Source: Bacteroidia bacterium (GTDB lineage: Bacteria; Bacteroidota; Bacteroidia; J057; JAIXKT01). From it: a stretch of 64,000 nucleotides of DNA. The first letter of the stretch is position 1; the number at the start of each line of letters is the position of its first letter. A model generated the notes under the pieces. The model ran no database searches. It was not told the DNA's origin and saw nothing but the letters and a program-made list of their open reading frames with translations. Of the stretch, positions 1 to 64,000 are shown piece after piece. A program made the position numbers and the translations under genes. Location of the stretch: NCBI GenBank assembly GCA_026932145.1, contig JAIXKT010000046.1, positions 10,602 to 74,601 of the forward strand, given 5' to 3'.

Positions 1-1290
1 TTTACGTCTTTTTTTGTGGGTGTGGGGTTTCATTTTTTATGTTTTTGCCCCTTTTTCGCCTCATTTTTACCAATTGGGCGTATTTTGGGCCTACAGGCTT
101 AAAATAGCTGCATTTGAGGTGGTGCCGTTTTTGGTGTTAACATATTGTTTACTAATAGCTTAGGTAACCTATACAGGTTGTATGCAATTGCTTCCAGGGC
201 GTGCTGGGCGTGGGTTTTGGCGATGCCCACATAGCGGGCGGTGCCGCCGCCGAACCAGCTTTTGGTGCCGGCAAAGGTGCGCTCTATTTTGTAGCGGTGT
301 TTGCCGCAGAGTTGGTTGAATTTGAGTTGTAATTTTGTTAAGGGTTTGTTTTTCACTGCTTTATAACACACTCTATCTTTAAGTCCCTTCGCTTTGAGGT
401 AGGTGGTATGGGCTTTGGATTTGTAGGCTTTGTCGGCATAGATGGCGACTTTTGGGGGAACTTGTGCCTTGGTTATCAATGTGTTAAAGTGGTTATGGTC
501 ATGGACGTTGGCGGGTGTGGTCTCCAGGGCAAGGACCAATCCGTTGCCGTCGGTAATAACGTGTTTTTTGTAGCCAAAGCGGGTTTCTTTGCCTTTTTTG
601 AGCCAGCGGGCTTCGTCGTCCACGCCAGGTTGATTTACTTTAACAAGCTTTAATTCAGCCGTTTGTGTTTGTATAGCTTCTTCCGTTTGTTCGTTTTCTT
701 TTCTGTCTTCGGCAATTTCGTAGGTGGGTTTTCCGGTGGGTTTGCGGGGGCTGTCGGTAATGGAGGCATCTATTATGCAGCCGGATTTTACCGTAATAGC
801 ATGTTTATCAAGCTGTTGGTTAAGTTCTTGCAACAGCAAGTCGTAGGCATTGCTTCCTGCCAGTTCGTTGCGGAAGCGGCACAGGGTGCTGTGGTCGGGT
901 ACTTCGTCTTCAAGACTCAGCCCAACGAAGGTCATCCAGCTTAAATCGGTGTTGGTCCTGTCTTCTATGTCTCTGTCGCTCAGGCTTTTATACCAAACGC
1001 CGAGCAGTAGCATTTTGAAAAGAATAATGGGGTTGTAGGCGGGTCTGCCGTCCGGTCTAAGCCCTTTTGGGTAGTGTTTTTGAAGTATTTTTACGATTGA
1101 TTCCCAATCAATTACCTCATTTATTTGCTTTAGAAACGCGTTTTTAGAACTGCGTTTAGAAACGTAGGGCTGGCTAAAACTCATCTGTATTTGGGCGTGC
1201 TTTATCACACCACAAAAATAATAAATTATTTAATTAATTCAAAATCAAATAGTTAAATATTTTAATTTTTTTTGTCGTGCAACAGGCTCG
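1..1290 (-). mobile_element. IS5-family insertion sequence, left end outside the window
   Basis: The element carries one DDE transposase gene on the minus strand. Upstream of that gene, after an AT-rich stretch, the sequence GTCGTGCAACAGGCTCG ends near 1290 and reads, from outside in, as a plausible terminal repeat (CGAGCCTGTTGCACGAC). No inverted partner is visible in bases 1-98, so the other end probably lies before the window. Element borders are inferred; the transposase itself is clear. Confidence 0.6.
99..1208 (-). CDS. IS5-family DDE transposase
   Basis: A 369-residue transposase that would cut and rejoin the ends of its own IS. The N-terminal part (about residues 20-130) is the helical IS5 DNA-binding domain containing the DHSTLCRFRNEL motif. 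The catalytic core follows, with Asp in CIIDASITDSPRKP, Asp in YADKAYKS and Glu in KIERTFAGTKSWFGGGTARY. All three catalytic residues are present and the frame is open, so the copy looks functional. The start used is GTG at 1208, which gives an N-terminus like that of relatives; an ATG at 1184 is possible. It has no partner gene. Several small plus-strand open frames inside it are antisense shadows. Confidence 0.93.
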   Translation of the reverse strand: MIKHAQIQMSFSQPYVSKRSSKNAFLKQINEVIDWESIVKILQKHYPKGLRPDGRPAYNPIILFKMLLLGVWYKSLSDRDIEDRTNTDLSWMTFVGLSLEDEVPDHSTLCRFRNELAGSNAYDLLLQELNQQLDKHAITVKSGCIIDASITDSPRKPTGKPTYEIAEDRKENEQTEEAIQTQTAELKLVKVNQPGVDDEARWLKKGKETRFGYKKHVITDGNGLVLALETTPANVHDHNHFNTLITKAQVPPKVAIYADKAYKSKAHTTYLKAKGLKDRVCYKAVKNKPLTKLQLKFNQLCGKHRYKIERTFAGTKSWFGGGTARYVGIAKTHAQHALEAIAYNLYRLPKLLVNNMLTPKTAPPQMQLF

Positions 1291-1467
1291 TTAAGTATTA
1301 TATTTTCGCGGTAAGCACCCATTACCACATATTCACTAAAACATTCCTGAAAAATTCGTTATTCTTCAATGGTTACGTAGCTGGAAACTTGTTTACGTGA
1401 AGAATTCTGCTTAGTAAAAGAAAAATTGCTCAAAAATAACATTAGACAAATGGCACAATAGCTTATG

Positions 1468-1648
1468 TTAATAAACATACCTAATAGGGTTAAGTTCTAT
1501 GTAACATTTACAACGTCCTCTTGGAGATTCACACTCATATTTCTTTTCTACTGGATTGTAAGTTCTAATACACCTCTCGCACCCTGCCGTTTCAGTTGTA
1601 TTGGTAAAATGCTAAATGCCATCCGGAAACTCTATCATCGCGTATATC
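1468..1648 (-). pseudogene. Decayed 3' fragment of a paralogue of the cysteine-motif lipoprotein at 2269-3138
   Basis: Reading the minus strand from about 1648 gives IYAMIEFPDGI, a TAG stop, then HFTNTTETAGCERC and a cysteine-rich tail ending at a TAA at 1468-1470. This matches the last ~55 residues of the lipoprotein at 2269-3138 (ISAMIEFPDGSQYFTNT, then AAGCGRC). The spacing C-x2-C, then C-x6-C-x-C, is conserved. Nothing upstream of 1648 matches the rest of the gene, and there are in-frame stops (TAG twice). This is a truncated, inactive duplicate. A plus-strand open frame over the same bases is only its antisense. Confidence 0.75.
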
Positions 1649-1718
1649 TATTGCCTTTCTTTTCTGAACAGTTTAGCATTATGAGCCTATGTGAAAACAC
1701 AGAAAAATCACTTCCTCA

Positions 1719-2294
1719 TTATTCGTTTTTTTCTAACCATGCGACTAATCGTAAGCTATAATGGGAACAATCTGCCCCCACTACCAAAGAAATTAACCCT
1801 TGCTTAGTTAATTCGCATGGACAATACTTTACGATTTTTTTGTCCCGTATTAATTTCTTCAATTCTGCAGAATCCGGTAATTCCATCTTTATTGTATAAG
1901 CTCGGCTCGGGTCAAATCTTTGATACAACTTCCATCTTTTATGGGATATTCTTCTTGACCTCCCTAAACAGTTGCTTTCAAATGCAGCATTTTTGAATTT
2001 ATTTAGCTTTGAAGTTTTGTATTTAATAAAATCAGCAACATCCTGTAAAGGGACAGCATAATTATATTCTATCGGAACTTTATACAAACTATCCCTGAAT
2101 TTTTCGCTTGTATCTACTTCATGAATCAAATACAAAAAGTATTCAAAATTTGCTACGCAACCACTAATTGATTTTCCGTTATCCATTTTAATGTTATGAA
2201 TGTATGGTTTTCGGGGTAAGTGCAAGGAGCAACCACACAGACAGTATATTATAAGGATTCTTAAGTTCTTAATAATATGGGATATCATCAGCAT
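1719..2294 (-). CDS. Small putative lipoprotein, function unknown
   Basis: A 191-residue protein not matched to any family I know. The start at ATG 2294 is chosen because it follows AAAAAAGGACATT, a good ribosome binding site, and gives a signal peptide (MLMISHIIKNLRILIIY) ending in LCGC, a lipobox-like motif with Cys22 as the lipidation site. A longer frame reading up to 2417 would run back through the upstream gene and is not credible. The rest is soluble, basic and has scattered Cys (for example KYCPCELTK). Its first 26 bases overlap the end of the lipoprotein gene at 2269-3138, so the two are probably co-transcribed and translationally coupled. Confidence 0.6.
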   Translation of the reverse strand: MLMISHIIKNLRILIIYCLCGCSLHLPRKPYIHNIKMDNGKSISGCVANFEYFLYLIHEVDTSEKFRDSLYKVPIEYNYAVPLQDVADFIKYKTSKLNKFKNAAFESNCLGRSRRISHKRWKLYQRFDPSRAYTIKMELPDSAELKKLIRDKKIVKYCPCELTKQGLISLVVGADCSHYSLRLVAWLEKNE

Positions 2295-3138
2295 AATGTC
2301 CTTTTTTACATCTACATCCTTTTCCTGGCCACATACAATCTTCCTCCTTGCGCTCAGAGTGTGTACACCTCCCGCACCCTGCCGCTTCAATTGTATTGGT
2401 AAAATACTGGCTGCCATCCGGAAACTCTATCATCGCGGAAATGAGTATTGTGGCTCTGTTATCTATTTCTACGGCAGTAGTAGTGATCGGATTCCATTTT
2501 GCTCCGTCAAATTCAAATCCGGGGATGGAATTTTCATTTTGCAATAGTCGAACGGCTACTCTAAGCGGTTTGTCAGTATCTATTCCTGAATAAATACTCT
2601 GTGTTTTGTAATACAAAAAGAACTTAGGTTTAATGGTGATATTAACAGGCGCAGTCGGCTTGTATTCTAATTTCAGATTCCGAAATATTTCCAAATCTTC
2701 CGAAGTTCCATTTTTAGTAATAGATTCTGTAACTTTCATCATTAATTCCTGAGAGTCCTGAATAACATCTTTGAAAGGGGCGTAAAAGTCCACACCAGTC
2801 TCTTGTTCGTATTTAACTGATGCTACATTTATTTTATCTCTTATCTGTTGATTTTCTATCATACTTAAACTTCCTTTCATCCAGATATCCATGTATTTAT
2901 GGATAAGCTCTCGGTTTTGGTTAAGCCACGTTCCAAGTGCTATAATTTCAGCCGGAGTAGGACCACCATTTTTGGAGGATTTTTTGGTACTTACAGATAG
3001 GTTGATGTCCTCGATTTGTTCAAAAACAGCCTCCTTTCCAAAGTTTTTTTTCAAAAACGGTTTCTCGTCTTGCTTGCAAGATACGAATATAAACGTAATA
3101 AAAATAACAATCAAAAATCTTTTTGCTAAATTTTTCAT
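2269..3138 (-). CDS. Putative lipoprotein with a C-terminal five-cysteine motif
   Basis: A 289-residue protein of unknown function. ATG 3138 is preferred over a start 8 codons upstream because it begins a compact signal peptide (MKNLAKRFLIVIFITFIFVSC) with lipobox FVSC and lipidated Cys21. The middle has no domain I recognise, though residues ~175-245 look beta-rich. The last 38 residues carry C-x2-C-x9-C-x6-C-x-C (Cys255, 258, 268, 275, 277), a spacing that could bind a metal or form disulphides in the periplasm or at the surface. The motif recurs in the decayed copy at 1468-1648. It overlaps the next small lipoprotein gene. Confidence 0.7.
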   Translation of the reverse strand: MKNLAKRFLIVIFITFIFVSCKQDEKPFLKKNFGKEAVFEQIEDINLSVSTKKSSKNGGPTPAEIIALGTWLNQNRELIHKYMDIWMKGSLSMIENQQIRDKINVASVKYEQETGVDFYAPFKDVIQDSQELMMKVTESITKNGTSEDLEIFRNLKLEYKPTAPVNITIKPKFFLYYKTQSIYSGIDTDKPLRVAVRLLQNENSIPGFEFDGAKWNPITTTAVEIDNRATILISAMIEFPDGSQYFTNTIEAAGCGRCTHSERKEEDCMWPGKGCRCKKGHYADDIPYY

Positions 3139-3311
3139 ATCAATAGTGAAAATTTTCAGCAAAGCAAAGCAAATGAAACTTCAAAATAGTTTCCAAATAA
3201 AGTTATCCACAAAAGAATATGCAGTTTTAGGAATATCATTGAGTATTAATTGCATCCTTGCGAGTTAAAAAGATTTGTTTCTTGCGTTTTGGAAAAACGT
3301 CTTAATGTTTT

Positions 3312-3815
3312 ATGGATAAAGTTTGGGTAGGGATTGTGATGGGTTCGGATTCTGATTGGTCTATCATGGAGGCGGCATCGTCTATATTGGTAACTTTTGG
3401 GGTAAGGCATGAAATTGACATCGTTTCGGCGCATCGTACACCGGAGAAGTTGCATCATTATGCTTGTCATGCGCATTTGCGTGGGTTGCGGGTGCTCATT
3501 GCGGGTGCCGGTGGTGCTGCTCATTTACCCGGTATGTTAGCCGCCGCAACTCCGCTGCCGGTCATTGGAGTACCTATTAAATCATCTAATTCTTTGGATG
3601 GCTGGGATTCTCTGCTGTCTATTGTTCAAATGCCTAATGGTGTGCCGGTTGCAACGGTAGCTGTAAACGGTGCTTATAATGCTGGAATCTTAGCTACCCA
3701 GATATTGAGCATTGGCGAACCAACGCTGATAGAAACTATACTGAAATACAAAACCTCCCTGAAAGACACTGTAGCAGAAAAAGCAGAAAAATTACATTTT
3801 CCTATGGTTAGATAA
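3312..3815 (+). CDS. purE: N5-carboxyaminoimidazole ribonucleotide mutase (class I PurE)
   Basis: Converts N5-CAIR to CAIR in de novo purine synthesis in the cytoplasm. The 167 residues are the usual length of bacterial class I PurE. Motifs visible are GIVMGSDSDW near the N-terminus, VSAHRTPEKL, and the glycine-rich loop AGAGGAAHLPGM followed by TPLPVIGVPIKS; these form the nucleotide site and carry the catalytic His of AHRTP. No purK lies next to it; the gene directly downstream is rplU. Another purine gene, purS, occurs at 47670-47918 but in a different operon. Confidence 0.96.
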   Translation: MDKVWVGIVMGSDSDWSIMEAASSILVTFGVRHEIDIVSAHRTPEKLHHYACHAHLRGLRVLIAGAGGAAHLPGMLAAATPLPVIGVPIKSSNSLDGWDSLLSIVQMPNGVPVATVAVNGAYNAGILATQILSIGEPTLIETILKYKTSLKDTVAEKAEKLHFPMVR

Positions 3816-3853
3816 TTTTTTTTGTAATTTCGCGCCCTGAAATTCTAAGGATT

Positions 3854-4168
3854 ATGTACGCAATTGTATCCATAGCTGGTCATCAGTACAAAGTTATGAA
3901 CGACCAAACGATATTTGTAAACCGCCTCCCCAATGAAGAAGGCAGTGAGCTGAAATTTGACCAGGTTTTGTTAGTAGATCAAGAAAATGGAAGTGTTCAA
4001 ATAGGCGCTCCCACTGTAGCCGGTGCTTCTATTCAAGCTAAGGTAGTGGCTCATGTTAAAGGAGATAAAGTTATCGTTTTTCACAAAAAACGCAGAAAAG
4101 GATTTCAAAATAAGCGCGGACACCGCCAGCAGTTTACCAAAATTTTAATTCAATCTATTTCAGCATAA
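3854..4168 (+). CDS. rplU: 50S ribosomal protein L21
   Basis: L21 of the large ribosomal subunit, 104 residues, standard length. Recognised by the N-terminal YAIVSIAGHQYKV and the basic C-terminal KKRRKGFQNKRGHRQQFTKI, which contacts 23S rRNA. It stands 3 bases before rpmA, the universal L21-L27 pair. The 38 bases between purE and rplU contain TAATTTCG, a one-mismatch version of the Bacteroidota -7 element, so the pair probably has its own promoter. Confidence 0.97.
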   Translation: MYAIVSIAGHQYKVMNDQTIFVNRLPNEEGSELKFDQVLLVDQENGSVQIGAPTVAGASIQAKVVAHVKGDKVIVFHKKRRKGFQNKRGHRQQFTKILIQSISA

Positions 4169-4171
4169 GTT

Positions 4172-4429
4172 ATGGCACACAAAAAAGGAGCCGGGAGTTC
4201 CAAAAATGGTAGAGAATCCCACAGTAAACGCTTGGGAGTAAAAAAATATGGCGGAGAATTGGTTATCCCCGGAAACATTATCATTCGCCAAAGAGGAACC
4301 CAATATCATCCGGGTAAAAATGTGGGTATTGGCAAAGACCATACTCTATTTGCCTTATCTGAAGGAACTGTCTTATTCAGAACCCTTTACGGAAAAAAAA
4401 TCGTAGAAGTTACTCCTGCTGAGGCATAA
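4172..4429 (+). CDS. rpmA: 50S ribosomal protein L27
   Basis: L27, 85 residues, sits near the peptidyl transferase centre of the large subunit. It begins [20 protein letters not shown], without the cleavable N-terminal extension found in Firmicutes, and contains [20 protein letters not shown], both diagnostic. Second gene of the rplU-rpmA pair, followed by a strong terminator at 4458-4495. Confidence 0.97.
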
Positions 4430-4457
4430 GTAATTATTCAAAAAATACTGTTGATAA

Positions 4458-4495
4458 AAATCCGTTCTTTTGAGAAAACAGAAGAACGGATTTTT
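4458..4495 (+). terminator. Rho-independent terminator of rplU-rpmA
   Basis: Perfect 12-bp stem AAATCCGTTCTT / AAGAACGGATTT with a 12-base loop, running directly into TTTTT. It lies 28 bases after the rpmA stop. Confidence 0.9.
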
Positions 4496-4589
4496 GCTAT
4501 TAAACCAACGTAATGATTTTTCGATAGATAGGGTTTTTATCGCTTTATTTTTTCAACAAACACCGTAAAGGCACAAAACAGCACTTTAC

Positions 4590-4639
4590 TTTTCCACAAA
4601 AGCCTTGTAGTTATACACAAAATCAGGGTATTTTTCACA
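4590..4639 (+). promoter_or_regulatory. Cluster of three DnaA-box-like 9-mers upstream of dnaB
   Basis: Three direct matches to the DnaA-box consensus TTWTNCACA lie on the same strand: TTTTCCACA (4590-4598), TTATACACA (4611-4619) and TTTTTCACA (4631-4639). Their starts are 21 and 20 bases apart, about two helical turns, so they would face the same side of the DNA. They end 45 bases before the dnaB start. DnaA control of dnaB, or a replication-related site, is an inference. Confidence 0.45.
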
Positions 4640-4683
4640 ATACTTTTACAATACTTGAGTATCTCCGAAATTGCACTTTTATT

Positions 4684-6249
4684 ATGGAAAATACTGAATT
4701 AGAAAATATCCCAAAGCAAAAGTTATTTGAATCTGTTAATTCGTTAATTAACTCAACTAATTCTTTGCCGGTTAATACTAGCCGGGTTCCTCCTAATTCT
4801 GTTGATTTAGAGCGATTTATATTAGGGAGTATTTTGCTTGAGTCTGAGGCTTTAGCTAGGATTATAGATATTCTCAAGCCGGAAATGTTTTATGATCCTA
4901 AAAATCAGTTTATTTTTGAAGCCGCCACAGCCTTATTTACCCGTTCAAATCCCGTTGATTTACTGGCCGTTGTTCAGTACCTCCGCAGCACCGGAAAGTT
5001 AGAAAAAGCAGGCGGAACAAGCTACATCAATGAACTTACGTTTAGTATTGGTTCATCTTCCAACATTGAATATCACGCCAGAATTGTTGTAGAGAAGTTT
5101 ATTCAGCGGAAACTGATAAGCATTACTGCCGAACTCAATCAGTTAGCATATCAAGAGCAGTTAGATATTTTTGAGTTATTAGATAAGTCTGAACAAAAGC
5201 TGTTTGAGCTATCCGAAACCAATTTGCGGCGAGATTATCTGCCTATGCAAGATTTAGTAGGCCGTGTATTAAGTCGTTTGGAGCAGCTAAAAGACCAAAA
5301 AGAGGGTTTAACGGGGATTACTTCCGGTTTTCCAGCATTAGACAGCTACACGTCCGGCTGGCAAAATTCGGATTTAATCATTATTGCGGCAAGGCCAGGT
5401 ATGGGAAAAACCGCTTTTGTACTTTCGGTAGCCCGCAATGCTGCCTTTCAACAAAATGCCGCCGTAGCTATATTCTCCCTTGAAATGTCTGCTACCCAGT
5501 TAGTTCAAAGATTGATGTTTGCAGAAGCCGAAATTGATGCCAATAAAGGACGAACCGGAAAACTTGAACCCCACGAATGGATTCAACTAAACGAAAGGCT
5601 AAATACCTTAGCTAAAACCAAAATCTTCATTGACGATACCCCCGGACTCTCTATTTTGGAGCTTAGAGCTAAATGCCGAAGACTTAAAGTAGAGCATAAT
5701 ATACAAATGATTATCATTGATTATCTGCAACTTATGAATAGCGATGCTTTTAAACGCTTTAGTAGGGAGCAGGAAATCGCCGGTATTTCCAGAGCATTGA
5801 AAGAATTGGCCAAAGAATTAGACGTTCCTGTTATCGCTTTGAGCCAGCTAAGCCGTGAAGTAGAAAAAAGAGGTTCTGATAAACGCCCTATGCTCAGTGA
5901 TTTACGGGAATCAGGCTCCATAGAGCAAGACGCTGATATGGTTATGTTTCTCTACAGACCGGAATATTATGGTTTGCAGACCTTTGAAGACGGAAGCCCA
6001 ACCGCCGGAGTCGGTGAAGTGATAATCGGAAAACAACGTAGCGGCCCCTTAGCAACCGTAAAACTATCTTTCATCGCCAAATTTGCCAAATTTGATAACC
6101 TAAACGAATATTTCACCCTCCAAGCTGACCCACAGTTTAACAACCCGTTCCCAATCCAACCTAAAAATAACCCCGCAAACCGTGAATTCCCCTCAAAAAT
6201 AAATAACGCAGAAGAAATTAGCGGATACTTTGAAGAACCCCCATTCTAA
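4684..6249 (+). CDS. dnaB: Replicative DNA helicase DnaB
   Basis: Hexameric helicase that unwinds the template strand at the replication fork. The 521 residues contain the N-terminal DnaB domain (VPPNSVDLERFILGSIL, about 37-140), a linker, and the RecA-like ATPase domain. The Walker A is RPGMGKT near residue 236 and the Walker B is IIIDYLQLM near 343, followed by ALSQLSREVEKR and the EQDADMVMFLYRPEYY region. No intein is present and the length is normal plus a short Asn/Pro-rich tail. A 254-base gap upstream, holding the rpmA terminator and the DnaA-box-like cluster, suggests independent transcription. Confidence 0.97.
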   Translation: MENTELENIPKQKLFESVNSLINSTNSLPVNTSRVPPNSVDLERFILGSILLESEALARIIDILKPEMFYDPKNQFIFEAATALFTRSNPVDLLAVVQYLRSTGKLEKAGGTSYINELTFSIGSSSNIEYHARIVVEKFIQRKLISITAELNQLAYQEQLDIFELLDKSEQKLFELSETNLRRDYLPMQDLVGRVLSRLEQLKDQKEGLTGITSGFPALDSYTSGWQNSDLIIIAARPGMGKTAFVLSVARNAAFQQNAAVAIFSLEMSATQLVQRLMFAEAEIDANKGRTGKLEPHEWIQLNERLNTLAKTKIFIDDTPGLSILELRAKCRRLKVEHNIQMIIIDYLQLMNSDAFKRFSREQEIAGISRALKELAKELDVPVIALSQLSREVEKRGSDKRPMLSDLRESGSIEQDADMVMFLYRPEYYGLQTFEDGSPTAGVGEVIIGKQRSGPLATVKLSFIAKFAKFDNLNEYFTLQADPQFNNPFPIQPKNNPANREFPSKINNAEEISGYFEEPPF

Positions 6250-6260
6250 TTTCCATTACC

Positions 6261-6527
6261 ATGAAAATCAATATTTTATCCTCAACCCAGAAAAAAATAC
6301 TTTCTTGTCTATACTTTATTGAACCTTTTGAGCAGTTGTTATCCGAAACTCAACTTCCCAAACCAATACTCTGCGATGAAATTAAAACCCTTTTAGCTCA
6401 TAGATTAATTGCTATTTTTCAGTTTAACCAGACACTCAAGGACTGGCAAGAAACTACCTTGTTTGATTCTGATAATTTGGATAACTATGCATTTTGCATA
6501 ACTCAGGCTGGCTTAGCCAAGCATTAA
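6261..6527 (+). CDS. Small hypothetical protein
   Basis: An 88-residue cytoplasmic protein with no signal peptide or membrane segment. I do not recognise a family. The pattern SSTQKKILSCLYFIEPFEQL, then LPKPILCDEIKTLLAHRLIAIF, then CITQAGLAKH, resembles a small winged-helix fold (helix, recognition-type helix, wing, terminal GLAKH turn), but that is a weak inference. It sits 11 bases after dnaB and 4 bases before the Omp85-type gene, so it is probably translated from the same transcript. Confidence 0.6.
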   Translation: MKINILSSTQKKILSCLYFIEPFEQLLSETQLPKPILCDEIKTLLAHRLIAIFQFNQTLKDWQETTLFDSDNLDNYAFCITQAGLAKH

Positions 6528-6531
6528 TTAA

Positions 6532-8268
6532 ATGCATCTTTGCTGTTCTTGGTGGATAATATTTTTAGGAATTTACCTGACAGTAAACGGGCAAAAATTG
6601 CATATTGAGGTGCATAGCATTCCGCCAAATCCCAATATCAGTATTAAAGAGATTTCAGACAGCTCTGATATTCAAAAAGTTATTAAAAAATTAACTATCC
6701 AAGCAGCGCAGCGCGGCCAAATTGCTTTTTCTGTTGATTCTATTGTTTTTTCTCCTGATATATGCAAAATTTATGTCTATGAAGGAGATATTTTTCGCTG
6801 GGATACTCTGGATATTAGTTTATTAGAACCTGTATCTGAAATTTTAAAACTCAGAGATAATGCAGCTAAACATCTACTATTTAAACCTCCCGAACTTTAT
6901 CAGGCTATTCAGAAACAAGTAACTTATTGGAAATCAATTGGATATTTACAAGCAAAGGTTTCTTTTCAATCATTAGTTTATCGAAAAAGAGAGGATACGC
7001 AATGGGTTTCTGCCAGTTTGCTGGGTGAGTTAGGAGCTAAAACAAAGATAGATAGCATTATTCTGCCGGCTTCACTTCGGGAACGCCCAAATTTTATCTA
7101 TTCTTTGCTTCGTATGCGTCCGGGTGAGGTATTTAATCCGCTGCTATTACCTAAGATTCCGAATATTTTAAACAATTCTTTATATTATCAACAAGCGGAT
7201 ACTCCTCGATACCGTTTAACCAATCGGGGTGCCGTTATTCATCTGAATATGCAGCCACGCAAAAATTCTCGTTTTGATTTCTTAGCAGGCTTGCTCCCGC
7301 CGGTTAATAATACTGCAAAATTTCAATTTACAATAACAGCCGACTTAATGCTTATTAGTGCTTTTAGAACCGGCGAAGCCATGACTTTGCAGTATAATAA
7401 ACTCCCTGATGCCTCTCAAAAATTGTATATTCGTTACAAACAGCCCTTTATCTTCAAAACATTATTTTCTCCTGCCGTTTTATTTGAATTGCAAAAACAA
7501 GATACTACGTTTTTACGCCGAAAATTTGAACCCAGTATCGCCTATGACCTCGCACCTGGCCTCCAACTTCAGCTGTTTTATAGAAATATCACTTCAAATT
7601 TACTTCAAGTAGGGCAATATAAAACCGTAAAATGGCCACCACCGCCATTTTTAGATACCAAAACAAACGGTTTTGGGGTCGGAATTAACTATGAAAAAGT
7701 AGATTACAAGCCAAGCCCGTCTCATGGAAAAATTATTTCCGGAGATATATGCTATGGACAAAAAAAGGTATTTAAAACCACTGGGTTAGATTCTTTGGAT
7801 TATTCTAAAATCCCCTTACAGCAACCCCGTATAGATGTTTCTGCCGATATTCAGCTATACTTTAAATTAGCGCAAAAACGGCATATCCTGAAAACCCAAC
7901 TACGAGGCAGTTGGATATACATGAAGAGTTATTTCTTAAACGAACTGCCTCAATATGGAGGTGCAAAGTCTTTGCGTGGGTTTAACGAAAACTTATTTAC
8001 TGCCTCTGCTGCTGCTATCAGCACAGTAGAATACCGCTACTTATTAGAGAAAAACTCATTTTTTGCAGCTTTTGTTGATTACGGAATGTTGTTATTACCA
8101 AGCTATACCGAAACGGCTCGGGTAAGCCCGTTAGGTATTGGGGTTGGCTTACAGTTAGAAACCGGAGCTGGGTTACTAAACATTAGCTACGCCGCAGGCA
8201 AATGGGGGGAATTTCCATTAAACCCTCTGCGAGGAAAAATACATCTTGGGTTCGTCAGCCTATTCTGA
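6532..8268 (+). CDS. Omp85-superfamily (BamA/TamA-like) outer membrane protein
   Basis: A 578-residue outer membrane barrel of the surface-antigen D15 class, a family that inserts or exports outer membrane proteins. The signal peptide is MHLCCSWWIIFLGIYLTVNG. Residues ~30-240 hold POTRA-like repeats (for example KTKIDSIILPASLRERPNFI and MRPGEVFNPLLL). The C-terminal half is a 16-strand-type barrel with the Omp85 signature QYGGAKSLRGFNEN and FVDYG, ending in a C-terminal aromatic residue (Phe). It is shorter than canonical BamA (five POTRA), so it is more likely a TamA-like or accessory member than the essential BamA. Confidence 0.85.
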   Translation: MHLCCSWWIIFLGIYLTVNGQKLHIEVHSIPPNPNISIKEISDSSDIQKVIKKLTIQAAQRGQIAFSVDSIVFSPDICKIYVYEGDIFRWDTLDISLLEPVSEILKLRDNAAKHLLFKPPELYQAIQKQVTYWKSIGYLQAKVSFQSLVYRKREDTQWVSASLLGELGAKTKIDSIILPASLRERPNFIYSLLRMRPGEVFNPLLLPKIPNILNNSLYYQQADTPRYRLTNRGAVIHLNMQPRKNSRFDFLAGLLPPVNNTAKFQFTITADLMLISAFRTGEAMTLQYNKLPDASQKLYIRYKQPFIFKTLFSPAVLFELQKQDTTFLRRKFEPSIAYDLAPGLQLQLFYRNITSNLLQVGQYKTVKWPPPPFLDTKTNGFGVGINYEKVDYKPSPSHGKIISGDICYGQKKVFKTTGLDSLDYSKIPLQQPRIDVSADIQLYFKLAQKRHILKTQLRGSWIYMKSYFLNELPQYGGAKSLRGFNENLFTASAAAISTVEYRYLLEKNSFFAAFVDYGMLLLPSYTETARVSPLGIGVGLQLETGAGLLNISYAAGKWGEFPLNPLRGKIHLGFVSLF

Positions 8269-8313
8269 AAAACTATCGTCTAAGCCATATAACAAACGCC
8301 TGACTATCAGCGA

Positions 8314-9654
8314 TTACTTAGAAGAAATGAGAACGGAGTGATTGAATTTTACTCGTTTTTCAAAGTCTTCACGGAATCGGGTAATTGTATTTCGAACTGG
8401 CCAAGCGGCTGCATCAGCTAAAGCACAGATTGTGCGCCCTTCCATATTGTCGCAAATATCTATCAATAATTCAAAATCACGTATATCGGCTTCATTATGA
8501 TAAAAGCGGGTTATTATTTTTTCTAACCAGCCGGTTCCTTCTCTGCAAGGTGTGCATTGTCCGCAAGATTCGTGGTGATAAAAGCGAGTTATTCGGTACA
8601 AAAACTTTACCATATCGGTGTCTTCGTCTAAGAAGAGCATACCGGCAGTTCCCATATAAGTTCCTACGGTGCGTAAGGAATCTGCATCCATCGTTATTCC
8701 TTCGATTTGTTCTGCTCTAAGTACTGGTACGGAAGAGCCTCCGGGTATCAATGCTTTTAGTTTTTTTCCGTTTCTCATACCGCCGGCTACGTGGTTTAGT
8801 AGGTCTGTAATAAGCATTCCTGTTGGGTATTCATAAACGCCGGGTCTATTTACATGACCGGAGATACCATATAAAACGGGGCCGGGGTGCGTAGGGCTGC
8901 CAATATTGCGATACCAAGCTGCTCCATTTTTAATCACTAAGGGAGCATTCGCTAAGGTCTCTATATTGTTGATGGTCGTTGGTTTTCCCCACAATCCGGC
9001 TTGTGCCGGAAAAGGTGGCTTTGCTCGGGGATACGCTCTCTTCCCTTCCAAGGACTCCATAAGAGAGGTTTCTTCGCCGCAGATATAAGCTCCTGCTCCT
9101 CTGTGCAAGTAGATGTCTATCGAAATGCCGGTATTAAAAATATTCTTTCCGACAAATCCTTTGGCATAGGCTTCATCAACGGCTTTTTGGAGCATATCAA
9201 TCCAATCAACGTATTCGCCACGGATATAAACATAGGCGGCATCCATCTCCATAGCATAGCAGGCGATGAGTACTCCTTCAATAAATTGATGCGGATTGTA
9301 TTCAAAGATACGGTGGTCTTTGATAGTACCGGGTTCTGATTCGTCTCCGTTACAAGCTAAATAACGAGGGACTCCGGGTACTTTTGGCGGCATAAATGAC
9401 CATTTTAAGCCGGCATTAAAGCCAGCCCCGCCTCGTCCGCGAATATTAGCTGCCTTTACTTCGTCAATGACTTTTTTTCTATCCCAACGCAATGTGCTGG
9501 GGTCATTGTCTATACCATACAACTTATTACGTGGTGAAGCATTGGTTATCACTTCTTTAGAGGCTTCATAGCCTCCGTGTGCAACATAAACATCAAGTTG
9601 GTGATAGTTCGGAATATCCGGCAAAATCAACTTTTGATACTCTCTCCAATTCAT
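8314..9654 (-). CDS. nuoF: NADH-quinone oxidoreductase subunit F (complex I, FMN subunit)
   Basis: The 446-residue flavoprotein subunit that takes electrons from NADH at the tip of respiratory complex I. The NADH/FMN-binding glycine loops are seen in RGRGGAGFNAGLKWSFMP and GAGAYICGEETSLMESLEGK. The N3 [4Fe-4S] ligands are in SCGQCTPCREGTGW plus a later Cys in GRTICALADAAAW. Length is normal. In most genomes nuoF lies between nuoE and nuoG; here both neighbours are unrelated outer membrane protein genes, so the nuo cluster is split in this genome. Confidence 0.95.
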   Translation of the reverse strand: MNWREYQKLILPDIPNYHQLDVYVAHGGYEASKEVITNASPRNKLYGIDNDPSTLRWDRKKVIDEVKAANIRGRGGAGFNAGLKWSFMPPKVPGVPRYLACNGDESEPGTIKDHRIFEYNPHQFIEGVLIACYAMEMDAAYVYIRGEYVDWIDMLQKAVDEAYAKGFVGKNIFNTGISIDIYLHRGAGAYICGEETSLMESLEGKRAYPRAKPPFPAQAGLWGKPTTINNIETLANAPLVIKNGAAWYRNIGSPTHPGPVLYGISGHVNRPGVYEYPTGMLITDLLNHVAGGMRNGKKLKALIPGGSSVPVLRAEQIEGITMDADSLRTVGTYMGTAGMLFLDEDTDMVKFLYRITRFYHHESCGQCTPCREGTGWLEKIITRFYHNEADIRDFELLIDICDNMEGRTICALADAAAWPVRNTITRFREDFEKRVKFNHSVLISSK

Positions 9655-9716
9655 TATACAAAAATTGAACTTTTTTTAAACCAAATAACAATAATAATAA
9701 AAAAATCTCTGGGTTG

Positions 9717-11705
9717 TTAATTTGCTAAAATCTCAAATTCGGTGCGGCGATTGTTTTGCCGGCCTTCTTCCGTGTCATTGGTATCTATGGGCTTAGACTC
9801 TCCATAACCTTGATATTCCAAACGTTTGGTATCTATTCCTTTTGAAAGTAGGAAATCTACAACTGCTTTGGCGCGGCTTTCGGATAGTTTTTGGTTGTAT
9901 TCATCAGAACCCTTGTTGTCTGTATGGCCGCCAATTTTTACACGAATAGACGAATTTGAAGCCAGAAACTTGTATAAACGATCTAATTCTGCTTCGGATT
10001 CCGGGCGTAGAGTGGATTTATCAAAGTCAAAAAAGATATTTTTTAGGATAACTTTTGAGCCAGTAATGATTTTATCTAACTCAATATTTTTTACTACTTC
10101 TTGATAATCTTGAGAAATCGGAATATTAAAATTTTCAGAATAGAATAAATAATCTGGTGCTTGAACGATAATTCCATAGTTTTTGCCGGAAGGCAGTGTT
10201 ACTAAATATTTTCCGGTGGCTATATTGGAAATATTTTCAGATATAGTATCATTTAGCTCATTATCAATTACATGGATTGTAGCTTCGAGGGGTTGTTTGG
10301 TTTTTTTGTCGGTAATAATTCCCTTCAATAAAGTTACCGGATTGTTTAGCATCGGAACAGGGATTTCTATTTTGGCATCATTTTTTAGGTTAATATCTTC
10401 TGTTTTCGCTACTACGCTTGTTACTTCCGGTTTTCGGATGGTGATTCGATAAATATCTTTTTCACCCAAGCCTCCGTCTTTGACACTGGCATAGTATCCG
10501 TGCTCTCCACTGGCAGAAAGAACAAAGTAGATGTCATCATCGGGAGTGTTGATTGGATAACCGATATTTACCGGTACTGACCATGTACTGTCTTTTTGGA
10601 GTTCTGTTCTAAAAATATCGTATCCCCCCATTGAGTTGTGGCCTTTGGATGAAAAGTAAAGAGTTTTTCCGTTTGGGTGAAAGAAAGGAGCATCGTCATC
10701 ATAAGGAGTGTTGATTTTACGAAGATTGATAGGTTCTGACCATTTGTTATTTCTTAGTTTTTTGCAGTAATAAATGTCTCTTTTGCCTACGCCGCCGTCT
10801 CTATTGGAAACAAAGAATATCAATTTTCCGTCTGCTGATATAGAGACTGAGGGTTCGTAGAATCTGGAGTTGATTGGTTTTCCTATATTTTCTGGTGCTC
10901 CCCATGTTTTTCCTTTTAGCTTACAGGTGAAAATATCGCCGCCATTATCGTCTTTGTAGATGTATAATGTTTGGCCGTCCGGTGAAAGGGCGATACTGGC
11001 GTCGTGTCCGCGGGTGTTAATTGGCGGGCCGATATTGATTGCCGGCAGCCAGTCTCCGTTATCTTCTCTGTAAGAGATATAAATATCTTCGTACGGAAAT
11101 TCATTACCCGGAGGGGGGCCTCCTAAATTTCCTTTTCTTCGTGAGGTAAAGAGCATCATAGACTCATCGGCAGATATTACTGGAGCAAAATCAGGATATT
11201 CCGAATTAACCGTAGGGCCAACGTTTTCTATTAAGGCATTAACCGGCTGCTTTACCAAAATCCGCGCATTTTCGCATTGATTAATAGCCATCTTGATGTC
11301 TTCCATCGTATATGGCTCCATAAGGTTTTTTTCTTTAATCTTTTTATAGTTCTCTATTGCTGCATCTATCTGTAAATCAAAGTGTAAACACATTGCATAC
11401 ATCATCAATAGGTGCGGATTGGGATAATTTGGATTTAGCTCGTATAATTTCTTAAAGCATCCTAATGCTTTTTTCTTGCTTCCGTTTAAGAAATAAGCCT
11501 TTCCCAAAACATATTGTGTTTCAGGGTTATCTGGATTTGCTTTGGCAGCAGAAACCAAATGCGGAATAGCCATTCTATACTCATCATATTTTAAAAACTC
11601 TTCTGCGGCTTTTAAATATTTTTTTTCAGCTTTATAGTCCGGTTGTGCCAGCAATGCCAAAGTAGGTATTAGCCAACAAATAGTAACGATGATCCTTCGT
11701 AACAT
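9717..11705 (-). CDS. PorE-like envelope protein: TPR, PD40 beta-propeller, carboxypeptidase-regulatory-like and OmpA domains
   Basis: ATG 11705 is taken as the start because it opens a signal peptide (MLRRIIVTICWLIPTLALLAQ); the upstream in-frame extension is non-standard. The ~662-residue protein has TPR repeats (about 25-150), a WD40/PD40 propeller with repeated motifs such as ISADESMMLFTSRR and HPNGKTLYFSSKG (about 165-460), a beta-sandwich carboxypeptidase-regulatory-like domain (about 475-545), and a C-terminal OmpA peptidoglycan-binding domain (FFDFDKSTLRPESEAEL, GGHTDNKGSDEYNQKLSESR). This exact order and length match PorE, the peptidoglycan-anchored component of the type IX secretion system. 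Bacteroidota often have several paralogues, so PorE itself is not certain. Confidence 0.85.
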   Translation of the reverse strand: MLRRIIVTICWLIPTLALLAQPDYKAEKKYLKAAEEFLKYDEYRMAIPHLVSAAKANPDNPETQYVLGKAYFLNGSKKKALGCFKKLYELNPNYPNPHLLMMYAMCLHFDLQIDAAIENYKKIKEKNLMEPYTMEDIKMAINQCENARILVKQPVNALIENVGPTVNSEYPDFAPVISADESMMLFTSRRKGNLGGPPPGNEFPYEDIYISYREDNGDWLPAINIGPPINTRGHDASIALSPDGQTLYIYKDDNGGDIFTCKLKGKTWGAPENIGKPINSRFYEPSVSISADGKLIFFVSNRDGGVGKRDIYYCKKLRNNKWSEPINLRKINTPYDDDAPFFHPNGKTLYFSSKGHNSMGGYDIFRTELQKDSTWSVPVNIGYPINTPDDDIYFVLSASGEHGYYASVKDGGLGEKDIYRITIRKPEVTSVVAKTEDINLKNDAKIEIPVPMLNNPVTLLKGIITDKKTKQPLEATIHVIDNELNDTISENISNIATGKYLVTLPSGKNYGIIVQAPDYLFYSENFNIPISQDYQEVVKNIELDKIITGSKVILKNIFFDFDKSTLRPESEAELDRLYKFLASNSSIRVKIGGHTDNKGSDEYNQKLSESRAKAVVDFLLSKGIDTKRLEYQGYGESKPIDTNDTEEGRQNNRRTEFEILAN

Positions 11706-11818
11706 AATTTTCAAAGTACGGCAAATTTCGTATCTTTCAGAAATCAAAAATATATTTTGTAAAAGAATATTTGGTTGTGGTTCAGAAAATCTGATAAAAA
11801 AATTGATAAAAAATGATA

Positions 11819-11866
11819 ATTTTTGGGTTACTGAAGAATAAATTATTCTTCAATAACCCAAAAAAA
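11819..11866 (-). terminator. Strong hairpin terminator following htpG
   Basis: A ~22-bp stem (TTTTTGGGTTACTGAAGAAT pairing with ATTCTTCAATAACCCAAAAA, one mismatch) lies 30 bases after the htpG stop. The flanks GGTTCAGAAA (11778-11787) and TTTCTGAACC (11878-11887) form a second, outer 10-bp inverted repeat, making a nested structure. Runs of A/T on both sides allow termination in either direction. Confidence 0.8.
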
Positions 11867-11895
11867 CAACATTTATACTTTCTGAACCGAAATCT

Positions 11896-13701
11896 TTACT
11901 TTTCCTGACTAATATTTACCACAGCTCGGCGGATAAAGTCCGTTAAGTTAGAGCCTGTTAGCATTCCTTGTGATAATAACGCTAATTCGTAACTGTAGGT
12001 TATCAGATTTTTGCGTTCTGTTTCATCTTTTGTAGCCAAAATTTTGCTACTTAATGGGTGGTTTGTGTTGATAACCACATTGTACAAATCTGGAAGGTCT
12101 CTGGAAAACATCCCCATATTTGCTGATTCTGTGATGCGTCTTTGATATTCAGAGCGGGTTATCATTACCGGTAAATCTTGATTGCTTGCCGGTTTACATT
12201 GAATAGCTGCTTCTGTTTTATTAAGCGTTTTTTCAAAAAGATTTTTAAGTTCTTCTGTTTCAGCATCCGTTAATACAGAAATAGAATCTTCTCCTTTGTC
12301 TATTAGTTTCTCTGGTGTATCTGCATCTACTCGTAAAATCATCACATTCTCTTCGTGCATTTCTAAAAACTGAACGAAGTGTATGTCTAAAATTCCGTCA
12401 AACAGTAACACATCATAGCCGTGATTTTTTACTATTTCTATGTAAGTATGCTGCGTTTCTGCATTTGTAGTGTATAAAACTACTAATTTACCATCTTTAT
12501 TCGTTTGGTTTATTTGGATAAGTTTGCGGTATTCCTCAAAGGTAAAGAACTTTTTATCAACGTTTTGGTATAAGCAAAATTCTTTAGCACGCTCATGAAA
12601 TTTGTTATCGCGAAGGATACCATATTTTACAAATAGTCCGATACTTTCCCATTTTTGAGTGTATGCTTCTCGGTCATTTGTAAATAGTTCATGTAATTTG
12701 TCGGCTACTTTTTTAGAAACGTGCTGACTTATTTTTTTTACGTTAGTGTCTGTTTGTAAGTAACTTCTGGATACATTTAACGGAATATCCGGTGAATCTA
12801 ACACGCCTTGTAACAGGGCTAAGTAATCCGGAACTACGTCCTCAACAGAGTCTGTGATAAATACCTGATTAGAATATAGCTGTATTTTATTTTTCTGGAT
12901 TTCGACATTAGGGCGAATTTTTGGAAAATATAAAACTCCGGTTAAAGTAAAAGGATAATCTACGTTTAGATGAATCCAAAATAACGGTTTTTCTTGAAAC
13001 GGATATAACTCTTCGTAGAATTTCAGATAATCCTCTTCTTGTAAGGAAGCGGGCGTTTTTTGCCAAATAGGAGCTATATTGTTGATTATTTTTTCGTTAA
13101 ACTCAACGGAAATTGGCAGAAAGCGGCAGTATTTTTTTAAAATTTCCTCGATGCGGTAGTTTTCGAGATATTCTAAGGCATCATCATTTAGGTGCAATAT
13201 TACGTCTGTTCCACGCTCTGTTTTATCGGCTTCTGAGATAGTAAACTGGGTAGAACCATCACATGACCACTTAGCTGCCGGAGCATCTTTATAGCTTTTA
13301 GTGATGATTTCAACTTGTTTTGAAACCATAAAAGCCGAGTAAAAACCCAATCCAAAAAAACCAATTATCTGATTTTCAGTGTCTTTATATTTTGCCAAAA
13401 ACTCCTGCGCTCCCGAAAAAGCAATTTGATTGATGTATTTATCAATTTCTTCGGCAGTCATCCCGATGCCGTTATCGTGGATTGTGATTGTTTTTTCTGA
13501 TGAATTTATGGATATTTTAACTTTTAGTTCTCCCAATTCACCAGAAACTTCTCCTAAAGAAGATAATGTTTTTAACTTTTGGGAAGCATCTACGGCGTTA
13601 GAAATAAGTTCTCGTAGGAAAATTTCTTGGTTAGAATACAAAAACTTTTTGATAATCGGAAAGATATTTTCCGTATTAATTGAAATGGTTCCTGTTTTCA
13701 T
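11896..13701 (-). CDS. htpG: Molecular chaperone HtpG (Hsp90)
   Basis: Cytoplasmic ATP-dependent chaperone. The 601 residues show the GHKL ATPase domain (FLRELISNAVDAS, IHDNGIGMTAEEI, GFFGLGFYSAFMVS in residues 28-130), the middle domain (YPFTLTGVLYFPKI; LNVSRSYLQTD), and the C-terminal dimerisation domain. Length is typical of the shorter Bacteroidota form. A -7 promoter element TAACTTTG lies 26 bases before the start. Transcription ends at the hairpin near 11866. It is not obviously linked in function to the RND pump operon that precedes it. Confidence 0.96.
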   Translation of the reverse strand: MKTGTISINTENIFPIIKKFLYSNQEIFLRELISNAVDASQKLKTLSSLGEVSGELGELKVKISINSSEKTITIHDNGIGMTAEEIDKYINQIAFSGAQEFLAKYKDTENQIIGFFGLGFYSAFMVSKQVEIITKSYKDAPAAKWSCDGSTQFTISEADKTERGTDVILHLNDDALEYLENYRIEEILKKYCRFLPISVEFNEKIINNIAPIWQKTPASLQEEDYLKFYEELYPFQEKPLFWIHLNVDYPFTLTGVLYFPKIRPNVEIQKNKIQLYSNQVFITDSVEDVVPDYLALLQGVLDSPDIPLNVSRSYLQTDTNVKKISQHVSKKVADKLHELFTNDREAYTQKWESIGLFVKYGILRDNKFHERAKEFCLYQNVDKKFFTFEEYRKLIQINQTNKDGKLVVLYTTNAETQHTYIEIVKNHGYDVLLFDGILDIHFVQFLEMHEENVMILRVDADTPEKLIDKGEDSISVLTDAETEELKNLFEKTLNKTEAAIQCKPASNQDLPVMITRSEYQRRITESANMGMFSRDLPDLYNVVINTNHPLSSKILATKDETERKNLITYSYELALLSQGMLTGSNLTDFIRRAVVNISQEK

Positions 13702-13726
13702 TTTTTATAATTTCAATTTTAGGCCG

Positions 13727-13734
13727 CAAAGTTA
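13727..13734 (-). promoter_or_regulatory. Bacteroidota-type -7 element for htpG
   Basis: TAACTTTG on the minus strand fits TAnnTTTG. A TTTG lies only 15 bases upstream, closer than the usual ~19, so the -33 element is uncertain. The predicted leader is about 20 bases. Confidence 0.45.
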
Positions 13735-13777
13735 TGCTTTTTTTGAATACAAAGTACGTTTGGTTATGTTCTATGGG

Positions 13778-16700
13778 TTAAGCGTCAGCTTTACCAAAGT
13801 CTTCCGGAGCGGGTTCTTCTTTGATTCCCAATAGTTTATTAAATCTTTCTTTGATACCGTCTATCCAGTTGTAAACTACAGGAACGAGTACCAAAGTTAA
13901 TAGTAATGAACTTGTTAAGCCGCCTATTAACGCCCAAGCTAAGGGAGATTTTGTTCCCGAACCTGCCGAAGTAGAGAGTGCGATGGGCAACATCCCGATA
14001 ATCATAGAAATAGTTGTCATTAAGATTGGGCGTAACCTTTCTTGGCCGGCTGCTAATAATGCTTCATAGCGAGAAAGCCCTTGCTGCCTTAGCTGATTGG
14101 TGAAATCTACTAATAAAATGGCATTTTTGGCAACTAAACCAACCAACATAATCATTCCCAGCAAGGAGAAAATATTTAAGGTCTTCATAGCTAAGGCTAA
14201 AGCTAATAAAGCTCCAATGACAGCAAGTGGTATGGAAAAAAGCACCACAAACGGATATACATAAGAATCATACAGGGCAACCATAATCATGTAAACAAAT
14301 ATGATTGAAGCCATCAAAGCTATTCCCATACTTCCAAAAGATTCTTCTTGGTTTTTCAGGTCTCCCCAGTAGTTGATATTTGTTCCTTCTGGAAATTTAG
14401 TTTTAGCAATTTGGGTTTTTAAGTCTTTTCCGATGTCTCCACTTGCTCTGCCCATTACTTGGGAGAGTACTATTATAGAAGAATTTCGGTTAAATCGCTG
14501 TAGTTTTGTTGGTCCATTAGAGATATAGATATTAGCAAACTGTTTTAGTTCAACGAGTTGCCCAAGTGGATTTCTAAATGTGATGTTACCGAGGGTTTGT
14601 ATTTTGGATCGGTCATAGCCGTCTAATTGCACACGGATGGTATAGTCATCGTTTCCTTCTCTAAATTTAGATTGGTCATCTCCGGTAAGGGCTATTTGCA
14701 GGGCAGTACCTATTTCGGCTATTGAAAGGCCAAAATTAGCCATTTTTTCGCGGTCAATATCTATTTGGGTTTCCGGTTTTCCGTCTTCGGAGGATAGGCG
14801 AACGTCCGTAGTTCCGGGAATCTTTTGGACAATATCTGCAATAATATCTGCTGATTTTTTGACATCTTCACGGCTATTTCCATTCACTATAATCTGAATT
14901 GGGGTCTGGTCTGCACCCCCAAAAATACCAATCGGGTTTACGCGAACTTTGATACCGGGTATATCTAAAATCTTAGTTTTCAGCTCCATATAGATTTCAT
15001 AAGTTGCCCTTTTACGTTCTTCTTTAGGAACTAAGGTTACAATAACTTCGGCAATATTGTTTGAATTTTGCCCGATAAATCCATCATTAGAAACGCCAAC
15101 GTTTGTATATACTTTTTTTACCTCCGGAATATTGGTTATCAAAGATTCCACTTGTTGGGTAACTTTATTGGTATTTATCAATGAGGACCCGGCAGGTAAT
15201 TCTAAAGAAACCGAAAATTCTCCTTTGTCATCTTTGGGAATAAATTCTGCTCCAATAAACCCTAATGGAACTAAGGCAAAAGAAGCAAAAAATAGAATCG
15301 TAGATATTAATGCAATTAGCCAACCTCTTTTTAGGCTAAAAATCAATAGCTTATTATATTTTGCTTTTAAGCGTTCAAAGTAGTTTTCAAATCCAATGGA
15401 GATGCTTCCCAGTAAACTCTTAGGATTAGGGTGCTCTAAACGAGAAAAACGGGAAGCCAGCATTGGCGTAATTGTAAATGAAACAAACAAGCTCATTAAG
15501 GTAGAGAATACCACCACTAATGAAAATTCCCGCATAATATTTCCAATCATCCCCTCTACCAATGCTAAAGGCAAAAACACCACAACGTCCACTAACGTAA
15601 TAGACATTGCCGTAAAGCCTATTTCGTTTCGCCCTCTCAATGCCGCAACCCAAGGGTGCTTTTTCATCTCTAAATGGCGGTGAATATTTTCTAAAACCAC
15701 AATAGAATCATCCACCAAAATACCAACTACTAATGAAAGTGCTAATAACGTCATTAGATTTAAGCTGAAACCCAAAAAGTACATGATGATGAAAGTAGAT
15801 AATAGCGATGACGGAATAGCGACCATCACAATGAGGGAGTTCCGTAAACTGTGTAAAAACAACATCATTACCAGAGCTACCAAGATAGTTGCAAACATTA
15901 AGTCCACTTTTACGGCATTAGCCGAAGACATTGTGTAAAGGGACGAATCCTGCGCAATATCAAAGTTGATTCCAATAGATTGATAATCAGCAGTAATTTT
16001 ATCAATTTCTTTTCTTGCAAGTTTACTTACTTCTACTGCATTGGCATCATTTTGTTTTTGAACGTAGATAATTACAGAAGATTTTCCATTAATTCTACTA
16101 ATTTGCTTATACTCAGTGCCTCCGTCTTGTATTTCGGCAATATCTTTTAGGAAAATATCGCCTCCTGTTTTGGTTTTTCCAACTACTAAGTTTCTTAAAG
16201 CATTTAATGAAGCAATTTTGCCGGCTATACGAACCGTGAATTGGTCTGTTTCACTTTTTATGTTTCCGGTGGGGAAGTCAAGGTTAGAAGCCCTAATAAT
16301 CTGCATCACCTGAACAATGGGTATGTTAAAAGCTCTGAGTCTATCAGAGTCTAAATTGACTTTTATTTCCCGATCTTCACCACCAACGATTGTTACTTGG
16401 GCTACCCCCGGTATTTTAGCAATTCTGGGTTTAACCTTGTCATTCAGCAACTTATAGAATGCGCGCGCTTCTAAGTTGCTGGTTATACCAATCTGCAAAA
16501 CAGGAAGTTCGTTCAGCGCAAAGTTTGAAATAACTGGTGATTTAACCGTTAGCGGAAAGGTAGGCTGAACGGCATTTACTTTTCGCTGAACGTTCTGGAG
16601 TGCTTCGTCAATATCTGCATTTTGGTTAAACTCGATGATAACAAAAGATACCCCCTCCTGAGAGGTGCAATTTACAGTTGAAATTTCATCTACACCCGAA

Positions 16701-16912
16701 ACGGCTTCCTCGATAGGTTTGGTAACGGAACTTTCTACTTCCGAAGGAGAAGCTCCGGGATATATAGTCGTAACCGAAATTACCGGAGGGGTAATATCCG
16801 GTAAGAGTTCATACTTTAACCGATTGTAGGAAAACCACCCTATTAGCCCCAAAGCAACAAAAACAATCACCACCAAAGATGACCGCTTGATGGATAACTC
16901 TGTGATAGACAT
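13778..16912 (-). CDS. RND-family efflux permease (hydrophobe/amphiphile exporter type)
   Basis: A 1044-residue inner membrane proton/drug antiporter. It has twelve predicted membrane helices in two halves, with large periplasmic loops after TM1 and TM7. TM1 is followed by KYELLPDITPPVISVTTIYP, typical of this family. The proton-relay acidic pair is present in TM4 (VVGILVDDSIVVLENIHRH). Length and motifs fit AcrB/MexB-like exporters rather than metal (CusA) pumps, but the substrate cannot be read from sequence. It starts 4 bases after the adaptor gene stop, an operon. No outer membrane TolC-like gene follows, so the third component must be encoded elsewhere. Confidence 0.93.
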   Translation of the reverse strand: MSITELSIKRSSLVVIVFVALGLIGWFSYNRLKYELLPDITPPVISVTTIYPGASPSEVESSVTKPIEEAVSGVDEISTVNCTSQEGVSFVIIEFNQNADIDEALQNVQRKVNAVQPTFPLTVKSPVISNFALNELPVLQIGITSNLEARAFYKLLNDKVKPRIAKIPGVAQVTIVGGEDREIKVNLDSDRLRAFNIPIVQVMQIIRASNLDFPTGNIKSETDQFTVRIAGKIASLNALRNLVVGKTKTGGDIFLKDIAEIQDGGTEYKQISRINGKSSVIIYVQKQNDANAVEVSKLARKEIDKITADYQSIGINFDIAQDSSLYTMSSANAVKVDLMFATILVALVMMLFLHSLRNSLIVMVAIPSSLLSTFIIMYFLGFSLNLMTLLALSLVVGILVDDSIVVLENIHRHLEMKKHPWVAALRGRNEIGFTAMSITLVDVVVFLPLALVEGMIGNIMREFSLVVVFSTLMSLFVSFTITPMLASRFSRLEHPNPKSLLGSISIGFENYFERLKAKYNKLLIFSLKRGWLIALISTILFFASFALVPLGFIGAEFIPKDDKGEFSVSLELPAGSSLINTNKVTQQVESLITNIPEVKKVYTNVGVSNDGFIGQNSNNIAEVIVTLVPKEERKRATYEIYMELKTKILDIPGIKVRVNPIGIFGGADQTPIQIIVNGNSREDVKKSADIIADIVQKIPGTTDVRLSSEDGKPETQIDIDREKMANFGLSIAEIGTALQIALTGDDQSKFREGNDDYTIRVQLDGYDRSKIQTLGNITFRNPLGQLVELKQFANIYISNGPTKLQRFNRNSSIIVLSQVMGRASGDIGKDLKTQIAKTKFPEGTNINYWGDLKNQEESFGSMGIALMASIIFVYMIMVALYDSYVYPFVVLFSIPLAVIGALLALALAMKTLNIFSLLGMIMLVGLVAKNAILLVDFTNQLRQQGLSRYEALLAAGQERLRPILMTTISMIIGMLPIALSTSAGSGTKSPLAWALIGGLTSSLLLTLVLVPVVYNWIDGIKERFNKLLGIKEEPAPEDFGKADA

Positions 16913-16916
16913 CTTT

Positions 16917-17966
16917 TTATGGAATAATCGTTACTTTCGTACCTGTTTTTAGATTATGGTTTCCATTAACGACCACAAATTCATTTTTGTTGAGGCCGCT
17001 TACTACTTCAATTTTATCTTCGTAGGTATTTCCAACAATAATTGACTTCTCTTGTGCCGTTTTATTTTCAATCACAAAAACCTTAGGGTCTTTATAGCTC
17101 CCTAATAAAGCCGATCTGGGTATCGTGAGTACTTCGTTTTTGGTTATAGAAGCGAACTTAACCTTTACAAACATACCGGCTTTAAGAGGCTTTTCTTTTT
17201 GGTTAGTTAATTCAATCTCAATGGGATAAGTATGCCCTTCGTCTCCTTTTTCACTGATAAAAGAAATGATTCCAAAATAAGGCGTTCCGGGAAAAACATC
17301 TGTTAATACTTCCACTTTTTCTCCTTTTTTTAGCTGAAAGACATCATTTTCACCTACATTTAGGCGAACTTTCAGGGTTGAAACATCCACAATCTGGGCA
17401 ATTGGTGTGTTATTAGAAGCCATTGAGCCTATTTCTATGTTTTTCATGGTGATTACGCCGGCAAAAGGAGCTGTAATATTGGTATTTTTAAGTTGCCTCT
17501 TGGCTACTGTTAATTGAGCTTCTGCATTTTTAAAGCCTAAGCGGGCGTTTTCAACAATAACTTCGGTGGAAGCTCCTTCTTTGTATAAAGCCTCAAAGCG
17601 TTCATAGTCTTTTTGGCATTTATCATAATTCGCTTGCGCTGTAACCAATTGTGCTTGAAGTAGTTCATCATCAATTTTGGCCAATAACTCGCCACTTTTT
17701 TTACTTTCTCCTATTTTAAAGAAAACCTGAGTAACCCTCCCCTGCCCTTCTGGAATCACAAATACTTCATGCTGGGGAAAAAGGGTACCGGTTATAGTAA
17801 GTTGGTCAGCAATTTTTTGGTAACTAATAGTATCCACCTTAACCGCAACATCTTTATTAACAGGAAGTTGAAGTTTTTCTTTGCTTTTAGCTTTATTCTG
17901 CATTAATAGCCAACCTGTTCCGGCAATTAGCACAACGATAATCAGAAAATAACTTAGTTTTCGCAT
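16917..17966 (-). CDS. RND efflux periplasmic adaptor (membrane fusion protein)
   Basis: A ~349-residue adaptor linking the RND permease to an outer membrane channel. The N-terminal helix MRKLSYFLIIVVLIAGTGWL acts as membrane anchor. Then come the barrel-sandwich (lipoyl-like) halves (GRVTQVFFKIGESKKSGELL and NITAPFAGVITMKNIEIGS) flanking a coiled-coil hairpin (about 100-150), then the beta-barrel and membrane-proximal domains. ATG 17966 is chosen; ATG 17972 is possible. A longer TTG start at 17984 overlaps the probable -7 promoter element TACTTTTG and is rejected. First gene of a two-gene operon with the permease. Confidence 0.92.
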   Translation of the reverse strand: MRKLSYFLIIVVLIAGTGWLLMQNKAKSKEKLQLPVNKDVAVKVDTISYQKIADQLTITGTLFPQHEVFVIPEGQGRVTQVFFKIGESKKSGELLAKIDDELLQAQLVTAQANYDKCQKDYERFEALYKEGASTEVIVENARLGFKNAEAQLTVAKRQLKNTNITAPFAGVITMKNIEIGSMASNNTPIAQIVDVSTLKVRLNVGENDVFQLKKGEKVEVLTDVFPGTPYFGIISFISEKGDEGHTYPIEIELTNQKEKPLKAGMFVKVKFASITKNEVLTIPRSALLGSYKDPKVFVIENKTAQEKSIIVGNTYEDKIEVVSGLNKNEFVVVNGNHNLKTGTKVTIIP

Positions 17967-17981
17967 ATACATTCTGGAGCG

Positions 17982-17989
17982 CAAAAGTA
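17982..17989 (-). promoter_or_regulatory. -7 element for the RND efflux operon
   Basis: TACTTTTG (minus strand) matches TAnnTTTG and sits 16 bases before the chosen start, giving a very short leader. No clear TTTG was found 19 bases upstream. Confidence 0.4.
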
Positions 17990-18105
17990 GTAAAATTTAA
18001 TTTCACGGAAACTTAAATTCTAATAAAAGTTTCCGTGGTTTCTACGAAACGAATTTACCTGAAAAATAGTTGCAGCTCGGAATGGATTTTATAACAAAAT
18101 CCAGC

Positions 18106-19002
18106 TTAGGCTGTACGTTTTGAAATCGGAGAAGATTCTTTATTGAGGAAGTTAATTACTGCTTGGTTGAATATAGCCGGATGTTCCATATTCGCTAAAT
18201 GCCCTGCTTTAGGAATCATAAGTAGTTCAGCATTAGGTATTTTATCAATTCCTGTACGCATAATGGAGTTTGTACTAACCCGCCTGAATAACCGGTTGGG
18301 AATATACCTATCCTCTTCGCCGGCGATTATCAATGTAGGTTGAGTAATTTTAAATAATAGATGATGAACCGGCTCATTCAGCATTGCAGCTACTGAATCT
18401 CCAAAAACCTGCATTAATTGATGCCTCTTTTTATGCTCCATCTGATGTTCATAGTAACGTAATATCCAATTATAGTCATCCGTCCATTGATAAAAATTAT
18501 CTTGAATAAACGTTTTTAAGGATGTTCCGGATAAATAACGCAAAAAAGAGGGGATTATAAACGTTCGTAATGTAAGCGACTGCATCGTATTAAATATCTC
18601 AAAACCTGCGGGAGAGCATAATAATAGATGTGATACTTTATTTAGATGCTTCAGTGCGTAGTGAATAGCTATTTGTGCCCCCATAGAATGGCCTACTAAG
18701 GCCACTTTTTTAATCCCAAGTGCTTGTATTAAGCTATCAAGTGTTTTAGCATAAGCTTCAAGGGAATAACTATCTGCTGTAAATGGTGCAGACTGTCCGT
18801 GTCCCGGTAAATCTACGGCAATCACCCGAAATCCGGAATCTGAAATTTCATGGATGGAACTCCTCCATAGCAATTTATTACCGGCAAGGCCGTGTATCAA
18901 AATAACAGAAATCTCTCCGGTGCCAAAATCCAAATAACTCAGCTCTGTATTTCCAAGATGAATTTTTTGCGATTCTCGTAGTAATGCGATAGAACTTACC
19001 AT
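18106..19002 (-). CDS. Alpha/beta-fold hydrolase
   Basis: A ~298-residue serine hydrolase of the alpha/beta fold; the substrate is unknown. Start ATG 19002 is preferred over a TTG two codons upstream. Visible are the oxyanion region VILIHGLAGNKLLWR, VDLPGHGQSAPF, the nucleophile elbow GHSMG (about Ser113), the acid in IIAGEEDRYIPN, and the catalytic His in PKAGHLANMEHPAIFNQA. A lid of helices lies between residues ~140 and 215. No signal peptide, so probably cytoplasmic. Its neighbours (RND adaptor downstream, rplT upstream) give no clue to its role. Family members include esterases, epoxide hydrolases and C-C hydrolases. Confidence 0.88.
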   Translation of the reverse strand: MVSSIALLRESQKIHLGNTELSYLDFGTGEISVILIHGLAGNKLLWRSSIHEISDSGFRVIAVDLPGHGQSAPFTADSYSLEAYAKTLDSLIQALGIKKVALVGHSMGAQIAIHYALKHLNKVSHLLLCSPAGFEIFNTMQSLTLRTFIIPSFLRYLSGTSLKTFIQDNFYQWTDDYNWILRYYEHQMEHKKRHQLMQVFGDSVAAMLNEPVHHLLFKITQPTLIIAGEEDRYIPNRLFRRVSTNSIMRTGIDKIPNAELLMIPKAGHLANMEHPAIFNQAVINFLNKESSPISKRTA

Positions 19003-19062
19003 ACACAAAAGGTAAAAAAGTAAATTTATTTTAGGGAAATCAAATAAGATTTTTATTCAAAA

Positions 19063-19098
19063 AACTACACCAACTTTATGGGGATAAAGTTGGTGTAG
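19063..19098 (-). terminator. Rho-independent terminator of thrS-infC-rpmI-rplT
   Basis: Perfect 14-bp stem CTACACCAACTTTA / TAAAGTTGGTGTAG with a 6-base loop, followed on the minus strand by TTTTTT. It lies 20 bases after the rplT stop. Confidence 0.9.
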
Positions 19099-19117
19099 AG
19101 AAAGTTATGGTTGCAAA

Positions 19118-19459
19118 TTATCTTACTTGGCTAACGACTTTTTCAAAAGCCTGCGGGTGGTTCATGGCTAAATCTGCCAGTACCTTTCTGTTTAAGGTAA
19201 CTCCTGCTTTATTGAGTAGGTTAATAAGTTGGGAGTAGCTTAGTCCGTGCTGGCGTGCGGCGGCGTTAATACGCATAATCCAGAGGGAACGAAACTCACG
19301 TTTACGGACACGTCTATCTCGGTAAGCGTATAACCAACCTTTTTCTACTTGGTTTTTAGCAACTGTCCAGACATTTTTTTTACGGCCAAAATAGCCTTTG
19401 GCAAACTTTAATATTTTCTTGCGGCGTGCACGGGACGCTACCGAATTTACTGATCTCAT
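19118..19459 (-). CDS. rplT: 50S ribosomal protein L20
   Basis: L20, 113 residues, an early-assembly large-subunit protein. Begins [20 protein letters not shown], followed by [10 protein letters not shown] and the [18 protein letters not shown] region, all diagnostic. Last gene of the thrS-infC-rpmI-rplT operon; in many bacteria L20 represses this operon by binding its mRNA. The 33 bases between rpmI and rplT hold no obvious L20-binding structure. Confidence 0.97.
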
Positions 19460-19492
19460 CTCTTTTTAATAAGTATTTTGTTAGGCAAAAGA

Positions 19493-19681
19493 TTAAAGTA
19501 AAGCTAATACGCGCTTGTGGTCACTTGGGTGAATTGTAGAAAACTTCCCTAAGGCGCGTTTTCTCTGGGTAGATTTTTTGGTTAAGATGTGCCGCATATA
19601 AGCATGCTTACGCTTGATTTTTCCTGACGCGGTTAGTTTAAAACGCTTAGAGGCGCCAGAATTGGTTTTTCCTTTTGGCAT
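19493..19681 (-). CDS. rpmI: 50S ribosomal protein L35
   Basis: L35, 62 residues, a small basic protein: [20 protein letters not shown], then [20 protein letters not shown]. Usual length and usual place between infC and rplT. Confidence 0.96.
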
Positions 19682-19716
19682 ATAATTTTATGTAAAACAG
19701 GGCGCAAAATTACAAA

Positions 19717-20262
19717 TTATTTCTTAGGTGAAAGAATAAGATGCATTCTTTTTCCTTCCATTTTTGGGGGAAATTCTACTTTGGCAATATCTTCCAAGGC
19801 ACTGGCAAATTGATTCAGCATTTCTTCGCCGCGGTGTCTATACACAATACTTCGTCCCATAAAAACAACCATAGCTTTTACTTTGTTTCCTTCCGCAAAA
19901 AACTTACGGGCGTGAGACAATTTAAAGTTAAAATCATGCTCATCGGTATTTGGGCTAAAACGAATTTCTTTCAGGATAACCTCATGCTGTTTTGATTTAT
20001 TTTCTTTTTCTCGCTTTTTAAGATCATACTTAAACTTTGAGTAGTCAATAATTCTACAAACGGGAGGGTTTGCATTTGCCGTAATTTCTACTAAGTCGCT
20101 ATCGGCTTCTTCTGCCCAAGCTAATGCTTGTTTAATGGGGAAAATCCCATTTTGGTCAGGGTTTGTACTTCCGACAATACGCACCATATCAGATAAGATT
20201 CCATCATTAATCCGGTGCTTAATCGTTTCTTCTACTTTTCTTTTGTTGTTATTAGGTTGCAT
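19717..20262 (-). CDS. infC: Translation initiation factor IF-3
   Basis: IF-3, 181 residues, keeps ribosomal subunits apart and checks the start codon. The N-terminal domain has VRIVGSTNPDQNGIFPIKQA and PPVCRIIDYSKFKYDLKKRE. The C-terminal domain has KEIRFSPNTDEHDFNFKLSH, VMVFMGRSIVYRHRGEEML and the terminal LILSPKK. The gene starts with ATG (20262) rather than the rare codon known from enterobacteria, so that autoregulatory device is absent. It lies 15 bases after thrS in the usual operon. Confidence 0.97.
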   Translation of the reverse strand: MQPNNNKRKVEETIKHRINDGILSDMVRIVGSTNPDQNGIFPIKQALAWAEEADSDLVEITANANPPVCRIIDYSKFKYDLKKREKENKSKQHEVILKEIRFSPNTDEHDFNFKLSHARKFFAEGNKVKAMVVFMGRSIVYRHRGEEMLNQFASALEDIAKVEFPPKMEGKRMHLILSPKK

Positions 20263-20277
20263 TCAACGCAGTGTGGT

Positions 20278-22242
20278 TCAGATTATTGTTTGTTGTATTT
20301 GTATGTTCATTGATTCGTGTACCCATGCAGTAAATTGTTGTAAAAATTCGGCTATAGAGAGTGTTCCAAGGTCTCCGGTGCCACGTTTTCTGACACTAAT
20401 GGTGTTAGATTCTAATTCTTTTTCGCCTAAAATAATCATTATTGGGTATTTAGATAATTCTGCATCTCGTATTTTCCGCCCGATTTTTTCGCTTCGGGGA
20501 TCCACTGTTGCGCGAATATCTTGTAGGGATAGTTTTTTTTGTATTTCATCGGCGTAGTCATTAAATTTATCGCTGATGGGCAGTATTGCTACTTGGTCTG
20601 GTGTGAGCCATAGGGGAAAATTTCCGGCACAGTGTTCTATCAAAACGGCGATAAATCGTTCCATAGAGCCGAATGGTGCTCGGTGAAGCATTACCGGACG
20701 GTGCTTTTTGTTGTCGGCTCCGGTATATTCGAGGTCAAAGCGTTCCGGTAGGTTGTAATCTACTTGAATGGTGCCTAATTGCCATTTTCTGCCAAGTGCA
20801 TCTCGCACCATAAAGTCTAATTTTGGGCCATAAAAAGCAGCTTCTCCAACTTCAATGGTTGTAATGAGTCCTTTTTCCTGAGCAGACTCTATGATTGCTT
20901 GTCCGGCTAAGTTCCAGTTTTCTTCGCTACCGATATATTTTTCGGTATTATTTGGGTCTCTTAGGGAGATTTGGGCAACATAATCTTGAAAGTTTAAGGA
21001 TTTAAAGACATATAGTACCAAATCTATGACTTTGCAAAATTCTTCCTTAACTTGGTCAGGCCGGCAAAAGATATGTGCATCATCTTGGGTAAAGCCCCTT
21101 ACTCTGGTTAGGCCGTGCAATTCGCCACTTTGCTCATAGCGATAAACGGTTCCAAATTCAGCTAATCGAAGGGGTAAGTCTTTGTAGGAACGGGGTTGGG
21201 CTTTGTAGATTTCGCAGTGGTGCGGGCAATTCATGGGTTTTAGGAAAAACTCCTCTCCCTCTTGTGGTGTTCGGATAGGCTGAAAAGAATCTTTTCCGTA
21301 TTTTTCGTAGTGCCCGGAAACGATATACAGTTTTTTATTTCCGATGTGCGGTGTTATCACAGGTAGATAACCGGCTTTTTGTTGTGCTTGGCGCATGAAT
21401 TGCTCCAATCTTTCACGCAATTGGGCTCCTTTGGGTAACCATAATGGTAAACCTAAGCCAACATTTTCAGAAAAGTAGAATAAGCCAAGTTCTTTTCCCA
21501 GTTTACGGTGGTCGCGTTTTTTGGCTTCTTCAAAGCGGGTTATGAACTCTGTTAGTTCTTTTTTTTGTGGAAAAGAAATCGCATAAACACGGGTCATCAT
21601 GTTGTTTTTTTCGTTTCCACGCCAATAAGCGCCTGCAACATTCAGTAGCTTTACAGCTTTAATAATCTGAGAATTAGGAAGATGTGGCCCTCTACAAAGG
21701 TCAGTAAAATGTCCTGACTCATAAAAGGTGATTTGGCCGTCTTCAAGCCCGTCAATAAGTTCTAATTTGTAAGGGTCTTCTTTTTGGGTAAAGTATTCAA
21801 TAGCCTCTCTTTTAGAAACACTTTTTCTGGTAAATACCTCATTACTTGAAGCTAATTCTAAAAATAACTGTTCTACTTTGGGAAAGTCTTCTTGAGAAAA
21901 GGAATGGTTTTTAAAGTCAATATCGTAGTAAAAGCCTTGCTCTATGGAGGGTCCAATCCCTAATTTAATTCCGGGGTATAATTTTTCGAGTGCTTCTGCC
22001 ATGATGTGGGCTGAAGAGTGCCAAAAGGTTGATTTACCTCCGGTGTCGTTCCAAGTAAGTAATTTTAAAGAACCATTTTGGGTCAGGGGTAAAGAGGCAT
22101 CAATAACGGTATTGTTATATTCAGCGGCTAATACATTTCTGGCTAATCCTTCGCTAATGCTTTTTGCTATTTCCAACGAAGTAATGCCTTTGGGGTATTG
22201 TTTTACGGTGTTGTCCGGTAAAGTTATGGAGATTTGAATCAT
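20278..22242 (-). CDS. thrS: Threonyl-tRNA synthetase
   Basis: Charges tRNA-Thr. The 654 residues contain an N-terminal TGS domain ([20 protein letters not shown]), the second additional (editing) domain with the [17 protein letters not shown] and CRGPHLPN motifs, the class II catalytic core ([13 protein letters not shown] with zinc-binding Cys/His, and [17 protein letters not shown], motif 2), and the C-terminal anticodon-binding domain. First gene of thrS-infC-rpmI-rplT. A promoter ends only about 17 bases before the start, so the leader is too short for a T-box or a thrS-type operator. Confidence 0.97.
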
Positions 22243-22258
22243 TCAATCATTCAAGCCA

Positions 22259-22289
22259 CAAATATACAAAACTCAATGATAACTACGAA
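22259..22289 (-). promoter_or_regulatory. Promoter of the thrS-infC-rpmI-rplT operon
   Basis: On the minus strand TTCG (22286-22289), 19 bases, then TATATTTG (22259-22266). This fits the Bacteroidota pattern TTTG-N19-TAnnTTTG with one mismatch in the -33 box. Transcription would start about 10-12 bases before the thrS ATG. Confidence 0.55.
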
Positions 22290-22411
22290 TATATTTGTAG
22301 GTAGTAATATTTTTTCAAGATATTAGCTTAATTTTATTTTGGCTTATACCTTTTACTTCGTAGGTGTTTTTCTTTACAAGAGAAAGGGCAGAACATCTAA
22401 AATATAAAAAG

Positions 22412-22445
22412 CTAAGAGCCTTTATGTGATTTTAAAGGCTCTTAG
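22412..22445 (-). terminator. Terminator after the SPOR-domain outer membrane protein gene
   Basis: Perfect 13-bp stem CTAAGAGCCTTTA / TAAAGGCTCTTAG with an 8-base loop; on the minus strand it is followed by CTTTTTATATTTT. It lies 27 bases after the stop at 22472. Confidence 0.85.
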
Positions 22446-22471
22446 TTGCAGTTATATTTTAGTGTTGAATC

Positions 22472-23938
22472 TTAGTGGGCAAAAAGCCATGCGTCGTTAT
22501 CTACTGTTTCTCTGATTTTCTTGAGTTCTTCAAGGCATTTTTCACGTGAACGATATTCGTGGAAAGTAACGCGGTATAGACCTGCTGCTTCAAAATAAAG
22601 TACTTTTGAAGATAATCCTAATTTATTGACTTTTTTGCTGAATCTAACGGCATTGTATTTTTTGACAAAAGATCCGCCGATTATGTAAAACGTTGAGTCA
22701 TTGGGGCCAACGGTTTCGTTTAAATCTATTTTGTAGATTGGGTAGTTGTCAAGGTCTGCGTTACCGGAATCTTCTTTACGGTTCTTTTTGTGTTTATCTT
22801 TTATTTTCTCTGTGGTATTTGAGGGATTGTTTTTGTACTTAGCGTTTTTGGGGTCGTTGATGATGTTACGGGTGGTAGAAACTTCATCAGGGTTTAAGCG
22901 GCTTTCATCTGAGTCTTTAACATACTTTCCATCTAAATTTGGGGTTTCATTATTTTTTTCGTAAGGGCAGCCGTTATTTTCAATTGGGCCGGGTATTCCG
23001 GGGCATTTATCTACATCATCTTTGAGGCCGTCATAGTCTGTGTCCATAGTTACTCCTTTGGTATCTACCCGAACTCCCTCCGGTGTATTTGGCTCTTGGT
23101 CTAACTCGTCAATAACACCGTCTCTATCAGAATCCAACAAACGAGTTTCCATAGACAATAACTTTGACTCTGATGATTTTATTTTATCTTTGAGAACTTG
23201 CTCATAATCATACCATTCTAAATTTTCACTTCCTTTACCAAACTTATAAGATAGACCAACTAATACTGTTAAAAATCTATCCTGAAAGAAATTGCCATTT
23301 ACATCTGGCTGAAATCCATCTAAAATATCATTTTTGGTTAGGTAATAATCTCCTTGTAATGAAAGGTCGAAATGGCTACCTAAGAAAAATTTGATTCCGG
23401 CTCCAATGGGTAAAGCTAAAACAGTGGACTTGTTTGGCTGCGGATTTCTTACATTTGAAGTGCCTGTTTTTACGTCTGAAACATCATTAAACATTTGGCC
23501 TATACCCACCGAGATATACGGGCTAAAGCCCGGCAGAAATTGACGAAATCCGCCAACATTGTAGAATGAATAGACAACTCTTCCTGAATAAGCTATAAAG
23601 CTATTCTTAAACTCTCGTTTATACTTATCGCTATTAGATGAGTTCATCCAACTTTTTATACCCTCTAATTCGAGGCTAACGGCGTGGGTTAGTGCAAAAC
23701 GAAGTGATAAGCCAAATGCCGGACTAATGGAGGATTTCACATCTAAAAATGGAATAGTAGCTCCTACCTTAGGTGTTAAAGTCCAACGCTGAAATGTTGA
23801 GGACTTAGTTTCTTTGGCGGGAGTATCAACTGTCTTTGTTTCACCCCCCGTTTGTGCAAAACCGGAAGCACCCAAAAATAAGCCGGTTACCAACCAAGCT
23901 AATCTAATTCTGAAAAATCTGTTATAGTTGCTATACAT
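22472..23938 (-). CDS. Outer membrane beta-barrel protein with TSP3 repeats and a C-terminal SPOR-like domain
   Basis: A ~488-residue envelope protein. ATG 23938 is chosen because it opens a signal peptide (MYSNYNRFFRIRLAWLVTGL, then FLGASGFAQ). Residues ~45-245 form an OmpA-like 8-strand barrel (WTLTPKVGATIPFLDVKSS, then YISVGIGQMF). Next come two calcium-type thrombospondin-3 repeats (DSDRDGVIDELDQEPNTPEG and DTDYDGLKDDVDKCPGIPGP), an Asn/Lys-rich linker, and a final ~75 residues reading FYIIGGSFVKKYNAVRFSKK, then LYRVTFHEYRSREKCLEEL and AWLFAH. That tail matches SPOR domains, which bind denuded peptidoglycan. SPOR here replaces the OmpA domain usual in this architecture. Confidence 0.8.
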   Translation of the reverse strand: MYSNYNRFFRIRLAWLVTGLFLGASGFAQTGGETKTVDTPAKETKSSTFQRWTLTPKVGATIPFLDVKSSISPAFGLSLRFALTHAVSLELEGIKSWMNSSNSDKYKREFKNSFIAYSGRVVYSFYNVGGFRQFLPGFSPYISVGIGQMFNDVSDVKTGTSNVRNPQPNKSTVLALPIGAGIKFFLGSHFDLSLQGDYYLTKNDILDGFQPDVNGNFFQDRFLTVLVGLSYKFGKGSENLEWYDYEQVLKDKIKSSESKLLSMETRLLDSDRDGVIDELDQEPNTPEGVRVDTKGVTMDTDYDGLKDDVDKCPGIPGPIENNGCPYEKNNETPNLDGKYVKDSDESRLNPDEVSTTRNIINDPKNAKYKNNPSNTTEKIKDKHKKNRKEDSGNADLDNYPIYKIDLNETVGPNDSTFYIIGGSFVKKYNAVRFSKKVNKLGLSSKVLYFEAAGLYRVTFHEYRSREKCLEELKKIRETVDNDAWLFAH

Positions 23939-24021
23939 AATTCTACTAAAAAAAATCCGTCTGCAAGTTACTGGTAGTTTTTGGTTCTGTTTCCACAACA
24001 ATTCAACAAAATTCCCACACA

Positions 24022-25137
24022 TTAATGTTTCTTAAAAAACAAGAAATATACTATAATAGCGAGGATTATGACAAAAATTACCGTAATCGTTATTTTTATC
24101 CAAGATAATGGTTTTTCTCCGGTTATTTTTCCGGTTTGGCCATTTACCACAACTTGAAAGACCTTATCATTATAGCGATATGCTGAAACATATATGGGGA
24201 GTAAGATGTGTTTAAAGGTAATACTGTGTTTATGGGTTTGGACGTTAAGGTCTTTGTGGGTATCTCCGGGTACTTGAGTTGCGCATTGCTGATAAATATA
24301 ATCGTTCATGATTTTCTCTGCTCTTTCAAACCCTTGTTTTACATCAACAGAATATAGTTCTGATTCCCAACCTGTTATGAATTTTGGATCATAATCTACT
24401 ACTTTTTTTAAATCAAACGGATAGATGTTTTGAACACGGGCTTGGGTGATTCCTTTGGAGGCGATTACGGTTACATCATCAAAGAAGTGGTCAAAATAGC
24501 CGGAAGCCGGTACCCAACGTATTTTTTGTACCTGCTGCTGTACTTTATTACCGTTTGCATCTGTTGTGGTTATCGTTTCATAATAATAATATCCGGCAAG
24601 GGCAGTCCAAGAAGACTCTGTTTGTGCGTCATAAGTCCAAAAAGGGATATAAACTCCGGATATTTTTTCGGCTTGCGCTAAGTGTTGTAAATCATTGGGG
24701 TGAAACCAGCCTGTGCCAATCCATTCTTTAAATGCGGTGGCAGCACGGTCTTTGGTAATTGAAAAAGGTAAGATTCCAAAAGGTCTGATAACACGGTGCT
24801 CTTGTGCCTCCTCATTAACTTGGTGAGAACCACAGAATTTACAGTAAAAGGCTACCGTAGTTACATCTACTGCTGTTACGGAACCGCAACCTTTACAGGT
24901 AAAGTTCTTTTGGGCAATTCCAAAGTCCATTTCTGACGAGGAGAAATTAAGGGCTTCAGAAAAAGAACGCTCAACTACTTTATGTTGAGTTGTTTCAACA
25001 ATCTTTTCGTTCCCACAATGCCCGCAAACTAACTTGCCTTCTTTAGCGGAATATACCATCTGCGCCCCACAAGCTTCACACAGTATCTTTAATGTATTCT
25101 GTAGCTGATCCAATTTTCCTACATTTATCGCAGCCAA
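24022..25137 (-). CDS. Double zinc-ribbon protein with a C-terminal membrane helix
   Basis: A 371-residue protein of a family found in many bacteria (YdjG-like, often listed as zinc-ribbon or PriA-like by virtue of its fingers); its function is unknown. It has two zinc ribbons with paired knuckles, CEACG/CGHCG (about 19-42) and CKGCG/CKFCG (about 81-107). A conserved central region follows (GILPFSITKDRAATAFKEWI, GVYIPFWTYDAQTESSWTAL), then one C-terminal helix (ITITVIFVIILAIIVYFLFF) ending in KKH. The start is TTG at 25137: no ATG exists between the upstream stop and residue 27, and the first ribbon would be lost otherwise. Fingers probably face the cytoplasm. Confidence 0.85.
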   Translation of the reverse strand: MAAINVGKLDQLQNTLKILCEACGAQMVYSAKEGKLVCGHCGNEKIVETTQHKVVERSFSEALNFSSSEMDFGIAQKNFTCKGCGSVTAVDVTTVAFYCKFCGSHQVNEEAQEHRVIRPFGILPFSITKDRAATAFKEWIGTGWFHPNDLQHLAQAEKISGVYIPFWTYDAQTESSWTALAGYYYYETITTTDANGNKVQQQVQKIRWVPASGYFDHFFDDVTVIASKGITQARVQNIYPFDLKKVVDYDPKFITGWESELYSVDVKQGFERAEKIMNDYIYQQCATQVPGDTHKDLNVQTHKHSITFKHILLPIYVSAYRYNDKVFQVVVNGQTGKITGEKPLSWIKITITVIFVIILAIIVYFLFFKKH

Positions 25138-25483
25138 AATTACACTTTTTTACTTAATTCAATAGATATATTATGCAGGACAATGGCGTTTCTGGTGGCT
25201 ATTGTTAAAATATTTAGCGCTAATCATAAATATATAGTAGTTTTCTTTGGGTAAATATTTTCAGCATTTATTCAGAATTTAAGCTATATTTTTAAATCAT
25301 AACTATCTTATTATTAAAATATTAATTTTTATTGTCTTTATTTTAAAAGTCTATTTAAGTAGTATTTTGCTATTGATTAAATTACAAACGATCTAATTTT
25401 ATTGTATATGGTATAATTTTCAGCTAAAAGATACGGGTATTAATTAGAATTTACACTATTTTAGCGGCCAAAAATAATAACGC
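25138..25483. other. Intergenic region between divergent genes, no gene seen
   Basis: 346 very AT-rich bases between the minus-strand zinc-ribbon gene and the plus-strand lipoprotein gene. No RNA gene, repeat or credible reading frame is visible. It must hold promoters for both sides, but no clear TTTG-N19-TAnnTTTG was found. Confidence 0.5.
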
Positions 25484-26350
25484 ATGAATTTTCGCTCGCG
25501 AGCCTTTTTGTTTTCAGTAGGGTTGATGTTAATTGTTTTAAGTTCTTGCAAAAAAGAGCAGGAATTTTTACCGCCACCACCCGATACGCCTCCAAGTATT
25601 GAGCGGATTGCGCCAAGCCAACGTTCTCAGGCAGATACCGCCGGAAGCATCATAAAATTGAGCTACCAACTCTCTGATAATGAACAGATGAAAAAATGGT
25701 ATATAACCGAATACATTGATGGTCAGATGCCAAATACTATCTTGGAAGAACCCTTAGCCGGAACCAACACTGTTCGTTCTTTTGATTATACTATTCCGGC
25801 CACCGTCCCAGATTTAACCATCATCCGATTGGTAGCATATTTAGAAGACACTAAGAACCAGATAGATAGCGTTGAGTTTTATGCTATTAAAGATATGACA
25901 CGAGATACGACTCAGCCTTTTCGGTTACTTTCCTATACTGACCAGCGTATCTATAATAAGCTAAGTACCACTAACCGCAGTGCATATAATCTGCTTACTC
26001 GTACCAACATCGTAACCCAAAATCAAGCCAAAGACATCCAAGAAATAACTGATATTTCAGGAGAGTTTTTAGCAGCATTACGTTCACCTAATAACGGGCA
26101 GGATTCCGTATTTGTGGTTAGAACGGGAGCTACACTAAACTTTGATGACATAACCCACACCATTATGGCAGAAACTTATGCTGCCGGGCCGCACACCCAA
26201 GTAACACCTACACTACAGCCGGGAGATGTTATCGTGATGAAAATGTTCTATCAAGGAAAATATGCAGCTATTCGTATTAAAGAAATCGTAAATACCGGAA
26301 CTGCTGATAATGAGGATTATATCGTTTTTGATTACAAACGAACAGAATAG
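25484..26350 (+). CDS. Putative lipoprotein of unknown function
   Basis: A 288-residue lipoprotein. The signal peptide ends in LIVLSSCKKEQEF, with lipobox LSSC (Cys22), followed by a proline-rich spacer (LPPPPDTPPS). Residues ~38-145 look like an immunoglobulin/cadherin-like beta domain (SIIKLSYQLSDNEQMKKWYI; VPDLTIIRLVAYLEDTKNQI). The remainder has no recognised domain. It probably sits in the outer or inner membrane facing the periplasm or surface. The next gene, gmd, starts 50 bases downstream on the same strand, but a shared role is not evident. Confidence 0.75.
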   Translation: MNFRSRAFLFSVGLMLIVLSSCKKEQEFLPPPPDTPPSIERIAPSQRSQADTAGSIIKLSYQLSDNEQMKKWYITEYIDGQMPNTILEEPLAGTNTVRSFDYTIPATVPDLTIIRLVAYLEDTKNQIDSVEFYAIKDMTRDTTQPFRLLSYTDQRIYNKLSTTNRSAYNLLTRTNIVTQNQAKDIQEITDISGEFLAALRSPNNGQDSVFVVRTGATLNFDDITHTIMAETYAAGPHTQVTPTLQPGDVIVMKMFYQGKYAAIRIKEIVNTGTADNEDYIVFDYKRTE

Positions 26351-26400
26351 CCTGTTTTTTTCAACCTTAGGGTGAAAAAAATTTTCGCTTATAACCATTT

Positions 26401-27411
26401 ATGAAAAAAGCACTTATCACCGGTATTACTGGTCAAGACGGCTCTTTTTTAACAGAATTATTATTAGAAAAAGGTTATGAGGTTCATGGTATTATTCGCC
26501 GAGCCAGTAACTTTAATACAGACAGGATAGATCATCTTTTTGGGAATCCACAACTTCAGTTGCACCATGGGGACATTACAGATAGCTCCAACCTAAATAA
26601 ACTCATGGTGCGGATTAAGCCTGATGAAATCTATAACTTGGCAGCCCAAAGTCATGTGCAGGTTAGTTTTGAAGTTCCTGAATACACAGCTCAAGTGGAC
26701 GCATTAGGTACACTCCGAATTGTGGATGCCCTGTTAAATCATGCTCCTCAAGCCAAATTTTATCAAGCCTCCACATCAGAGTTATATGGAAAAGTACAAG
26801 CTGTTCCCCAAAATGAAGATACCCCATTTTATCCCAGAAGTCCCTACGGCGTAGCTAAAATCTATGGCTTCTGGATAGTAAAAAACTATCGAGAAGCATA
26901 TAACCTATTTGCCTGCAACGGAATATTATTTAACCATGAATCTGAAAGACGTGGCAAAACGTTTGTTACCCGAAAAATCACTACTAATTTAGCAGAAATC
27001 GTTCATGGGAAAAGAGATACCGTAAAGTTAGGAAACCTAAATGCACAACGAGATTGGGGGTATGCCAAAGAATATGTAGCAGCTATGTGGTTAATGCTCC
27101 AGCAAGATACCCCGCAAGACCTCGTTATCGCTACCGGAAAAACCTATACAATTCGTACTTTTTGCGAAAAAGCTGCTGCTTTTTGTGGATTTGATATTGT
27201 CTGGGAAGGAGAAGGAATCCATGAAAAAGGAATAGACAAAAAAACAAACCGCATCATTTTTGAAGTAAGTCCCAAATATTTTCGCCCTACCGAAGTTGAT
27301 TTATTAGTAGGCGATGCCAGCCGTGCTAAAAAAGCTCTGGGCTGGGAAGCAACCACAAATATAGACCAACTGGTAGAAATTATGATGCGATATGATTTAG
27401 AAAACAGTTAA
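26401..27411 (+). CDS. gmd: GDP-mannose 4,6-dehydratase
   Basis: Converts GDP-D-mannose to GDP-4-keto-6-deoxy-D-mannose, the precursor of GDP-fucose, GDP-rhamnose and related surface sugars. Short-chain dehydrogenase fold: NADP-binding [10 protein letters not shown] at residues 7-16, then [19 protein letters not shown], the catalytic STSELYG segment and the Tyr/Lys pair in [10 protein letters not shown], and the substrate loop [16 protein letters not shown]. 336 residues, slightly shorter than the ~370 of enterobacterial Gmd. No fcl/GMER or glycosyltransferase lies next to it; instead a CoA-transferase gene starts 4 bases after the stop. Confidence 0.96.
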
Positions 27412-27415
27412 AGTA

Positions 27416-28600
27416 GTGGAAAACAAACTCTTATCCGGTGTTAGAGTATTAGATTTAAGCCGTTTATTTCCCGGCCCTTTGTGTACATTGCATTTGGCGG
27501 ATATGGGAGCTGATGTTATCAAAATAGAAGACACCCGTGGCGGAGATTATGCCCGCTGGATTCCCCCACTGAAGCGAACTTATTCAGAACTTTTTCTGGC
27601 CATTAATAGAAACAAACGTTCTGTTCGTTTAGATTATACTCAAGAAGCCGGAAAAACCATTTTGTTATCACTGGTAAAAACAGCTGACGTTTTGATAGAG
27701 AGCTTTAGACCGGGCTTAATGGCTTCTTGGGGACTTGATTACCAAACGCTTAGCAATATAAATCCGCGATTAATTTACTGCTCTATTTCTGGATACGGCC
27801 AAACCGGTTCCTTAGCCCAACGCCCTGGGCATGATCTCAATTTTATCAGCTATGCCGGAATTTTAGCCCAAAATGGAATTTCTGCGGAAAACCCACCGGC
27901 TATCCCTAACTACCAATTAGGAGATATTGTGGGCGGTAGCCTAATGGGGGTTATGGGCGTGTTAGCTGCATTACTCCACCAACGAAGCACCGGAAAAGGC
28001 CAGTATGTAGATGTCAGTATGTTAGACGGAGTTTTGGCTCATGCCGCTATACTTTTGAGTACCTATCAAATGCTGGGACATTTACTCCCGCGTGGAGGCG
28101 ATTTATTATCCGGAATGATGCCTTTTTATCGCCTCTACAAAACCCAAGATGACCGCTATATCGCCTTAGCAGCCCTCGAACATAAGTTCTGGAAAAGATT
28201 CTGTACCTGCATTGAGAAACCAGAACTTATTGACAAACATTATGTTTTTGGAGAAGAAGCACAAACAGTGGTATCAATAGTGCAGCAAATTATGCTGCAA
28301 AAAACACTTTCAGAATGGACACCAATCCTGGAACAAGCAGATTGCTGCGCTTCACCGGTCTTAGACCTTCCAGAAACACTCAATCACCCGCAGATTGCTG
28401 CAAGGAATATGTTCATTCAATCAGAGCACCCTACCGAAGGCACAATTTCCCAATTTAGACTTCCCATTCATTTTTCAAATATGCCTTTTGAAATTTCGCG
28501 AAATACTCCCCATTACGGAGAACACACGCAAGAAATTCTACAAGAACTTGGTTATCAGGAAGATGAAATTAAATTATTTTCTGAACAAGGGATAATTTAA
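27416..28600 (+). CDS. CaiB/BaiF family (type III) CoA-transferase
   Basis: A 394-residue family III CoA-transferase or alpha-methylacyl-CoA racemase-like enzyme. Motifs are GVRVLDLSRLFPGPLCTLHL, ADMGADVIKIEDTRGGDYAR, NRNKRSVRLDY, and the catalytic Asp in YQLGDIVGGSL (about residue 168), then STGKGQYVDVSMLDG. The start is GTG at 27416; the encoded ENKLLSGVRVLDL is the usual family N-terminus. The 4-base gap to gmd means co-transcription, an unexpected pairing of sugar-nucleotide and acyl-CoA chemistry. The substrate is not predictable; racemase and transferase members look alike. Confidence 0.9.
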   Translation: MENKLLSGVRVLDLSRLFPGPLCTLHLADMGADVIKIEDTRGGDYARWIPPLKRTYSELFLAINRNKRSVRLDYTQEAGKTILLSLVKTADVLIESFRPGLMASWGLDYQTLSNINPRLIYCSISGYGQTGSLAQRPGHDLNFISYAGILAQNGISAENPPAIPNYQLGDIVGGSLMGVMGVLAALLHQRSTGKGQYVDVSMLDGVLAHAAILLSTYQMLGHLLPRGGDLLSGMMPFYRLYKTQDDRYIALAALEHKFWKRFCTCIEKPELIDKHYVFGEEAQTVVSIVQQIMLQKTLSEWTPILEQADCCASPVLDLPETLNHPQIAARNMFIQSEHPTEGTISQFRLPIHFSNMPFEISRNTPHYGEHTQEILQELGYQEDEIKLFSEQGII

Positions 28601-28718
28601 AAACTATCCGCAGAAATTGTACTTAATACATAATCTTGGGGGTGTGTTTTTCACCGAATAAAATTAATTATGTATAAGTTATTGAAACGAAGTAGTGATT
28701 ACGGCCTTCGCCCAACAA

Positions 28719-28740
28719 ATTGTGTACTTTTGCACACAAT
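28719..28740 (+). promoter_or_regulatory. -7 element embedded in an operator-like palindrome
   Basis: ATTGTGT (28719-28725) and ACACAAT (28734-28740) form a 7-bp inverted repeat around TACTTTTG (28725-28732), a match to the Bacteroidota -7 element, 12 bases before the gene at 28753. A repressor bound here would block RNA polymerase directly. The regulator is unknown and the -33 box is weak. Confidence 0.4.
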
Positions 28741-28752
28741 TCTTTTTGAATA

Positions 28753-29259
28753 ATGAGATTTCTGTTCTATAGTATTTTATTCGGGATTTTTTTCCCACGA
28801 TTTGTGGCTGGCCAACCTACTCTAAAAAAAATCACTTTCCCCAACGATACCACCAAAATAGAGTATGAATATTATACTTTAGACGGCCAAAAACACGGGC
28901 TCTATAAATGGTATTATGATAATAAGCAACTTAGAGCTGTTGGTTTTTTTAAGCATGACAAAACAGACAGTTTATTTGTTTCTTATTTTAGAAACGGGCA
29001 CAAAAAATCAGAGGTAATGTTTCACGAAGGAGCTATGCACGGTAGTTATAAAACATATTTTCCTACAGGAAAGCCGGAAATACGAGGCCAATACGACCAT
29101 AATCAAAAACAGGGAAAGTGGGTTTATTTAACCGATAACGGACAAATTGAGCGTACCGAAGTTTATGAAAATGGCAAGTTAATCAGCCCAAAACCCAAAA
29201 AAGAACCAACAGTATCCCAAGATTCTACTGATAATCAGAACAATATAGAAAGTAAGTAA
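28753..29259 (+). CDS. Secreted MORN-variant repeat protein (YwqK-like)
   Basis: A 168-residue exported protein with signal peptide MRFLFYSILFGIFFPRFVAG. The mature part is a run of MORN_2-type repeats of about 22 residues: YYTLDGQKHGLYKWYYDNKQ, FFKHDKTDSLFVSYFRNGHK, HEGAMHGSYKTYFPTGKPE and YDHNQKQGKWVYLTDNGQIE. The last 30 residues are polar and low in complexity. Such proteins are often automatically labelled YwqK family antitoxin, but a signal peptide and no toxin neighbour argue against that here. It ends 2 bases before the YfhO gene, so the two form an operon. Confidence 0.8.
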   Translation: MRFLFYSILFGIFFPRFVAGQPTLKKITFPNDTTKIEYEYYTLDGQKHGLYKWYYDNKQLRAVGFFKHDKTDSLFVSYFRNGHKKSEVMFHEGAMHGSYKTYFPTGKPEIRGQYDHNQKQGKWVYLTDNGQIERTEVYENGKLISPKPKKEPTVSQDSTDNQNNIESK

Positions 29260-29261
29260 CT

Positions 29262-31916
29262 ATGATAAAGCCGTTTTGGAAACAAGAAACCTTCGTTTCT
29301 ACTATTATTTGCTTAACCGTGATGCTGCTGCTCTCGGTACTCTATTTTCAGCCGCTACTTAAACATAAAGTCTTACAACAATCTGACCTGCTGCAAGTTG
29401 CCGGTATGGACCAAGATGCTAAGCTGTATCGAGAAAGCCACCCGGGAGAGCAAGCCTATTGGATAAAAACCATGTTTAGCGGGATGCCCACCTATACCAT
29501 TTTCTTAGAATTTAAAGGTAATATTCTATCTGCCTTACATTCTTTGTTCTTATTAGGGATGCCTTTCCCAATTGGGATTTTATTTTTTGGAATGGCTTTT
29601 ATGTTTGCACTGATGCGAACTATTGGGGTAAGCTCGTGGCTGGCATTAGCTATAGGAATTGCGTATGGCTTTTCTTCTTACAATATCATTATTGTAGAAG
29701 CTGGGCATTACAGTAAGTTTTTTGCTATCATGCATGCACCGGGGTTATTATTAGCTGCTGTTTTGGCCTACCGAAACAAGCCTATTTTAGGCGGAGCCTT
29801 GATGGCTTTTTTTATGGGGCTACAAGTCGCTGATAATCACGTACAAATGACCTATTATTTTGGACTTGTGTTAGCTTGTTATGTTTTGTATGAACTTGTT
29901 CGGCATATTCATGAGCGAAAAATAGTTTCTTATTTACTCACAACTTTATTATTAGGCGTTGGGATAGCAATTGGTGTAGCTGTAAATGCAACTAATATGC
30001 TTCCGGTCTATGAATATTCTAAGTTTTCCATTCGTGGCCCAAGCGAACTCAGCACTTCTTCTGATGACCAAAAAGCCGGAGGTCTTGATAGAGATTACGC
30101 CTTTCAATGGTCTTACGGGCGTGAAGAACTACTAACTTTATTGATACCCAATGCATTAGGGGGAAGTTCAAATGGAAAACTTGGGAAATCATCCGAAACC
30201 TATAAGGCTTTAACTGAATACGGAGTGGGAACCGAAGAGGCAGAAAACTACATCCGTACATGGCCTCTTTATTGGGGCGACCAGCCATTCACATCCGGCC
30301 CCACATATTTCGGTGCCCTAATTTGTTTTGGCTTCATTTTAGGGCTAATCTTAGTGGATTCAGGACTTAAATGGGCATTATTGTATGCAACATTACTTTC
30401 TTGCCTGCTGTCATTAGGTAGGCATAGTTTAAATGTTCCGGAAGCTATTGTAGTCTTAGCTTTACCCATAATTTTTTACTTTACCAAAAATCGAGTAAAA
30501 CTACCGGCACCCGGATATGCTTTATTATTAGCCGGAATTGCTTGGATAGGATTATATATGTTTGGCTCAGACCCAGCCTCAAGTTATCGCTTTACGGACT
30601 TGTTTTTTGATTATGTACCATTTTACAGCAAGTTTAGAGCAGTTGCCTCTATGTTGGTAATGGCTTCTTTAACAATGCCTATACTGGCCGGCTTAGGTTT
30701 TCAGGAAGTTATACAAAACAAAAAAGATTCAAAAGAAATACAGCTTGCTGTATTTTGGGCAGCAGGTATTACTGCCGGTTTAGCTTTAATATTAGCTGTA
30801 TTAGGCTCTACATTCTTTTCTTTTCAGGGACCAAATGATGCTAACTTAGGATTTCCAGAACAGCTAAAAAAGCAATTAATGACCGCTTTATATGCAGACA
30901 GAGCAGATATACTTCGCAATGATGCTATTCAGGCAGTAATTTTTATCGCGTTAGCTGCCGGTTTACTCTGGTTATTTATTAAGAAAACCATTTCCAATCC
31001 AATCATTATTGGTATTGGAGTTTCGGTTATTATGTTATTTAACCTATGGCTTGTTGATAAACGTTTTGTTAATACTTCCGATTTTCGCGATAAAGAAGAT
31101 AATGAGCAGTTTTTTGCGATGAAAGAGACAGAGCAGTTTTTGCTTGAAAAGGACAAGACGTATTATCGGGTATTTCCGATGAACCGAAATCCATTTAATG
31201 ACGGCCGTACTCCCTATTACCTAAACTCCATAGGCGGCTACAATGCAGCCAAAATTAGACGCTATCAACAGCTCATAGATGCCCACATATCCAAAATGAA
31301 CCCCAACGTTTTGAATATGCTAAATACAAAGTATATAATTCACAATCAGAAACTTAGTTTCCCTCAATGGCCGGAGTTATTGGCTACTAAAGACGGAGAA
31401 TATCTCTACCAAAACTTAAATGCTTATGGAAATGCTTGGATATGCGAAAAGGTAATTATAGTGCCAACGCCTGACGCAGCCTTAGATACCTTAGACGGTG
31501 TAAACTCCATGTTTACTGCCATAGTCGAACAAAAAGATGCCGCTATTACCCAACATTTTTCCCAAGATACCGTTGACTACAATAACGAATACATAAAAAT
31601 ACAAAACCATGATAATCATAAACTTACGTATTTATATCACTCGCCAAAGACTCGTTTTGTAACATTTAGTGAAGTATATTACCCGAAAGGTTGGAAAGCC
31701 TTTATAGATGAAAAAGAAGTGCCGATTATCCATACAAACTTTGTATTAAGGGGCTTAGTAATTCCGGCAGGCGACCATAAAATCGAAATGCGTTTTCATC
31801 CCGAAATAATTGATACTACCGAAACCTACTCACGTATAGCCTCTGTAATCTTAATTATATTCATTGGTTTTGCCGGTTTTTGGGAATGGCGAAACTACCG
31901 AAAAAATCAAGCATAA
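29262..31916 (+). CDS. YfhO-family integral membrane protein
   Basis: An 884-residue polytopic inner membrane protein of the YfhO family (GT-C-like fold). In Firmicutes, members are linked to glycosylation of lipoteichoic acid or surface polymers; in Bacteroidota the role is unproved. About a dozen helices occupy residues 10-600 (for example ICLTVMLLLSVLYF, VLALPIIFYF). The first extracytoplasmic loop carries QQSDLLQVAGMDQDAKLYRE and YWIKTMFSGMPTYTIF, matching GT-C proteins that keep catalytic acids there. A periplasmic beta-rich C-terminal domain (about 640-850) is followed by a last helix and a basic tail. Confidence 0.88.
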   Translation: MIKPFWKQETFVSTIICLTVMLLLSVLYFQPLLKHKVLQQSDLLQVAGMDQDAKLYRESHPGEQAYWIKTMFSGMPTYTIFLEFKGNILSALHSLFLLGMPFPIGILFFGMAFMFALMRTIGVSSWLALAIGIAYGFSSYNIIIVEAGHYSKFFAIMHAPGLLLAAVLAYRNKPILGGALMAFFMGLQVADNHVQMTYYFGLVLACYVLYELVRHIHERKIVSYLLTTLLLGVGIAIGVAVNATNMLPVYEYSKFSIRGPSELSTSSDDQKAGGLDRDYAFQWSYGREELLTLLIPNALGGSSNGKLGKSSETYKALTEYGVGTEEAENYIRTWPLYWGDQPFTSGPTYFGALICFGFILGLILVDSGLKWALLYATLLSCLLSLGRHSLNVPEAIVVLALPIIFYFTKNRVKLPAPGYALLLAGIAWIGLYMFGSDPASSYRFTDLFFDYVPFYSKFRAVASMLVMASLTMPILAGLGFQEVIQNKKDSKEIQLAVFWAAGITAGLALILAVLGSTFFSFQGPNDANLGFPEQLKKQLMTALYADRADILRNDAIQAVIFIALAAGLLWLFIKKTISNPIIIGIGVSVIMLFNLWLVDKRFVNTSDFRDKEDNEQFFAMKETEQFLLEKDKTYYRVFPMNRNPFNDGRTPYYLNSIGGYNAAKIRRYQQLIDAHISKMNPNVLNMLNTKYIIHNQKLSFPQWPELLATKDGEYLYQNLNAYGNAWICEKVIIVPTPDAALDTLDGVNSMFTAIVEQKDAAITQHFSQDTVDYNNEYIKIQNHDNHKLTYLYHSPKTRFVTFSEVYYPKGWKAFIDEKEVPIIHTNFVLRGLVIPAGDHKIEMRFHPEIIDTTETYSRIASVILIIFIGFAGFWEWRNYRKNQA

Positions 31917-31937
31917 CTTAGAGTTGTTTCTCGTTTA

Positions 31938-31988
31938 ATTACCCCCCCAATTAAAGACTCATATTAAGTCTTTAATTGGGGGGGTAAT
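31938..31988 (+). terminator. Long perfect hairpin after the yfhO-type gene
   Basis: Two 22-base arms (31938-31959 and 31967-31988) are perfectly complementary around a 7-base loop; they contain a C7 and a G7 run. The position, 21 bases after the stop, suits a terminator, but no T-run follows on the plus strand, so it may be a bidirectional or Rho-assisted terminator, or a mobile-element trace. Confidence 0.6.
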
Positions 31989-32013
31989 GTCTCGTCCTAA
32001 AATAGGTTTACAC

Positions 32014-32059
32014 AAGAACCCTTTTCAACTTTTTTAAAAAAAAGTTGAAAAGGGTTCTT
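32014..32059. repeat. Second long perfect palindrome
   Basis: Arms at 32014-32035 and 32038-32059 are perfect 22-bp complements with a 2-base loop: AAGAACCCTTTTCAAC plus T6, mirrored by A6 plus GTTGAAAAGGGTTCTT. It follows the hairpin at 31938-31988 by 25 bases and borders the IS remnants. It could be a terminator acting both ways or a palindromic transposon end. Confidence 0.6.
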
Positions 32060-32099
32060 TAAATTTGTGTTACAAAACATGATTATTTCAGAACAAACC

Positions 32100-32315
32100 C
32101 TTATGTACAAAGTACTTAGTAAAAATATAATAAAAAACGAAATAGTTGTTCACTTACCTTCACCCAAACGAGGATTTCTGCCAACAGTTGCTTTGGAAGA
32201 AATAGTTAACGCTATTCTTTACAAATTAAAAACAGGAGTTCACTGGGGGTTATACCCATTTCGAGTTTGTTTACAGAAAAAATATAAGTTGGCAGTCCAT
32301 TTATTATCATTACGG
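32100..32315 (+). pseudogene. N-terminal remnant of an IS5-family transposase
   Basis: Translation gives IIKNEIVVHLPSPKRGFLPT, then VALEEIVNAILYKLKTGVHW, the start of the DUF4096-type IS5 transposase. After a +1 frame change near 32291 it continues KYKWQSIYYHYG, the next conserved piece (usually KYSWQSVYYHFRKW). It then breaks off inside the gene and joins IS3-type sequence at about 32316. Not functional. Confidence 0.7.
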
Positions 32316-32782
32316 GTGCTTACAGCCACAAGGATAGGTGTGAAACCCTATCCGCAAAAGAACCATTAAAAGCCCTGAAAATGGCCTTAACGGGAAATCC
32401 TAATTGCAAAGATATAATACACCACAGCGATAGAGGCGTGCAGTATTGTTGTGATGGATCTGTAAAGTTATTGCAGGATAAGGGCATTAAAACCTCCATG
32501 ACCGAAAATGGCGACCCTTTGGAAAATCCTTTGGTAGAGCGAGTAACCGGTATTTTGAAGTCAGAGCTTTTAGAAGCAGTATTTACTGATTTCAAAACGG
32601 CAGAATAGGCGGTGACTTACAGCACCTATAATTACCTAAGACCGTATGGAAGTATTGATAATCTCAAGCCTTTTGAAGCACCTTAAAAGAGCGGAGAACC
32701 TCGTAAACGGTGGAAAAACTATTACCCAAATCAACAAACAAGAAAAGGAGGTGTAAACGATGGCGTAAGTTTTTTTAGGAAT
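32316..32782 (+). pseudogene. C-terminal remnant of an IS3-family transposase (OrfB/integrase core)
   Basis: In frame from the junction: GAYSHKDRCETLSAKEPLKA, then IIHHSDRGVQYCCDGSVKLL with the second catalytic Asp, and ENPLVERVTGILKSELLEA with the catalytic Glu. It goes on as AE-stop-AVTYSTYNYLRPYGSIDNLK, EAP-stop, then RKRWKNYYPNQQ. The first catalytic Asp and the N-terminal half are missing and two in-frame stops are present. The likely element end, GTAAGTTTTTTTAGGAAT, is at 32765-32782. Confidence 0.75.
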
Positions 32783-33260
32783 AGGTAGATCGAGTAATGT
32801 AAAGAAATCCGCTATAATATTTACATATTACAACGGATTATTACGCTATCTGAGCGGATTATTCCTATCGAGTTGCTTCTCAGCAGAGCTCGTTTCCAAT
32901 TCATCCGATAAAACAACTGTAAATGGTATGCAGGATTTTTTAAAAAAATGTAACCTTGTAATAGGATTATTAACCAAAAAGTGTAAACTTTTTTCAGGAC
33001 GAAACAATATACTGAACGAAATAAAATCCAGCAAAACTAAACTTGACAAGGAAGCTACTTTCCTCCCACTACATAAATACAGAGAACCAGAACAAAAAAT
33101 AGCAAGACAGTAGTTTAAACAGAGGTTTGGCGTAATGATGGAAAGGTTCTATATTGAACAGTTATTTTTCAAATCAACATTTATACTTAGTTGGCTGTCC
33201 TTCTAAATCCACCGCTACGCCAAGTCGCAAGCTATTCCGTTAATGAAAACTTACTGCGTT
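32783..33260. other. Gene-free stretch beside rpsB, probable mobile-element debris
   Basis: No credible gene in 478 bases. GTGTAAACTTTTTTCAGGAC (about 32982-33001) resembles the IS3-type end at 32751-32782 in the same orientation, suggesting a second decayed element. The small frames on both strands here look like chance. The rpsB stop is at 33261. Confidence 0.4.
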
Positions 33261-33998
33261 TTAGTCTTTTGTATTAGCTGTTTCCTTTTCTTCTTCGGTT
33301 TCTTTATCTGTTTTTCTTTCAGCGTTTCCTTCTTTAATTGCCTCAACTAAGCATTTTGTAATAAATTCTATTGATTTTGTAGAATCATCATTAGCTGGTA
33401 TTGGGAAGTCCACTGAATTTGGGTTGCTATTAGTATCTACAATAGCGATAGTAGGGATATTTAATCTTTTGGCTTCTGCTATTGCAATATGTTCTTTGAG
33501 TGCGTCCACGATAAAGAGAGCTGCTGGCAGTTTTGCCATATCTGCAATTCCTCCGAATACACGGTCTAATTTTCCCCAGTTCCGGCTAATCATTAATTTT
33601 TCTTTTTTGGAAATATTAACAGCATTATCACCGGTAACGAGTTTATCGAGGTTAGACATTTTGCGCACACTTTTTCTTACTGTTGCAAAATTGGTAAGCA
33701 TGCCTCCAAGCCATCTTTCTGTAATGAAAGGCATTCCTACTGAGCGGGCATATTCTTCTAAAATTTCACGTGCTTGCTTTTTGGTGCCCACAAATAATAT
33801 CTTTCTGCCGGATTTTGAAAGTTGCTTCACTACTCGCTGGGCTTCTTCCAACATTTTTTGTGTTTTAAGGACATCTATAATATGGATGCCATCTTTTTTC
33901 ATAAAAATATAAGGAGCCATTGCCGGATTCCATTTGTGGGTCATGTGCCCAAAGTGTACACCGGCATCTAACAGTTCCTCATGAGTTATTGTATTCAT
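33261..33998 (-). CDS. rpsB: 30S ribosomal protein S2
   Basis: S2, 245 residues from ATG 33998. The longer frame (to 34070) adds a tail unlike any S2 and is rejected. Diagnostic segments are THEELLDAGVHFGHMTHKWN, KKDGIHIIDVLKTQKMLEEA, RWLGGMLTNFATVRKSVRKM and IPTIAIVDTNSNPNSVDFPI. An acidic/lysine tail (TDKETEEEKETANTKD) extends the C-terminus. Last gene of rplM-rpsI-rpsB. The elongation factor Ts gene, which normally follows rpsB, is missing; IS debris occupies its place. Confidence 0.97.
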   Translation of the reverse strand: MNTITHEELLDAGVHFGHMTHKWNPAMAPYIFMKKDGIHIIDVLKTQKMLEEAQRVVKQLSKSGRKILFVGTKKQAREILEEYARSVGMPFITERWLGGMLTNFATVRKSVRKMSNLDKLVTGDNAVNISKKEKLMISRNWGKLDRVFGGIADMAKLPAALFIVDALKEHIAIAEAKRLNIPTIAIVDTNSNPNSVDFPIPANDDSTKSIEFITKCLVEAIKEGNAERKTDKETEEEKETANTKD

Positions 33999-34023
33999 TC
34001 TGATAAATTCTGACTGTAAAATA

Positions 34024-34416
34024 TTAACGTTTTGAGAATTGGAAGTTTTTGCGAGCTTTCTTATGGCCATATTTTTTACGCTCTACAGAACGGGCATCTC
34101 TGGTTAAAAATCCTGCCTTTTTTAAGGGGGGACGATATTCTTCTGGGTTAGACAACGCAAAGGCACGAGAAATAGCTAAGCGGATAGCTTCGGCTTGTCC
34201 GGTAGTTCCACCACCGTAAACGTTTACATAGATATCGAAAGAAGCTGGATCTAAACTTAAAACCTGAAATGGCTGAAGCACTTTTAAGCGTAATAAATCT
34301 GTATTAACATAATCTTTAAAATCAACACCGTTAATTTTAAAACTACCTGCTCCGGGTTTTATGTAGAGCCTCGCAACTGCTGTTTTTCGCTTACCAACTC
34401 GATTGATAACGTCCAT
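34024..34416 (-). CDS. rpsI: 30S ribosomal protein S9
   Basis: S9, 130 residues, standard. MDVINRVGKRKTAVARLYIK, then the conserved GGGTTGQAEAIRLAISRAFA, and the C-terminal ARKNFQFSKR whose last Arg reaches the P-site tRNA anticodon. It starts 3 bases after the rplM stop, the usual L13-S9 pairing. Confidence 0.97.
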   Translation of the reverse strand: MDVINRVGKRKTAVARLYIKPGAGSFKINGVDFKDYVNTDLLRLKVLQPFQVLSLDPASFDIYVNVYGGGTTGQAEAIRLAISRAFALSNPEEYRPPLKKAGFLTRDARSVERKKYGHKKARKNFQFSKR

Positions 34417-34419
34417 ATA

Positions 34420-34872
34420 TTATTTTGTTTTAATTGTATAAGGCTGTGGGTTTTGTGCTGTATGTGGGTGGTTTTCACCTGCATACACATATAAATTACC
34501 ATACATTTTATCTCCCAACTTAGTCTTTGGTAACATTCCTTTAATGGCATATTCCATGATCCTGCAAGGGTGTTTAGCCAACAGTGCTTTTGGCGTTGTT
34601 ACTCGTTGCCCCCCCGGATAACCGGTGTGGTGAATATACTCTTTTTCGACTAATTTTCTACCTGTAAAGCGAACTTTATCTGCATTGATGATAATAACAC
34701 TGTCTCCGCAAAGTGCATGAGGAGTGTAATATGGCTTATGCTTCCCTCTAAGTAATTTAGCGATCTCCGAGGCTAACCGACCAACGATTAAGTCGCGGGC
34801 ATCTATTACCCACCAAGCACGCTGATTATCAGACGATTTCGCTGATTTTGTTTTGTAACTTAACGTATCCAT
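34420..34872 (-). CDS. rplM: 50S ribosomal protein L13
   Basis: L13, 150 residues. Segments WWVIDARDLIVGRLASEIAK, LRGKHKPYYTPHALCGDSVI, TGYPGGQRVTTPKALLAKHP and MEYAIKGMLPKTKLGDKMY are typical. First gene of rplM-rpsI-rpsB. The upstream region shares ~140 bases with the divergent T9SS protein gene; a near-match to the -7 element (TTACTTGCAG) lies 36 bases before the start. Confidence 0.97.
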   Translation of the reverse strand: MDTLSYKTKSAKSSDNQRAWWVIDARDLIVGRLASEIAKLLRGKHKPYYTPHALCGDSVIIINADKVRFTGRKLVEKEYIHHTGYPGGQRVTTPKALLAKHPCRIMEYAIKGMLPKTKLGDKMYGNLYVYAGENHPHTAQNPQPYTIKTK

Positions 34873-34958
34873 GAAAGAATTCTATTCTTCTTCAAAAAGG
34901 GCTGCAAGTAAGCACTTTTTTTTAAACTACGCAAGTTTTTTTGCTATTTTTTTTACTG

Positions 34959-34966
34959 TATATTTG
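34959..34966 (+). promoter_or_regulatory. -7 element for the T9SS type B protein at 35014
   Basis: TATATTTG matches TAnnTTTG. A TTTG lies at 34940-34943, 15 bases upstream. The predicted leader is about 45 bases. Confidence 0.4.
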
Positions 34967-35013
34967 CGGTAAAATTAACTGAAAACGGCTTCAACTATAA
35001 CCGGGCCGAATCC

Positions 35014-37746
35014 ATGCAAATCTTATCTAATAATTATCTCCGGTATCTTTATACAATATTTCTCATTGTATTTCTTCCAAACTGGGCTACTGCTTCGCAC
35101 AACCTCGCAGGGCAAATTACCTACAAAAAAGTAGGGATGAATACATTTGAAATCCTTTTAACTACCTATACTGACCCCATTGCACAAGGCGTTGATAGAT
35201 GCTCTGCTGATCTTGAAATATGGGGATTTATGAACGGCCAATATATAAAATTTGATGTAATTAAAGATATTCCTCGCGAAAATGGCCCCACCGGTTCTAA
35301 CTGCTCTCCCCCGCAAAGAATGGGAATCTTTGTACGCTCTAACATCAAAAAAAACTACTACAGAACAACTTATACTTTTAACGGGCCGGGTAAGTTTTCC
35401 GTCAGATATTTTGATTTAGCCCGAAAAGATAATATTATCAATATGGATAGATCCGGTTCTACGGCTTTTTATCTTGAAACAATTTTGTATAATCCTATTT
35501 CCGGAGACAATAATTCGCCCATTTTGCTCAATGACCCGTTAGATGATGCTTGTACTGGCCGCCGGTGGACACATAACCCGGGTGCCTATGACCCAGACGG
35601 AGATTCTCTCGCTTTCAGCTTGATTCCTTGTCAGCAATATGATCCCGATAACGGCATTAACACACCTATACAGGTCGCAAATTATCGCTACCCAAATGCC
35701 TTTGGCGGTACTTTTACTATTGACCCCTATTCAGGATTAATTACATGGAACACTCCTGTACAAGTAGGACTATACAATATCTCAATACTAATTGAAGAGT
35801 TTAGAAATGGCCGACTTGTAGGGCACATCATAAGAGATATGGGGATTATCGTTGGCCCCTGTAATAACGATCCACCTATTATCAATGCACCTACCGAACT
35901 TTGCTCTAAACCCGGACAGTCTTTAGTGTTTAATATAACAACTAATGATATTAACCTCGGAGATAGTGTTTATCTATATCTCAATAACGGTGATATGGGA
36001 AATAACGGCCCTTTTCAGGTTCCGATAGGAAAGCCAACCATGTCTCCACCATTAGAACAATTTCCGGTAAAAGGTTTTCCAGTTATTGCTGCTACTTTTC
36101 GCTGGGATATATTTTGCGAACATATTCAAATAAGCCCTTATCAATTAGATTTTTATGCCCATGATAATTTATTAAACCATTATACCTTAGCAGATAATAA
36201 AGTTACCCGAATTAGGATTGTTCCACCAAGTACCCAACTGATACAAGCTACTACTCAGCCCGGACACAAGATTAAAATAGTCTGGAAACCCAATCCTTGT
36301 TCTAATGCTATTGGTTACGATATTTATCGCTCTACGGGAATTTCTGGCCATATTGATACGACCTGCTGCACTAATACCGCATTATCCGGGTACGAAAAAG
36401 TTGGCCAAACAGATAGCTGGGCAGATACTTCTTTGGTAGATGACAATAATGGTAATGGCTTAGATTATGTAGGCAGTTATTGTTATAGAGTTGTTTCTAT
36501 TTTTCCCCAGAACCAGCCAAGCTGTGCATCTGAGCCTATCTGCGTAGAATTACAAAGAGATGCTCCAATATTGGTTACTAACTCGGTAATCTCTACCGAT
36601 GAATCAATCGGTAGTATCCAAGTAGCGTGGGCAAGACCGGATACTACCATTATTGATTCTATATTTTTCCCAAAACCCTATTATTATCAACTATTTCGCG
36701 CAAACGGTATCACCGGCGGTACACTTTTTCCAATAACTTCACCCATTATTAATTGGGCAGATACGGTATTTTTTGACCCTAATTTAAACACTAAGGATAG
36801 TGCCTATAAATATCAAGTAAAACTATTTGATTCAAATAACAATCTAATAGCAAACAGTAATCAAGCTTCTTCGGTTTATTTAAAAATAGCTCCTGCGGAT
36901 AAGTCTTTGGTTTTAGAATGGAATTTTCACACACCTTGGGCTGAAGATTCTTTTCAAATTTGGCGAAAAGCTCCCGGCGAGGTCAATTTTAGTCTTATTC
37001 AGACTGTTGATGCAACCCGAAACCGGTGGTTAGATAGCGGCCTTATGAATGGAGCTACTTACTGCTATTTCATAAAAAGCTATGGTAAATACGGGGTATC
37101 CAGTATTCGTCAGCCACTTATCAATGATTCTAACGAAACCTGCGGAGTACCTATTGACCTAACTCCTCCTTGCTTACCAGTTCGAGATTCTTTTAATATG
37201 GAACCAAACTGTACTGATTTCACGGTGGATTTTTGGTGGCCAAACTCAGATTCAAGTTGTGCTAGTGATTTGGATTTTTACTCAATCTATTTTAGCAGAA
37301 ATTCCGGTGGCCCCTATACTTTTCTAAAAAGAGTTACAGAACCCAAATATCTATTTTCCGACCCTGAACTATATTCAATTGCTGGATGCTTTGTAATCAC
37401 GGCTACTGATACCGTTGGAAATGAAAGTCCCTATTCTGCCGAATTTTGTGTAGATAATTGCCCCGATATTATCTTTCCAAACGTATTTACACCTAATGGA
37501 GACGGACGTAATGACTACTTTATTCCAATTAAAGCACGGTCAGTAAAAAGTATCCGATTACAAATCTTTGATAGATGGGGCGTTTGGTTATCTTCCTCAA
37601 ATAATATTAACAACCTCTGGGATGGTACTTATCACGGAAAAGATGTTCCAGAAGGAGTGTATTACTGGATAGCAGACGTAGAATTTGAGCACTTAGAAAC
37701 CCAAAAACCAAATAGCTATCGCGGAGTTATCACTTTGCTGCGCTAA
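35014..37746 (+). CDS. Large secreted protein with T9SS type B (gliding-associated) C-terminal domain
   Basis: A 910-residue exported protein. After a signal peptide (LYTIFLIVFLPNWATA, cut near SHNLAG), residues ~30-290 form a conserved N-terminal module often seen in such proteins (ASHNLAGQITYKK; YYRTTYTFNGPGKFSVRYFD; DPDGDSLAFSLIPCQQYDPD, a cadherin-like piece). Two or three fibronectin-III-like regions follow (about 410-520, 530-640, 645-740). The C-terminus is the CHU-type sorting domain: PNVFTPNGDGRNDYFIPIKA, LQIFDRWGVWL, NLWDGTYHGKDVPEGVYYWI. It is exported by Sec, then by type IX secretion to the cell surface. Role: surface adhesin or motility/biofilm factor by inference. It carries many cysteines. 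Confidence 0.9.
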   Translation: MQILSNNYLRYLYTIFLIVFLPNWATASHNLAGQITYKKVGMNTFEILLTTYTDPIAQGVDRCSADLEIWGFMNGQYIKFDVIKDIPRENGPTGSNCSPPQRMGIFVRSNIKKNYYRTTYTFNGPGKFSVRYFDLARKDNIINMDRSGSTAFYLETILYNPISGDNNSPILLNDPLDDACTGRRWTHNPGAYDPDGDSLAFSLIPCQQYDPDNGINTPIQVANYRYPNAFGGTFTIDPYSGLITWNTPVQVGLYNISILIEEFRNGRLVGHIIRDMGIIVGPCNNDPPIINAPTELCSKPGQSLVFNITTNDINLGDSVYLYLNNGDMGNNGPFQVPIGKPTMSPPLEQFPVKGFPVIAATFRWDIFCEHIQISPYQLDFYAHDNLLNHYTLADNKVTRIRIVPPSTQLIQATTQPGHKIKIVWKPNPCSNAIGYDIYRSTGISGHIDTTCCTNTALSGYEKVGQTDSWADTSLVDDNNGNGLDYVGSYCYRVVSIFPQNQPSCASEPICVELQRDAPILVTNSVISTDESIGSIQVAWARPDTTIIDSIFFPKPYYYQLFRANGITGGTLFPITSPIINWADTVFFDPNLNTKDSAYKYQVKLFDSNNNLIANSNQASSVYLKIAPADKSLVLEWNFHTPWAEDSFQIWRKAPGEVNFSLIQTVDATRNRWLDSGLMNGATYCYFIKSYGKYGVSSIRQPLINDSNETCGVPIDLTPPCLPVRDSFNMEPNCTDFTVDFWWPNSDSSCASDLDFYSIYFSRNSGGPYTFLKRVTEPKYLFSDPELYSIAGCFVITATDTVGNESPYSAEFCVDNCPDIIFPNVFTPNGDGRNDYFIPIKARSVKSIRLQIFDRWGVWLSSSNNINNLWDGTYHGKDVPEGVYYWIADVEFEHLETQKPNSYRGVITLLR

Positions 37747-37780
37747 ATGAAGTAGCACAAAACTCGACCTGATTTAGGGA

Positions 37781-37823
37781 TTGTGGTTCAGAAAATATGA
37801 AAGTTATAATTTCTAAGCCACAA
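37781..37823. terminator. Hairpin between convergent genes
   Basis: TTGTGGTTCAGAAA (37781-37794) pairs with TTTCTAAGCCACAA (37810-37823), 14 bp with one mismatch and one G-U. The 16-base sequence TTGTGGTTCAGAAAAT is repeated exactly at 11775-11790, also beside a terminator. It lies between the ends of the T9SS gene and the gtrA-like gene. Confidence 0.55.
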
Positions 37824-37851
37824 CCCAAAAGACAAACTGATTTCTACGTAA

Positions 37852-38331
37852 TCATGTAGTATTTGGCTTATGTGCTTCAAAGGAGAAAAATTTATGGCTA
37901 AAAAAACTGATGCTTGCAATAATAATTGCAGAAGTTCCTCGAGCTACGAAAGCCAATGAAGGAGTGTGTGATGTAAATAACTCCGTCAGTTTCAGTGTCA
38001 TAAAGTTTGTCATGTACCAGTTTGCAACAAATACGATTCCTGCAACCATCAAAAAACGGCTAAGTTGAGTGCGTGTCCTGAGTTGTGATTCTCCAAAAAC
38101 AATCTTTTTAGAGAGCCAAAAATTGGTGAGTAACCCAACCGTAAAACTTATGGTTATAGAAAAAAGGTGTGGTCCAATGGCGAAACCGGCTAAGTGGACA
38201 ATTTTTTTTTCAAAAACACCATAAAAAAGCCATGCATATATGCTGGCATCCACCAAAGTAGCGGTACTTGCAGAAACCAGATAGCGAAACATAGGCTGTT
38301 TCCACGCTCCTATCAGTAGTTTTTTCAGCAT
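37852..38331 (-). CDS. GtrA-family membrane protein
   Basis: A 159-residue inner membrane protein with four helices, of the GtrA family that is thought to help translocate lipid-linked sugars (flippase for bactoprenyl-glucose) or otherwise aid polysaccharide modification. Motifs: FRYLVSASTATLVDASIYAW, SFTVGLLTNFWLSKKIVFGE (the conserved NF-x-x-x-x-x-x-F motif), and SFFSHKFFSFEA at the end. Its start overlaps the dxs stop by 7 bases, so it is translated from the dxs transcript. No glycosyltransferase partner is adjacent, so its substrate is unknown. Confidence 0.88.
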   Translation of the reverse strand: MLKKLLIGAWKQPMFRYLVSASTATLVDASIYAWLFYGVFEKKIVHLAGFAIGPHLFSITISFTVGLLTNFWLSKKIVFGESQLRTRTQLSRFLMVAGIVFVANWYMTNFMTLKLTELFTSHTPSLAFVARGTSAIIIASISFFSHKFFSFEAHKPNTT

Positions 38332-40271
38332 ACAATATTTACTTTCAGATAATTAAGTACCGTTTTTTGGATAGCTTCATAACCATAACCACATTCAGCA
38401 TATAACTGAGGTTGAGTCCCGTGCTCAACAACTCTATCGGGAACTCCCAAACGTTTGATAGGTAAGAAGTAGTTGTGTTCTGAGAACCATTCTAATATGG
38501 CACTACCTGCGCCTCCCATCAAACAGCCATCTTCTACTGTGATAACAAATTGATAATTAGACGCTACTTCGTGCAATAAGGCTTCGTCAAGGGGTTTTAT
38601 GAAACGTAAATCATAAATAGCGGGAGTAATTCCTTGCTGCATTAAATTTTTTCGGGCAGTGATGGCTTCTTCGGCCATTGTTCCGATTGTTAGAATAGCG
38701 ATATTTTGTCCGTCGCATATTTTCTCACCAGTTCCAATTGTTATTTCTTGAAATGGCGTTTTCCAGCCAATCATCGTGCCTTCGCCTCTGGGGTATCTAA
38801 TGGTGAATGGGCCTTTTGTTTTGGATAGCGAAGCGGTGTACATCAGATTTCTGAGCTGCTGTTCATTTCTGGGGGCGGAAACGACAATGTTAGGAATACA
38901 ACGCATATAGGCTAAGTCGTATGCACCGTGATGTGTAGCTCCGTCAGCACCGACTAAGCCTCCTCTGTCTAAACAAAATACTACCGGTAATTCTTGAATA
39001 GCAACATCATGAATAACTTGATCATAAGCACGTTGCATAAATGACGAGTAAATATTGCAAAATGGTACTAACCCTTGGGTAGCTAAGCCGGCTGAAAAAG
39101 TAACGGCATGCTGCTCTGCTATCCCCACGTCAAAGGTTCTTTGCGGCATCTTTTCCATCATTAGATTTAGGCTACAGCCGGAAGGCATCGCCGGAGTTAT
39201 GCCCATGATTTTATCATTTTGCTCGGCTAACTCTACAATTGTATATCCAAAAACATCTTGAAACTTTGGTGGGCTTGGAATATTAGTAGGTACAGAAAAG
39301 GATTTTCCGGTAATTTTGTCAAAGTTAAAACTCGGTGCGTGCCATTTGGTTTGGTCAGCTTCGGCAGGGGCAAAACCTTTACCCTTAACGGTAACACAAT
39401 GAAGCAACTTAGGGCCTTGAATCTTTTTTAAATCCTGCAATACATGAGCTAAGTGGGTAACATCATGGCCATCAATAGGTCCAAAGTAACGGAACTTTAA
39501 GGCTTCAAACAGCATTCCCGGTTTAGATAAGTTTGCCGTTAATAAGTCTTCTAACTTACTGGCTACAAATCGGGCTTTAGAGCTTAATCTGTCAATTTTT
39601 CCAAGTAATTTCCATGCTTCGTCACGGATGTAATTGTATGTTCTTGATGTAGTTATGTCTGTTAGATAGTCTTTTAGTGCTCCCACATTAGGGTCAATAG
39701 ACATACAGTTATCGTTTAAGATGACTAAGATATTGGAGTTTTCTACTCCGGCGTGGTTTAGGGCTTCAAAGGCTAGTCCGGCTGTCATGGCTCCGTCACC
39801 GATTACCGCAATATGCTGTCGGGTGTGATTTCCGGCATATTGAGCCGCAACAGCCATCCCTAATACTGCTGAAATTGATGTTGAAGAATGCCCTACACCA
39901 AAGGCATCATAAATGGATTCCGAACGCTTAGGAAAGCCAGAAATACCTTGATATAAACGATTTGTATGAAATTTTTCTCTTCTTCCGGTGATGATTTTGT
40001 GCCCATACGCTTGGTGGCCAACATCCCAAACAACTAAGTCTTCGGGTGTGTTAAACACATAATGAAGAGCCGTTGTTAGCTCCACAACCCCCAAACTCGC
40101 TGCAAAATGCCCCCCATGAATAGAGCAGTGTTCTATAATATAGTTTCTCAATTCTTGGGAAAATTCAAATAATTTTCCTTCCGGTAATTGTCTTAAATCT
40201 TCAGGGTAAATAACCTTGGCTAATAAATCGCCCACAGAAATTGCTTCTTTTCCAACAGGATTAGTGTTCAT
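38325..40271 (-). CDS. dxs: 1-deoxy-D-xylulose-5-phosphate synthase
   Basis: First step of the MEP isoprenoid pathway: condenses pyruvate and glyceraldehyde 3-phosphate with thiamine diphosphate. The 648 residues show the N-terminal HCSIHGGHFAASLGVVELT and DVGHQAYGHKIITGR, the thiamine motif GDGAMTAGLAFEALNHAG to NDN, and the pyrimidine-domain DRGGLVGADGATHHGAYDLA. The C-terminal transketolase domain ends YGYEAIQKTVLNYL. Normal length. A -7 element TACATTTG and a hairpin precede the start. The gtrA-like gene overlaps its end. Confidence 0.97.
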   Translation of the reverse strand: MNTNPVGKEAISVGDLLAKVIYPEDLRQLPEGKLFEFSQELRNYIIEHCSIHGGHFAASLGVVELTTALHYVFNTPEDLVVWDVGHQAYGHKIITGRREKFHTNRLYQGISGFPKRSESIYDAFGVGHSSTSISAVLGMAVAAQYAGNHTRQHIAVIGDGAMTAGLAFEALNHAGVENSNILVILNDNCMSIDPNVGALKDYLTDITTSRTYNYIRDEAWKLLGKIDRLSSKARFVASKLEDLLTANLSKPGMLFEALKFRYFGPIDGHDVTHLAHVLQDLKKIQGPKLLHCVTVKGKGFAPAEADQTKWHAPSFNFDKITGKSFSVPTNIPSPPKFQDVFGYTIVELAEQNDKIMGITPAMPSGCSLNLMMEKMPQRTFDVGIAEQHAVTFSAGLATQGLVPFCNIYSSFMQRAYDQVIHDVAIQELPVVFCLDRGGLVGADGATHHGAYDLAYMRCIPNIVVSAPRNEQQLRNLMYTASLSKTKGPFTIRYPRGEGTMIGWKTPFQEITIGTGEKICDGQNIAILTIGTMAEEAITARKNLMQQGITPAIYDLRFIKPLDEALLHEVASNYQFVITVEDGCLMGGAGSAILEWFSEHNYFLPIKRLGVPDRVVEHGTQPQLYAECGYGYEAIQKTVLNYLKVNIVC

Positions 40272-40290
40272 CTAAACAAAACTAAGGTAG

Positions 40291-40344
40291 GAGCAAAATT
40301 TTTTGCTCAAAATTTTGCAAATGTACGTTTTTTGGGCTTACAAA
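40291..40344 (-). promoter_or_regulatory. Promoter and leader hairpin of dxs
   Basis: Minus strand: TTTG (40341-40344), 15 bases, TACATTTG (40318-40325), then a leader of ~42 bases containing an 8-bp hairpin GAGCAAAA/TTTTGCTC (40291-40308). The -7 match is exact; the short spacer makes the -33 uncertain. Confidence 0.45.
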
Positions 40345-40419
40345 TGATAATTGAACCCTTTGATTAAAGGTTATCGTGTAATCCAGCTTAGCATAACAGC
40401 CTTTGCAAGAAAGCTACGC

Positions 40420-41850
40420 TTAGCTATGTTTCTGATTGATAGCTTCTTTTTTTAGTTTAAATAAATTTTCATCTATCAAAACAGGATATTTTTGTGGGTT
40501 TTCTATTTTAAATAATGCTGGATCAAATTTAGAGCGAAGCTCAAAATGATTTTTACGGATTTCTCGAAGGGTAAGTTCTGGGTAAATTCTTTTTCCTGAC
40601 TGCATTACCGGAACCAGCAAGTTTTGTGCATTGCTTGGAATGGTTTCTAAAAACGCTCCTGTTTCTGGGTGCACAAGTTGCTTATTTGACTCCGTAAAAG
40701 TATCTTGAATAAAATCAAACTGATTAAGATTATTGTTGCTAACTCGGAATACCGATAAATTTCCCGGTGTAGAAATCTTGATAACGTCTTCGGAAAGTTT
40801 AACGCGATAATGCCATTTTTCGTTTTGGTAAATTGCCGCTAATTTGTAAACGCCTCCTAAAGCCGGTTGGCCGTTGGCAGTTATGAGGTTAGTACCAACG
40901 CCCCAGACACCGATGGGGGCACCGTTTTTCTTTAGTGTAGCGATACTTTGCTCGTCTAAATCATTGGTAGCAACAACCTGGGTTTGGTGAAATCCGGCTT
41001 CATCTAACAATTTTCTGGCTAATTTACTGAGTAGTAATAAGTCTCCGGAGTCTAAGCGAATTGCATAAAAGGGAAAACCTGCTTGCTGTAGCTGTTTACC
41101 AACGGTAATTGCATTTAAGATGCCTTGCTCTGTGCTGTAAGTATCTACTAAGAAAGTGCAGTTATTGGGGAGGGCTTCAGCATAGGCACGAAATGCTGAT
41201 AGTTCGTCAGGGAAGGTCATTACCCAGCTGTGAGCATGTGTGCCACGAACCGGAATTCCAAATAATTTACCGGCTAAGACATTGGAGGTTGCGTGGCAGC
41301 CGCCAATATAAGCGGCTCTGGTGGCACTTATCCCCCCGTCAAGTCCCTGTGCGCGTCTTAGCCCAAACTCTAATACCGGATCTCCACCAGTAACGGTAAT
41401 AATTCGGCTCGCCTTTGTGGCAATTAAAGTCTGAAAATTGATAATGGTAAGTAATGCTGTTTCTACTAATTGACATTGATACAATGGCCCGGTAATCTTC
41501 ATCAAAGGTTGATTGGGAAAAACAATTTCGCCTTCCGGAATAGCCTCAATATCAAGTTCTAACTCAAAGGTTCTTAAAAAATCCAAAAACTCCTTACTGA
41601 ATAACGGTTTATCATCATAGCCTGTAAGTGTTGAAAGAAATTCCAAATCACTTTCGGAAGGCCGGTAGTCTTTTAAAAACTGTAATGCTGTTTCTAACCC
41701 GGCACAAACCGCATACGCACCGTTAAAGGGGGGCTTGCGGAAATACAAGTTAAAAATAGCCCGTTGCTGGTGTATCCCATTTTTCCAATATCCATAAATC
41801 ATGGAAATCTGATATAAGTCCGTTAGTAAAAACTTATCTGTTAGCACCAT
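40420..41850 (-). CDS. pncB: Nicotinate phosphoribosyltransferase
   Basis: Salvages nicotinate to nicotinate mononucleotide for NAD synthesis. The 476 residues match the longer bacterial PncB class: LTDLYQISMIYGYWKNGIHQ at the N-terminus, FGLRRAQGLDGGISATRAAY, the phosphorylated-His region VRGTHAHSWVMTFPDELSAF, and the PRPP-site IRLDSGDLLLLSKLARKLLD, then GVGTNLITANGQPALGGVYK. Single gene; tRNA-Val lies just upstream on the same strand, separated by the tRNA terminator. Confidence 0.95.
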   Translation of the reverse strand: MVLTDKFLLTDLYQISMIYGYWKNGIHQQRAIFNLYFRKPPFNGAYAVCAGLETALQFLKDYRPSESDLEFLSTLTGYDDKPLFSKEFLDFLRTFELELDIEAIPEGEIVFPNQPLMKITGPLYQCQLVETALLTIINFQTLIATKASRIITVTGGDPVLEFGLRRAQGLDGGISATRAAYIGGCHATSNVLAGKLFGIPVRGTHAHSWVMTFPDELSAFRAYAEALPNNCTFLVDTYSTEQGILNAITVGKQLQQAGFPFYAIRLDSGDLLLLSKLARKLLDEAGFHQTQVVATNDLDEQSIATLKKNGAPIGVWGVGTNLITANGQPALGGVYKLAAIYQNEKWHYRVKLSEDVIKISTPGNLSVFRVSNNNLNQFDFIQDTFTESNKQLVHPETGAFLETIPSNAQNLLVPVMQSGKRIYPELTLREIRKNHFELRSKFDPALFKIENPQKYPVLIDENLFKLKKEAINQKHS

Positions 41851-41881
41851 ATTCAGGAAAATAAACTGTTGTTAAATAAAA

Positions 41882-41905
41882 AAAGCACTCTATAAGGAGT
41901 GCTTT
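41882..41905 (-). terminator. Terminator of tRNA-Val
   Basis: 9-bp stem AAAGCACTC / GAGTGCTTT, followed on the minus strand by more than six T. It touches the 3' CCA end of the tRNA, so transcription ends immediately after it. Confidence 0.85.
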
Positions 41906-41982
41906 GGTGGGAATTGAGGGATTCGAACCCCCGACCCTCTGCTTGTAAGGCAGATGCTCTGAACCAACTGAGCTAAATTCCC
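41905..41982 (-). tRNA. tRNA-Val (anticodon UAC)
   Basis: Folds as a full cloverleaf with an encoded CCA. Acceptor stem GGGAATT/AATTCCC, D arm GCTC-loop-GAGC, anticodon stem TCTGC/GCAGA around loop CTTACAA (anticodon TAC, decoding GUA/GUG-type valine codons), T arm with TTCGAAT in the loop. 78 nucleotides including CCA. Confidence 0.95.
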
Positions 41983-42223
41983 TAAAAACGAAGCGCAAAA
42001 TTACAATAACTAAGATTAAGCGCAACTACTTTTTTACAAAAAAATAGTAATCATTTGATAATTAGCAAGAAAAATATTATTGATAGTTAGTTTAAAAGAA
42101 AATTTAACCGTACAACAGTTGTTTATTGGAGGCATTTAAAGGTAGAAAGTTATTAACACAGCAAGTATTACCTACAAATAGCCACGTTTTAGAAGTCAGA
42201 ATAAGTTTAATCTAAAAAAGTTA

Positions 42224-42254
42224 TTTGGAAATACAAAAAAAGGTTGTAGCTTTG
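42224..42254 (+). promoter_or_regulatory. Promoter of the rimP-nusA-infB-purS operon
   Basis: TTTG (42224-42227), exactly 19 bases, then TAGCTTTG (42247-42254): a full match to the Bacteroidota consensus TTTG-N19-TAnnTTTG, the best in the window. Transcription should start near 42259, giving a ~117-base leader. Confidence 0.75.
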
Positions 42255-42313
42255 CAGCCGGATCTTGGTTTAACGTGCTAAATAGAACTTTTGTTAAAAT
42301 ATCATTTGGTTTG

Positions 42314-42347
42314 TAGAAAAAGGGGGGGTGGAAACTTCCCTTTTCTA
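42314..42347 (+). promoter_or_regulatory. Structured leader hairpin before rimP
   Basis: TAGAAAAAGGG followed by a G-run pairs with CCCTTTTCTA across a short loop, about 10 bp with one bulge. No T-run follows, so it is not a simple terminator. It lies in the long leader of the operon, 29 bases before the chosen rimP start, and may be a site for autogenous control by a product of the operon; this is inference. Confidence 0.4.
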
Positions 42348-42375
42348 TTTAAAAAAAGGTCTCAAAAGATTAACT

Positions 42376-42885
42376 ATGAAGAATCTGATTTCTTCTACAT
42401 TACGGGAAAGTATTGAGTTGATAGTTCAAACAGAGCTGCCAGAGGGTTTTTTAGTGGATATTTTGCTATCCCGCGGGCCACAATCTCTGTTAGAAATACT
42501 TGTAGATACCGAACAAGGAGTTTGTTTGGAAGATTGTGTCCGTATAAGTAGAGCACTAAACCCGATATTAGAGCAGGATTTAACATTAGACTTTCCCTAT
42601 AATTTAATTGTATCTTCTCCCGGCTTAGATAGACCCCTGAGCCACGAAAGACAATTTAAGCGCTATACAGATAAGTTAGTGGAAGTCAAGTATATAGACG
42701 GTAACAAAAATACCGGGATATTGCGAAAAATGACCCCCGAATCTTATTACATATCACTGACACCCCCTAAAAGTAATAAAAAAAACATCAATCCGATAGA
42801 TACGGTAATTCCCAAAGAGCAAGTATCTGGAATTTATCCCGGAATATCTTTTAAAGAAAACTATGATAGAAAAACAAATGATTAA
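42376..42885 (+). CDS. rimP: Ribosome maturation factor RimP
   Basis: Needed for 30S subunit maturation. ~169 residues from ATG 42376, which begins MKNLISSTLRESIELIV; an upstream ATG at 42328 would place the start inside the leader hairpin and adds an atypical tail. Conserved segments are LEILVDTEQGVCLEDCVRIS, ALNPILEQDL, the signature YNLIVSSPGLDRPLSHERQF, and the SH3-like C-terminal domain. First gene of rimP-nusA-infB, a near-universal order. Confidence 0.93.
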   Translation: MKNLISSTLRESIELIVQTELPEGFLVDILLSRGPQSLLEILVDTEQGVCLEDCVRISRALNPILEQDLTLDFPYNLIVSSPGLDRPLSHERQFKRYTDKLVEVKYIDGNKNTGILRKMTPESYYISLTPPKSNKKNINPIDTVIPKEQVSGIYPGISFKENYDRKTND

Positions 42886-42906
42886 CCCAATTCAATTTGG
42901 AAAAAG

Positions 42907-44208
42907 ATGAAAAAGAGTGCGGCTAACCCTAAGAGTGCAAAAATGGCGGCGCAACTTACCCCCAAAGATGAGCGCAATGAGCTAATGGACTCTATGCGTG
43001 AATTTGCTATGTCCAAACAAATTTCTAATGAGGACTTTATGCAAATTATGGAAGAAGTTTTTCGGTTTATGGTTAAGAAAAAATATGGTACTGACGAAAA
43101 CTTTCAATTTATCGTAAACCCTGATAAAGGCGACATACAGGCTTTTCGAGAGCGCGAAATCGTAGAAGACGGCGAAGTAGAAGACGGCTCACTGCAAATC
43201 GCAATCTCTGACGCTCTAAAAGTGGACTCAGATTATACCACAGGCGAATTTTTTCCCGAAGAAATAGACCTAAGAGAACTGGGCAGGCGGCTTGTACTCA
43301 CCGCAAAACAAACCCTCAACACCAAAATTAAAGACCTTGAACGAGCCCAAATCCTAAAACAATATAAAGATTTAGAGGGAACAATTGTAAATGGCGAAGT
43401 GTATCAAGTTTGGCGTAATGAAATGCTCGTTTTACACGATAATAACGAACTAATTTTACCCAAAACCGAACAAATCCCCAAAGACCACTTCAAAAAAGGC
43501 GATATGATTAAAGCCGTAATTAAAGAAGTGGTACTCAAGCAAAATGCCAATACGCCCAGAATTATCATTTCCCGAACAGACCCGTTGTTTTTAGAACGTT
43601 TATTTGAAGAAGAAGTTCCTGAAATAGCAGACGGCTTAATTACGGTCAAAAAAGTTGTTCGAGACCCCGGAGAACGCGCCAAAGTAGCCGTAGAAAGTTA
43701 TGACGACCGCATAGACCCCGTAGGCGCTTGCGTAGGCGTAAAAGGATCCCGTATCCACGGAATTATTAAAGAACTGCGCGGAGAAAATATTGACGTTATC
43801 AACTATTCATCAAACCCTGCAATATTTATTTCCCGAGCACTTGCCCCAGCTAAAATATCTACTATAAAAGTAGATGAAAAGAAAAAACGCGCAAACGTCT
43901 ATATGCAGTCTGACCAAATTTCAATGGCAATCGGAAAAGGCGGCCAAAATATTAAATTAGCAATTGCACTAACAGCCTATGAAATAGACGTTTATAGCGA
44001 AGTTGATCCCAATGAGGAGGACGTTGATTTAGATGAATTCAGAGACGAAATTGATGACTGGATTATTGACAGCCTACGCGAAATCGGCCTCGATTCTGCC
44101 AAATCAGTCTTAAAACTCACCATAGATGAACTCGCCCACAGAACAGACTTAGACCGCGAAACCTTACATGACGTTTTCGCAATATTAAAATCAGAATTTG
44201 AAAATTAA
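42907..44208 (+). CDS. nusA: Transcription termination/antitermination factor NusA
   Basis: RNA-polymerase-binding factor for pausing, termination and antitermination. 433 residues: N-terminal RNAP-binding domain ([19 protein letters not shown] region), S1 domain (about 150-220, [20 protein letters not shown]), then two KH domains ([24 protein letters not shown], and [19 protein letters not shown]), ending with one short helical segment ([20 protein letters not shown]). It lacks the second acidic repeat of the enterobacterial protein, as is usual outside proteobacteria. 21 bases after rimP. Confidence 0.95.
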
Positions 44209-44237
44209 CTTTAATAGTAACTCCCCGAACCGACTAT

Positions 44238-47666
<3,429 letters not shown>

Positions 47667-47669
47667 TTT

Positions 47670-47918
47670 ATGACTTTTTTGATTGACGTTCTCATTTTGC
47701 CACACCAGCAACTACTTGACCCTCAGGGAAAAGCTACTCTACATGGGCTAAAACAACTTGGTTTGCAGGCAGTAACAGATGTAAGAGTTGGTAAAAGAAT
47801 ACAACTTTCGGTGCAATCTGAAACTGCCGAAGAGGCACTTAGTTTTGCAACGCAAGCTGCCCAAAAACTATTAGCAAATCCAATAACGGAAACTTTTGAA
47901 ATACAACTTGTTTCTTAA
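47670..47918 (+). CDS. purS: Phosphoribosylformylglycinamidine synthase subunit PurS
   Basis: Small subunit that couples PurQ and PurL in the fourth step of purine synthesis. 82 residues: FLIDVLILPHQQLLDPQGKA, then LGLQAVTDVRVGKRIQLSVQ and AAQKLLANPITETFEIQLV, matching PurS throughout. It starts 3 bases after the infB stop, so it belongs to the rimP-nusA-infB transcript, an odd place for a purine gene. purQ and purL are not in the window. A strong terminator follows. Confidence 0.9.
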   Translation: MTFLIDVLILPHQQLLDPQGKATLHGLKQLGLQAVTDVRVGKRIQLSVQSETAEEALSFATQAAQKLLANPITETFEIQLVS

Positions 47919-47970
47919 AAAGTGATTAGTCTTAGGGAATATATTTTTTGAATTATAACTAAATAGCTAA

Positions 47971-48011
47971 AATATAAGGGCTGACTAAATAAAATAGTCA
48001 GCCCTTATATT
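47971..48011. terminator. Bidirectional terminator between purS and the DUF1573 gene
   Basis: Perfect 17-bp stem AATATAAGGGCTGACTA / TAGTCAGCCCTTATATT with a 7-base loop, between convergent genes. A/T-rich on both sides, so it can serve both strands. Confidence 0.88.
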
Positions 48012-48030
48012 ATTGGTTAAACTTGTAAAA

Positions 48031-49245
48031 CTATTCTTGTGGTTGCGGGTTAGGCGCACCGGCATTGGGGCGAAACGGGTTTTCGATAATATTACACTTT
48101 AAGATTAAGGTTACCGCAGGGTTTGTCGGGTCATTAGAAAGAACTGTAATCGTTTTCATCTGCGGGCCAACCCTTCCCGTTGAGTTAAAAGAAGCTTTAA
48201 TAGTAGAATTTTGGCCGGGCTTTACAATTTTATCTTCGGGAGCAGAGGCCGTACAACCGCAGGACGGCTTGGCACTTTCTATGATTAAGTCAGATTTTCC
48301 GGTATTGGTAAAAGTATAAGTATAATTTAAAATTTCTCCCTGAATAACATCTCCTCCGTTAAATTCTTTTTTTGAAAATGTAATCGCAGGTGCTATCGCT
48401 TTTTCAGCTTCGGTGTATGCTCGCTCATAAGATGCTTCAATTGTAAAAGTCTTCTTAGCATTTGTTTTTTCAGTAGTGTAATAAGTTACTGCATCTCGAA
48501 TAACCGTAGCAGTCTTATCTACTTTCTGACCTAACAATTCTATGGTTACAGTTGCTTTTTCACCGGGCTTAAGTGTTTGGGCAGAAATAGTAAAGTTTAC
48601 ATAATCTTTTTTATCAACTTGATTGGTAAAGTTAATTGTTTGTTTACCAATATTTTGAACCGTAAAAGAAAGTTCTTTCCCTTCTGTGGTTCGTAAGATT
48701 CCAAAGTTTTCATGTGTTTTTTCGATAGCTAAGAACCCGATTGTATCACTATAAGTTACGTTTGGTGGATTACTGGTTGGGGTGTCGTGGTGGTCATGTG
48801 CGGTGTGGTCGTGGGTGTCATTTGCATGGTCGTTAGTGGCAGTTGTTTTTTCTTTGGGGATAACGTTCCCTTTAATGGTTAAAATTATCGGGGACTGTGT
48901 GGTGTCATAGATAACGGTAACTGTTTTGGTAAACTCTCCTGGGCGGCCTAATGAGTTGTAATTCACTTCGATTTTGCTTTTGGAACCGGGTAAAATGGGG
49001 TCTTTTTCCCATTGTGGAGTTGTGCAGCCACACGAAGCTCTCACAGATTTTAGAGTAACCGGCTCTTTACCAATATTTGTAAATACAAAGCTGTATTTGG
49101 CAATATCACCTTCTTGAATTTTGCCAAATTCGTGGCTTGTTTCCCGAAAGTTTATTTTTTTCTGGGCAACCTTTTCTTGGGCTAATAAGAAATTCATCTG
49201 TAGGCCGAAGCCTATCAGTATTAGTGAAAATATTTTGCGTAACAT
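48031..49245 (-). CDS. DUF1573 repeat protein with a His-rich linker
   Basis: A 404-residue exported protein (signal peptide MLRKIFSLILIGFGLQMNFL, then LAQ). It has DUF1573/ASH-like immunoglobulin folds: one at about 28-135 (FRETSHEFGKIQEGDIAKYS, SVRASCGCTTPQW), a middle one at about 180-285, and one at about 295-395 (FNGGDVIQGEILNYTYTFTN, AKPSCGCTASAPE). The first and last keep the SCGCT motif. Between the first two lies a His/Asp-rich linker (THDHTAHDHHD, about 150-160) that could bind zinc or other metals. Such proteins are common periplasmic or surface proteins in Bacteroidota with no assigned role. A -7 element TAAATTTG (49260-49267) precedes it. Confidence 0.88.
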   Translation of the reverse strand: MLRKIFSLILIGFGLQMNFLLAQEKVAQKKINFRETSHEFGKIQEGDIAKYSFVFTNIGKEPVTLKSVRASCGCTTPQWEKDPILPGSKSKIEVNYNSLGRPGEFTKTVTVIYDTTQSPIILTIKGNVIPKEKTTATNDHANDTHDHTAHDHHDTPTSNPPNVTYSDTIGFLAIEKTHENFGILRTTEGKELSFTVQNIGKQTINFTNQVDKKDYVNFTISAQTLKPGEKATVTIELLGQKVDKTATVIRDAVTYYTTEKTNAKKTFTIEASYERAYTEAEKAIAPAITFSKKEFNGGDVIQGEILNYTYTFTNTGKSDLIIESAKPSCGCTASAPEDKIVKPGQNSTIKASFNSTGRVGPQMKTITVLSNDPTNPAVTLILKCNIIENPFRPNAGAPNPQPQE

Positions 49246-49304
49246 TTTTTTGGTTTCCGCAAATTTACGAAATAATCAGAAATGCAATAAAAAACAAATT
49301 TTGG

Positions 49305-51479
49305 TTACAAACCTAACCACCAAACCAATTTGGCCGTTAAAGTTCGTTGTTTGGGAAGCCAACTGATAGAGTAGGTGTCTGAATAAACGATAAACAGGTC
49401 AGACATGGGCAAAAATCGCCATTGAAATCTAACATTGGTATTAAAATAGTCGTTTTGGGAATTTCGTTGTGCAAAAACAGTCAGGAAGAATTTTCGGTTA
49501 AAGGTAAACTCCGTCCTGATCCCCAATAGCGTTATCTGCTCTGAATAGCCACTGGGGAAGCGAAAGTAGTTAAGCTCAATTTGTGGCGTAATATTAAAGT
49601 ATGGTTGAACCCTCACGCTGCCATAAAGGGCAATTCGATATTGCCGAGAAGCAAAAAAATCACCCGCTGAAATCTCTATATTGTAGCTACCCACCTTTCT
49701 TGGATTAGAAGTATATGAAACCGAATAACTATTATAGTTATACCAACCGGGCCTTAGTTCACCTTCTTTGGATGCTGAAAAATAGGTTAAAAAGTACAGG
49801 TTTGTATATTGATAATTTGCGTTAAAGTTTAGGCTTGCCGAATTTTGAAAGTTGATAGATAATTGCGGATTGAACCACGCATCGTTTACAGAAATGGTGG
49901 AGTCGTAGTATATGTCTGCATAGATACCGTAAGCTATTGAATTAATATATTTTGATTTTGGATAGCTAAAGTAATGAAATTCAGGCTCTAATCTCCAGTA
50001 AGTAAATCTATGTAGGATTCCTGTTTGGGCTTCGTAGTTAAAGATTCGCGGCGTAAAGCCTGTTTGGGCATCGTAATTTTTATTTACATATTCATGATTC
50101 CACATCACAAAGAGTTTTTTATCTGAATACATCAAGAAAGAAGCATGGGCGAAAGCATCTTTGGGTTGGTTAGATGAAAAAGAATGATGGAAAAAGCCTT
50201 TTCCGCGCCATCTATTGTTTTTGCTAAGCAAGTTAAAGTCTATTCCGGCTACTCTGTTAAATAGTTGTGGTTGTTTTAGGTTTTGGCGGTTTACGAATAC
50301 TGCGCCGAAGTTAGAAGCCCCCCAAATACGCCGTTGAACTGCCGTAATGGTGAAGTTTTCCAATAAATCTTCCTCAAAGTCTTTGGTCAAAATTGTCATA
50401 AGGCCTGTACGCCAATTCTGATTTATTTTTCCGGTAAGCCTAGCTCCTGCTATGATTGGGATGAGCCGTCCATCTTTTAAGCCGATTTTTCGGGAAAAAA
50501 AAGGACGGATTTTACTGAACCCAAACTGGGCAAAAATATCGCTGTTTTCCAAAAAGAAGGTTCTCTTTTCCGGAAAAAAGAGACTAAACCGCGTTAAGTT
50601 AATCTGTTGCTGATCTACATCAACTTGGGAAAAATCAGGGTTAATTGTTAAGTCTAAATTCAAGGAGGGTGTAACTCCATATTTTGAGTCTAAACCGGCT
50701 GATATTTTACTATTGACTGGGTTTGAAGGAACTTGATTCATAGAGGAGGCTAAATATGGAATTAACGATAGGTTTCTGCCGGGTTTGGGCAGGGAGTCTT
50801 TCCAAATTAGTTTCCCGGTATAGATTAATGAAGTTGTGTTGAAGTTTCTGGGTATGTGTGTCCATACGGATATTTCGTTTCGTTTAAGGTCTTGTCTGGC
50901 GAAGTTTATCCCCCAGGTAGTTATATCCGTACGGTAACGTAGGGTTTTGAAGGGTATCGCGATTTCAACAGACCAAAAGTTTGTGTCTCTGTGGGTTTCT
51001 GCATACCATTTATTGTCCCATTCTACTTGTCTGCTCCAGTTTCCGCCATTAATCAGTAGAGCTTCTCGCTGAGACCCCATAGGAGTTACAGCAAAAGAAA
51101 ACCCATTTGTTTGGTCTTTAAAGGGATCTAAAAATACTTCAAAGAAATCGTTATTATCTCCGAAATCTCTTCTAAGGCTTTGAACAACAAATTGTTTTTG
51201 AATACTTTCTCGGCAAATGGCAGCTATGTATAGATTTTTTTCATCAAATAATACCTTAACTGTAGTTTGGCTAAGGGCGTATGAGGTATCGTAGGGAAAT
51301 ATTTGCCAGAATGGAGTGATTGTGGAGTCCGTATTTTGCCAACAAGGTTCGTTTAGTTTTCCATCTAAAACAACTACTTCGGTTGTTTTTTGAACCAAAA
51401 GCTGCAGTTCATTTTGTGGATATAGGTACAAAGGCCACCAAAATGCCCATAAGAGTATTTTGTAGAGAGTTCTAACCAT
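49305..51479 (-). CDS. DUF5916 outer membrane protein with an N-terminal CBM9-like domain
   Basis: A 724-residue outer membrane protein typical of Bacteroidota and some gammaproteobacteria. After a signal peptide (ILLWAFWWPLYLYPQNE), residues ~25-225 are a carbohydrate-binding-module-9-like beta sandwich (VVVLDGKLNEPCWQNTDSTI, VKVLFDEKNLYIAAICRES, RRDFGDNNDFFEVFLDPFKD, NWSRQVEWDNKWYAETHRDT). The rest is a large beta barrel (DINPDFSQVDVDQQQINLTR-type segment, EKRTFFLENSDIFAQFG, and many alternating strands to the end). Function unknown; binding or uptake of a glycan or peptide is inferred. It starts 3 bases after the PBP gene and shares its operon. Confidence 0.88.
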   Translation of the reverse strand: MVRTLYKILLWAFWWPLYLYPQNELQLLVQKTTEVVVLDGKLNEPCWQNTDSTITPFWQIFPYDTSYALSQTTVKVLFDEKNLYIAAICRESIQKQFVVQSLRRDFGDNNDFFEVFLDPFKDQTNGFSFAVTPMGSQREALLINGGNWSRQVEWDNKWYAETHRDTNFWSVEIAIPFKTLRYRTDITTWGINFARQDLKRNEISVWTHIPRNFNTTSLIYTGKLIWKDSLPKPGRNLSLIPYLASSMNQVPSNPVNSKISAGLDSKYGVTPSLNLDLTINPDFSQVDVDQQQINLTRFSLFFPEKRTFFLENSDIFAQFGFSKIRPFFSRKIGLKDGRLIPIIAGARLTGKINQNWRTGLMTILTKDFEEDLLENFTITAVQRRIWGASNFGAVFVNRQNLKQPQLFNRVAGIDFNLLSKNNRWRGKGFFHHSFSSNQPKDAFAHASFLMYSDKKLFVMWNHEYVNKNYDAQTGFTPRIFNYEAQTGILHRFTYWRLEPEFHYFSYPKSKYINSIAYGIYADIYYDSTISVNDAWFNPQLSINFQNSASLNFNANYQYTNLYFLTYFSASKEGELRPGWYNYNSYSVSYTSNPRKVGSYNIEISAGDFFASRQYRIALYGSVRVQPYFNITPQIELNYFRFPSGYSEQITLLGIRTEFTFNRKFFLTVFAQRNSQNDYFNTNVRFQWRFLPMSDLFIVYSDTYSISWLPKQRTLTAKLVWWLGL

Positions 51480-51482
51480 TGA

Positions 51483-53753
51483 TTAATCATCAAAATCTAA
51501 GGTAGATTTATTGTCTTTTGTTCCCTGTTTTTTCTTATCTTGTTCTTTTTTAGGGTCTCCCGAGGCATCGGGTTCATCTTCATAGGTAGAGTTTCCTTTC
51601 AGGCGTTTGTATTCGTTACAGTTTAATGTTTCGGATAGGTTTTTGGGTCTTTCAAAGTAGGCGTTTTTGGTTACTCTAAAAGAGATAGCATCGTCTTCTT
51701 CGATTTTTTTGAAGAGTTTTCCGAATATAGGCATCGCCATTCTGCCGCCTTGGCCGTAGTCGAGAGATGGAAAATGAACGTTTCTATCGGCGCAGCCCAC
51801 CCATATTCCGCATGCCAGAAACGGGGTGATTCCTACAAACCAGCCGTCAGAGTGGTTTTGGGTAGTTCCGGTTTTGCCGCCTATATCCATATTGTAGATT
51901 TTATACATCCAGCGTAGGCCGCCTGCGGTGCCTTCGTTTACCACGCCGCGTAACATATCTACCATGAGATAAGCCGTCCTTTCTGAAATAGCATCTCTGG
52001 TATCAGGTGTAAATTCTTCTAAAACGTTGCCAAACTTGTCTTCAATTCGAGTTACGAATGTTGGCTCTATCCAACGGCCTTTGTTGGCAATGGTAGAGTA
52101 GGCAGAGGTAAGTTCTGTAACGTTTAAGTCGGTAGTACCTAAAGCTAATGAGGGCACTGCTTTTAGCGGGGTTTGGATTCCCATATTTCGGGCATATTCA
52201 GTAACTACCTGTGGGCCAATAACTTTAATTACTCTTGCGGTAATGATATTAACAGAATTTGCCAATGCTTTTCGGAGTGTCATTTTTCCGCCTACTGATC
52301 CGTCTGCATTTTTAGGTATCCAAAGCCCTTCAGGCGTAGGAATTTCTACCGGTTGGTTTAGCTCTTCGGAGCACGGTTCATAGTTGTTGTCAAAAGCGGC
52401 AGTATAAACGAAGGGTTTAAAGGTAGAGCCTACTTGCCGTTTTCCTTTTTGAACGTGGTCATATTGAAAAAACTTATGGTCAATACCGCCCACCCAAGCT
52501 CGAATTTGTCCGGTACTGGGGTCTATGGCTACTATACCGGTTTCTAAAAAGCGGTTGTAATACTGTAACGAATCCCAGGGTGTCATCATGGTATCAACCA
52601 TATTATTATCCCTGCTCCATGCAAAGACGCGCATCTTTACACGTTTTTCCTGAAAATTATCTAAAATTTGGTTTTCCGTCCATCTTTGTTGTTTTAGCGT
52701 AGCATAACGGCTGCTTTGGCGCATTGCTCGGATGAGTATCATGGAATCTTTATCCCAAGGCTTCTTATCTTTAATAATGTTATCAAAAACAGGTTGTAAC
52801 TCGGAGAGATGTTCCTGCATAGCTTCTTCAGCATGACGCTGTATTTTTGCGTGGATGGTGGTGTAAACCCTCAACCCTTCGGTGTACATATTGTGGTTAT
52901 TTTTTTTGCACCATTTAGAAAGCCATTCACGCAGGTGCTCTCTAAAATATGGAGCTAAACCGGTATTATGTGATTCTCTATGGCTGTTTAAAACGACCAA
53001 GTCTGTTTTTTGTAGGCTATCAGCTTCTTTTTGGCCGATAAAGCCGTATTTCTGCATTTGGGAGATGACCGTATTCCTTCTGTTTCTGGCTCTATCGGGA
53101 TATTTAACGGGATTGTAATAGCCGGGGCCTTTTAGTAACCCGACCATGAGAGCGGATTCCTGCATCGTAAGTTCACGGCAGTTTTTGGAAAAATACATAA
53201 AACTACCGGCTTGCAGCCCGTAGGAATCACCACCAAAAGAAACGGTATTAAAATATGCCGTCATAATTTCTTCTTTGGTATAACGGCTTTCTAAAATTAT
53301 GGCAACGATAGCTTCTTTTACTTTTCGGATAAAGGTTCTCTCTCTCCCTACTTCGTCATATAAATTTCTGGCTAACTGCTGGGTTATGGTGCTGCCGCCT
53401 CTATCTGTAAAACCCGGTATTAAACGGGAATATAGAATACTGAGAACTCCTCGAAAATCTACGCCTGAGTGCTGATAAAAGCGAATATCTTCCGTAGCCA
53501 CTAATGCTAACCGAATATTAGCCGGAATCTCATTGATATTTACATTAACACGATGTTCTTTATGATAAATATTTCCTAAAACCTCCCCATCTATGGAAAT
53601 AACTTGTGTGGATAGGTTTGTTTGTGGGTTTTCTAAGGTGTTTAAGGGCGGCATCTCGATATAGACATACAGCACAAATAAAAAGAACAATCCGGTAATG
53701 GCACTTATTCCGTATAAAACTATGGTATTCCAACTTTGCCTATCTCGTTTCAT
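51483..53753 (-). CDS. Class A penicillin-binding protein (PBP1A family)
   Basis: Bifunctional peptidoglycan synthase. ATG 53753 is chosen because the longer TTG start at 53795 overlaps a -7 promoter element. One N-terminal helix (TIVLYGISAITGLFFLFVLY) anchors it in the inner membrane. The glycosyltransferase domain shows ATEDIRFYQHSGVDFRG (catalytic Glu, about residue 83), GGSTITQQLARN and RKVKEAIVAIILESRYTKEE. The transpeptidase domain has the active-site STFK (about 440), SVN, and KTGTT (about 627). ~756 residues, with a charged disordered tail. Co-transcribed with the DUF5916 gene. Confidence 0.95.
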   Translation of the reverse strand: MKRDRQSWNTIVLYGISAITGLFFLFVLYVYIEMPPLNTLENPQTNLSTQVISIDGEVLGNIYHKEHRVNVNINEIPANIRLALVATEDIRFYQHSGVDFRGVLSILYSRLIPGFTDRGGSTITQQLARNLYDEVGRERTFIRKVKEAIVAIILESRYTKEEIMTAYFNTVSFGGDSYGLQAGSFMYFSKNCRELTMQESALMVGLLKGPGYYNPVKYPDRARNRRNTVISQMQKYGFIGQKEADSLQKTDLVVLNSHRESHNTGLAPYFREHLREWLSKWCKKNNHNMYTEGLRVYTTIHAKIQRHAEEAMQEHLSELQPVFDNIIKDKKPWDKDSMILIRAMRQSSRYATLKQQRWTENQILDNFQEKRVKMRVFAWSRDNNMVDTMMTPWDSLQYYNRFLETGIVAIDPSTGQIRAWVGGIDHKFFQYDHVQKGKRQVGSTFKPFVYTAAFDNNYEPCSEELNQPVEIPTPEGLWIPKNADGSVGGKMTLRKALANSVNIITARVIKVIGPQVVTEYARNMGIQTPLKAVPSLALGTTDLNVTELTSAYSTIANKGRWIEPTFVTRIEDKFGNVLEEFTPDTRDAISERTAYLMVDMLRGVVNEGTAGGLRWMYKIYNMDIGGKTGTTQNHSDGWFVGITPFLACGIWVGCADRNVHFPSLDYGQGGRMAMPIFGKLFKKIEEDDAISFRVTKNAYFERPKNLSETLNCNEYKRLKGNSTYEDEPDASGDPKKEQDKKKQGTKDNKSTLDFDD

Positions 53754-53792
53754 TAAAATATTTTGGAGGTATTTTTTCTTCTGCGTAAAACG

Positions 53793-53800
53793 CAAAGTTA
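53793..53800 (-). promoter_or_regulatory. -7 element for the PBP-DUF5916 operon
   Basis: TAACTTTG on the minus strand, identical to the htpG -7 element, 40 bases before the chosen start. At the -33 position (19-base spacing) only TTTT is present. Confidence 0.45.
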
Positions 53801-53926
53801 GGTTTTATGCGTTGAGTAAAAAAAAGATTCGCTAAGATGTTTGATTTTTTTTAAAAATACCGCAATCAATGCTTCGGTAGTTTTAAACTTAAATATATAA
53901 TTATCAATAAATTAAGTATTTGTAAG

Positions 53927-54400
53927 TTGGATAAGATGTTGGTTTTAGTATATTTATCTGTGAAAACAATAAACAAAAACCTACATTTATCCGAGGTTAA
54001 AAGTAGTCTAATATCGGTGATTTCACAAATGAATGTGCCAATTGGTAAATCAAGGGCAAAATTCATTGTTTCCATCTTTTATCTTTTCCTTGGGGTAAAA
54101 AGTAGCTAATAGTGATGATTGTAAAGAGTTAATATTCAGTGGAATTGATTATAGTAAATCATTAAAGAGAATAGTAACTGTAGTGGTCGTTTACACGAAA
54201 GGCAAAGATGATAAAATACAGCCATAAGATTTATTTTAGCACAGATTTGAAGCAGTCTTAGTCAAGAATTTGGGAGATTTACCGTCTTCGGCTTCTCAGA
54301 TTGAGTTTCTGTATAGGGATGCTAAACAGCATTTAGGTCTTAACCACTGTGAAGCAATCAGTTGTTGATAACTTCACACACTAATTGTAACAATATTTTG
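53927..54400 (+). pseudogene. Frameshifted, internally deleted IS4-type transposase relic
   Basis: Conserved pieces appear in changing frames. 53975-54106 gives SQMNVPIGKSRAKFIVSIFY and LFLGVKS, like the N-terminus. 54137-54222 gives SGIDYSKSLKRIVTVVVVYT and KGKDDK; then, after a shift, HKIYFSTDLKQS, stop, and WEIYRLRL; after another shift, QIEFLYRDAKQHLGLNHCEA (54300-54357), the signature near the catalytic Glu in IS4-type transposases. Stops follow. Most of the middle is missing. The N-terminal match is weaker than the C-terminal one. The rest of 53820-54473 holds no gene. Confidence 0.65.
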
Positions 54401-54473
54401 CCAAAGAAACAACGCTTACTGTTTTCTAAACTACAAACTAAGTATTGATTATTAAAAACCATAATTTTGTGCA

Positions 54474-57400
54474 ATGGTTAGAAAGTTGGCTTACACAATA
54501 AGAATATTGTTGGTAGTAGGATTGTTTTTCTCTATAAAGACTGAAATCAATGCACAATCTATTTTTAAAGGTATAACAGATATTCACGGAGGGTGCGGAG
54601 TTCGTTCCCTTGACGGTAAATATGTAGTTATGTTGCCATATTCGGCGAACGGTAATATTGTGTTTGCCGTATTAGATTCCACAGGAGATGTTTTAACATC
54701 TCCTACCTACCCAATGTGTTCTTGGCCGGCACTTTCTAATAGCCACCGCGAACCCAGAAGAATTATTGCCTTATCAGATACCAGCTTTGTTGGCTTATAC
54801 TACGATACCGGCATTCGCTGTTTTGGAATTATGCGATTTAAGCCGGGAAATGGAATTTTATATGATATACAAATAGACACAGCCAAAACCTATTACCCCA
54901 GCCAAACACAAAATGGCGAAAAAATGCTGATTGATGATAATGGAGATTTATTGGTATTGCTGCCATTAGAAAAATCCATTCTAAGTACTTCCACTGGAGC
55001 GCATTTTACTTTGTGCCGCTTTAACCCAAATACCGGAAGTTTAATATCTTCTCGTTGTTATGGGGGCTTAAAGCAAGATCATCCTGCGTCTATGATTCAC
55101 ACACAAGGCAACGGTCTCTTATTAATCGGCTCAACATCACTAGGAATGGTTCCCGGAACGTCAATTGCGCCACAGGGAAGAATTGTTAAATTAGACGCAC
55201 AAGATTCGGTTCAATGGACACTTATTTTTGTTGATACGAACGCTATAGCAGGAACTTACCCGCAAGCTGCTACTGAATTAGCAAATGGAGATTTTTTGGT
55301 GATTGGAAACGCCTATAGTAATCATAGCTTTCTATGCCGAATTTCTAATTCAGGGAATATTATTTGGAGTAAAACCATATCGGGAACGTCTTCCTCGTGG
55401 TCAGAAATAGAATTAATTGCTCCTGATAAAATTGTGCTTACCGGAGTTTCTCAGCCAAATGGCTGGGATCCCACAACTACAATAGCTGAATTGGATACTG
55501 CCGGTAATTTTATTCGAGGTATGGCCTATGGTACCCAGCAATTTGATTACGGAAAAATCGTTTATAGAAATACCGCTACCGGAACTTATACCTTAATCGG
55601 TTATTCTCAGAATGTATTTAGCTCCGGCTTAGATGGAGTTACATTTATTCAAACGGATGCTAACCTTAGTGCCGGATGCCATTCTATCCCGATAACTGTT
55701 TCGTCTTCTACTTCCTATACCAAGCAAATGATGAACCCTCAAATGGCACGAATAGAAACAGCGAATACTACCAATATACCGTATCAACGAAGTATCGTTA
55801 CGTTAACGACCGAAGTGGTATGTGCCGTCTGCATAGCAAATGCAGGGCAAGACCAAAATACTTGCCTGAGTACCGCAACACTTACCGGAAATCAACCAAA
55901 TGGAAACTCCGGAATATGGACACAAGTAAGTGGCCCCATTACAGTAACAATTCAAAGCCCAAGTGCCGCTACTACCACAATAACCGGAATGACCCAAGCC
56001 GGAAACTATGCTTTTGCATGGCATCTGAACGGAACCGGTTGCCAGCAACCTAACGATACAGTTGTTATTCATGTTTCTCCAGTACCCAAACCTTTCATCG
56101 GAAATGACACTACGGTTTGTGCCGGCAGCTCTTTTTTGATAGGTGCTCAAACTCTCCCCCCAAATTTAACAATTCGCTGGAAACCAGCAATATACCTAAG
56201 TGATTCAACCATTGCTCGCCCAACCTTTACAGGAATAACTCCGCAGCAGTCCTCAATCACACAAACTTATATTATGACTGTTAGTAGCGGTACAAACTGT
56301 TTCGCCTCAGATACAATTCAAATCACAATAAATCCGGCAGATAGTGTGTTTTTGCTACAAAAGACTAACCCTAATTGTAATGGAGCGCAAAATGGAGAGT
56401 TAGAAGTTAAATTCAATTCTGGAACTATTCCAATTCAATACCAGTGGTCATCCGGTCAAATTGGATCCCATATTACCGGATTACAAGCTGGTAACTATCA
56501 AGTTACAGCTACAGATGCAAATGGATGTGTGGCCAAAGCAAGATTTATTTTATCAAACCCACCAAGCATTTCTGCACAAATCCAAGGATTAGCACCCAGT
56601 TGCAATCAAAATAACGGTTGGCTAAAAATAGCTTCATTACAAAATGCTACCTTACCTGTTACATATTCATGGAATACCGGCTCAACTGCCGATTCTGTAA
56701 TGGGGCTAAATGCCGGCTATTACAAAGTAACAATACAAGACATTAAAGGATGTACTTTAACTTGGGATACCACCTTAACGGTGATTTCGCCGTTTAATGT
56801 TCAGGTTAATATACGGGAAATTAGTTGCATAGGTGATTCAAATGGGCAAATTTCGCTGAATATCACTCAAGGATTGCCGCCATATACAGTTCAATGGAAT
56901 AACGGCACAAGCGGAACAGTGCTTTCTAACTTAGCATCAGGTAGTTATAGCTGCACTATTTCAGATGCTACGGGTTGTACTATAAACCGGCAATTCACCT
57001 TAAACCCTCCTCCCAAAATAGATACTACCTTTTCCCGCATTATAGCACCAGCTTGTTTTGGTGAGGCAACGGGTAGTATTCGGATAGGCGTAACTGCCGG
57101 AACTCGCTCTTTTACAGTAAGATGGCAAGATGGGCAAACAGGACTCTCTCGGCAAAATATACCCGCCGGCACTTATATAGCTACTGTTACCGATACAATG
57201 GGATGTCAAAAACGCTTTACCTTTGTAGTCCCTAATGGCGCAAATTTAACCTACACTACTTCTGTTAATCAAATTTCATGCATCGGAGTAAATGATGGTT
57301 CTATCACAATTTCGCCTCATGGCGGAACGCCCCCGTATTCATTCCTTTGGAGCAACGGCAGCACACAACCAAGTATTTCTAACCTAAACCAAGGAATATA

Positions 57401-58223
57401 TCGCATAACAATTACCGAAAGTGGGGGATGTTCTAAAAGAGATTCTTTTACTATAAATAACCCAACTCCTTTAATATCCAATGCACAAGTAGTTCCGGTA
57501 CATTGTACCGAAATTACCAATAATGGATCTATCCATTTATATCCAAGTGGTGCAAATCCACCCATTCGTGTTGTTTGGGAAAATGGGGATACTAATCAGC
57601 TTAGGGAGAATTTAACCAACGGCTGGTATCGTTTTACCCTAAGCAACACTCGCGGCTGCACCACCAGAGATTCAATATATGTTCCGGTACTACCGCCACC
57701 CAATCCACGTATTTTAACAACTCCGGCATTACCTGCGCAAATGATTTATGGCCAAGAAGTTTCTTTAACCATCCAAAATCCACAAGCACAGTCAATTTAT
57801 CGTTGGATAATCGGGGATCTAACCTTAGTGGGTAGTAATGTGAGCTTTCGGGCAGAAAGAACCGGCACTTATTCGGTTTCTTTAGAAGCTACGGATTCTT
57901 TGGGTTGCCAAACCGTTATACCTTGCGGCATCATTGTTATACAAGCAGACCACCATGTGTATGTACCTACGGGATTTTCTCCTAACGGAGATCAAAAAAA
58001 TGATACATGGACAATCATTACTACTGGAACCAAGCAATTTGATATTAAGCTCTTTAATCGCTGGGGAATGCTTGTTTTTCATTCTACAGAAACCCAACCG
58101 GTATGGGACGGAAAATTAAATGGTGAAGATGCACCGGAAGGCGTTTATGTTTGGTATTATGAATCTACCGGCTTTGATAAGTCTATTAAAGTGGAAACAG
58201 GAACTTTAAGCCTTATTCGATAG
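54474..58223 (+). CDS. Large SprB-repeat surface protein with T9SS type B sorting domain
   Basis: A 1249-residue secreted protein. Signal peptide LAYTIRILLVVGLFFSIKTE, then INAQ. Residues ~30-440 have a beta-propeller-like pattern of short repeats (GDLLVLLPLEKS, GNGLLLIGSTSLG, GDFLVIGNAYSNH). A PKD/Ig-like region follows (CIANAGQDQNTCLSTATLTG, about 450-540). Then six SprB-type repeats of ~75 residues span about 630-1070, each opening with a Cys-x-G-x-x-x-G motif (SCIGDSNGQISLNI, ACFGEATGSIRIGV, SCIGVNDGSITISP) and closing with GC. The C-terminus is the CHU-type domain (VYVPTGFSPNGDQKNDTWTI, FNRWGMLVF, VWDGKLNGEDAPEGVYVWYY). SprB repeats occur in gliding-motility adhesins; a surface adhesin role is inferred. 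Confidence 0.9.
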   Translation: MVRKLAYTIRILLVVGLFFSIKTEINAQSIFKGITDIHGGCGVRSLDGKYVVMLPYSANGNIVFAVLDSTGDVLTSPTYPMCSWPALSNSHREPRRIIALSDTSFVGLYYDTGIRCFGIMRFKPGNGILYDIQIDTAKTYYPSQTQNGEKMLIDDNGDLLVLLPLEKSILSTSTGAHFTLCRFNPNTGSLISSRCYGGLKQDHPASMIHTQGNGLLLIGSTSLGMVPGTSIAPQGRIVKLDAQDSVQWTLIFVDTNAIAGTYPQAATELANGDFLVIGNAYSNHSFLCRISNSGNIIWSKTISGTSSSWSEIELIAPDKIVLTGVSQPNGWDPTTTIAELDTAGNFIRGMAYGTQQFDYGKIVYRNTATGTYTLIGYSQNVFSSGLDGVTFIQTDANLSAGCHSIPITVSSSTSYTKQMMNPQMARIETANTTNIPYQRSIVTLTTEVVCAVCIANAGQDQNTCLSTATLTGNQPNGNSGIWTQVSGPITVTIQSPSAATTTITGMTQAGNYAFAWHLNGTGCQQPNDTVVIHVSPVPKPFIGNDTTVCAGSSFLIGAQTLPPNLTIRWKPAIYLSDSTIARPTFTGITPQQSSITQTYIMTVSSGTNCFASDTIQITINPADSVFLLQKTNPNCNGAQNGELEVKFNSGTIPIQYQWSSGQIGSHITGLQAGNYQVTATDANGCVAKARFILSNPPSISAQIQGLAPSCNQNNGWLKIASLQNATLPVTYSWNTGSTADSVMGLNAGYYKVTIQDIKGCTLTWDTTLTVISPFNVQVNIREISCIGDSNGQISLNITQGLPPYTVQWNNGTSGTVLSNLASGSYSCTISDATGCTINRQFTLNPPPKIDTTFSRIIAPACFGEATGSIRIGVTAGTRSFTVRWQDGQTGLSRQNIPAGTYIATVTDTMGCQKRFTFVVPNGANLTYTTSVNQISCIGVNDGSITISPHGGTPPYSFLWSNGSTQPSISNLNQGIYRITITESGGCSKRDSFTINNPTPLISNAQVVPVHCTEITNNGSIHLYPSGANPPIRVVWENGDTNQLRENLTNGWYRFTLSNTRGCTTRDSIYVPVLPPPNPRILTTPALPAQMIYGQEVSLTIQNPQAQSIYRWIIGDLTLVGSNVSFRAERTGTYSVSLEATDSLGCQTVIPCGIIVIQADHHVYVPTGFSPNGDQKNDTWTIITTGTKQFDIKLFNRWGMLVFHSTETQPVWDGKLNGEDAPEGVYVWYYESTGFDKSIKVETGTLSLIR

Positions 58224-58284
58224 AAATATCTTTTAATTACGCTGGCATATTGCTTAATTTGCCGCGTTTTTTGAAACAAGTATT

Positions 58285-59574
58285 ATGGCAGGAACAAAAA
58301 TTAGAATTGAGAATCGTCACTTGCAAGTGCCCAACGACCCGATTATACCTTTTATAGAAGGAGATGGTACAGGGCCGGATATTTGGCGGGCAGCCGTTCG
58401 GGTGATGGATGCAGCCGTCGAAAAGGCATACAAAGGATCTAAAAAAATCATCTGGAAAGAAGTACTCGCCGGTGAAAAAGCGTTTAAGCAAACCGGAAAT
58501 TGGCTGCCGGAAGAAACCCTAAATGAAATCAGAGAGCATTTAGTAGCTATCAAAGGCCCCTTAACTACACCTGTTGGAGGCGGAATCCGCTCTTTAAATG
58601 TAGCACTCCGTCAAATCTTAGACTTATATGTATGTTTAAGACCAGTTCAGTATTTTGCAGGAGTTCCCTCCCCAGTAAAACACCCGGAATTGGTGGATAT
58701 GGTTATTTTTAGAGAAAATACCGAAGATATTTATGCCGGCATAGAGTATTCCGGTGGGTCAGCAGATGCGGCCAAAATGCTTTCTTTTTTAGAAAAAGAA
58801 TTTCCGAAAGCATTTAATACGATTCGTTTTGGCACACAGGAAAAGGCAGCAGAATATTGGAAACTTGCAGGCATGAATATCCCAACAGAAGTATGTGTAG
58901 GAATTGGAATTAAGCCGGTTAGCTATAGCGGAAGCGTTCGTTTGATATACAGTGCAATTCAATATGCGATTGAAAATAACCGCAAGAATGTAACCTTAGT
59001 GCACAAAGGAAACATCATGAAGTTTACCGAAGGTTCTTTTCGTGATTGGGGCTACAAAGTAGCCAAAGAGATGTTTGGAGCAGTTGAAATAGACGGTGGC
59101 CCTTGGTGTAAAATTCCCGAAGGTATGCCCGGAGCCGGTATCGTTATCAAGGATAGTATTGCTGATATTACGTTGCAACAAGTGCTTACCCGTCCCAATG
59201 ACTTTGATGTTATCGCAACCTTAAATCTAAATGGAGATTATCTAAGTGATGCATTAGCGGCTCAAGTTGGCGGAATCGGGATAGCACCGGGAGCTAACAT
59301 AAACTATGTCAGCGGCCATGCTATTTTTGAAGCTACTCATGGAACAGCCCCCAAATACGCCAATCAAGATAAGGTGAATCCGGGTTCTGTCGTTCTCAGC
59401 GGCGAAATGATGCTTCGCTATATGGGTTGGAAAGAAGCTGCTGACTTGATTCTCAAAGGATTAAACGGAGCTATCACCAGCAAACGGGTTACCTATGACT
59501 TTGAGCGCCTAATGGAAGGAGCTACTCTCGTTAAATGCTCCGAATTTGGTGATGAAATTATCAAAAATATGTAA
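58285..59574 (+). CDS. icd: NADP-dependent isocitrate dehydrogenase
   Basis: Oxidises isocitrate to 2-oxoglutarate and CO2 in the TCA cycle. The 429 residues align with the E. coli-type enzyme from [20 protein letters not shown] to [20 protein letters not shown]. The substrate-site Ser is in [12 protein letters not shown], Arg residues in LRPVQYFAG and [13 protein letters not shown], metal-binding Asp in [11 protein letters not shown]. The coenzyme loop [17 protein letters not shown] has Lys-Tyr, which indicates NADP rather than NAD. The Ser used for phosphorylation control in E. coli is conserved, but no kinase gene is adjacent. Single gene ending at a hairpin. Confidence 0.96.
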
Positions 59575-59602
59575 AGCTATTTTTCTTAGCTTGACATATT
59601 CC

Positions 59603-59640
59603 CAAAACGAAGTCAAAAACTACATTGGCTTCGTTTTGCC
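59603..59640 (+). terminator. Terminator of icd
   Basis: CAAAACGAAGTC (59603-59614) pairs with GGCTTCGTTTTG (59627-59638), 12 bp with one G-U, followed by CCTTTTAAT. It lies 28 bases after icd and just before the flippase gene start at 59655. Confidence 0.75.
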
Positions 59641-59654
59641 TTTTAATAGTTAAG

Positions 59655-60920
59655 ATGGAAAATTTGTTCAAAAAAATCACCGAAACCAGAATCCTGCAAC
59701 TTGTTCAGGGTTTTCGCTTTTTGGCAAACTTTATCTTGTCTATTATTTTAGCCCGCATTGCTACCCAAAATCAATTACAGCAGTATGAATCAATTACATT
59801 ATTGATTTCTACCATTAGTTTTTCGGTATTATCGGGAATTTCCACGGCTTTTTTGCCGGAGTTAGTACGTAACAATTCAGCCACGAATTGGAATAATAGC
59901 GTTTTGGCTGCCTTAATAGTTAGCTGTGTTTTGGGAATTATTGGTTTAGGATATTCTTTTGTCAAAGAACTTTCGTGGGTAGAATCTGGATTGATTACCG
60001 TTATTTTGGTATTTCAGCCGGTTTCAAATCTACTTGAATATCAACTGTTTTTCAAACGATTATTCAAGCAAGTTTTATTTTGGAGCGTGATTTCTGCGGT
60101 ATCAGTAGTTTTGTTGGGGGGAGTATTATTTGAGTATTGGGGAGTAACTGGATGTTTGAGTTGGATTGCCATACTTGCTTTGCTGCGTTTTGGTGTTGTT
60201 TGCAGTTTGCTAACTTTTCCGGTAGAGATTAGTTGGGCACATTTAAGGTATTGGTTTTTATGTTGGTTACCGCTTATTGGCGTTACCTTAGTTGCGGGAA
60301 TTGCAGATTACATGGACGCTTGGTTGGTACGTTATATCAAAATAGAAGAATTTGTTGGCTACCGTTATGGTGCCAGAGAACTACCTATTTCTACGCTGTT
60401 GGCAAATGGTATTTCTCTTTCTTATTCTGCTAAATTAGCAGTAAATCGCAGTAAGTTGGTACTGAATGAGTTAAAAGAAGAAATTCAGCAATTTATTTGG
60501 TTGATGTTTGGTATAACGGTATTTTTAATGTTATTCACAAAGCTATTGTTTACATGGGTTTATGGAGATAGGTTTATCAAAGCGTCTGAAATTTTTTTTT
60601 GGTATTTATTTTTGTGCATTCCCCGCGGGCTTTTTCCTCAAATTCTATTGATAAGTTACGGTGCTTATCAAGTACAATTTTGGGTTACCTTAATAGAAAC
60701 GGTTATACATATTGCATTAAGTTGGGTTTTTATTTCGTATTTTGGGCCTGTTGGGGCAGCTTTTTCGGCAATAATTTCCTATAGTTTAGAAAAAGTAATG
60801 TTATGGGGAATCTGCCGGCATAGAAATTGGCCTATTAACAGCATAATTCCTATCAAAACTTGGTTGATTACCAGCATCTTAACGATATTTTGGGGAATAA
60901 TTATTCTTATTTTTTGCTGA
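59655..60920 (+). CDS. Polysaccharide-type flippase (Wzx/MATE-like, MOP superfamily)
   Basis: A ~421-residue inner membrane protein with about twelve helices, of the MOP flippase superfamily that moves lipid-linked oligosaccharides to the periplasmic face. ATG 59655 is chosen (MENLFKKITETRILQLVQGF); an earlier in-frame start falls in the icd terminator stem. TM1 is FLANFILSIILARIATQNQL; helix pairs follow through SLEKVMLWGICRHRNWP, and the last helix is LITSILTIFWGIIILIF. No glycosyltransferases or polymerase are near, so the glycan is unknown. Its end faces the fusion channel gene, 80 bases away, with no clear terminator. Confidence 0.85.
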   Translation: MENLFKKITETRILQLVQGFRFLANFILSIILARIATQNQLQQYESITLLISTISFSVLSGISTAFLPELVRNNSATNWNNSVLAALIVSCVLGIIGLGYSFVKELSWVESGLITVILVFQPVSNLLEYQLFFKRLFKQVLFWSVISAVSVVLLGGVLFEYWGVTGCLSWIAILALLRFGVVCSLLTFPVEISWAHLRYWFLCWLPLIGVTLVAGIADYMDAWLVRYIKIEEFVGYRYGARELPISTLLANGISLSYSAKLAVNRSKLVLNELKEEIQQFIWLMFGITVFLMLFTKLLFTWVYGDRFIKASEIFFWYLFLCIPRGLFPQILLISYGAYQVQFWVTLIETVIHIALSWVFISYFGPVGAAFSAIISYSLEKVMLWGICRHRNWPINSIIPIKTWLITSILTIFWGIIILIFC

Positions 60921-61000
60921 TTACTTCCTTTTTTACGGAATGATAGGTTTTTAGCTTAGAAATTAAAAGTTATAATTTACTTGATTTTTCGGTAAGAATA

Positions 61001-63166
61001 CTACACAAAAAGCACATAGAATATCAACGCCGGATAAAGTATTGCCAATAATAGCCGAAATCGCTGTAGTTTATAGGTTTTCATATATTCTGCATCATAA
61101 ATTGAATTTAGAATAATAACGCTGACAAAAGAGAGAAACACCACAAAGAAGGTTAGCCAAAAAAGTAAGTCTGCTCGGGTCAGATAATTACTATTTGGAA
61201 TCATTTCGCTTAATGAAATACTGAATGCTACAATAGAGAAGAAAATACCGACACTCACCTCTCCAATATTTTCAAAGCTTAAATCTTGGATAAATAGAAT
61301 AGCGACTCCCACAAACCCGATCAAGATAAGCGGCAAAATAATTTGTAAATAACTGCGTAACGCAACCCGCTCTACAATTAACCGAAAAATAAAGTTTTTA
61401 AATTTCTTTAATGTTCCGGGTTTTCCTTGCGGGTCGCCTTTGATACTTTTAGAAATTAAATTATCTATGGTTATGTAGGTTTCAAGTTTATTCCAACCGG
61501 ATACTTTAAATTTTTCAATAGTTTCTGAATCAAGCATCAATGCACTTTGGTCAAAACTGATTTTTAATCGGTCATCGGGGCTTAATATTTCTATATTAAT
61601 GGAAAGTTCTTGGGTATCAAAAGGGAAGTCATTCAGCACATAGTCCACATAAAAAATGCCGGAAACGCGGTAAAGCCGGTAAAGAACCCCCTTATCTACA
61701 TTTTCAATAATCATCTCTCGGGTACTTTCGCTGCTTTTCATATTTTGAAAAGAAATATATTTTTCAACGTCTTCACTGCTGCTATCCATCTTGACCCAGT
61801 AATAAAAATCTGCCGTAAAAGAGTTAGAGGCTATGTTTAGGTCATAAATATCCTGAATTTCCATGCCGAAGAGTAAATTGGGGATGATTTCTCGCCGGTT
61901 ATTCAGTTGCTTAGACATAGAAAGAAGTTTCCCTTGATGATAGCGGCTAAAAAATAGCTCAGGAACTAAAACGCCTTTATTATCAAACGAATAAATATCA
62001 TTTTCACTGGCTAATGTGCCTCCCCTCAATAACTTAAACTGGTCTTGAATTAATTTCCTGCTGATGTTATCGGTATGTTCATTCAGGATTTTATGGAGTT
62101 CTTTATGGTTAGGTATTGACTTTTGGAGGTTCTTCAAGGCATCATTTTTGATGATTGCCTGCCGAATAAAACTCATGGCATCTACACAGCGTTTAACAAA
62201 CAGGGGAGCATTTACATTGTTAAAAACTTCGGGGTATTTAACCGAAAAATCACTTAAATCACGGTGTACTTTTTGGGACATTGCATCCGTTGGGTTAGTG
62301 ATTAGAATGAGTTCATTGTTATTTCCAGTCCCAAAGCCTTTGATAGCATCTCCATTAGCAATATAGGCATGGCCGATTAAACGTAAATCATCAAGATTTT
62401 TGTCTAAATACTGCAATAACTCATTTCCCCAGTTGCTGTGCACATTGATAACCAATAGTTTCTTTTTTTGTTCAGGATAAGTCGCGTAATATCGTTTGAT
62501 GTCTTGGGTGATTTTGGCCAAGCTATCTGGGTTTATTGTTTGGGCTGATGAAACACTGAATATTTTGTTTATCAATATATTACGATTTTTAAATGCTTCG
62601 TAATAACCCTGTGTTAGGGTGTAGTCTTGTTCGGTGATAAAATTAACGTTGTGTTCTTGCAGCGCATTGTGGATGTAAATAGCGAGGTCTTCTGGTACTT
62701 CATCACTATTTCCGGTAAAAATAGAGGCTTGCCCAAAGTCCACATTGTTATGGTCTGCATTCATTGCAATAACGGGTAGTTTATATCGCCGAATAATATC
62801 ATGGGCAGCACCGATGTGCTTTCCCCAAGTATTATCAATTATGGCAATAATGGTCGTGTCTGCTGCAATCAATTTATAAACACTATCAGCACCGCTGGCT
62901 GTACGCTGACAATCAAAGGTCTTTAGCTGCAACTGAACACCCGATAATTCTTTGTTTAATTCTGCAACATATTGCTCTAAAACATATTGATGCAGCACAT
63001 CAAACTTATTTTTTTCTTGGTCTTTAATAGGGGTTGCGCTATTTGCATCTGTGAATCTACCCACATAAGCAATATATCGTACGGAACTTTTTTTTTCTCC
63101 ACAACTAAACAGTAAAGTAATTAAAACTGTACTAATCAGGAAAGTACGAACGATTTGAAAAATCAT
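61001..63166 (-). CDS. Lipoprotein fusing a periplasmic-binding-protein-like domain to a pentameric ligand-gated ion channel
   Basis: A 721-residue protein from ATG 63166, which opens a lipoprotein signal (MIFQIVRTFLISTVLITLLF, then SC; lipobox LFSC, Cys22). Residues ~30-390 resemble a type 1 periplasmic binding protein: YIAYVGRFTDANSATPIKDQ, then TTIIAIIDNTWGKHIGAAHD, YKLPVIAMNADHNNVDF, KKLLVINVHSNWGNELLQYL. Residues ~430-590 are a Cys-loop-type ligand-binding sandwich without the cysteines: IQDIYDLNIASNSFTADFYY, then the loop DFPFDTQELSINIEI (about 513-527). Four helices follow: M1 606-626 with a conserved Pro (LQIILPLILIGFVG), M2 ~635-655, SEMIPNSNYLTRADL, M3 665-688, M4 704-721. This is the full channel topology. 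Earlier in-frame starts (to 63313) run through the promoter region and are rejected. Confidence 0.85.
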   Translation of the reverse strand: MIFQIVRTFLISTVLITLLFSCGEKKSSVRYIAYVGRFTDANSATPIKDQEKNKFDVLHQYVLEQYVAELNKELSGVQLQLKTFDCQRTASGADSVYKLIAADTTIIAIIDNTWGKHIGAAHDIIRRYKLPVIAMNADHNNVDFGQASIFTGNSDEVPEDLAIYIHNALQEHNVNFITEQDYTLTQGYYEAFKNRNILINKIFSVSSAQTINPDSLAKITQDIKRYYATYPEQKKKLLVINVHSNWGNELLQYLDKNLDDLRLIGHAYIANGDAIKGFGTGNNNELILITNPTDAMSQKVHRDLSDFSVKYPEVFNNVNAPLFVKRCVDAMSFIRQAIIKNDALKNLQKSIPNHKELHKILNEHTDNISRKLIQDQFKLLRGGTLASENDIYSFDNKGVLVPELFFSRYHQGKLLSMSKQLNNRREIIPNLLFGMEIQDIYDLNIASNSFTADFYYWVKMDSSSEDVEKYISFQNMKSSESTREMIIENVDKGVLYRLYRVSGIFYVDYVLNDFPFDTQELSINIEILSPDDRLKISFDQSALMLDSETIEKFKVSGWNKLETYITIDNLISKSIKGDPQGKPGTLKKFKNFIFRLIVERVALRSYLQIILPLILIGFVGVAILFIQDLSFENIGEVSVGIFFSIVAFSISLSEMIPNSNYLTRADLLFWLTFFVVFLSFVSVIILNSIYDAEYMKTYKLQRFRLLLAILYPALIFYVLFV

Positions 63167-63177
63167 ACTTTGTTCGG

Positions 63178-63185
63178 CAAAGGTA
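63178..63185 (-). promoter_or_regulatory. -7 element for the PBP-channel fusion gene
   Basis: TACCTTTG (minus strand) matches TAnnTTTG, 11 bases before the ATG at 63166, supporting that start and a near-leaderless transcript. No convincing -33 box. Confidence 0.45.
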
Positions 63186-63251
63186 CATATTTTGATGCTT
63201 GTTTTTAGAACTAAAACAAACATCAATTTTTTTGATAAAAGTAGATATTTC

Positions 63252-63282
63252 TTTAAGCTAATGAAGTTAGGTATTATTTTTG
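63252..63282 (+). promoter_or_regulatory. Promoter of the lipoprotein gene at 63302
   Basis: TTTA (63252-63255), 19 bases, then TATTTTTG (63275-63282); one mismatch from TTTG-N19-TAnnTTTG. It is divergent from the fusion-channel promoter, about 67 bases away. Confidence 0.5.
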
Positions 63283-63301
63283 CGGATAAAACGTAAAAAG
63301 T

Positions 63302-63727
63302 ATGCCGTTTCAAAGTGTAATTAGGAAAGTTAATATTTGGGGACTCGTTTTTGCCATAGTTACCGTTTTGATTATGGGCTGTAAAAGCTCAAAAAACGAT
63401 AATCCGGTTCCTAACAACCTAAATACCACCTATACTCCCGGAACAGGCCGCCTAATTACCCGCATATTTGGGAGAAATGGAAATGGTAATAGCGCCGTTA
63501 GGGATGCCACTGTTACGCTCTATATGTCCAACACAGATTTACAAAATGATTATTTTTTGTACGAACTTTTAACCAACGGGTCAGGAGAAGCAGATTTTGG
63601 CTTTTTAAATGCCGGAAATTATTATCTATATGTTAGTAAGCGGCTTAATGATAGTTTGTATTCACGGATTGATGTAGTGCAGGTTCAGGAAGCAAAAGAT
63701 AACATTCGGAATATAAATCTGTATTAG
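63302..63727 (+). CDS. Small putative lipoprotein with a prealbumin-like domain
   Basis: A 141-residue lipoprotein. The signal peptide (VNIWGLVFAIVTVLIMGCKS) ends in lipobox IMGC. A short Asn/Pro-rich spacer leads to residues ~50-140, a beta sandwich of the carboxypeptidase-regulatory/SpaA-like type (GRLITRIFGRNGNGNSAVRD, ATVTLYMSNTDLQNDY, GSGEADFGFLNAGNYYLYVS, DVVQVQEAKDNIRNINLY). No enzymatic motif. It probably stabilises or binds another envelope protein; this is inference. It is divergent from the fusion channel and followed 44 bases later by an ABC permease gene. Confidence 0.75.
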   Translation: MPFQSVIRKVNIWGLVFAIVTVLIMGCKSSKNDNPVPNNLNTTYTPGTGRLITRIFGRNGNGNSAVRDATVTLYMSNTDLQNDYFLYELLTNGSGEADFGFLNAGNYYLYVSKRLNDSLYSRIDVVQVQEAKDNIRNINLY

Positions 63728-63771
63728 AAATACTGTTTTGTAGAAAGATGTAGCCCTGTTTATAGAAATTC

Positions 63772-64000
63772 ATGGTGCAGATTAAAAGGCTGTTGAGAAA
63801 AAATCCAGTGAGTTCTGCGATACTATTTCTATGGATTTTAGGTGGGATAATATCTTTCTTTTTTAGTGAAAAATCACAAATTATTGATTTAGAGAATAGT
63901 TTATTGAGACCCGGCCTTGCCGATCATTGGTTGGGTACTGATGACTTGGGGAGAGATGTAGCTGCCGGCATCCTGAATGGAAGTAGATATGCTTGGTTAA
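63772..64000 (+). CDS. ABC transporter permease, DppC/OppC-like (partial, runs off the window)
   Basis: The first 76 codons are present: MVQIKRLLRKNPVSSAILFL, a first membrane helix, then the characteristic LADHWLGTDDLGRDVAAGIL, NGSRYAWL. The HWLGTDxLGRDV motif after TM1 is diagnostic of the DppC/OppC family of dipeptide, oligopeptide or nickel importer permeases. The frame is open to the window end. The substrate and the rest of the operon lie outside. Confidence 0.88.
   Translation, partial: MVQIKRLLRKNPVSSAILFLWILGGIISFFFSEKSQIIDLENSLLRPGLADHWLGTDDLGRDVAAGILNGSRYAWL

What the first reader, a model, noticed from the sequence alone, without database searches (positions are those of the whole stretch)
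4590..4639. Three in-phase DnaA-box-like sequences directly before dnaB
TTTTCCACA, TTATACACA and TTTTTCACA all match TTWTNCACA, lie on the same strand and start 21 and 20 bases apart. By my rough estimate only a handful of matches are expected by chance in the whole window, so three in 50 bases stands out. A perfect box TTATCCACA also lies at 3203-3211. Either DnaA autocontrols helicase supply, or this is a replication-related site.
Basis: partly seen in the sequence, partly recalled or inferred. Interest (0 to 1): 0.5.

Follow-up and report, generated by a model that had tools for sequence, protein, structure and literature searches.

The report
DnaA-box array before helicase gene dnaB
Three evenly spaced sites of the kind bound by the replication initiator DnaA sit in front of the gene for the replicative helicase DnaB, and similar sites recur in front of that gene in many related bacteria, so these cells probably tie helicase supply to the initiator.

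Summary
In detail: TTTTCCACA, TTATACACA and TTTTTCACA lie at 4590, 4611 and 4631, same strand, 21 and 20 bp apart, 45-94 bp before dnaB. Chance is unlikely: 0 of 20,000 shuffles of the intergenic region and 0 of 300 window shuffles gave such a triple. Same-strand pairs occur at four places in the 3.48-Mb genome, and only dnaB has three boxes. The feature is conserved in kind: TTWTNCACA lies within 300 bp before dnaB in 13 of 17 same-order relatives and 45 of 104 non-redundant loci, against 15 of 336 other intergenic regions; two or more boxes in 20 of 104 against 0 of 336. With no motif given, TTATCCACA is the most enriched 9-mer. The exact triple and the rpmA-dnaB order are not conserved. The origin reading is not supported: in three relatives dnaB lies far from the GC-skew switch, and in two of them a separate box cluster sits there. 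Best explanation: a DnaA-responsive dnaB promoter, probably activated. This link is reported in Caulobacter and mycobacteria; my searches listed no report for Bacteroidota. Binding and direction are not shown.

The parts
4590..4598 (+). DnaA-box-like site 1, TTTTCCACA, -94 from the dnaB ATG
4611..4619 (+). DnaA-box-like site 2, TTATACACA, -73
4631..4639 (+). DnaA-box-like site 3, TTTTTCACA, -53
4550..4558 (+). looser site TTTTCAACA, 40 bp before site 1 and in the same helical register
   Evidence: a member only under the extended motif TTWTCMACA
4449..4457 (-). looser site TTATCAACA beside the rpmA terminator-like hairpin; membership doubtful
4641..4648 (+). weak candidate -7 element TACTTTTA (one mismatch from TAnnTTTG, a consensus recalled from memory)
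   Evidence: no exact TAnnTTTG in 300 bp, no sigma-70-like site
4455..4496 (+). terminator-like hairpin after rpmA, which should separate dnaB from rplU-rpmA
   Evidence: fold -22.1 kcal/mol, z -7.4; the simple terminator scan listed none
4172..4429 (+). rpmA, ribosomal protein L27
   Evidence: Pfam Ribosomal_L27
4684..6249 (+). dnaB, replicative helicase, 521 aa
   Evidence: Pfam DnaB and DnaB_C

Best explanation
The array is a DnaA-binding regulatory region of the dnaB promoter. DnaA would bind three (perhaps four) boxes on one face of the helix, two turns apart, and adjust dnaB transcription, so that the supply of replicative helicase follows the level or nucleotide state of the initiator. 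Shown here: the boxes, their clustering beyond chance, the enrichment of such boxes before dnaB in relatives, and their separation from the origin in three relatives. Inferred: that DnaA is the binder, that it acts on transcription, and that the effect is mainly activation.
For: Triple not reached in 20,000 regional and 300 window shuffles and unique in the genome among same-strand pairs. 72 boxes against 6.0 expected in 250 bp before dnaB over 109 loci, own included. Density at -300 to 0 is 17.6 times that at -3000 to -500, and 47 times for TTATCCACA; scrambled controls give 0.4, 1.5 and 2.0 times, and a fourth that shares TTTTNCACA with the target gives 7.7. TTATCCACA is the top 9-mer without any motif given. 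13 of 17 same-order loci. Hold-out of 20 loci: 7 boxes against 1.24 expected. Where a box and a -7 element both occur (46 loci), every box starts 20 bp or more upstream of that element, as for an activator. Same-strand spacings in relatives fit a 10.5-bp period (30 pairs). Own DnaA has its ATPase and DNA-binding domains. Published cases: C. crescentus (PMC8203912, passages) and M. tuberculosis, where a mutant DnaA that binds the dnaB promoter less also under-expresses dnaB (PMC7738170, passages).
Against: No binding or expression data. 59 of 104 loci have no strict box and 39 of 104 none under the extended motif; outside the order the hold-out is weaker, 6 of 20. All 10 Algoriphagus rows have no strict box (9 carry TTATCAACA). 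The three own boxes are not the perfect consensus. In E. coli, 15 of 16 DnaA-bound regions have close matches to pairs 2-3 bp apart (PMC11317965, passages); here the gaps are 12 and 11 bp. The own promoter is not identified; if TACTTTTA at 4641 is the -7, box 3 lies next to it and repression is as likely. Related loci are not independent, so the p-values overstate.
Confidence: 0.7

Rival explanations
1. Same site, opposite sign: DnaA represses dnaB by covering the promoter when DnaA is high, which caps helicase synthesis. (A sub-case of DnaA control, not exclusive of it.)
For: The weak candidate -7 element at 4641 follows box 3 directly, so bound DnaA could block polymerase in this genome. E. 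coli DnaA represses several promoters (PMC12371093, passages).
Against: In relatives with a recognisable -7 element the boxes lie upstream of it, none closer than 20 bp start to start. The two published DnaA-dnaB cases fit activation.
Confidence: 0.25
2. The array is a DnaA reservoir or a nucleotide-exchange site (like datA or DARS) that happens to lie by dnaB and does not regulate it.
For: Clusters of boxes away from the origin can titrate DnaA in E. coli (PMC12371093, passages).
Against: The boxes track the dnaB start in loci with different neighbours, which a reservoir has no reason to do; three weak boxes among 447 in the genome are a small reservoir.
Confidence: 0.1
3. The cluster is, or belongs to, the chromosomal replication origin.
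For: It is the only same-strand triple found in this genome, and the own oriC was not found.
Against: GC skew in G012, G014 and G060 places the origin far from dnaB, although all three have boxes before dnaB; in G012 and G014 a separate cluster sits at the switch. The own contig has skew +0.055 left and +0.004 right of the array, no minus-to-plus switch.
Confidence: 0.04
4. The sites are read by another regulator with a similar motif, or are AT-rich chance.
For: TTATCAACA, which is not the classical box, is nearly as enriched (21 of 104 loci) and sits at -61 to -63 in Algoriphagus and its neighbours; TGTTTAAAA is enriched too.
Against: The most enriched 9-mer is exactly the DnaA consensus, and boxes of the same motif form the clusters at the skew switch of G012 and G014. 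Shuffles speak against chance.
Confidence: 0.1

Closest known systems
DnaA-dependent dnaB of Caulobacter crescentus (Hottes et al. 2005; not read, seen through passages of the review PMC8203912)
   Same: Predicted DnaA boxes upstream of dnaB, and dnaB in the DnaA-dependent gene set.
   Different: Another phylum; here no expression data, and a regular array of three boxes. The layout in Caulobacter was not seen.
DnaA binding upstream of dnaB in Mycobacterium tuberculosis (PMC7738170, passages)
   Same: DnaA site upstream of dnaB, away from oriC; a mutant DnaA that binds less there under-expresses dnaB.
   Different: Shown by pull-down sequencing with purified DnaA; M. tuberculosis DnaA also bound the rpmH-dnaA region, while the own dnaA here has no box in 300 bp.
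Escherichia coli DnaA regulon (PMC11317965, passages)
   Same: Few sites in front of replication and nucleotide genes.
   Different: E. coli sites are mostly pairs 2-3 bp apart; here the gaps are 12 and 11 bp. dnaB is not named among the E. coli sites in the passages seen.

Membership tests
DnaA-regulated promoter (DnaA regulon) | DnaA boxes in the promoter region beyond chance | tested here: met
   Three boxes; 0 of 20,000 shuffles with such a triple
DnaA-regulated promoter (DnaA regulon) | Boxes conserved before the orthologous gene | tested here: met
   13 of 17 same-order loci; 45 of 104 overall against 15 of 336 background regions; not universal
DnaA-regulated promoter (DnaA regulon) | DnaA with a DNA-binding domain in the same genome | tested here: met
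   Bac_DnaA and Bac_DnaA_C
DnaA-regulated promoter (DnaA regulon) | Pairs of boxes 2-3 bp apart, as in E. coli | tested here: not met
   Gaps are 12 and 11 bp; this rule is from E. coli (PMC11317965) and may not hold for Bacteroidota
DnaA-regulated promoter (DnaA regulon) | DnaA binds, and dnaB transcription depends on it | not testable with these tools
   Needs gel shift, ChIP or reporter
Chromosomal replication origin (oriC) | Minus-to-plus GC-skew switch at the site | tested here: not met
   No switch on the own contig; in G012, G014 and G060 the switch is far from dnaB
Chromosomal replication origin (oriC) | Unwinding element and DnaA-trios | not tested
   Not sought
DnaA reservoir or exchange site (datA, DARS) | Effect on free DnaA or on its nucleotide state | not testable with these tools
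   No in vivo data

The most novel reading that the evidence does not exclude
In much of the Bacteroidota the main transcriptional target of DnaA is dnaB and not dnaA: initiation capacity would be tuned by a widespread DnaA-to-helicase circuit in place of dnaA autoregulation. Paired in 34 genomes, strict boxes lie before dnaB in 19 and before dnaA in 8 (14 against 3 discordant; exact sign test about 0.013, worked out by hand, relatedness ignored).
Probability: 0.25. Interest if true: 0.68.

Novelty: new member of a known kind. Interest (0 to 1): 0.5.

Why it matters
DnaA control of dnaB has been reported for single species in distant phyla. Finding its sequence signature before dnaB across many Bacteroidota suggests that the link is recurrent or old, and it gives a cheap test (gel shift, reporter) in culturable Cytophagales. 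It also shows that here a cluster of DnaA boxes marks a promoter region rather than an origin.

Tried and rejected
Synteny: the genes around the array (rplU, rpmA, purE upstream; two downstream) were sought by tblastn in 109 other dnaB loci and found in none; a few of those loci hold under 1 kb upstream (for example L010, L052, L074, L083). RNA families: one sub-threshold miRNA match, which overlaps the terminator-like hairpin. The leader 4580-4690 does not fold better than shuffles (z -0.18), so an RNA switch is not indicated.

A trade-off (genomes without dnaB boxes have dnaA boxes) looked suggestive in ten genomes but vanished in 34 (Fisher p 1.0 strict, 0.68 extended). Five of 39 genomes were dropped there because one upstream region was missing or too short: G003, G012, G041, G054, G056. 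Own oriC: sought beside the thiL-like gene that flanks the cluster in G012 and G014 (named by eye, not by a search); the own locus L188 has no box in 4,035 bp, so the own origin stays unlocated. The pair of perfect boxes of G060 at 2.347 Mb is a candidate origin only.

Other same-strand pairs in the genome: in a transposase-like gene (C22), in a murD-like gene (C1) (both named by eye), and before an nSTAND gene (C7). Divergent pairs: nine places, eight of them one 37-bp repeat, the ninth at a deoxynucleoside kinase. Convergent pairs were not searched. Rows dropped: L074 (54 bp upstream); own locus, L074 and four near-duplicates from the 104. The hold-out took 20 of the class-level dnaB places that had no locus; the four lowest-scoring full-length ones (G027, G037, G041, G052) and fragments were left out; two of the 20 had no ATG in reach, and the match start was used.

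Full report
Observation. Single TTWTNCACA matches are at chance level in the window (11 against 8.1 expected). The cluster is not: 0 of 20,000 dinucleotide-preserving shuffles of the 254-bp intergenic region and 0 of 300 shuffles of the window had three on one strand within 50 bp. Searching the 3.48-Mb genome for two same-strand boxes with a gap of 3-33 bp found four places, of which dnaB alone has three boxes. Divergent pairs were also searched, convergent ones were not.

Surroundings. dnaB (Pfam DnaB and DnaB_C) follows rplU and rpmA, but a strong hairpin (4455-4496, -22.1 kcal/mol, z -7.4) lies between, so dnaB should have its own promoter in the stretch that holds the boxes; the simple terminator scan did not list this hairpin. 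A looser site TTTTCAACA lies 40 bp before box 1, in the same register. No clear promoter is seen: no sigma-70-like site and no exact TAnnTTTG (the Bacteroidota -7 element, recalled) in 300 bp; a one-mismatch site TACTTTTA follows box 3.

Relatives. The tools held no same-family genome; the order has 21 other genomes. The 17 of them with a usable locus have DnaB at 54-61% identity. I read 109 further dnaB loci: 29 and 80. None shows the neighbouring genes of this locus. Yet in the 250 bp before dnaB, 109 loci (own included, one too short dropped) hold 72 TTWTNCACA against 6.0 expected from shuffles, in 45 loci, with two or more in 19. The density at -300 to 0 is 17.6 times that at -3000 to -500 for TTWTNCACA and 47 times for TTATCCACA, with none in the first 600 bp of the gene; three scrambled motifs give 0.4, 1.5 and 2.0 times, and a fourth, which shares TTTTNCACA with the target, gives 7.7.

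With no motif given, the most enriched 9-mer in 104 non-redundant upstream regions, measured against 336 other intergenic regions of the same loci, is TTATCCACA (22 loci against 1.07 expected), followed by TTATCAACA (21) and TGTTTAAAA (20). Strict boxes occur in 45 of 104 against 15 of 336; two or more in 20 of 104 against 0 of 336; length-matched Fisher p 1e-13, not corrected for relatedness. In the own order it is 13 of 17. In a hold-out of 20 class-level loci, 6 of 20 have 7 boxes against 1.24 expected: the effect holds but is weaker outside the order. Against the reading: 59 of 104 loci have no strict box and 39 of 104 none under the extended motif, and all 10 Algoriphagus rows lack strict boxes, 9 of them having TTATCAACA instead.

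Arrangement. Same-strand boxes in relatives fit a 10.5-bp period (30 pairs, R 0.54, Rayleigh p about 1e-4, pairs not independent, only this period tested). The commonest spacing is 20 bp, four pairs, three of them (L068, L069, L110) carrying the same two boxes. In 46 loci with both a box and a -7 element within 100 bp of the start, no box starts closer than 20 bp upstream of that element or lies downstream of it, and 20 of the 72 boxes tabulated lie 40-59 bp upstream, many of these in Algoriphagus and close kin. This is where an activator would sit. In the own locus the promoter is unknown, and the weak candidate would allow repression.

Not the origin. GC skew was sampled in 20-kb pieces, with some noisy pieces. 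G012 is mostly minus up to 3.77 Mb and mostly plus from 4.15 Mb, with eight sites of at most one mismatch in 400 bp at 3.787 Mb, where the local skew also turns; its dnaB is at 0.892 Mb. G014 turns near 6.77 Mb, again with boxes before the thiL-like gene; its dnaB is at 2.574 Mb. G060 turns at about 1.9-2.2 Mb; its dnaB is at about 3.85 Mb. All three have one to three boxes before dnaB. The own contig shows no minus-to-plus switch at the array (+0.055 left, +0.004 right). The own origin was not located.

dnaA for comparison. In 34 genomes with both regions, strict boxes lie before dnaB in 19 and before dnaA in 8; the own dnaA has none in 300 bp. So dnaB is at least as regular a target as dnaA. 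The own DnaA has the N-terminal, ATPase and DNA-binding domains.

Literature. Predicted boxes before dnaB and DnaA-dependent dnaB expression are reported for C. crescentus (review PMC8203912, passages; the original paper not seen). M. tuberculosis DnaA binds upstream of dnaB, and a mutant that binds less there under-expresses dnaB (PMC7738170, passages). Of the searches, none listed a paper whose title, or whose passages where I opened it, reports this for Bacteroidota; most listed papers were not opened, and the library holds only open papers.

Verdict. The system is of a known kind, extended here to a phylum where I found no report of it. What remains unproven is binding, and whether DnaA raises or lowers dnaB expression.

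Noticed in passing
window 3203-3211: Perfect TTATCCACA 109 bp before the ATG of purE (AIR carboxylase). E. coli DnaA binds upstream of another purine gene, purH (PMC11317965). Conservation before purE was not tested.
   Followed up: no
L176:1501-1528 (own genome C6:3636-3663): Divergent pair TTATCCACA / TTATGCACA at the start of a deoxynucleoside kinase gene (Pfam dNK); the second box overlaps the ATG. Possibly a second DnaA target.
   Followed up: partly
L032-L035, L037, L038, L041, L044, L076 and others, about -39 from dnaB: Motif TGTTTAAAA is enriched before dnaB (20 of 104 loci against 1.07 expected), often between a TTATCAACA at -61 and a -7 element at -12. Meaning unknown.
   Followed up: partly
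L143:16734-17133 (G012) and L185:856-992 (G014): Probable oriC next to a thiL-like gene in two relatives; dnaA of G012 lies at the start of the record, far from it.
   Followed up: partly
L177-L184 (own genome C20 twice, C26 four times, C53, C59): A 37-bp inverted repeat TGTGCAAAAG...CTTTTGCACA at eight places, a dispersed repeat that matches the box motif by accident.
   Followed up: no
G003 C69:164424-166799; G020 C502:1089-3167: dnaB matched in two separate parts within one longer open frame (861 and 695 aa), which suggests an intein.
   Followed up: no
window 99-1208 (-): Open reading frame that looks like an IS-type transposase (recognised by eye).
   Followed up: no

Follow-up and report, generated by a model that had tools for sequence, protein, structure and literature searches.

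A predicted fusion of a periplasmic flytrap domain with a pentameric ligand-gated ion channel in Bacteroidota genomes

The window, a stretch of 64,000 nucleotides of contig JAIXKT010000046.1 from a Bacteroidia bacterium (GenBank assembly GCA_026932145.1), holds an intact open frame on the minus strand that encodes 721 amino acids followed by a stop codon. Its features are listed in Table 1. The frame was found exactly where a preliminary description of this DNA, which had not given the strand, had placed it. The signal sequence begins at the ATG, and an alternative, longer in-frame start (TTG) is present at 63313. The hydropathy of the translation comprises one N-terminal hydrophobic segment (residues 1-23) and four C-terminal ones. 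The sequence marks named in the preliminary description were all located in the 721-residue translation, namely the lipobox (LLFSC, ending at Cys22), DFPFDTQ (residues 513-519), the M1 proline (P612), and the M2-M3 segment EMIPNSNYLTRAD (residues 654-666).

Table 1. Coordinates of the fusion gene and of its predicted features in the window.
Feature	Position	Strand	Basis
Fusion-protein CDS	61001..63166	-	721 aa, ATG at 63166; full-length homologues
Signal sequence and lipobox LLFSC, residues 1-22	63101..63166	-	PS51257-type pattern; hydrophobic segment 1-23; Cys22 lipidation predicted
Type 1 periplasmic-binding-protein (Venus flytrap) domain, residues ~29-417	61916..63082	-	Pfam Peripla_BP_6, Foldseek LivJ, model
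pLGIC extracellular beta-sandwich, residues ~428-600	61367..61885	-	Profile matches; low-confidence part of model
Pro-loop F/YPxD motif (F514 P515 F516 D517)	61616..61627	-	Motif match
M1 helix, residues 602-625, with P612	61292..61363	-	Model and hydrophobic segment
M2 pore helix, residues 631-655	61202..61276	-	Model and alignment
E632 (-2'), I634 (0'), E636 (2'): acidic pore mouth, with the basic residue usual at 0' missing	61259..61273	-	Alignment
M3 helix, residues 664-689	61100..61177	-	Model
M4 helix, residues 701-720	61007..61066	-	Model

The gene stands alone in the window, convergent with a gene that weakly matches MurJ-type flippases and, on its other side, divergent from a small gene that is lipoprotein-like and has no Pfam match. 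A search of the source genome returned one copy of the fusion gene and no second relative. Elsewhere in the window (54474-58223, plus strand), a 1249-residue repeat protein ends in an apparent gliding-motility/T9SS-type C-terminal domain (FSPNGDQKNDTW...GVYVWYY), which suggests a T9SS-secreted adhesin.

Scanning contigs with the single sequence returned no loci, and scanning with a two-sequence alignment returned eight. Full-length fusions were thereby found in eight other Bacteroidota metagenome-assembled genomes (MAGs) with 43-60% identity over about 700 residues. These MAGs are mostly labelled Cytophagaceae or Cytophagales, with one Chitinophagaceae and one unclassified, and one of them, L032, seems to be identical with G010, a genome from the order of the window. 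Two more carrier genomes (G493 and G545) were obtained using the flytrap profile, giving eleven fusion proteins including that of the window, all from Bacteroidota genomes. The open frame is not a chance one, since alignable full-length homologues occur in other Bacteroidota genomes, and the nine proteins that were aligned share the domain order over their whole length. The flytrap profile matched four of 395 genomes searched in the class, all with a long fused frame, and no stand-alone relative of the flytrap domain was seen in this set. The full-length profile gave no match in 395 genomes of the phylum, a sample without a known carrier and so uninformative, and Pfam Neur_chan_LBD gave none in the source genome, where all controls were equally silent, making this search uninformative as well.

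The channel half, which belongs to the family of the human nicotinic and GABA receptors, was assigned using profile matches. The window protein alone matches NCBIfam LGIC_1 at E 1.7e-5, and among the nine family members LGIC_1 matches eight and LIC all nine. Against solved structures, the channel-half profile matches the ELIC-GLIC chimera (E 3.9e-7), ELIC (E 4.5e-6), and DeCLIC (E 1.1e-4). The cysteines of the Cys-loop, which are generally missing in prokaryotic pentameric ligand-gated ion channels (pLGICs), are absent from the fusion protein. The residues described as markers of the superfamily are an F/YPxD motif in the beta6-beta7 loop with a 100% conserved proline, a beta9 tryptophan, a pre-M1 arginine, an M1 proline, and an M2-M3 proline (Jaiteh et al. 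2016, PMC4795631). The F/YPxD motif, Trp558, Arg600, Pro612, and Pro657 are invariant across the nine aligned members, save for the F/Y exchange. The assignment of this half as a predicted pLGIC is modest from the single sequence and firm once the relatives are added. In the model built from the nine-row alignment, confidence is poor for the extracellular domain, with a pLDDT of about 30-55. We infer that the fusion protein forms a pentamer and conducts ions.

The remaining channels detected in Bacteroidota stand alone, as proteins about 320-410 residues long. In a tree of the channel half, the fused proteins group as a single clade with full support (100/100) on a long branch, so one fusion event suffices within the sample. 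L020 joins this clade, as a long-branch row whose placement is unsure.

The flytrap half is weakly recognisable by sequence. Pfam Peripla_BP_6 matches the window protein at E 0.0012 and 19 bits, below the curated cut-off of 31.7 bits, and weakly matches eight of the nine members, with a best E of 1.6e-4. The only Peripla_BP_6 match over the cut-off in the source genome (contig C37, 53570-54442) lies in a 600-residue frame; frames of this length are a common size class for Peripla_BP_6 in other Bacteroidota. No sequence match was obtained with the flytrap-half profile against PDB chains, and hhalign gave nothing significant against Escherichia coli LivJ and LivK or against these two together with 30 Bacteroidota periplasmic binding proteins. 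The fold was therefore read mainly from structure prediction. AlphaFold from the single sequence was unusable (pLDDT 39), and the nine-row alignment was used for the model, with a mean pLDDT of 64.7 and about 80 in the binding region. Foldseek matched the flytrap model to LivJ at E 1.1e-14, with a TM score of up to 0.68 by target length, and the top matches were LivJ, the LIV-binding protein, Rhodospirillum rubrum 3hut, mGluR, CaSR, and GABA-B. As far as prediction can establish it, residues ~29-417 have the two-lobed, Rossmann-like alpha/beta fold of type 1 periplasmic binding proteins. The identity proposed earlier for this region stands, and the region is somewhat longer than the proposed extent of about 360 residues, because model strands at 400-417 extend the domain to ~417, including a C-terminal beta hairpin. 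With profile matches for the channel half and Foldseek matches for the flytrap half, the two-domain architecture, a periplasmic-binding-protein domain fused to a pLGIC in one chain, is confirmed; a match was found for each half, that of the binding protein being weak in sequence searches and drawn mostly from the modelled fold.

In the LIV-binding protein (LIVBP), the ligand is contacted by Ser79, Thr102, Ala100, Tyr202, and Glu226 (PMC13103812). Since the hhalign matches are weak, the mapping of this pocket onto the fusion protein carries an uncertainty of about one residue; the register at Thr102 could be off by one, and the position of Glu226 falls outside confident alignment. In this mapping, Trp114 takes the place of Ser79 and Ala137 that of Thr102 (Asp138 if the register shifts by one), all three invariant in the nine aligned members, so the Ser79/Thr102 pair for the alpha-carboxylate is not kept in these nine. 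The predicted cleft loops are otherwise strongly conserved, with D111, N112, T113, W114, and G115, N136, A137, and D138, E179, D181, and Y182, N241 and H243, G265, H266, and Y268, and P292, T293, and D294 invariant in the nine. We read this invariant set in the alignment as a putative pocket for a conserved ligand of another kind, although the conservation may instead be structural.

One alternative takes the flytrap as a module for assembly, stability, or protein docking without a small ligand, the channel being gated at the extracellular domain by protons, Ca2+, or an amine. It would explain both the missing LIV-type Ser/Thr pair and the great sequence drift from working binding proteins, and it has a precedent in DeCLIC, whose N-terminal domain is modulatory as characterised. 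The invariance of the predicted cleft-loop residues in domains that are 40-52% identical to that of the window protein goes beyond the needs of a scaffold, however, and we consider this alternative possible and distinctly the less probable one. The amino-acid sensing proposed in the preliminary description, in which the protein would be an ionotropic sensor of the LIV type, fares worse. Among the fold matches, Leu/Ile/Val-binding proteins and class C receptors that sense amino acids rank best, but the absence of the Ser/Thr carboxylate pair, with Trp114 at the Ser79 position and Ala137 or Asp138 at that of Thr102, a register uncertain by one, leaves amino-acid sensing not supported, and we regard it as improbable.

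Neighbouring genes were also compared. A gene for a membrane protein of the HGSNAT type (heparan-alpha-glucosaminide acetyltransferase, PF07786, an assignment tested on one representative) lies directly upstream of the fusion gene in five of the eight relatives, on the same strand and within a few tens of bases. It is not directly upstream in the window, L032, L033, or L038. The acetyltransferase loci are L034-L037 and L039 (e.g., L035, 6695-7858), with a DUF4919-type gene preceding in four, and suggest a possible operon partner. As a clue to the ligand, the acyltransferase neighbour was dropped, being absent beside the window gene, and no conserved neighbour pointing to a ligand was found among the loci compared.

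A lipobox-type cysteine is present in seven of the eleven members (the window protein, L032, L033, L034, L038, L040, and L043). L032 does not fit the strict lipobox pattern, which requires a basic residue among the first 12, probably owing to an over-long start. The other four (L035, L036, L037, and L039) begin with a hydrophobic segment that lacks the lipobox cysteine and may be cleaved or kept as an anchor. Judging from the motif, the window protein is likely lipidated at Cys22. The lipoprotein anchor proposed earlier thus holds as a motif for most of the family and fails for four members, so a lipid anchor is not essential to the design. In the model, Cys22 is separated from the first flytrap strand (residue 28) by about 6 residues, and the flytrap from the first strand of the extracellular domain by a linker of about 10. 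The short tethers flanking the flytrap, together with a lipobox in seven of eleven members from several genera, would suit a bridge across the periplasm, with the acylated N-terminus in the outer membrane, M1-M4 in the inner membrane, and a channel responding to envelope tension or spacing. This is very unlikely given the four members without a lipobox cysteine, and integral inner-membrane proteins are not known as substrates of lipoprotein export.

The pore departs from that of the stand-alone channels. Alignment to GLIC and ELIC places E632 at -2' and E636 at 2', with E632 aligned to the -2' glutamate of GLIC and to the cation-filter glutamate of the acetylcholine receptor beta subunit. In all eleven fused proteins, position 2' is Glu, -2' is acidic (Glu or Asp), and 0' is hydrophobic, with no basic residue at 0' in any of them. 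In most stand-alone Bacteroidota channels, 0' is Arg, -2' is Asp or Glu, and 2' is one of Gly, Ala, Thr, Ser, and Val. Across the superfamily, a basic residue at 0' is common (79% conserved; Jaiteh et al. 2016, PMC4795631) without being a defining trait. The loss of the 0' basic ring and the gain of a second acidic ring predict strong cation selectivity for the fused lineage; permeation or block by divalent ions would be a guess. Hydrophobic residues at 9' and 16' and the residues of the gating path are conserved in the fused family. Although conduction in the family is inferred from sequence, a receptor using the channel fold for signalling without conducting is the least probable alternative in view of this pore-lining pattern, the hydrophobic 9' and 16' residues, and the conservation of all gating-path residues.

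The reading preferred here, to which a probability of roughly 0.6 is given, is that of a homopentameric, cation-selective pLGIC of the inner membrane whose gating is modulated by a small solute bound in the flytrap. The fusion protein is presumably located in the inner membrane. The flytrap would sit in the periplasm, atop or beside the extracellular domain, joined to it by the linker of about 10 residues; in most members, the lipid on Cys22 would give it a further attachment to the membrane. A small solute, probably not a plain alpha-amino acid, would close the flytrap, and the short linker would relay this closure to the extracellular domain, opening the channel or shifting its sensitivity. 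Cations would then enter via the opened channel and change the membrane potential or the internal ion level. A more specific version, in which each subunit is doubly tethered (by lipid and by transmembrane helices), the flytrap serves a separate bacterial lineage as a receptor for a ligand other than an amino acid, and the stacked acidic rings at -2' and 2' make the channel divalent-permeable or strongly cation-selective, is put forward tentatively and is doubtful as a whole.

Fusions of this kind have been known since 2004. Tasneem et al. (2004, PMC549065) described fusions of PBP-I domains to channels in the alphaproteobacteria Magnetospirillum magnetotacticum and Bradyrhizobium japonicum, and fusions of MCP-N/Cache domains in Cytophaga. 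The preliminary description, which mentioned such fusions in Cytophaga-type bacteria, was right that they are in the literature, but the PBP-I type there is the alphaproteobacterial one. These PBP-I/ART-LGIC fusions have a signal sequence, the PBP-I domain, the pLGIC extracellular domain, and four helices in the same order as the window protein; they come from another phylum, and a lipid anchor is not mentioned in PMC549065. Bacterial channel fusions were proposed there to be chemotactic receptors. Genes similar to cheA and cheW are present in the source genome, and a chemotaxis role was set aside, this being too weak as evidence. A CheW and a CheA-like gene (655 aa) occur twice in that genome with identical scores (C10, 14022-14838, and C30, 5822-6638), as either a true duplication or an assembly artefact. 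On plasmid pAB510b of Azospirillum sp. B510 (L045, 2770-3858 and 3878-6681), a gene for a stand-alone pLGIC-like protein immediately precedes genes annotated for chemotaxis, which encode a CheW-type protein and then an MCP four-helix-bundle protein; this arrangement fits the older chemotaxis proposal for bacterial pLGICs.

Among characterised proteins, DeCLIC (PDB 6v4a and others) is likewise prokaryotic and a pLGIC, and it has a large N-terminal domain in the periplasm, but this consists of two beta jelly-roll lobes, whereas that of the window protein is an alpha/beta flytrap according to the model and Foldseek. By late 2025, DeCLIC was the sole pLGIC with a characterised N-terminal domain, which is modulatory and tunes gating speed. 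ELIC and GLIC have the same channel module and are the closest solved relatives by sequence, but they lack an N-terminal domain and have Q (ELIC) or T (GLIC) at 2', where the fused family has E. LivJ, LivK, and the flytraps of class C GPCRs share the fold of residues 29-417, but they are soluble or GPCR-linked, and the fused family lacks their ligand-binding Ser/Thr pair. Ionotropic glutamate receptors are likewise channels with a flytrap-type amino-terminal domain and may work somewhat similarly; their pore is unrelated, and their second binding domain is split by the pore, so the fusion protein is not a member of that family. No paper on pLGICs of Bacteroidetes was found in the open-access literature, and in the literature searched this rare Bacteroidota lineage, its unusual acidic pore, and its anchor appear to be undescribed. 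Flytrap/pLGIC fusions have apparently never been studied in the laboratory.

Flytrap fusions on the nicotinic-receptor fold have thus been predicted for two decades, and the eleven homologues, whose pocket is invariant and whose pore is odd, provide constructs for studying flytrap gating of a pLGIC. The set also bears on what bacterial pLGICs sense. The parallel with glutamate receptors would be one of convergent receptor design, and the more specific version of the preferred reading, if true, would give bacteria a ligand-gated entry system for cations, possibly Ca2+, on the nicotinic-receptor fold.
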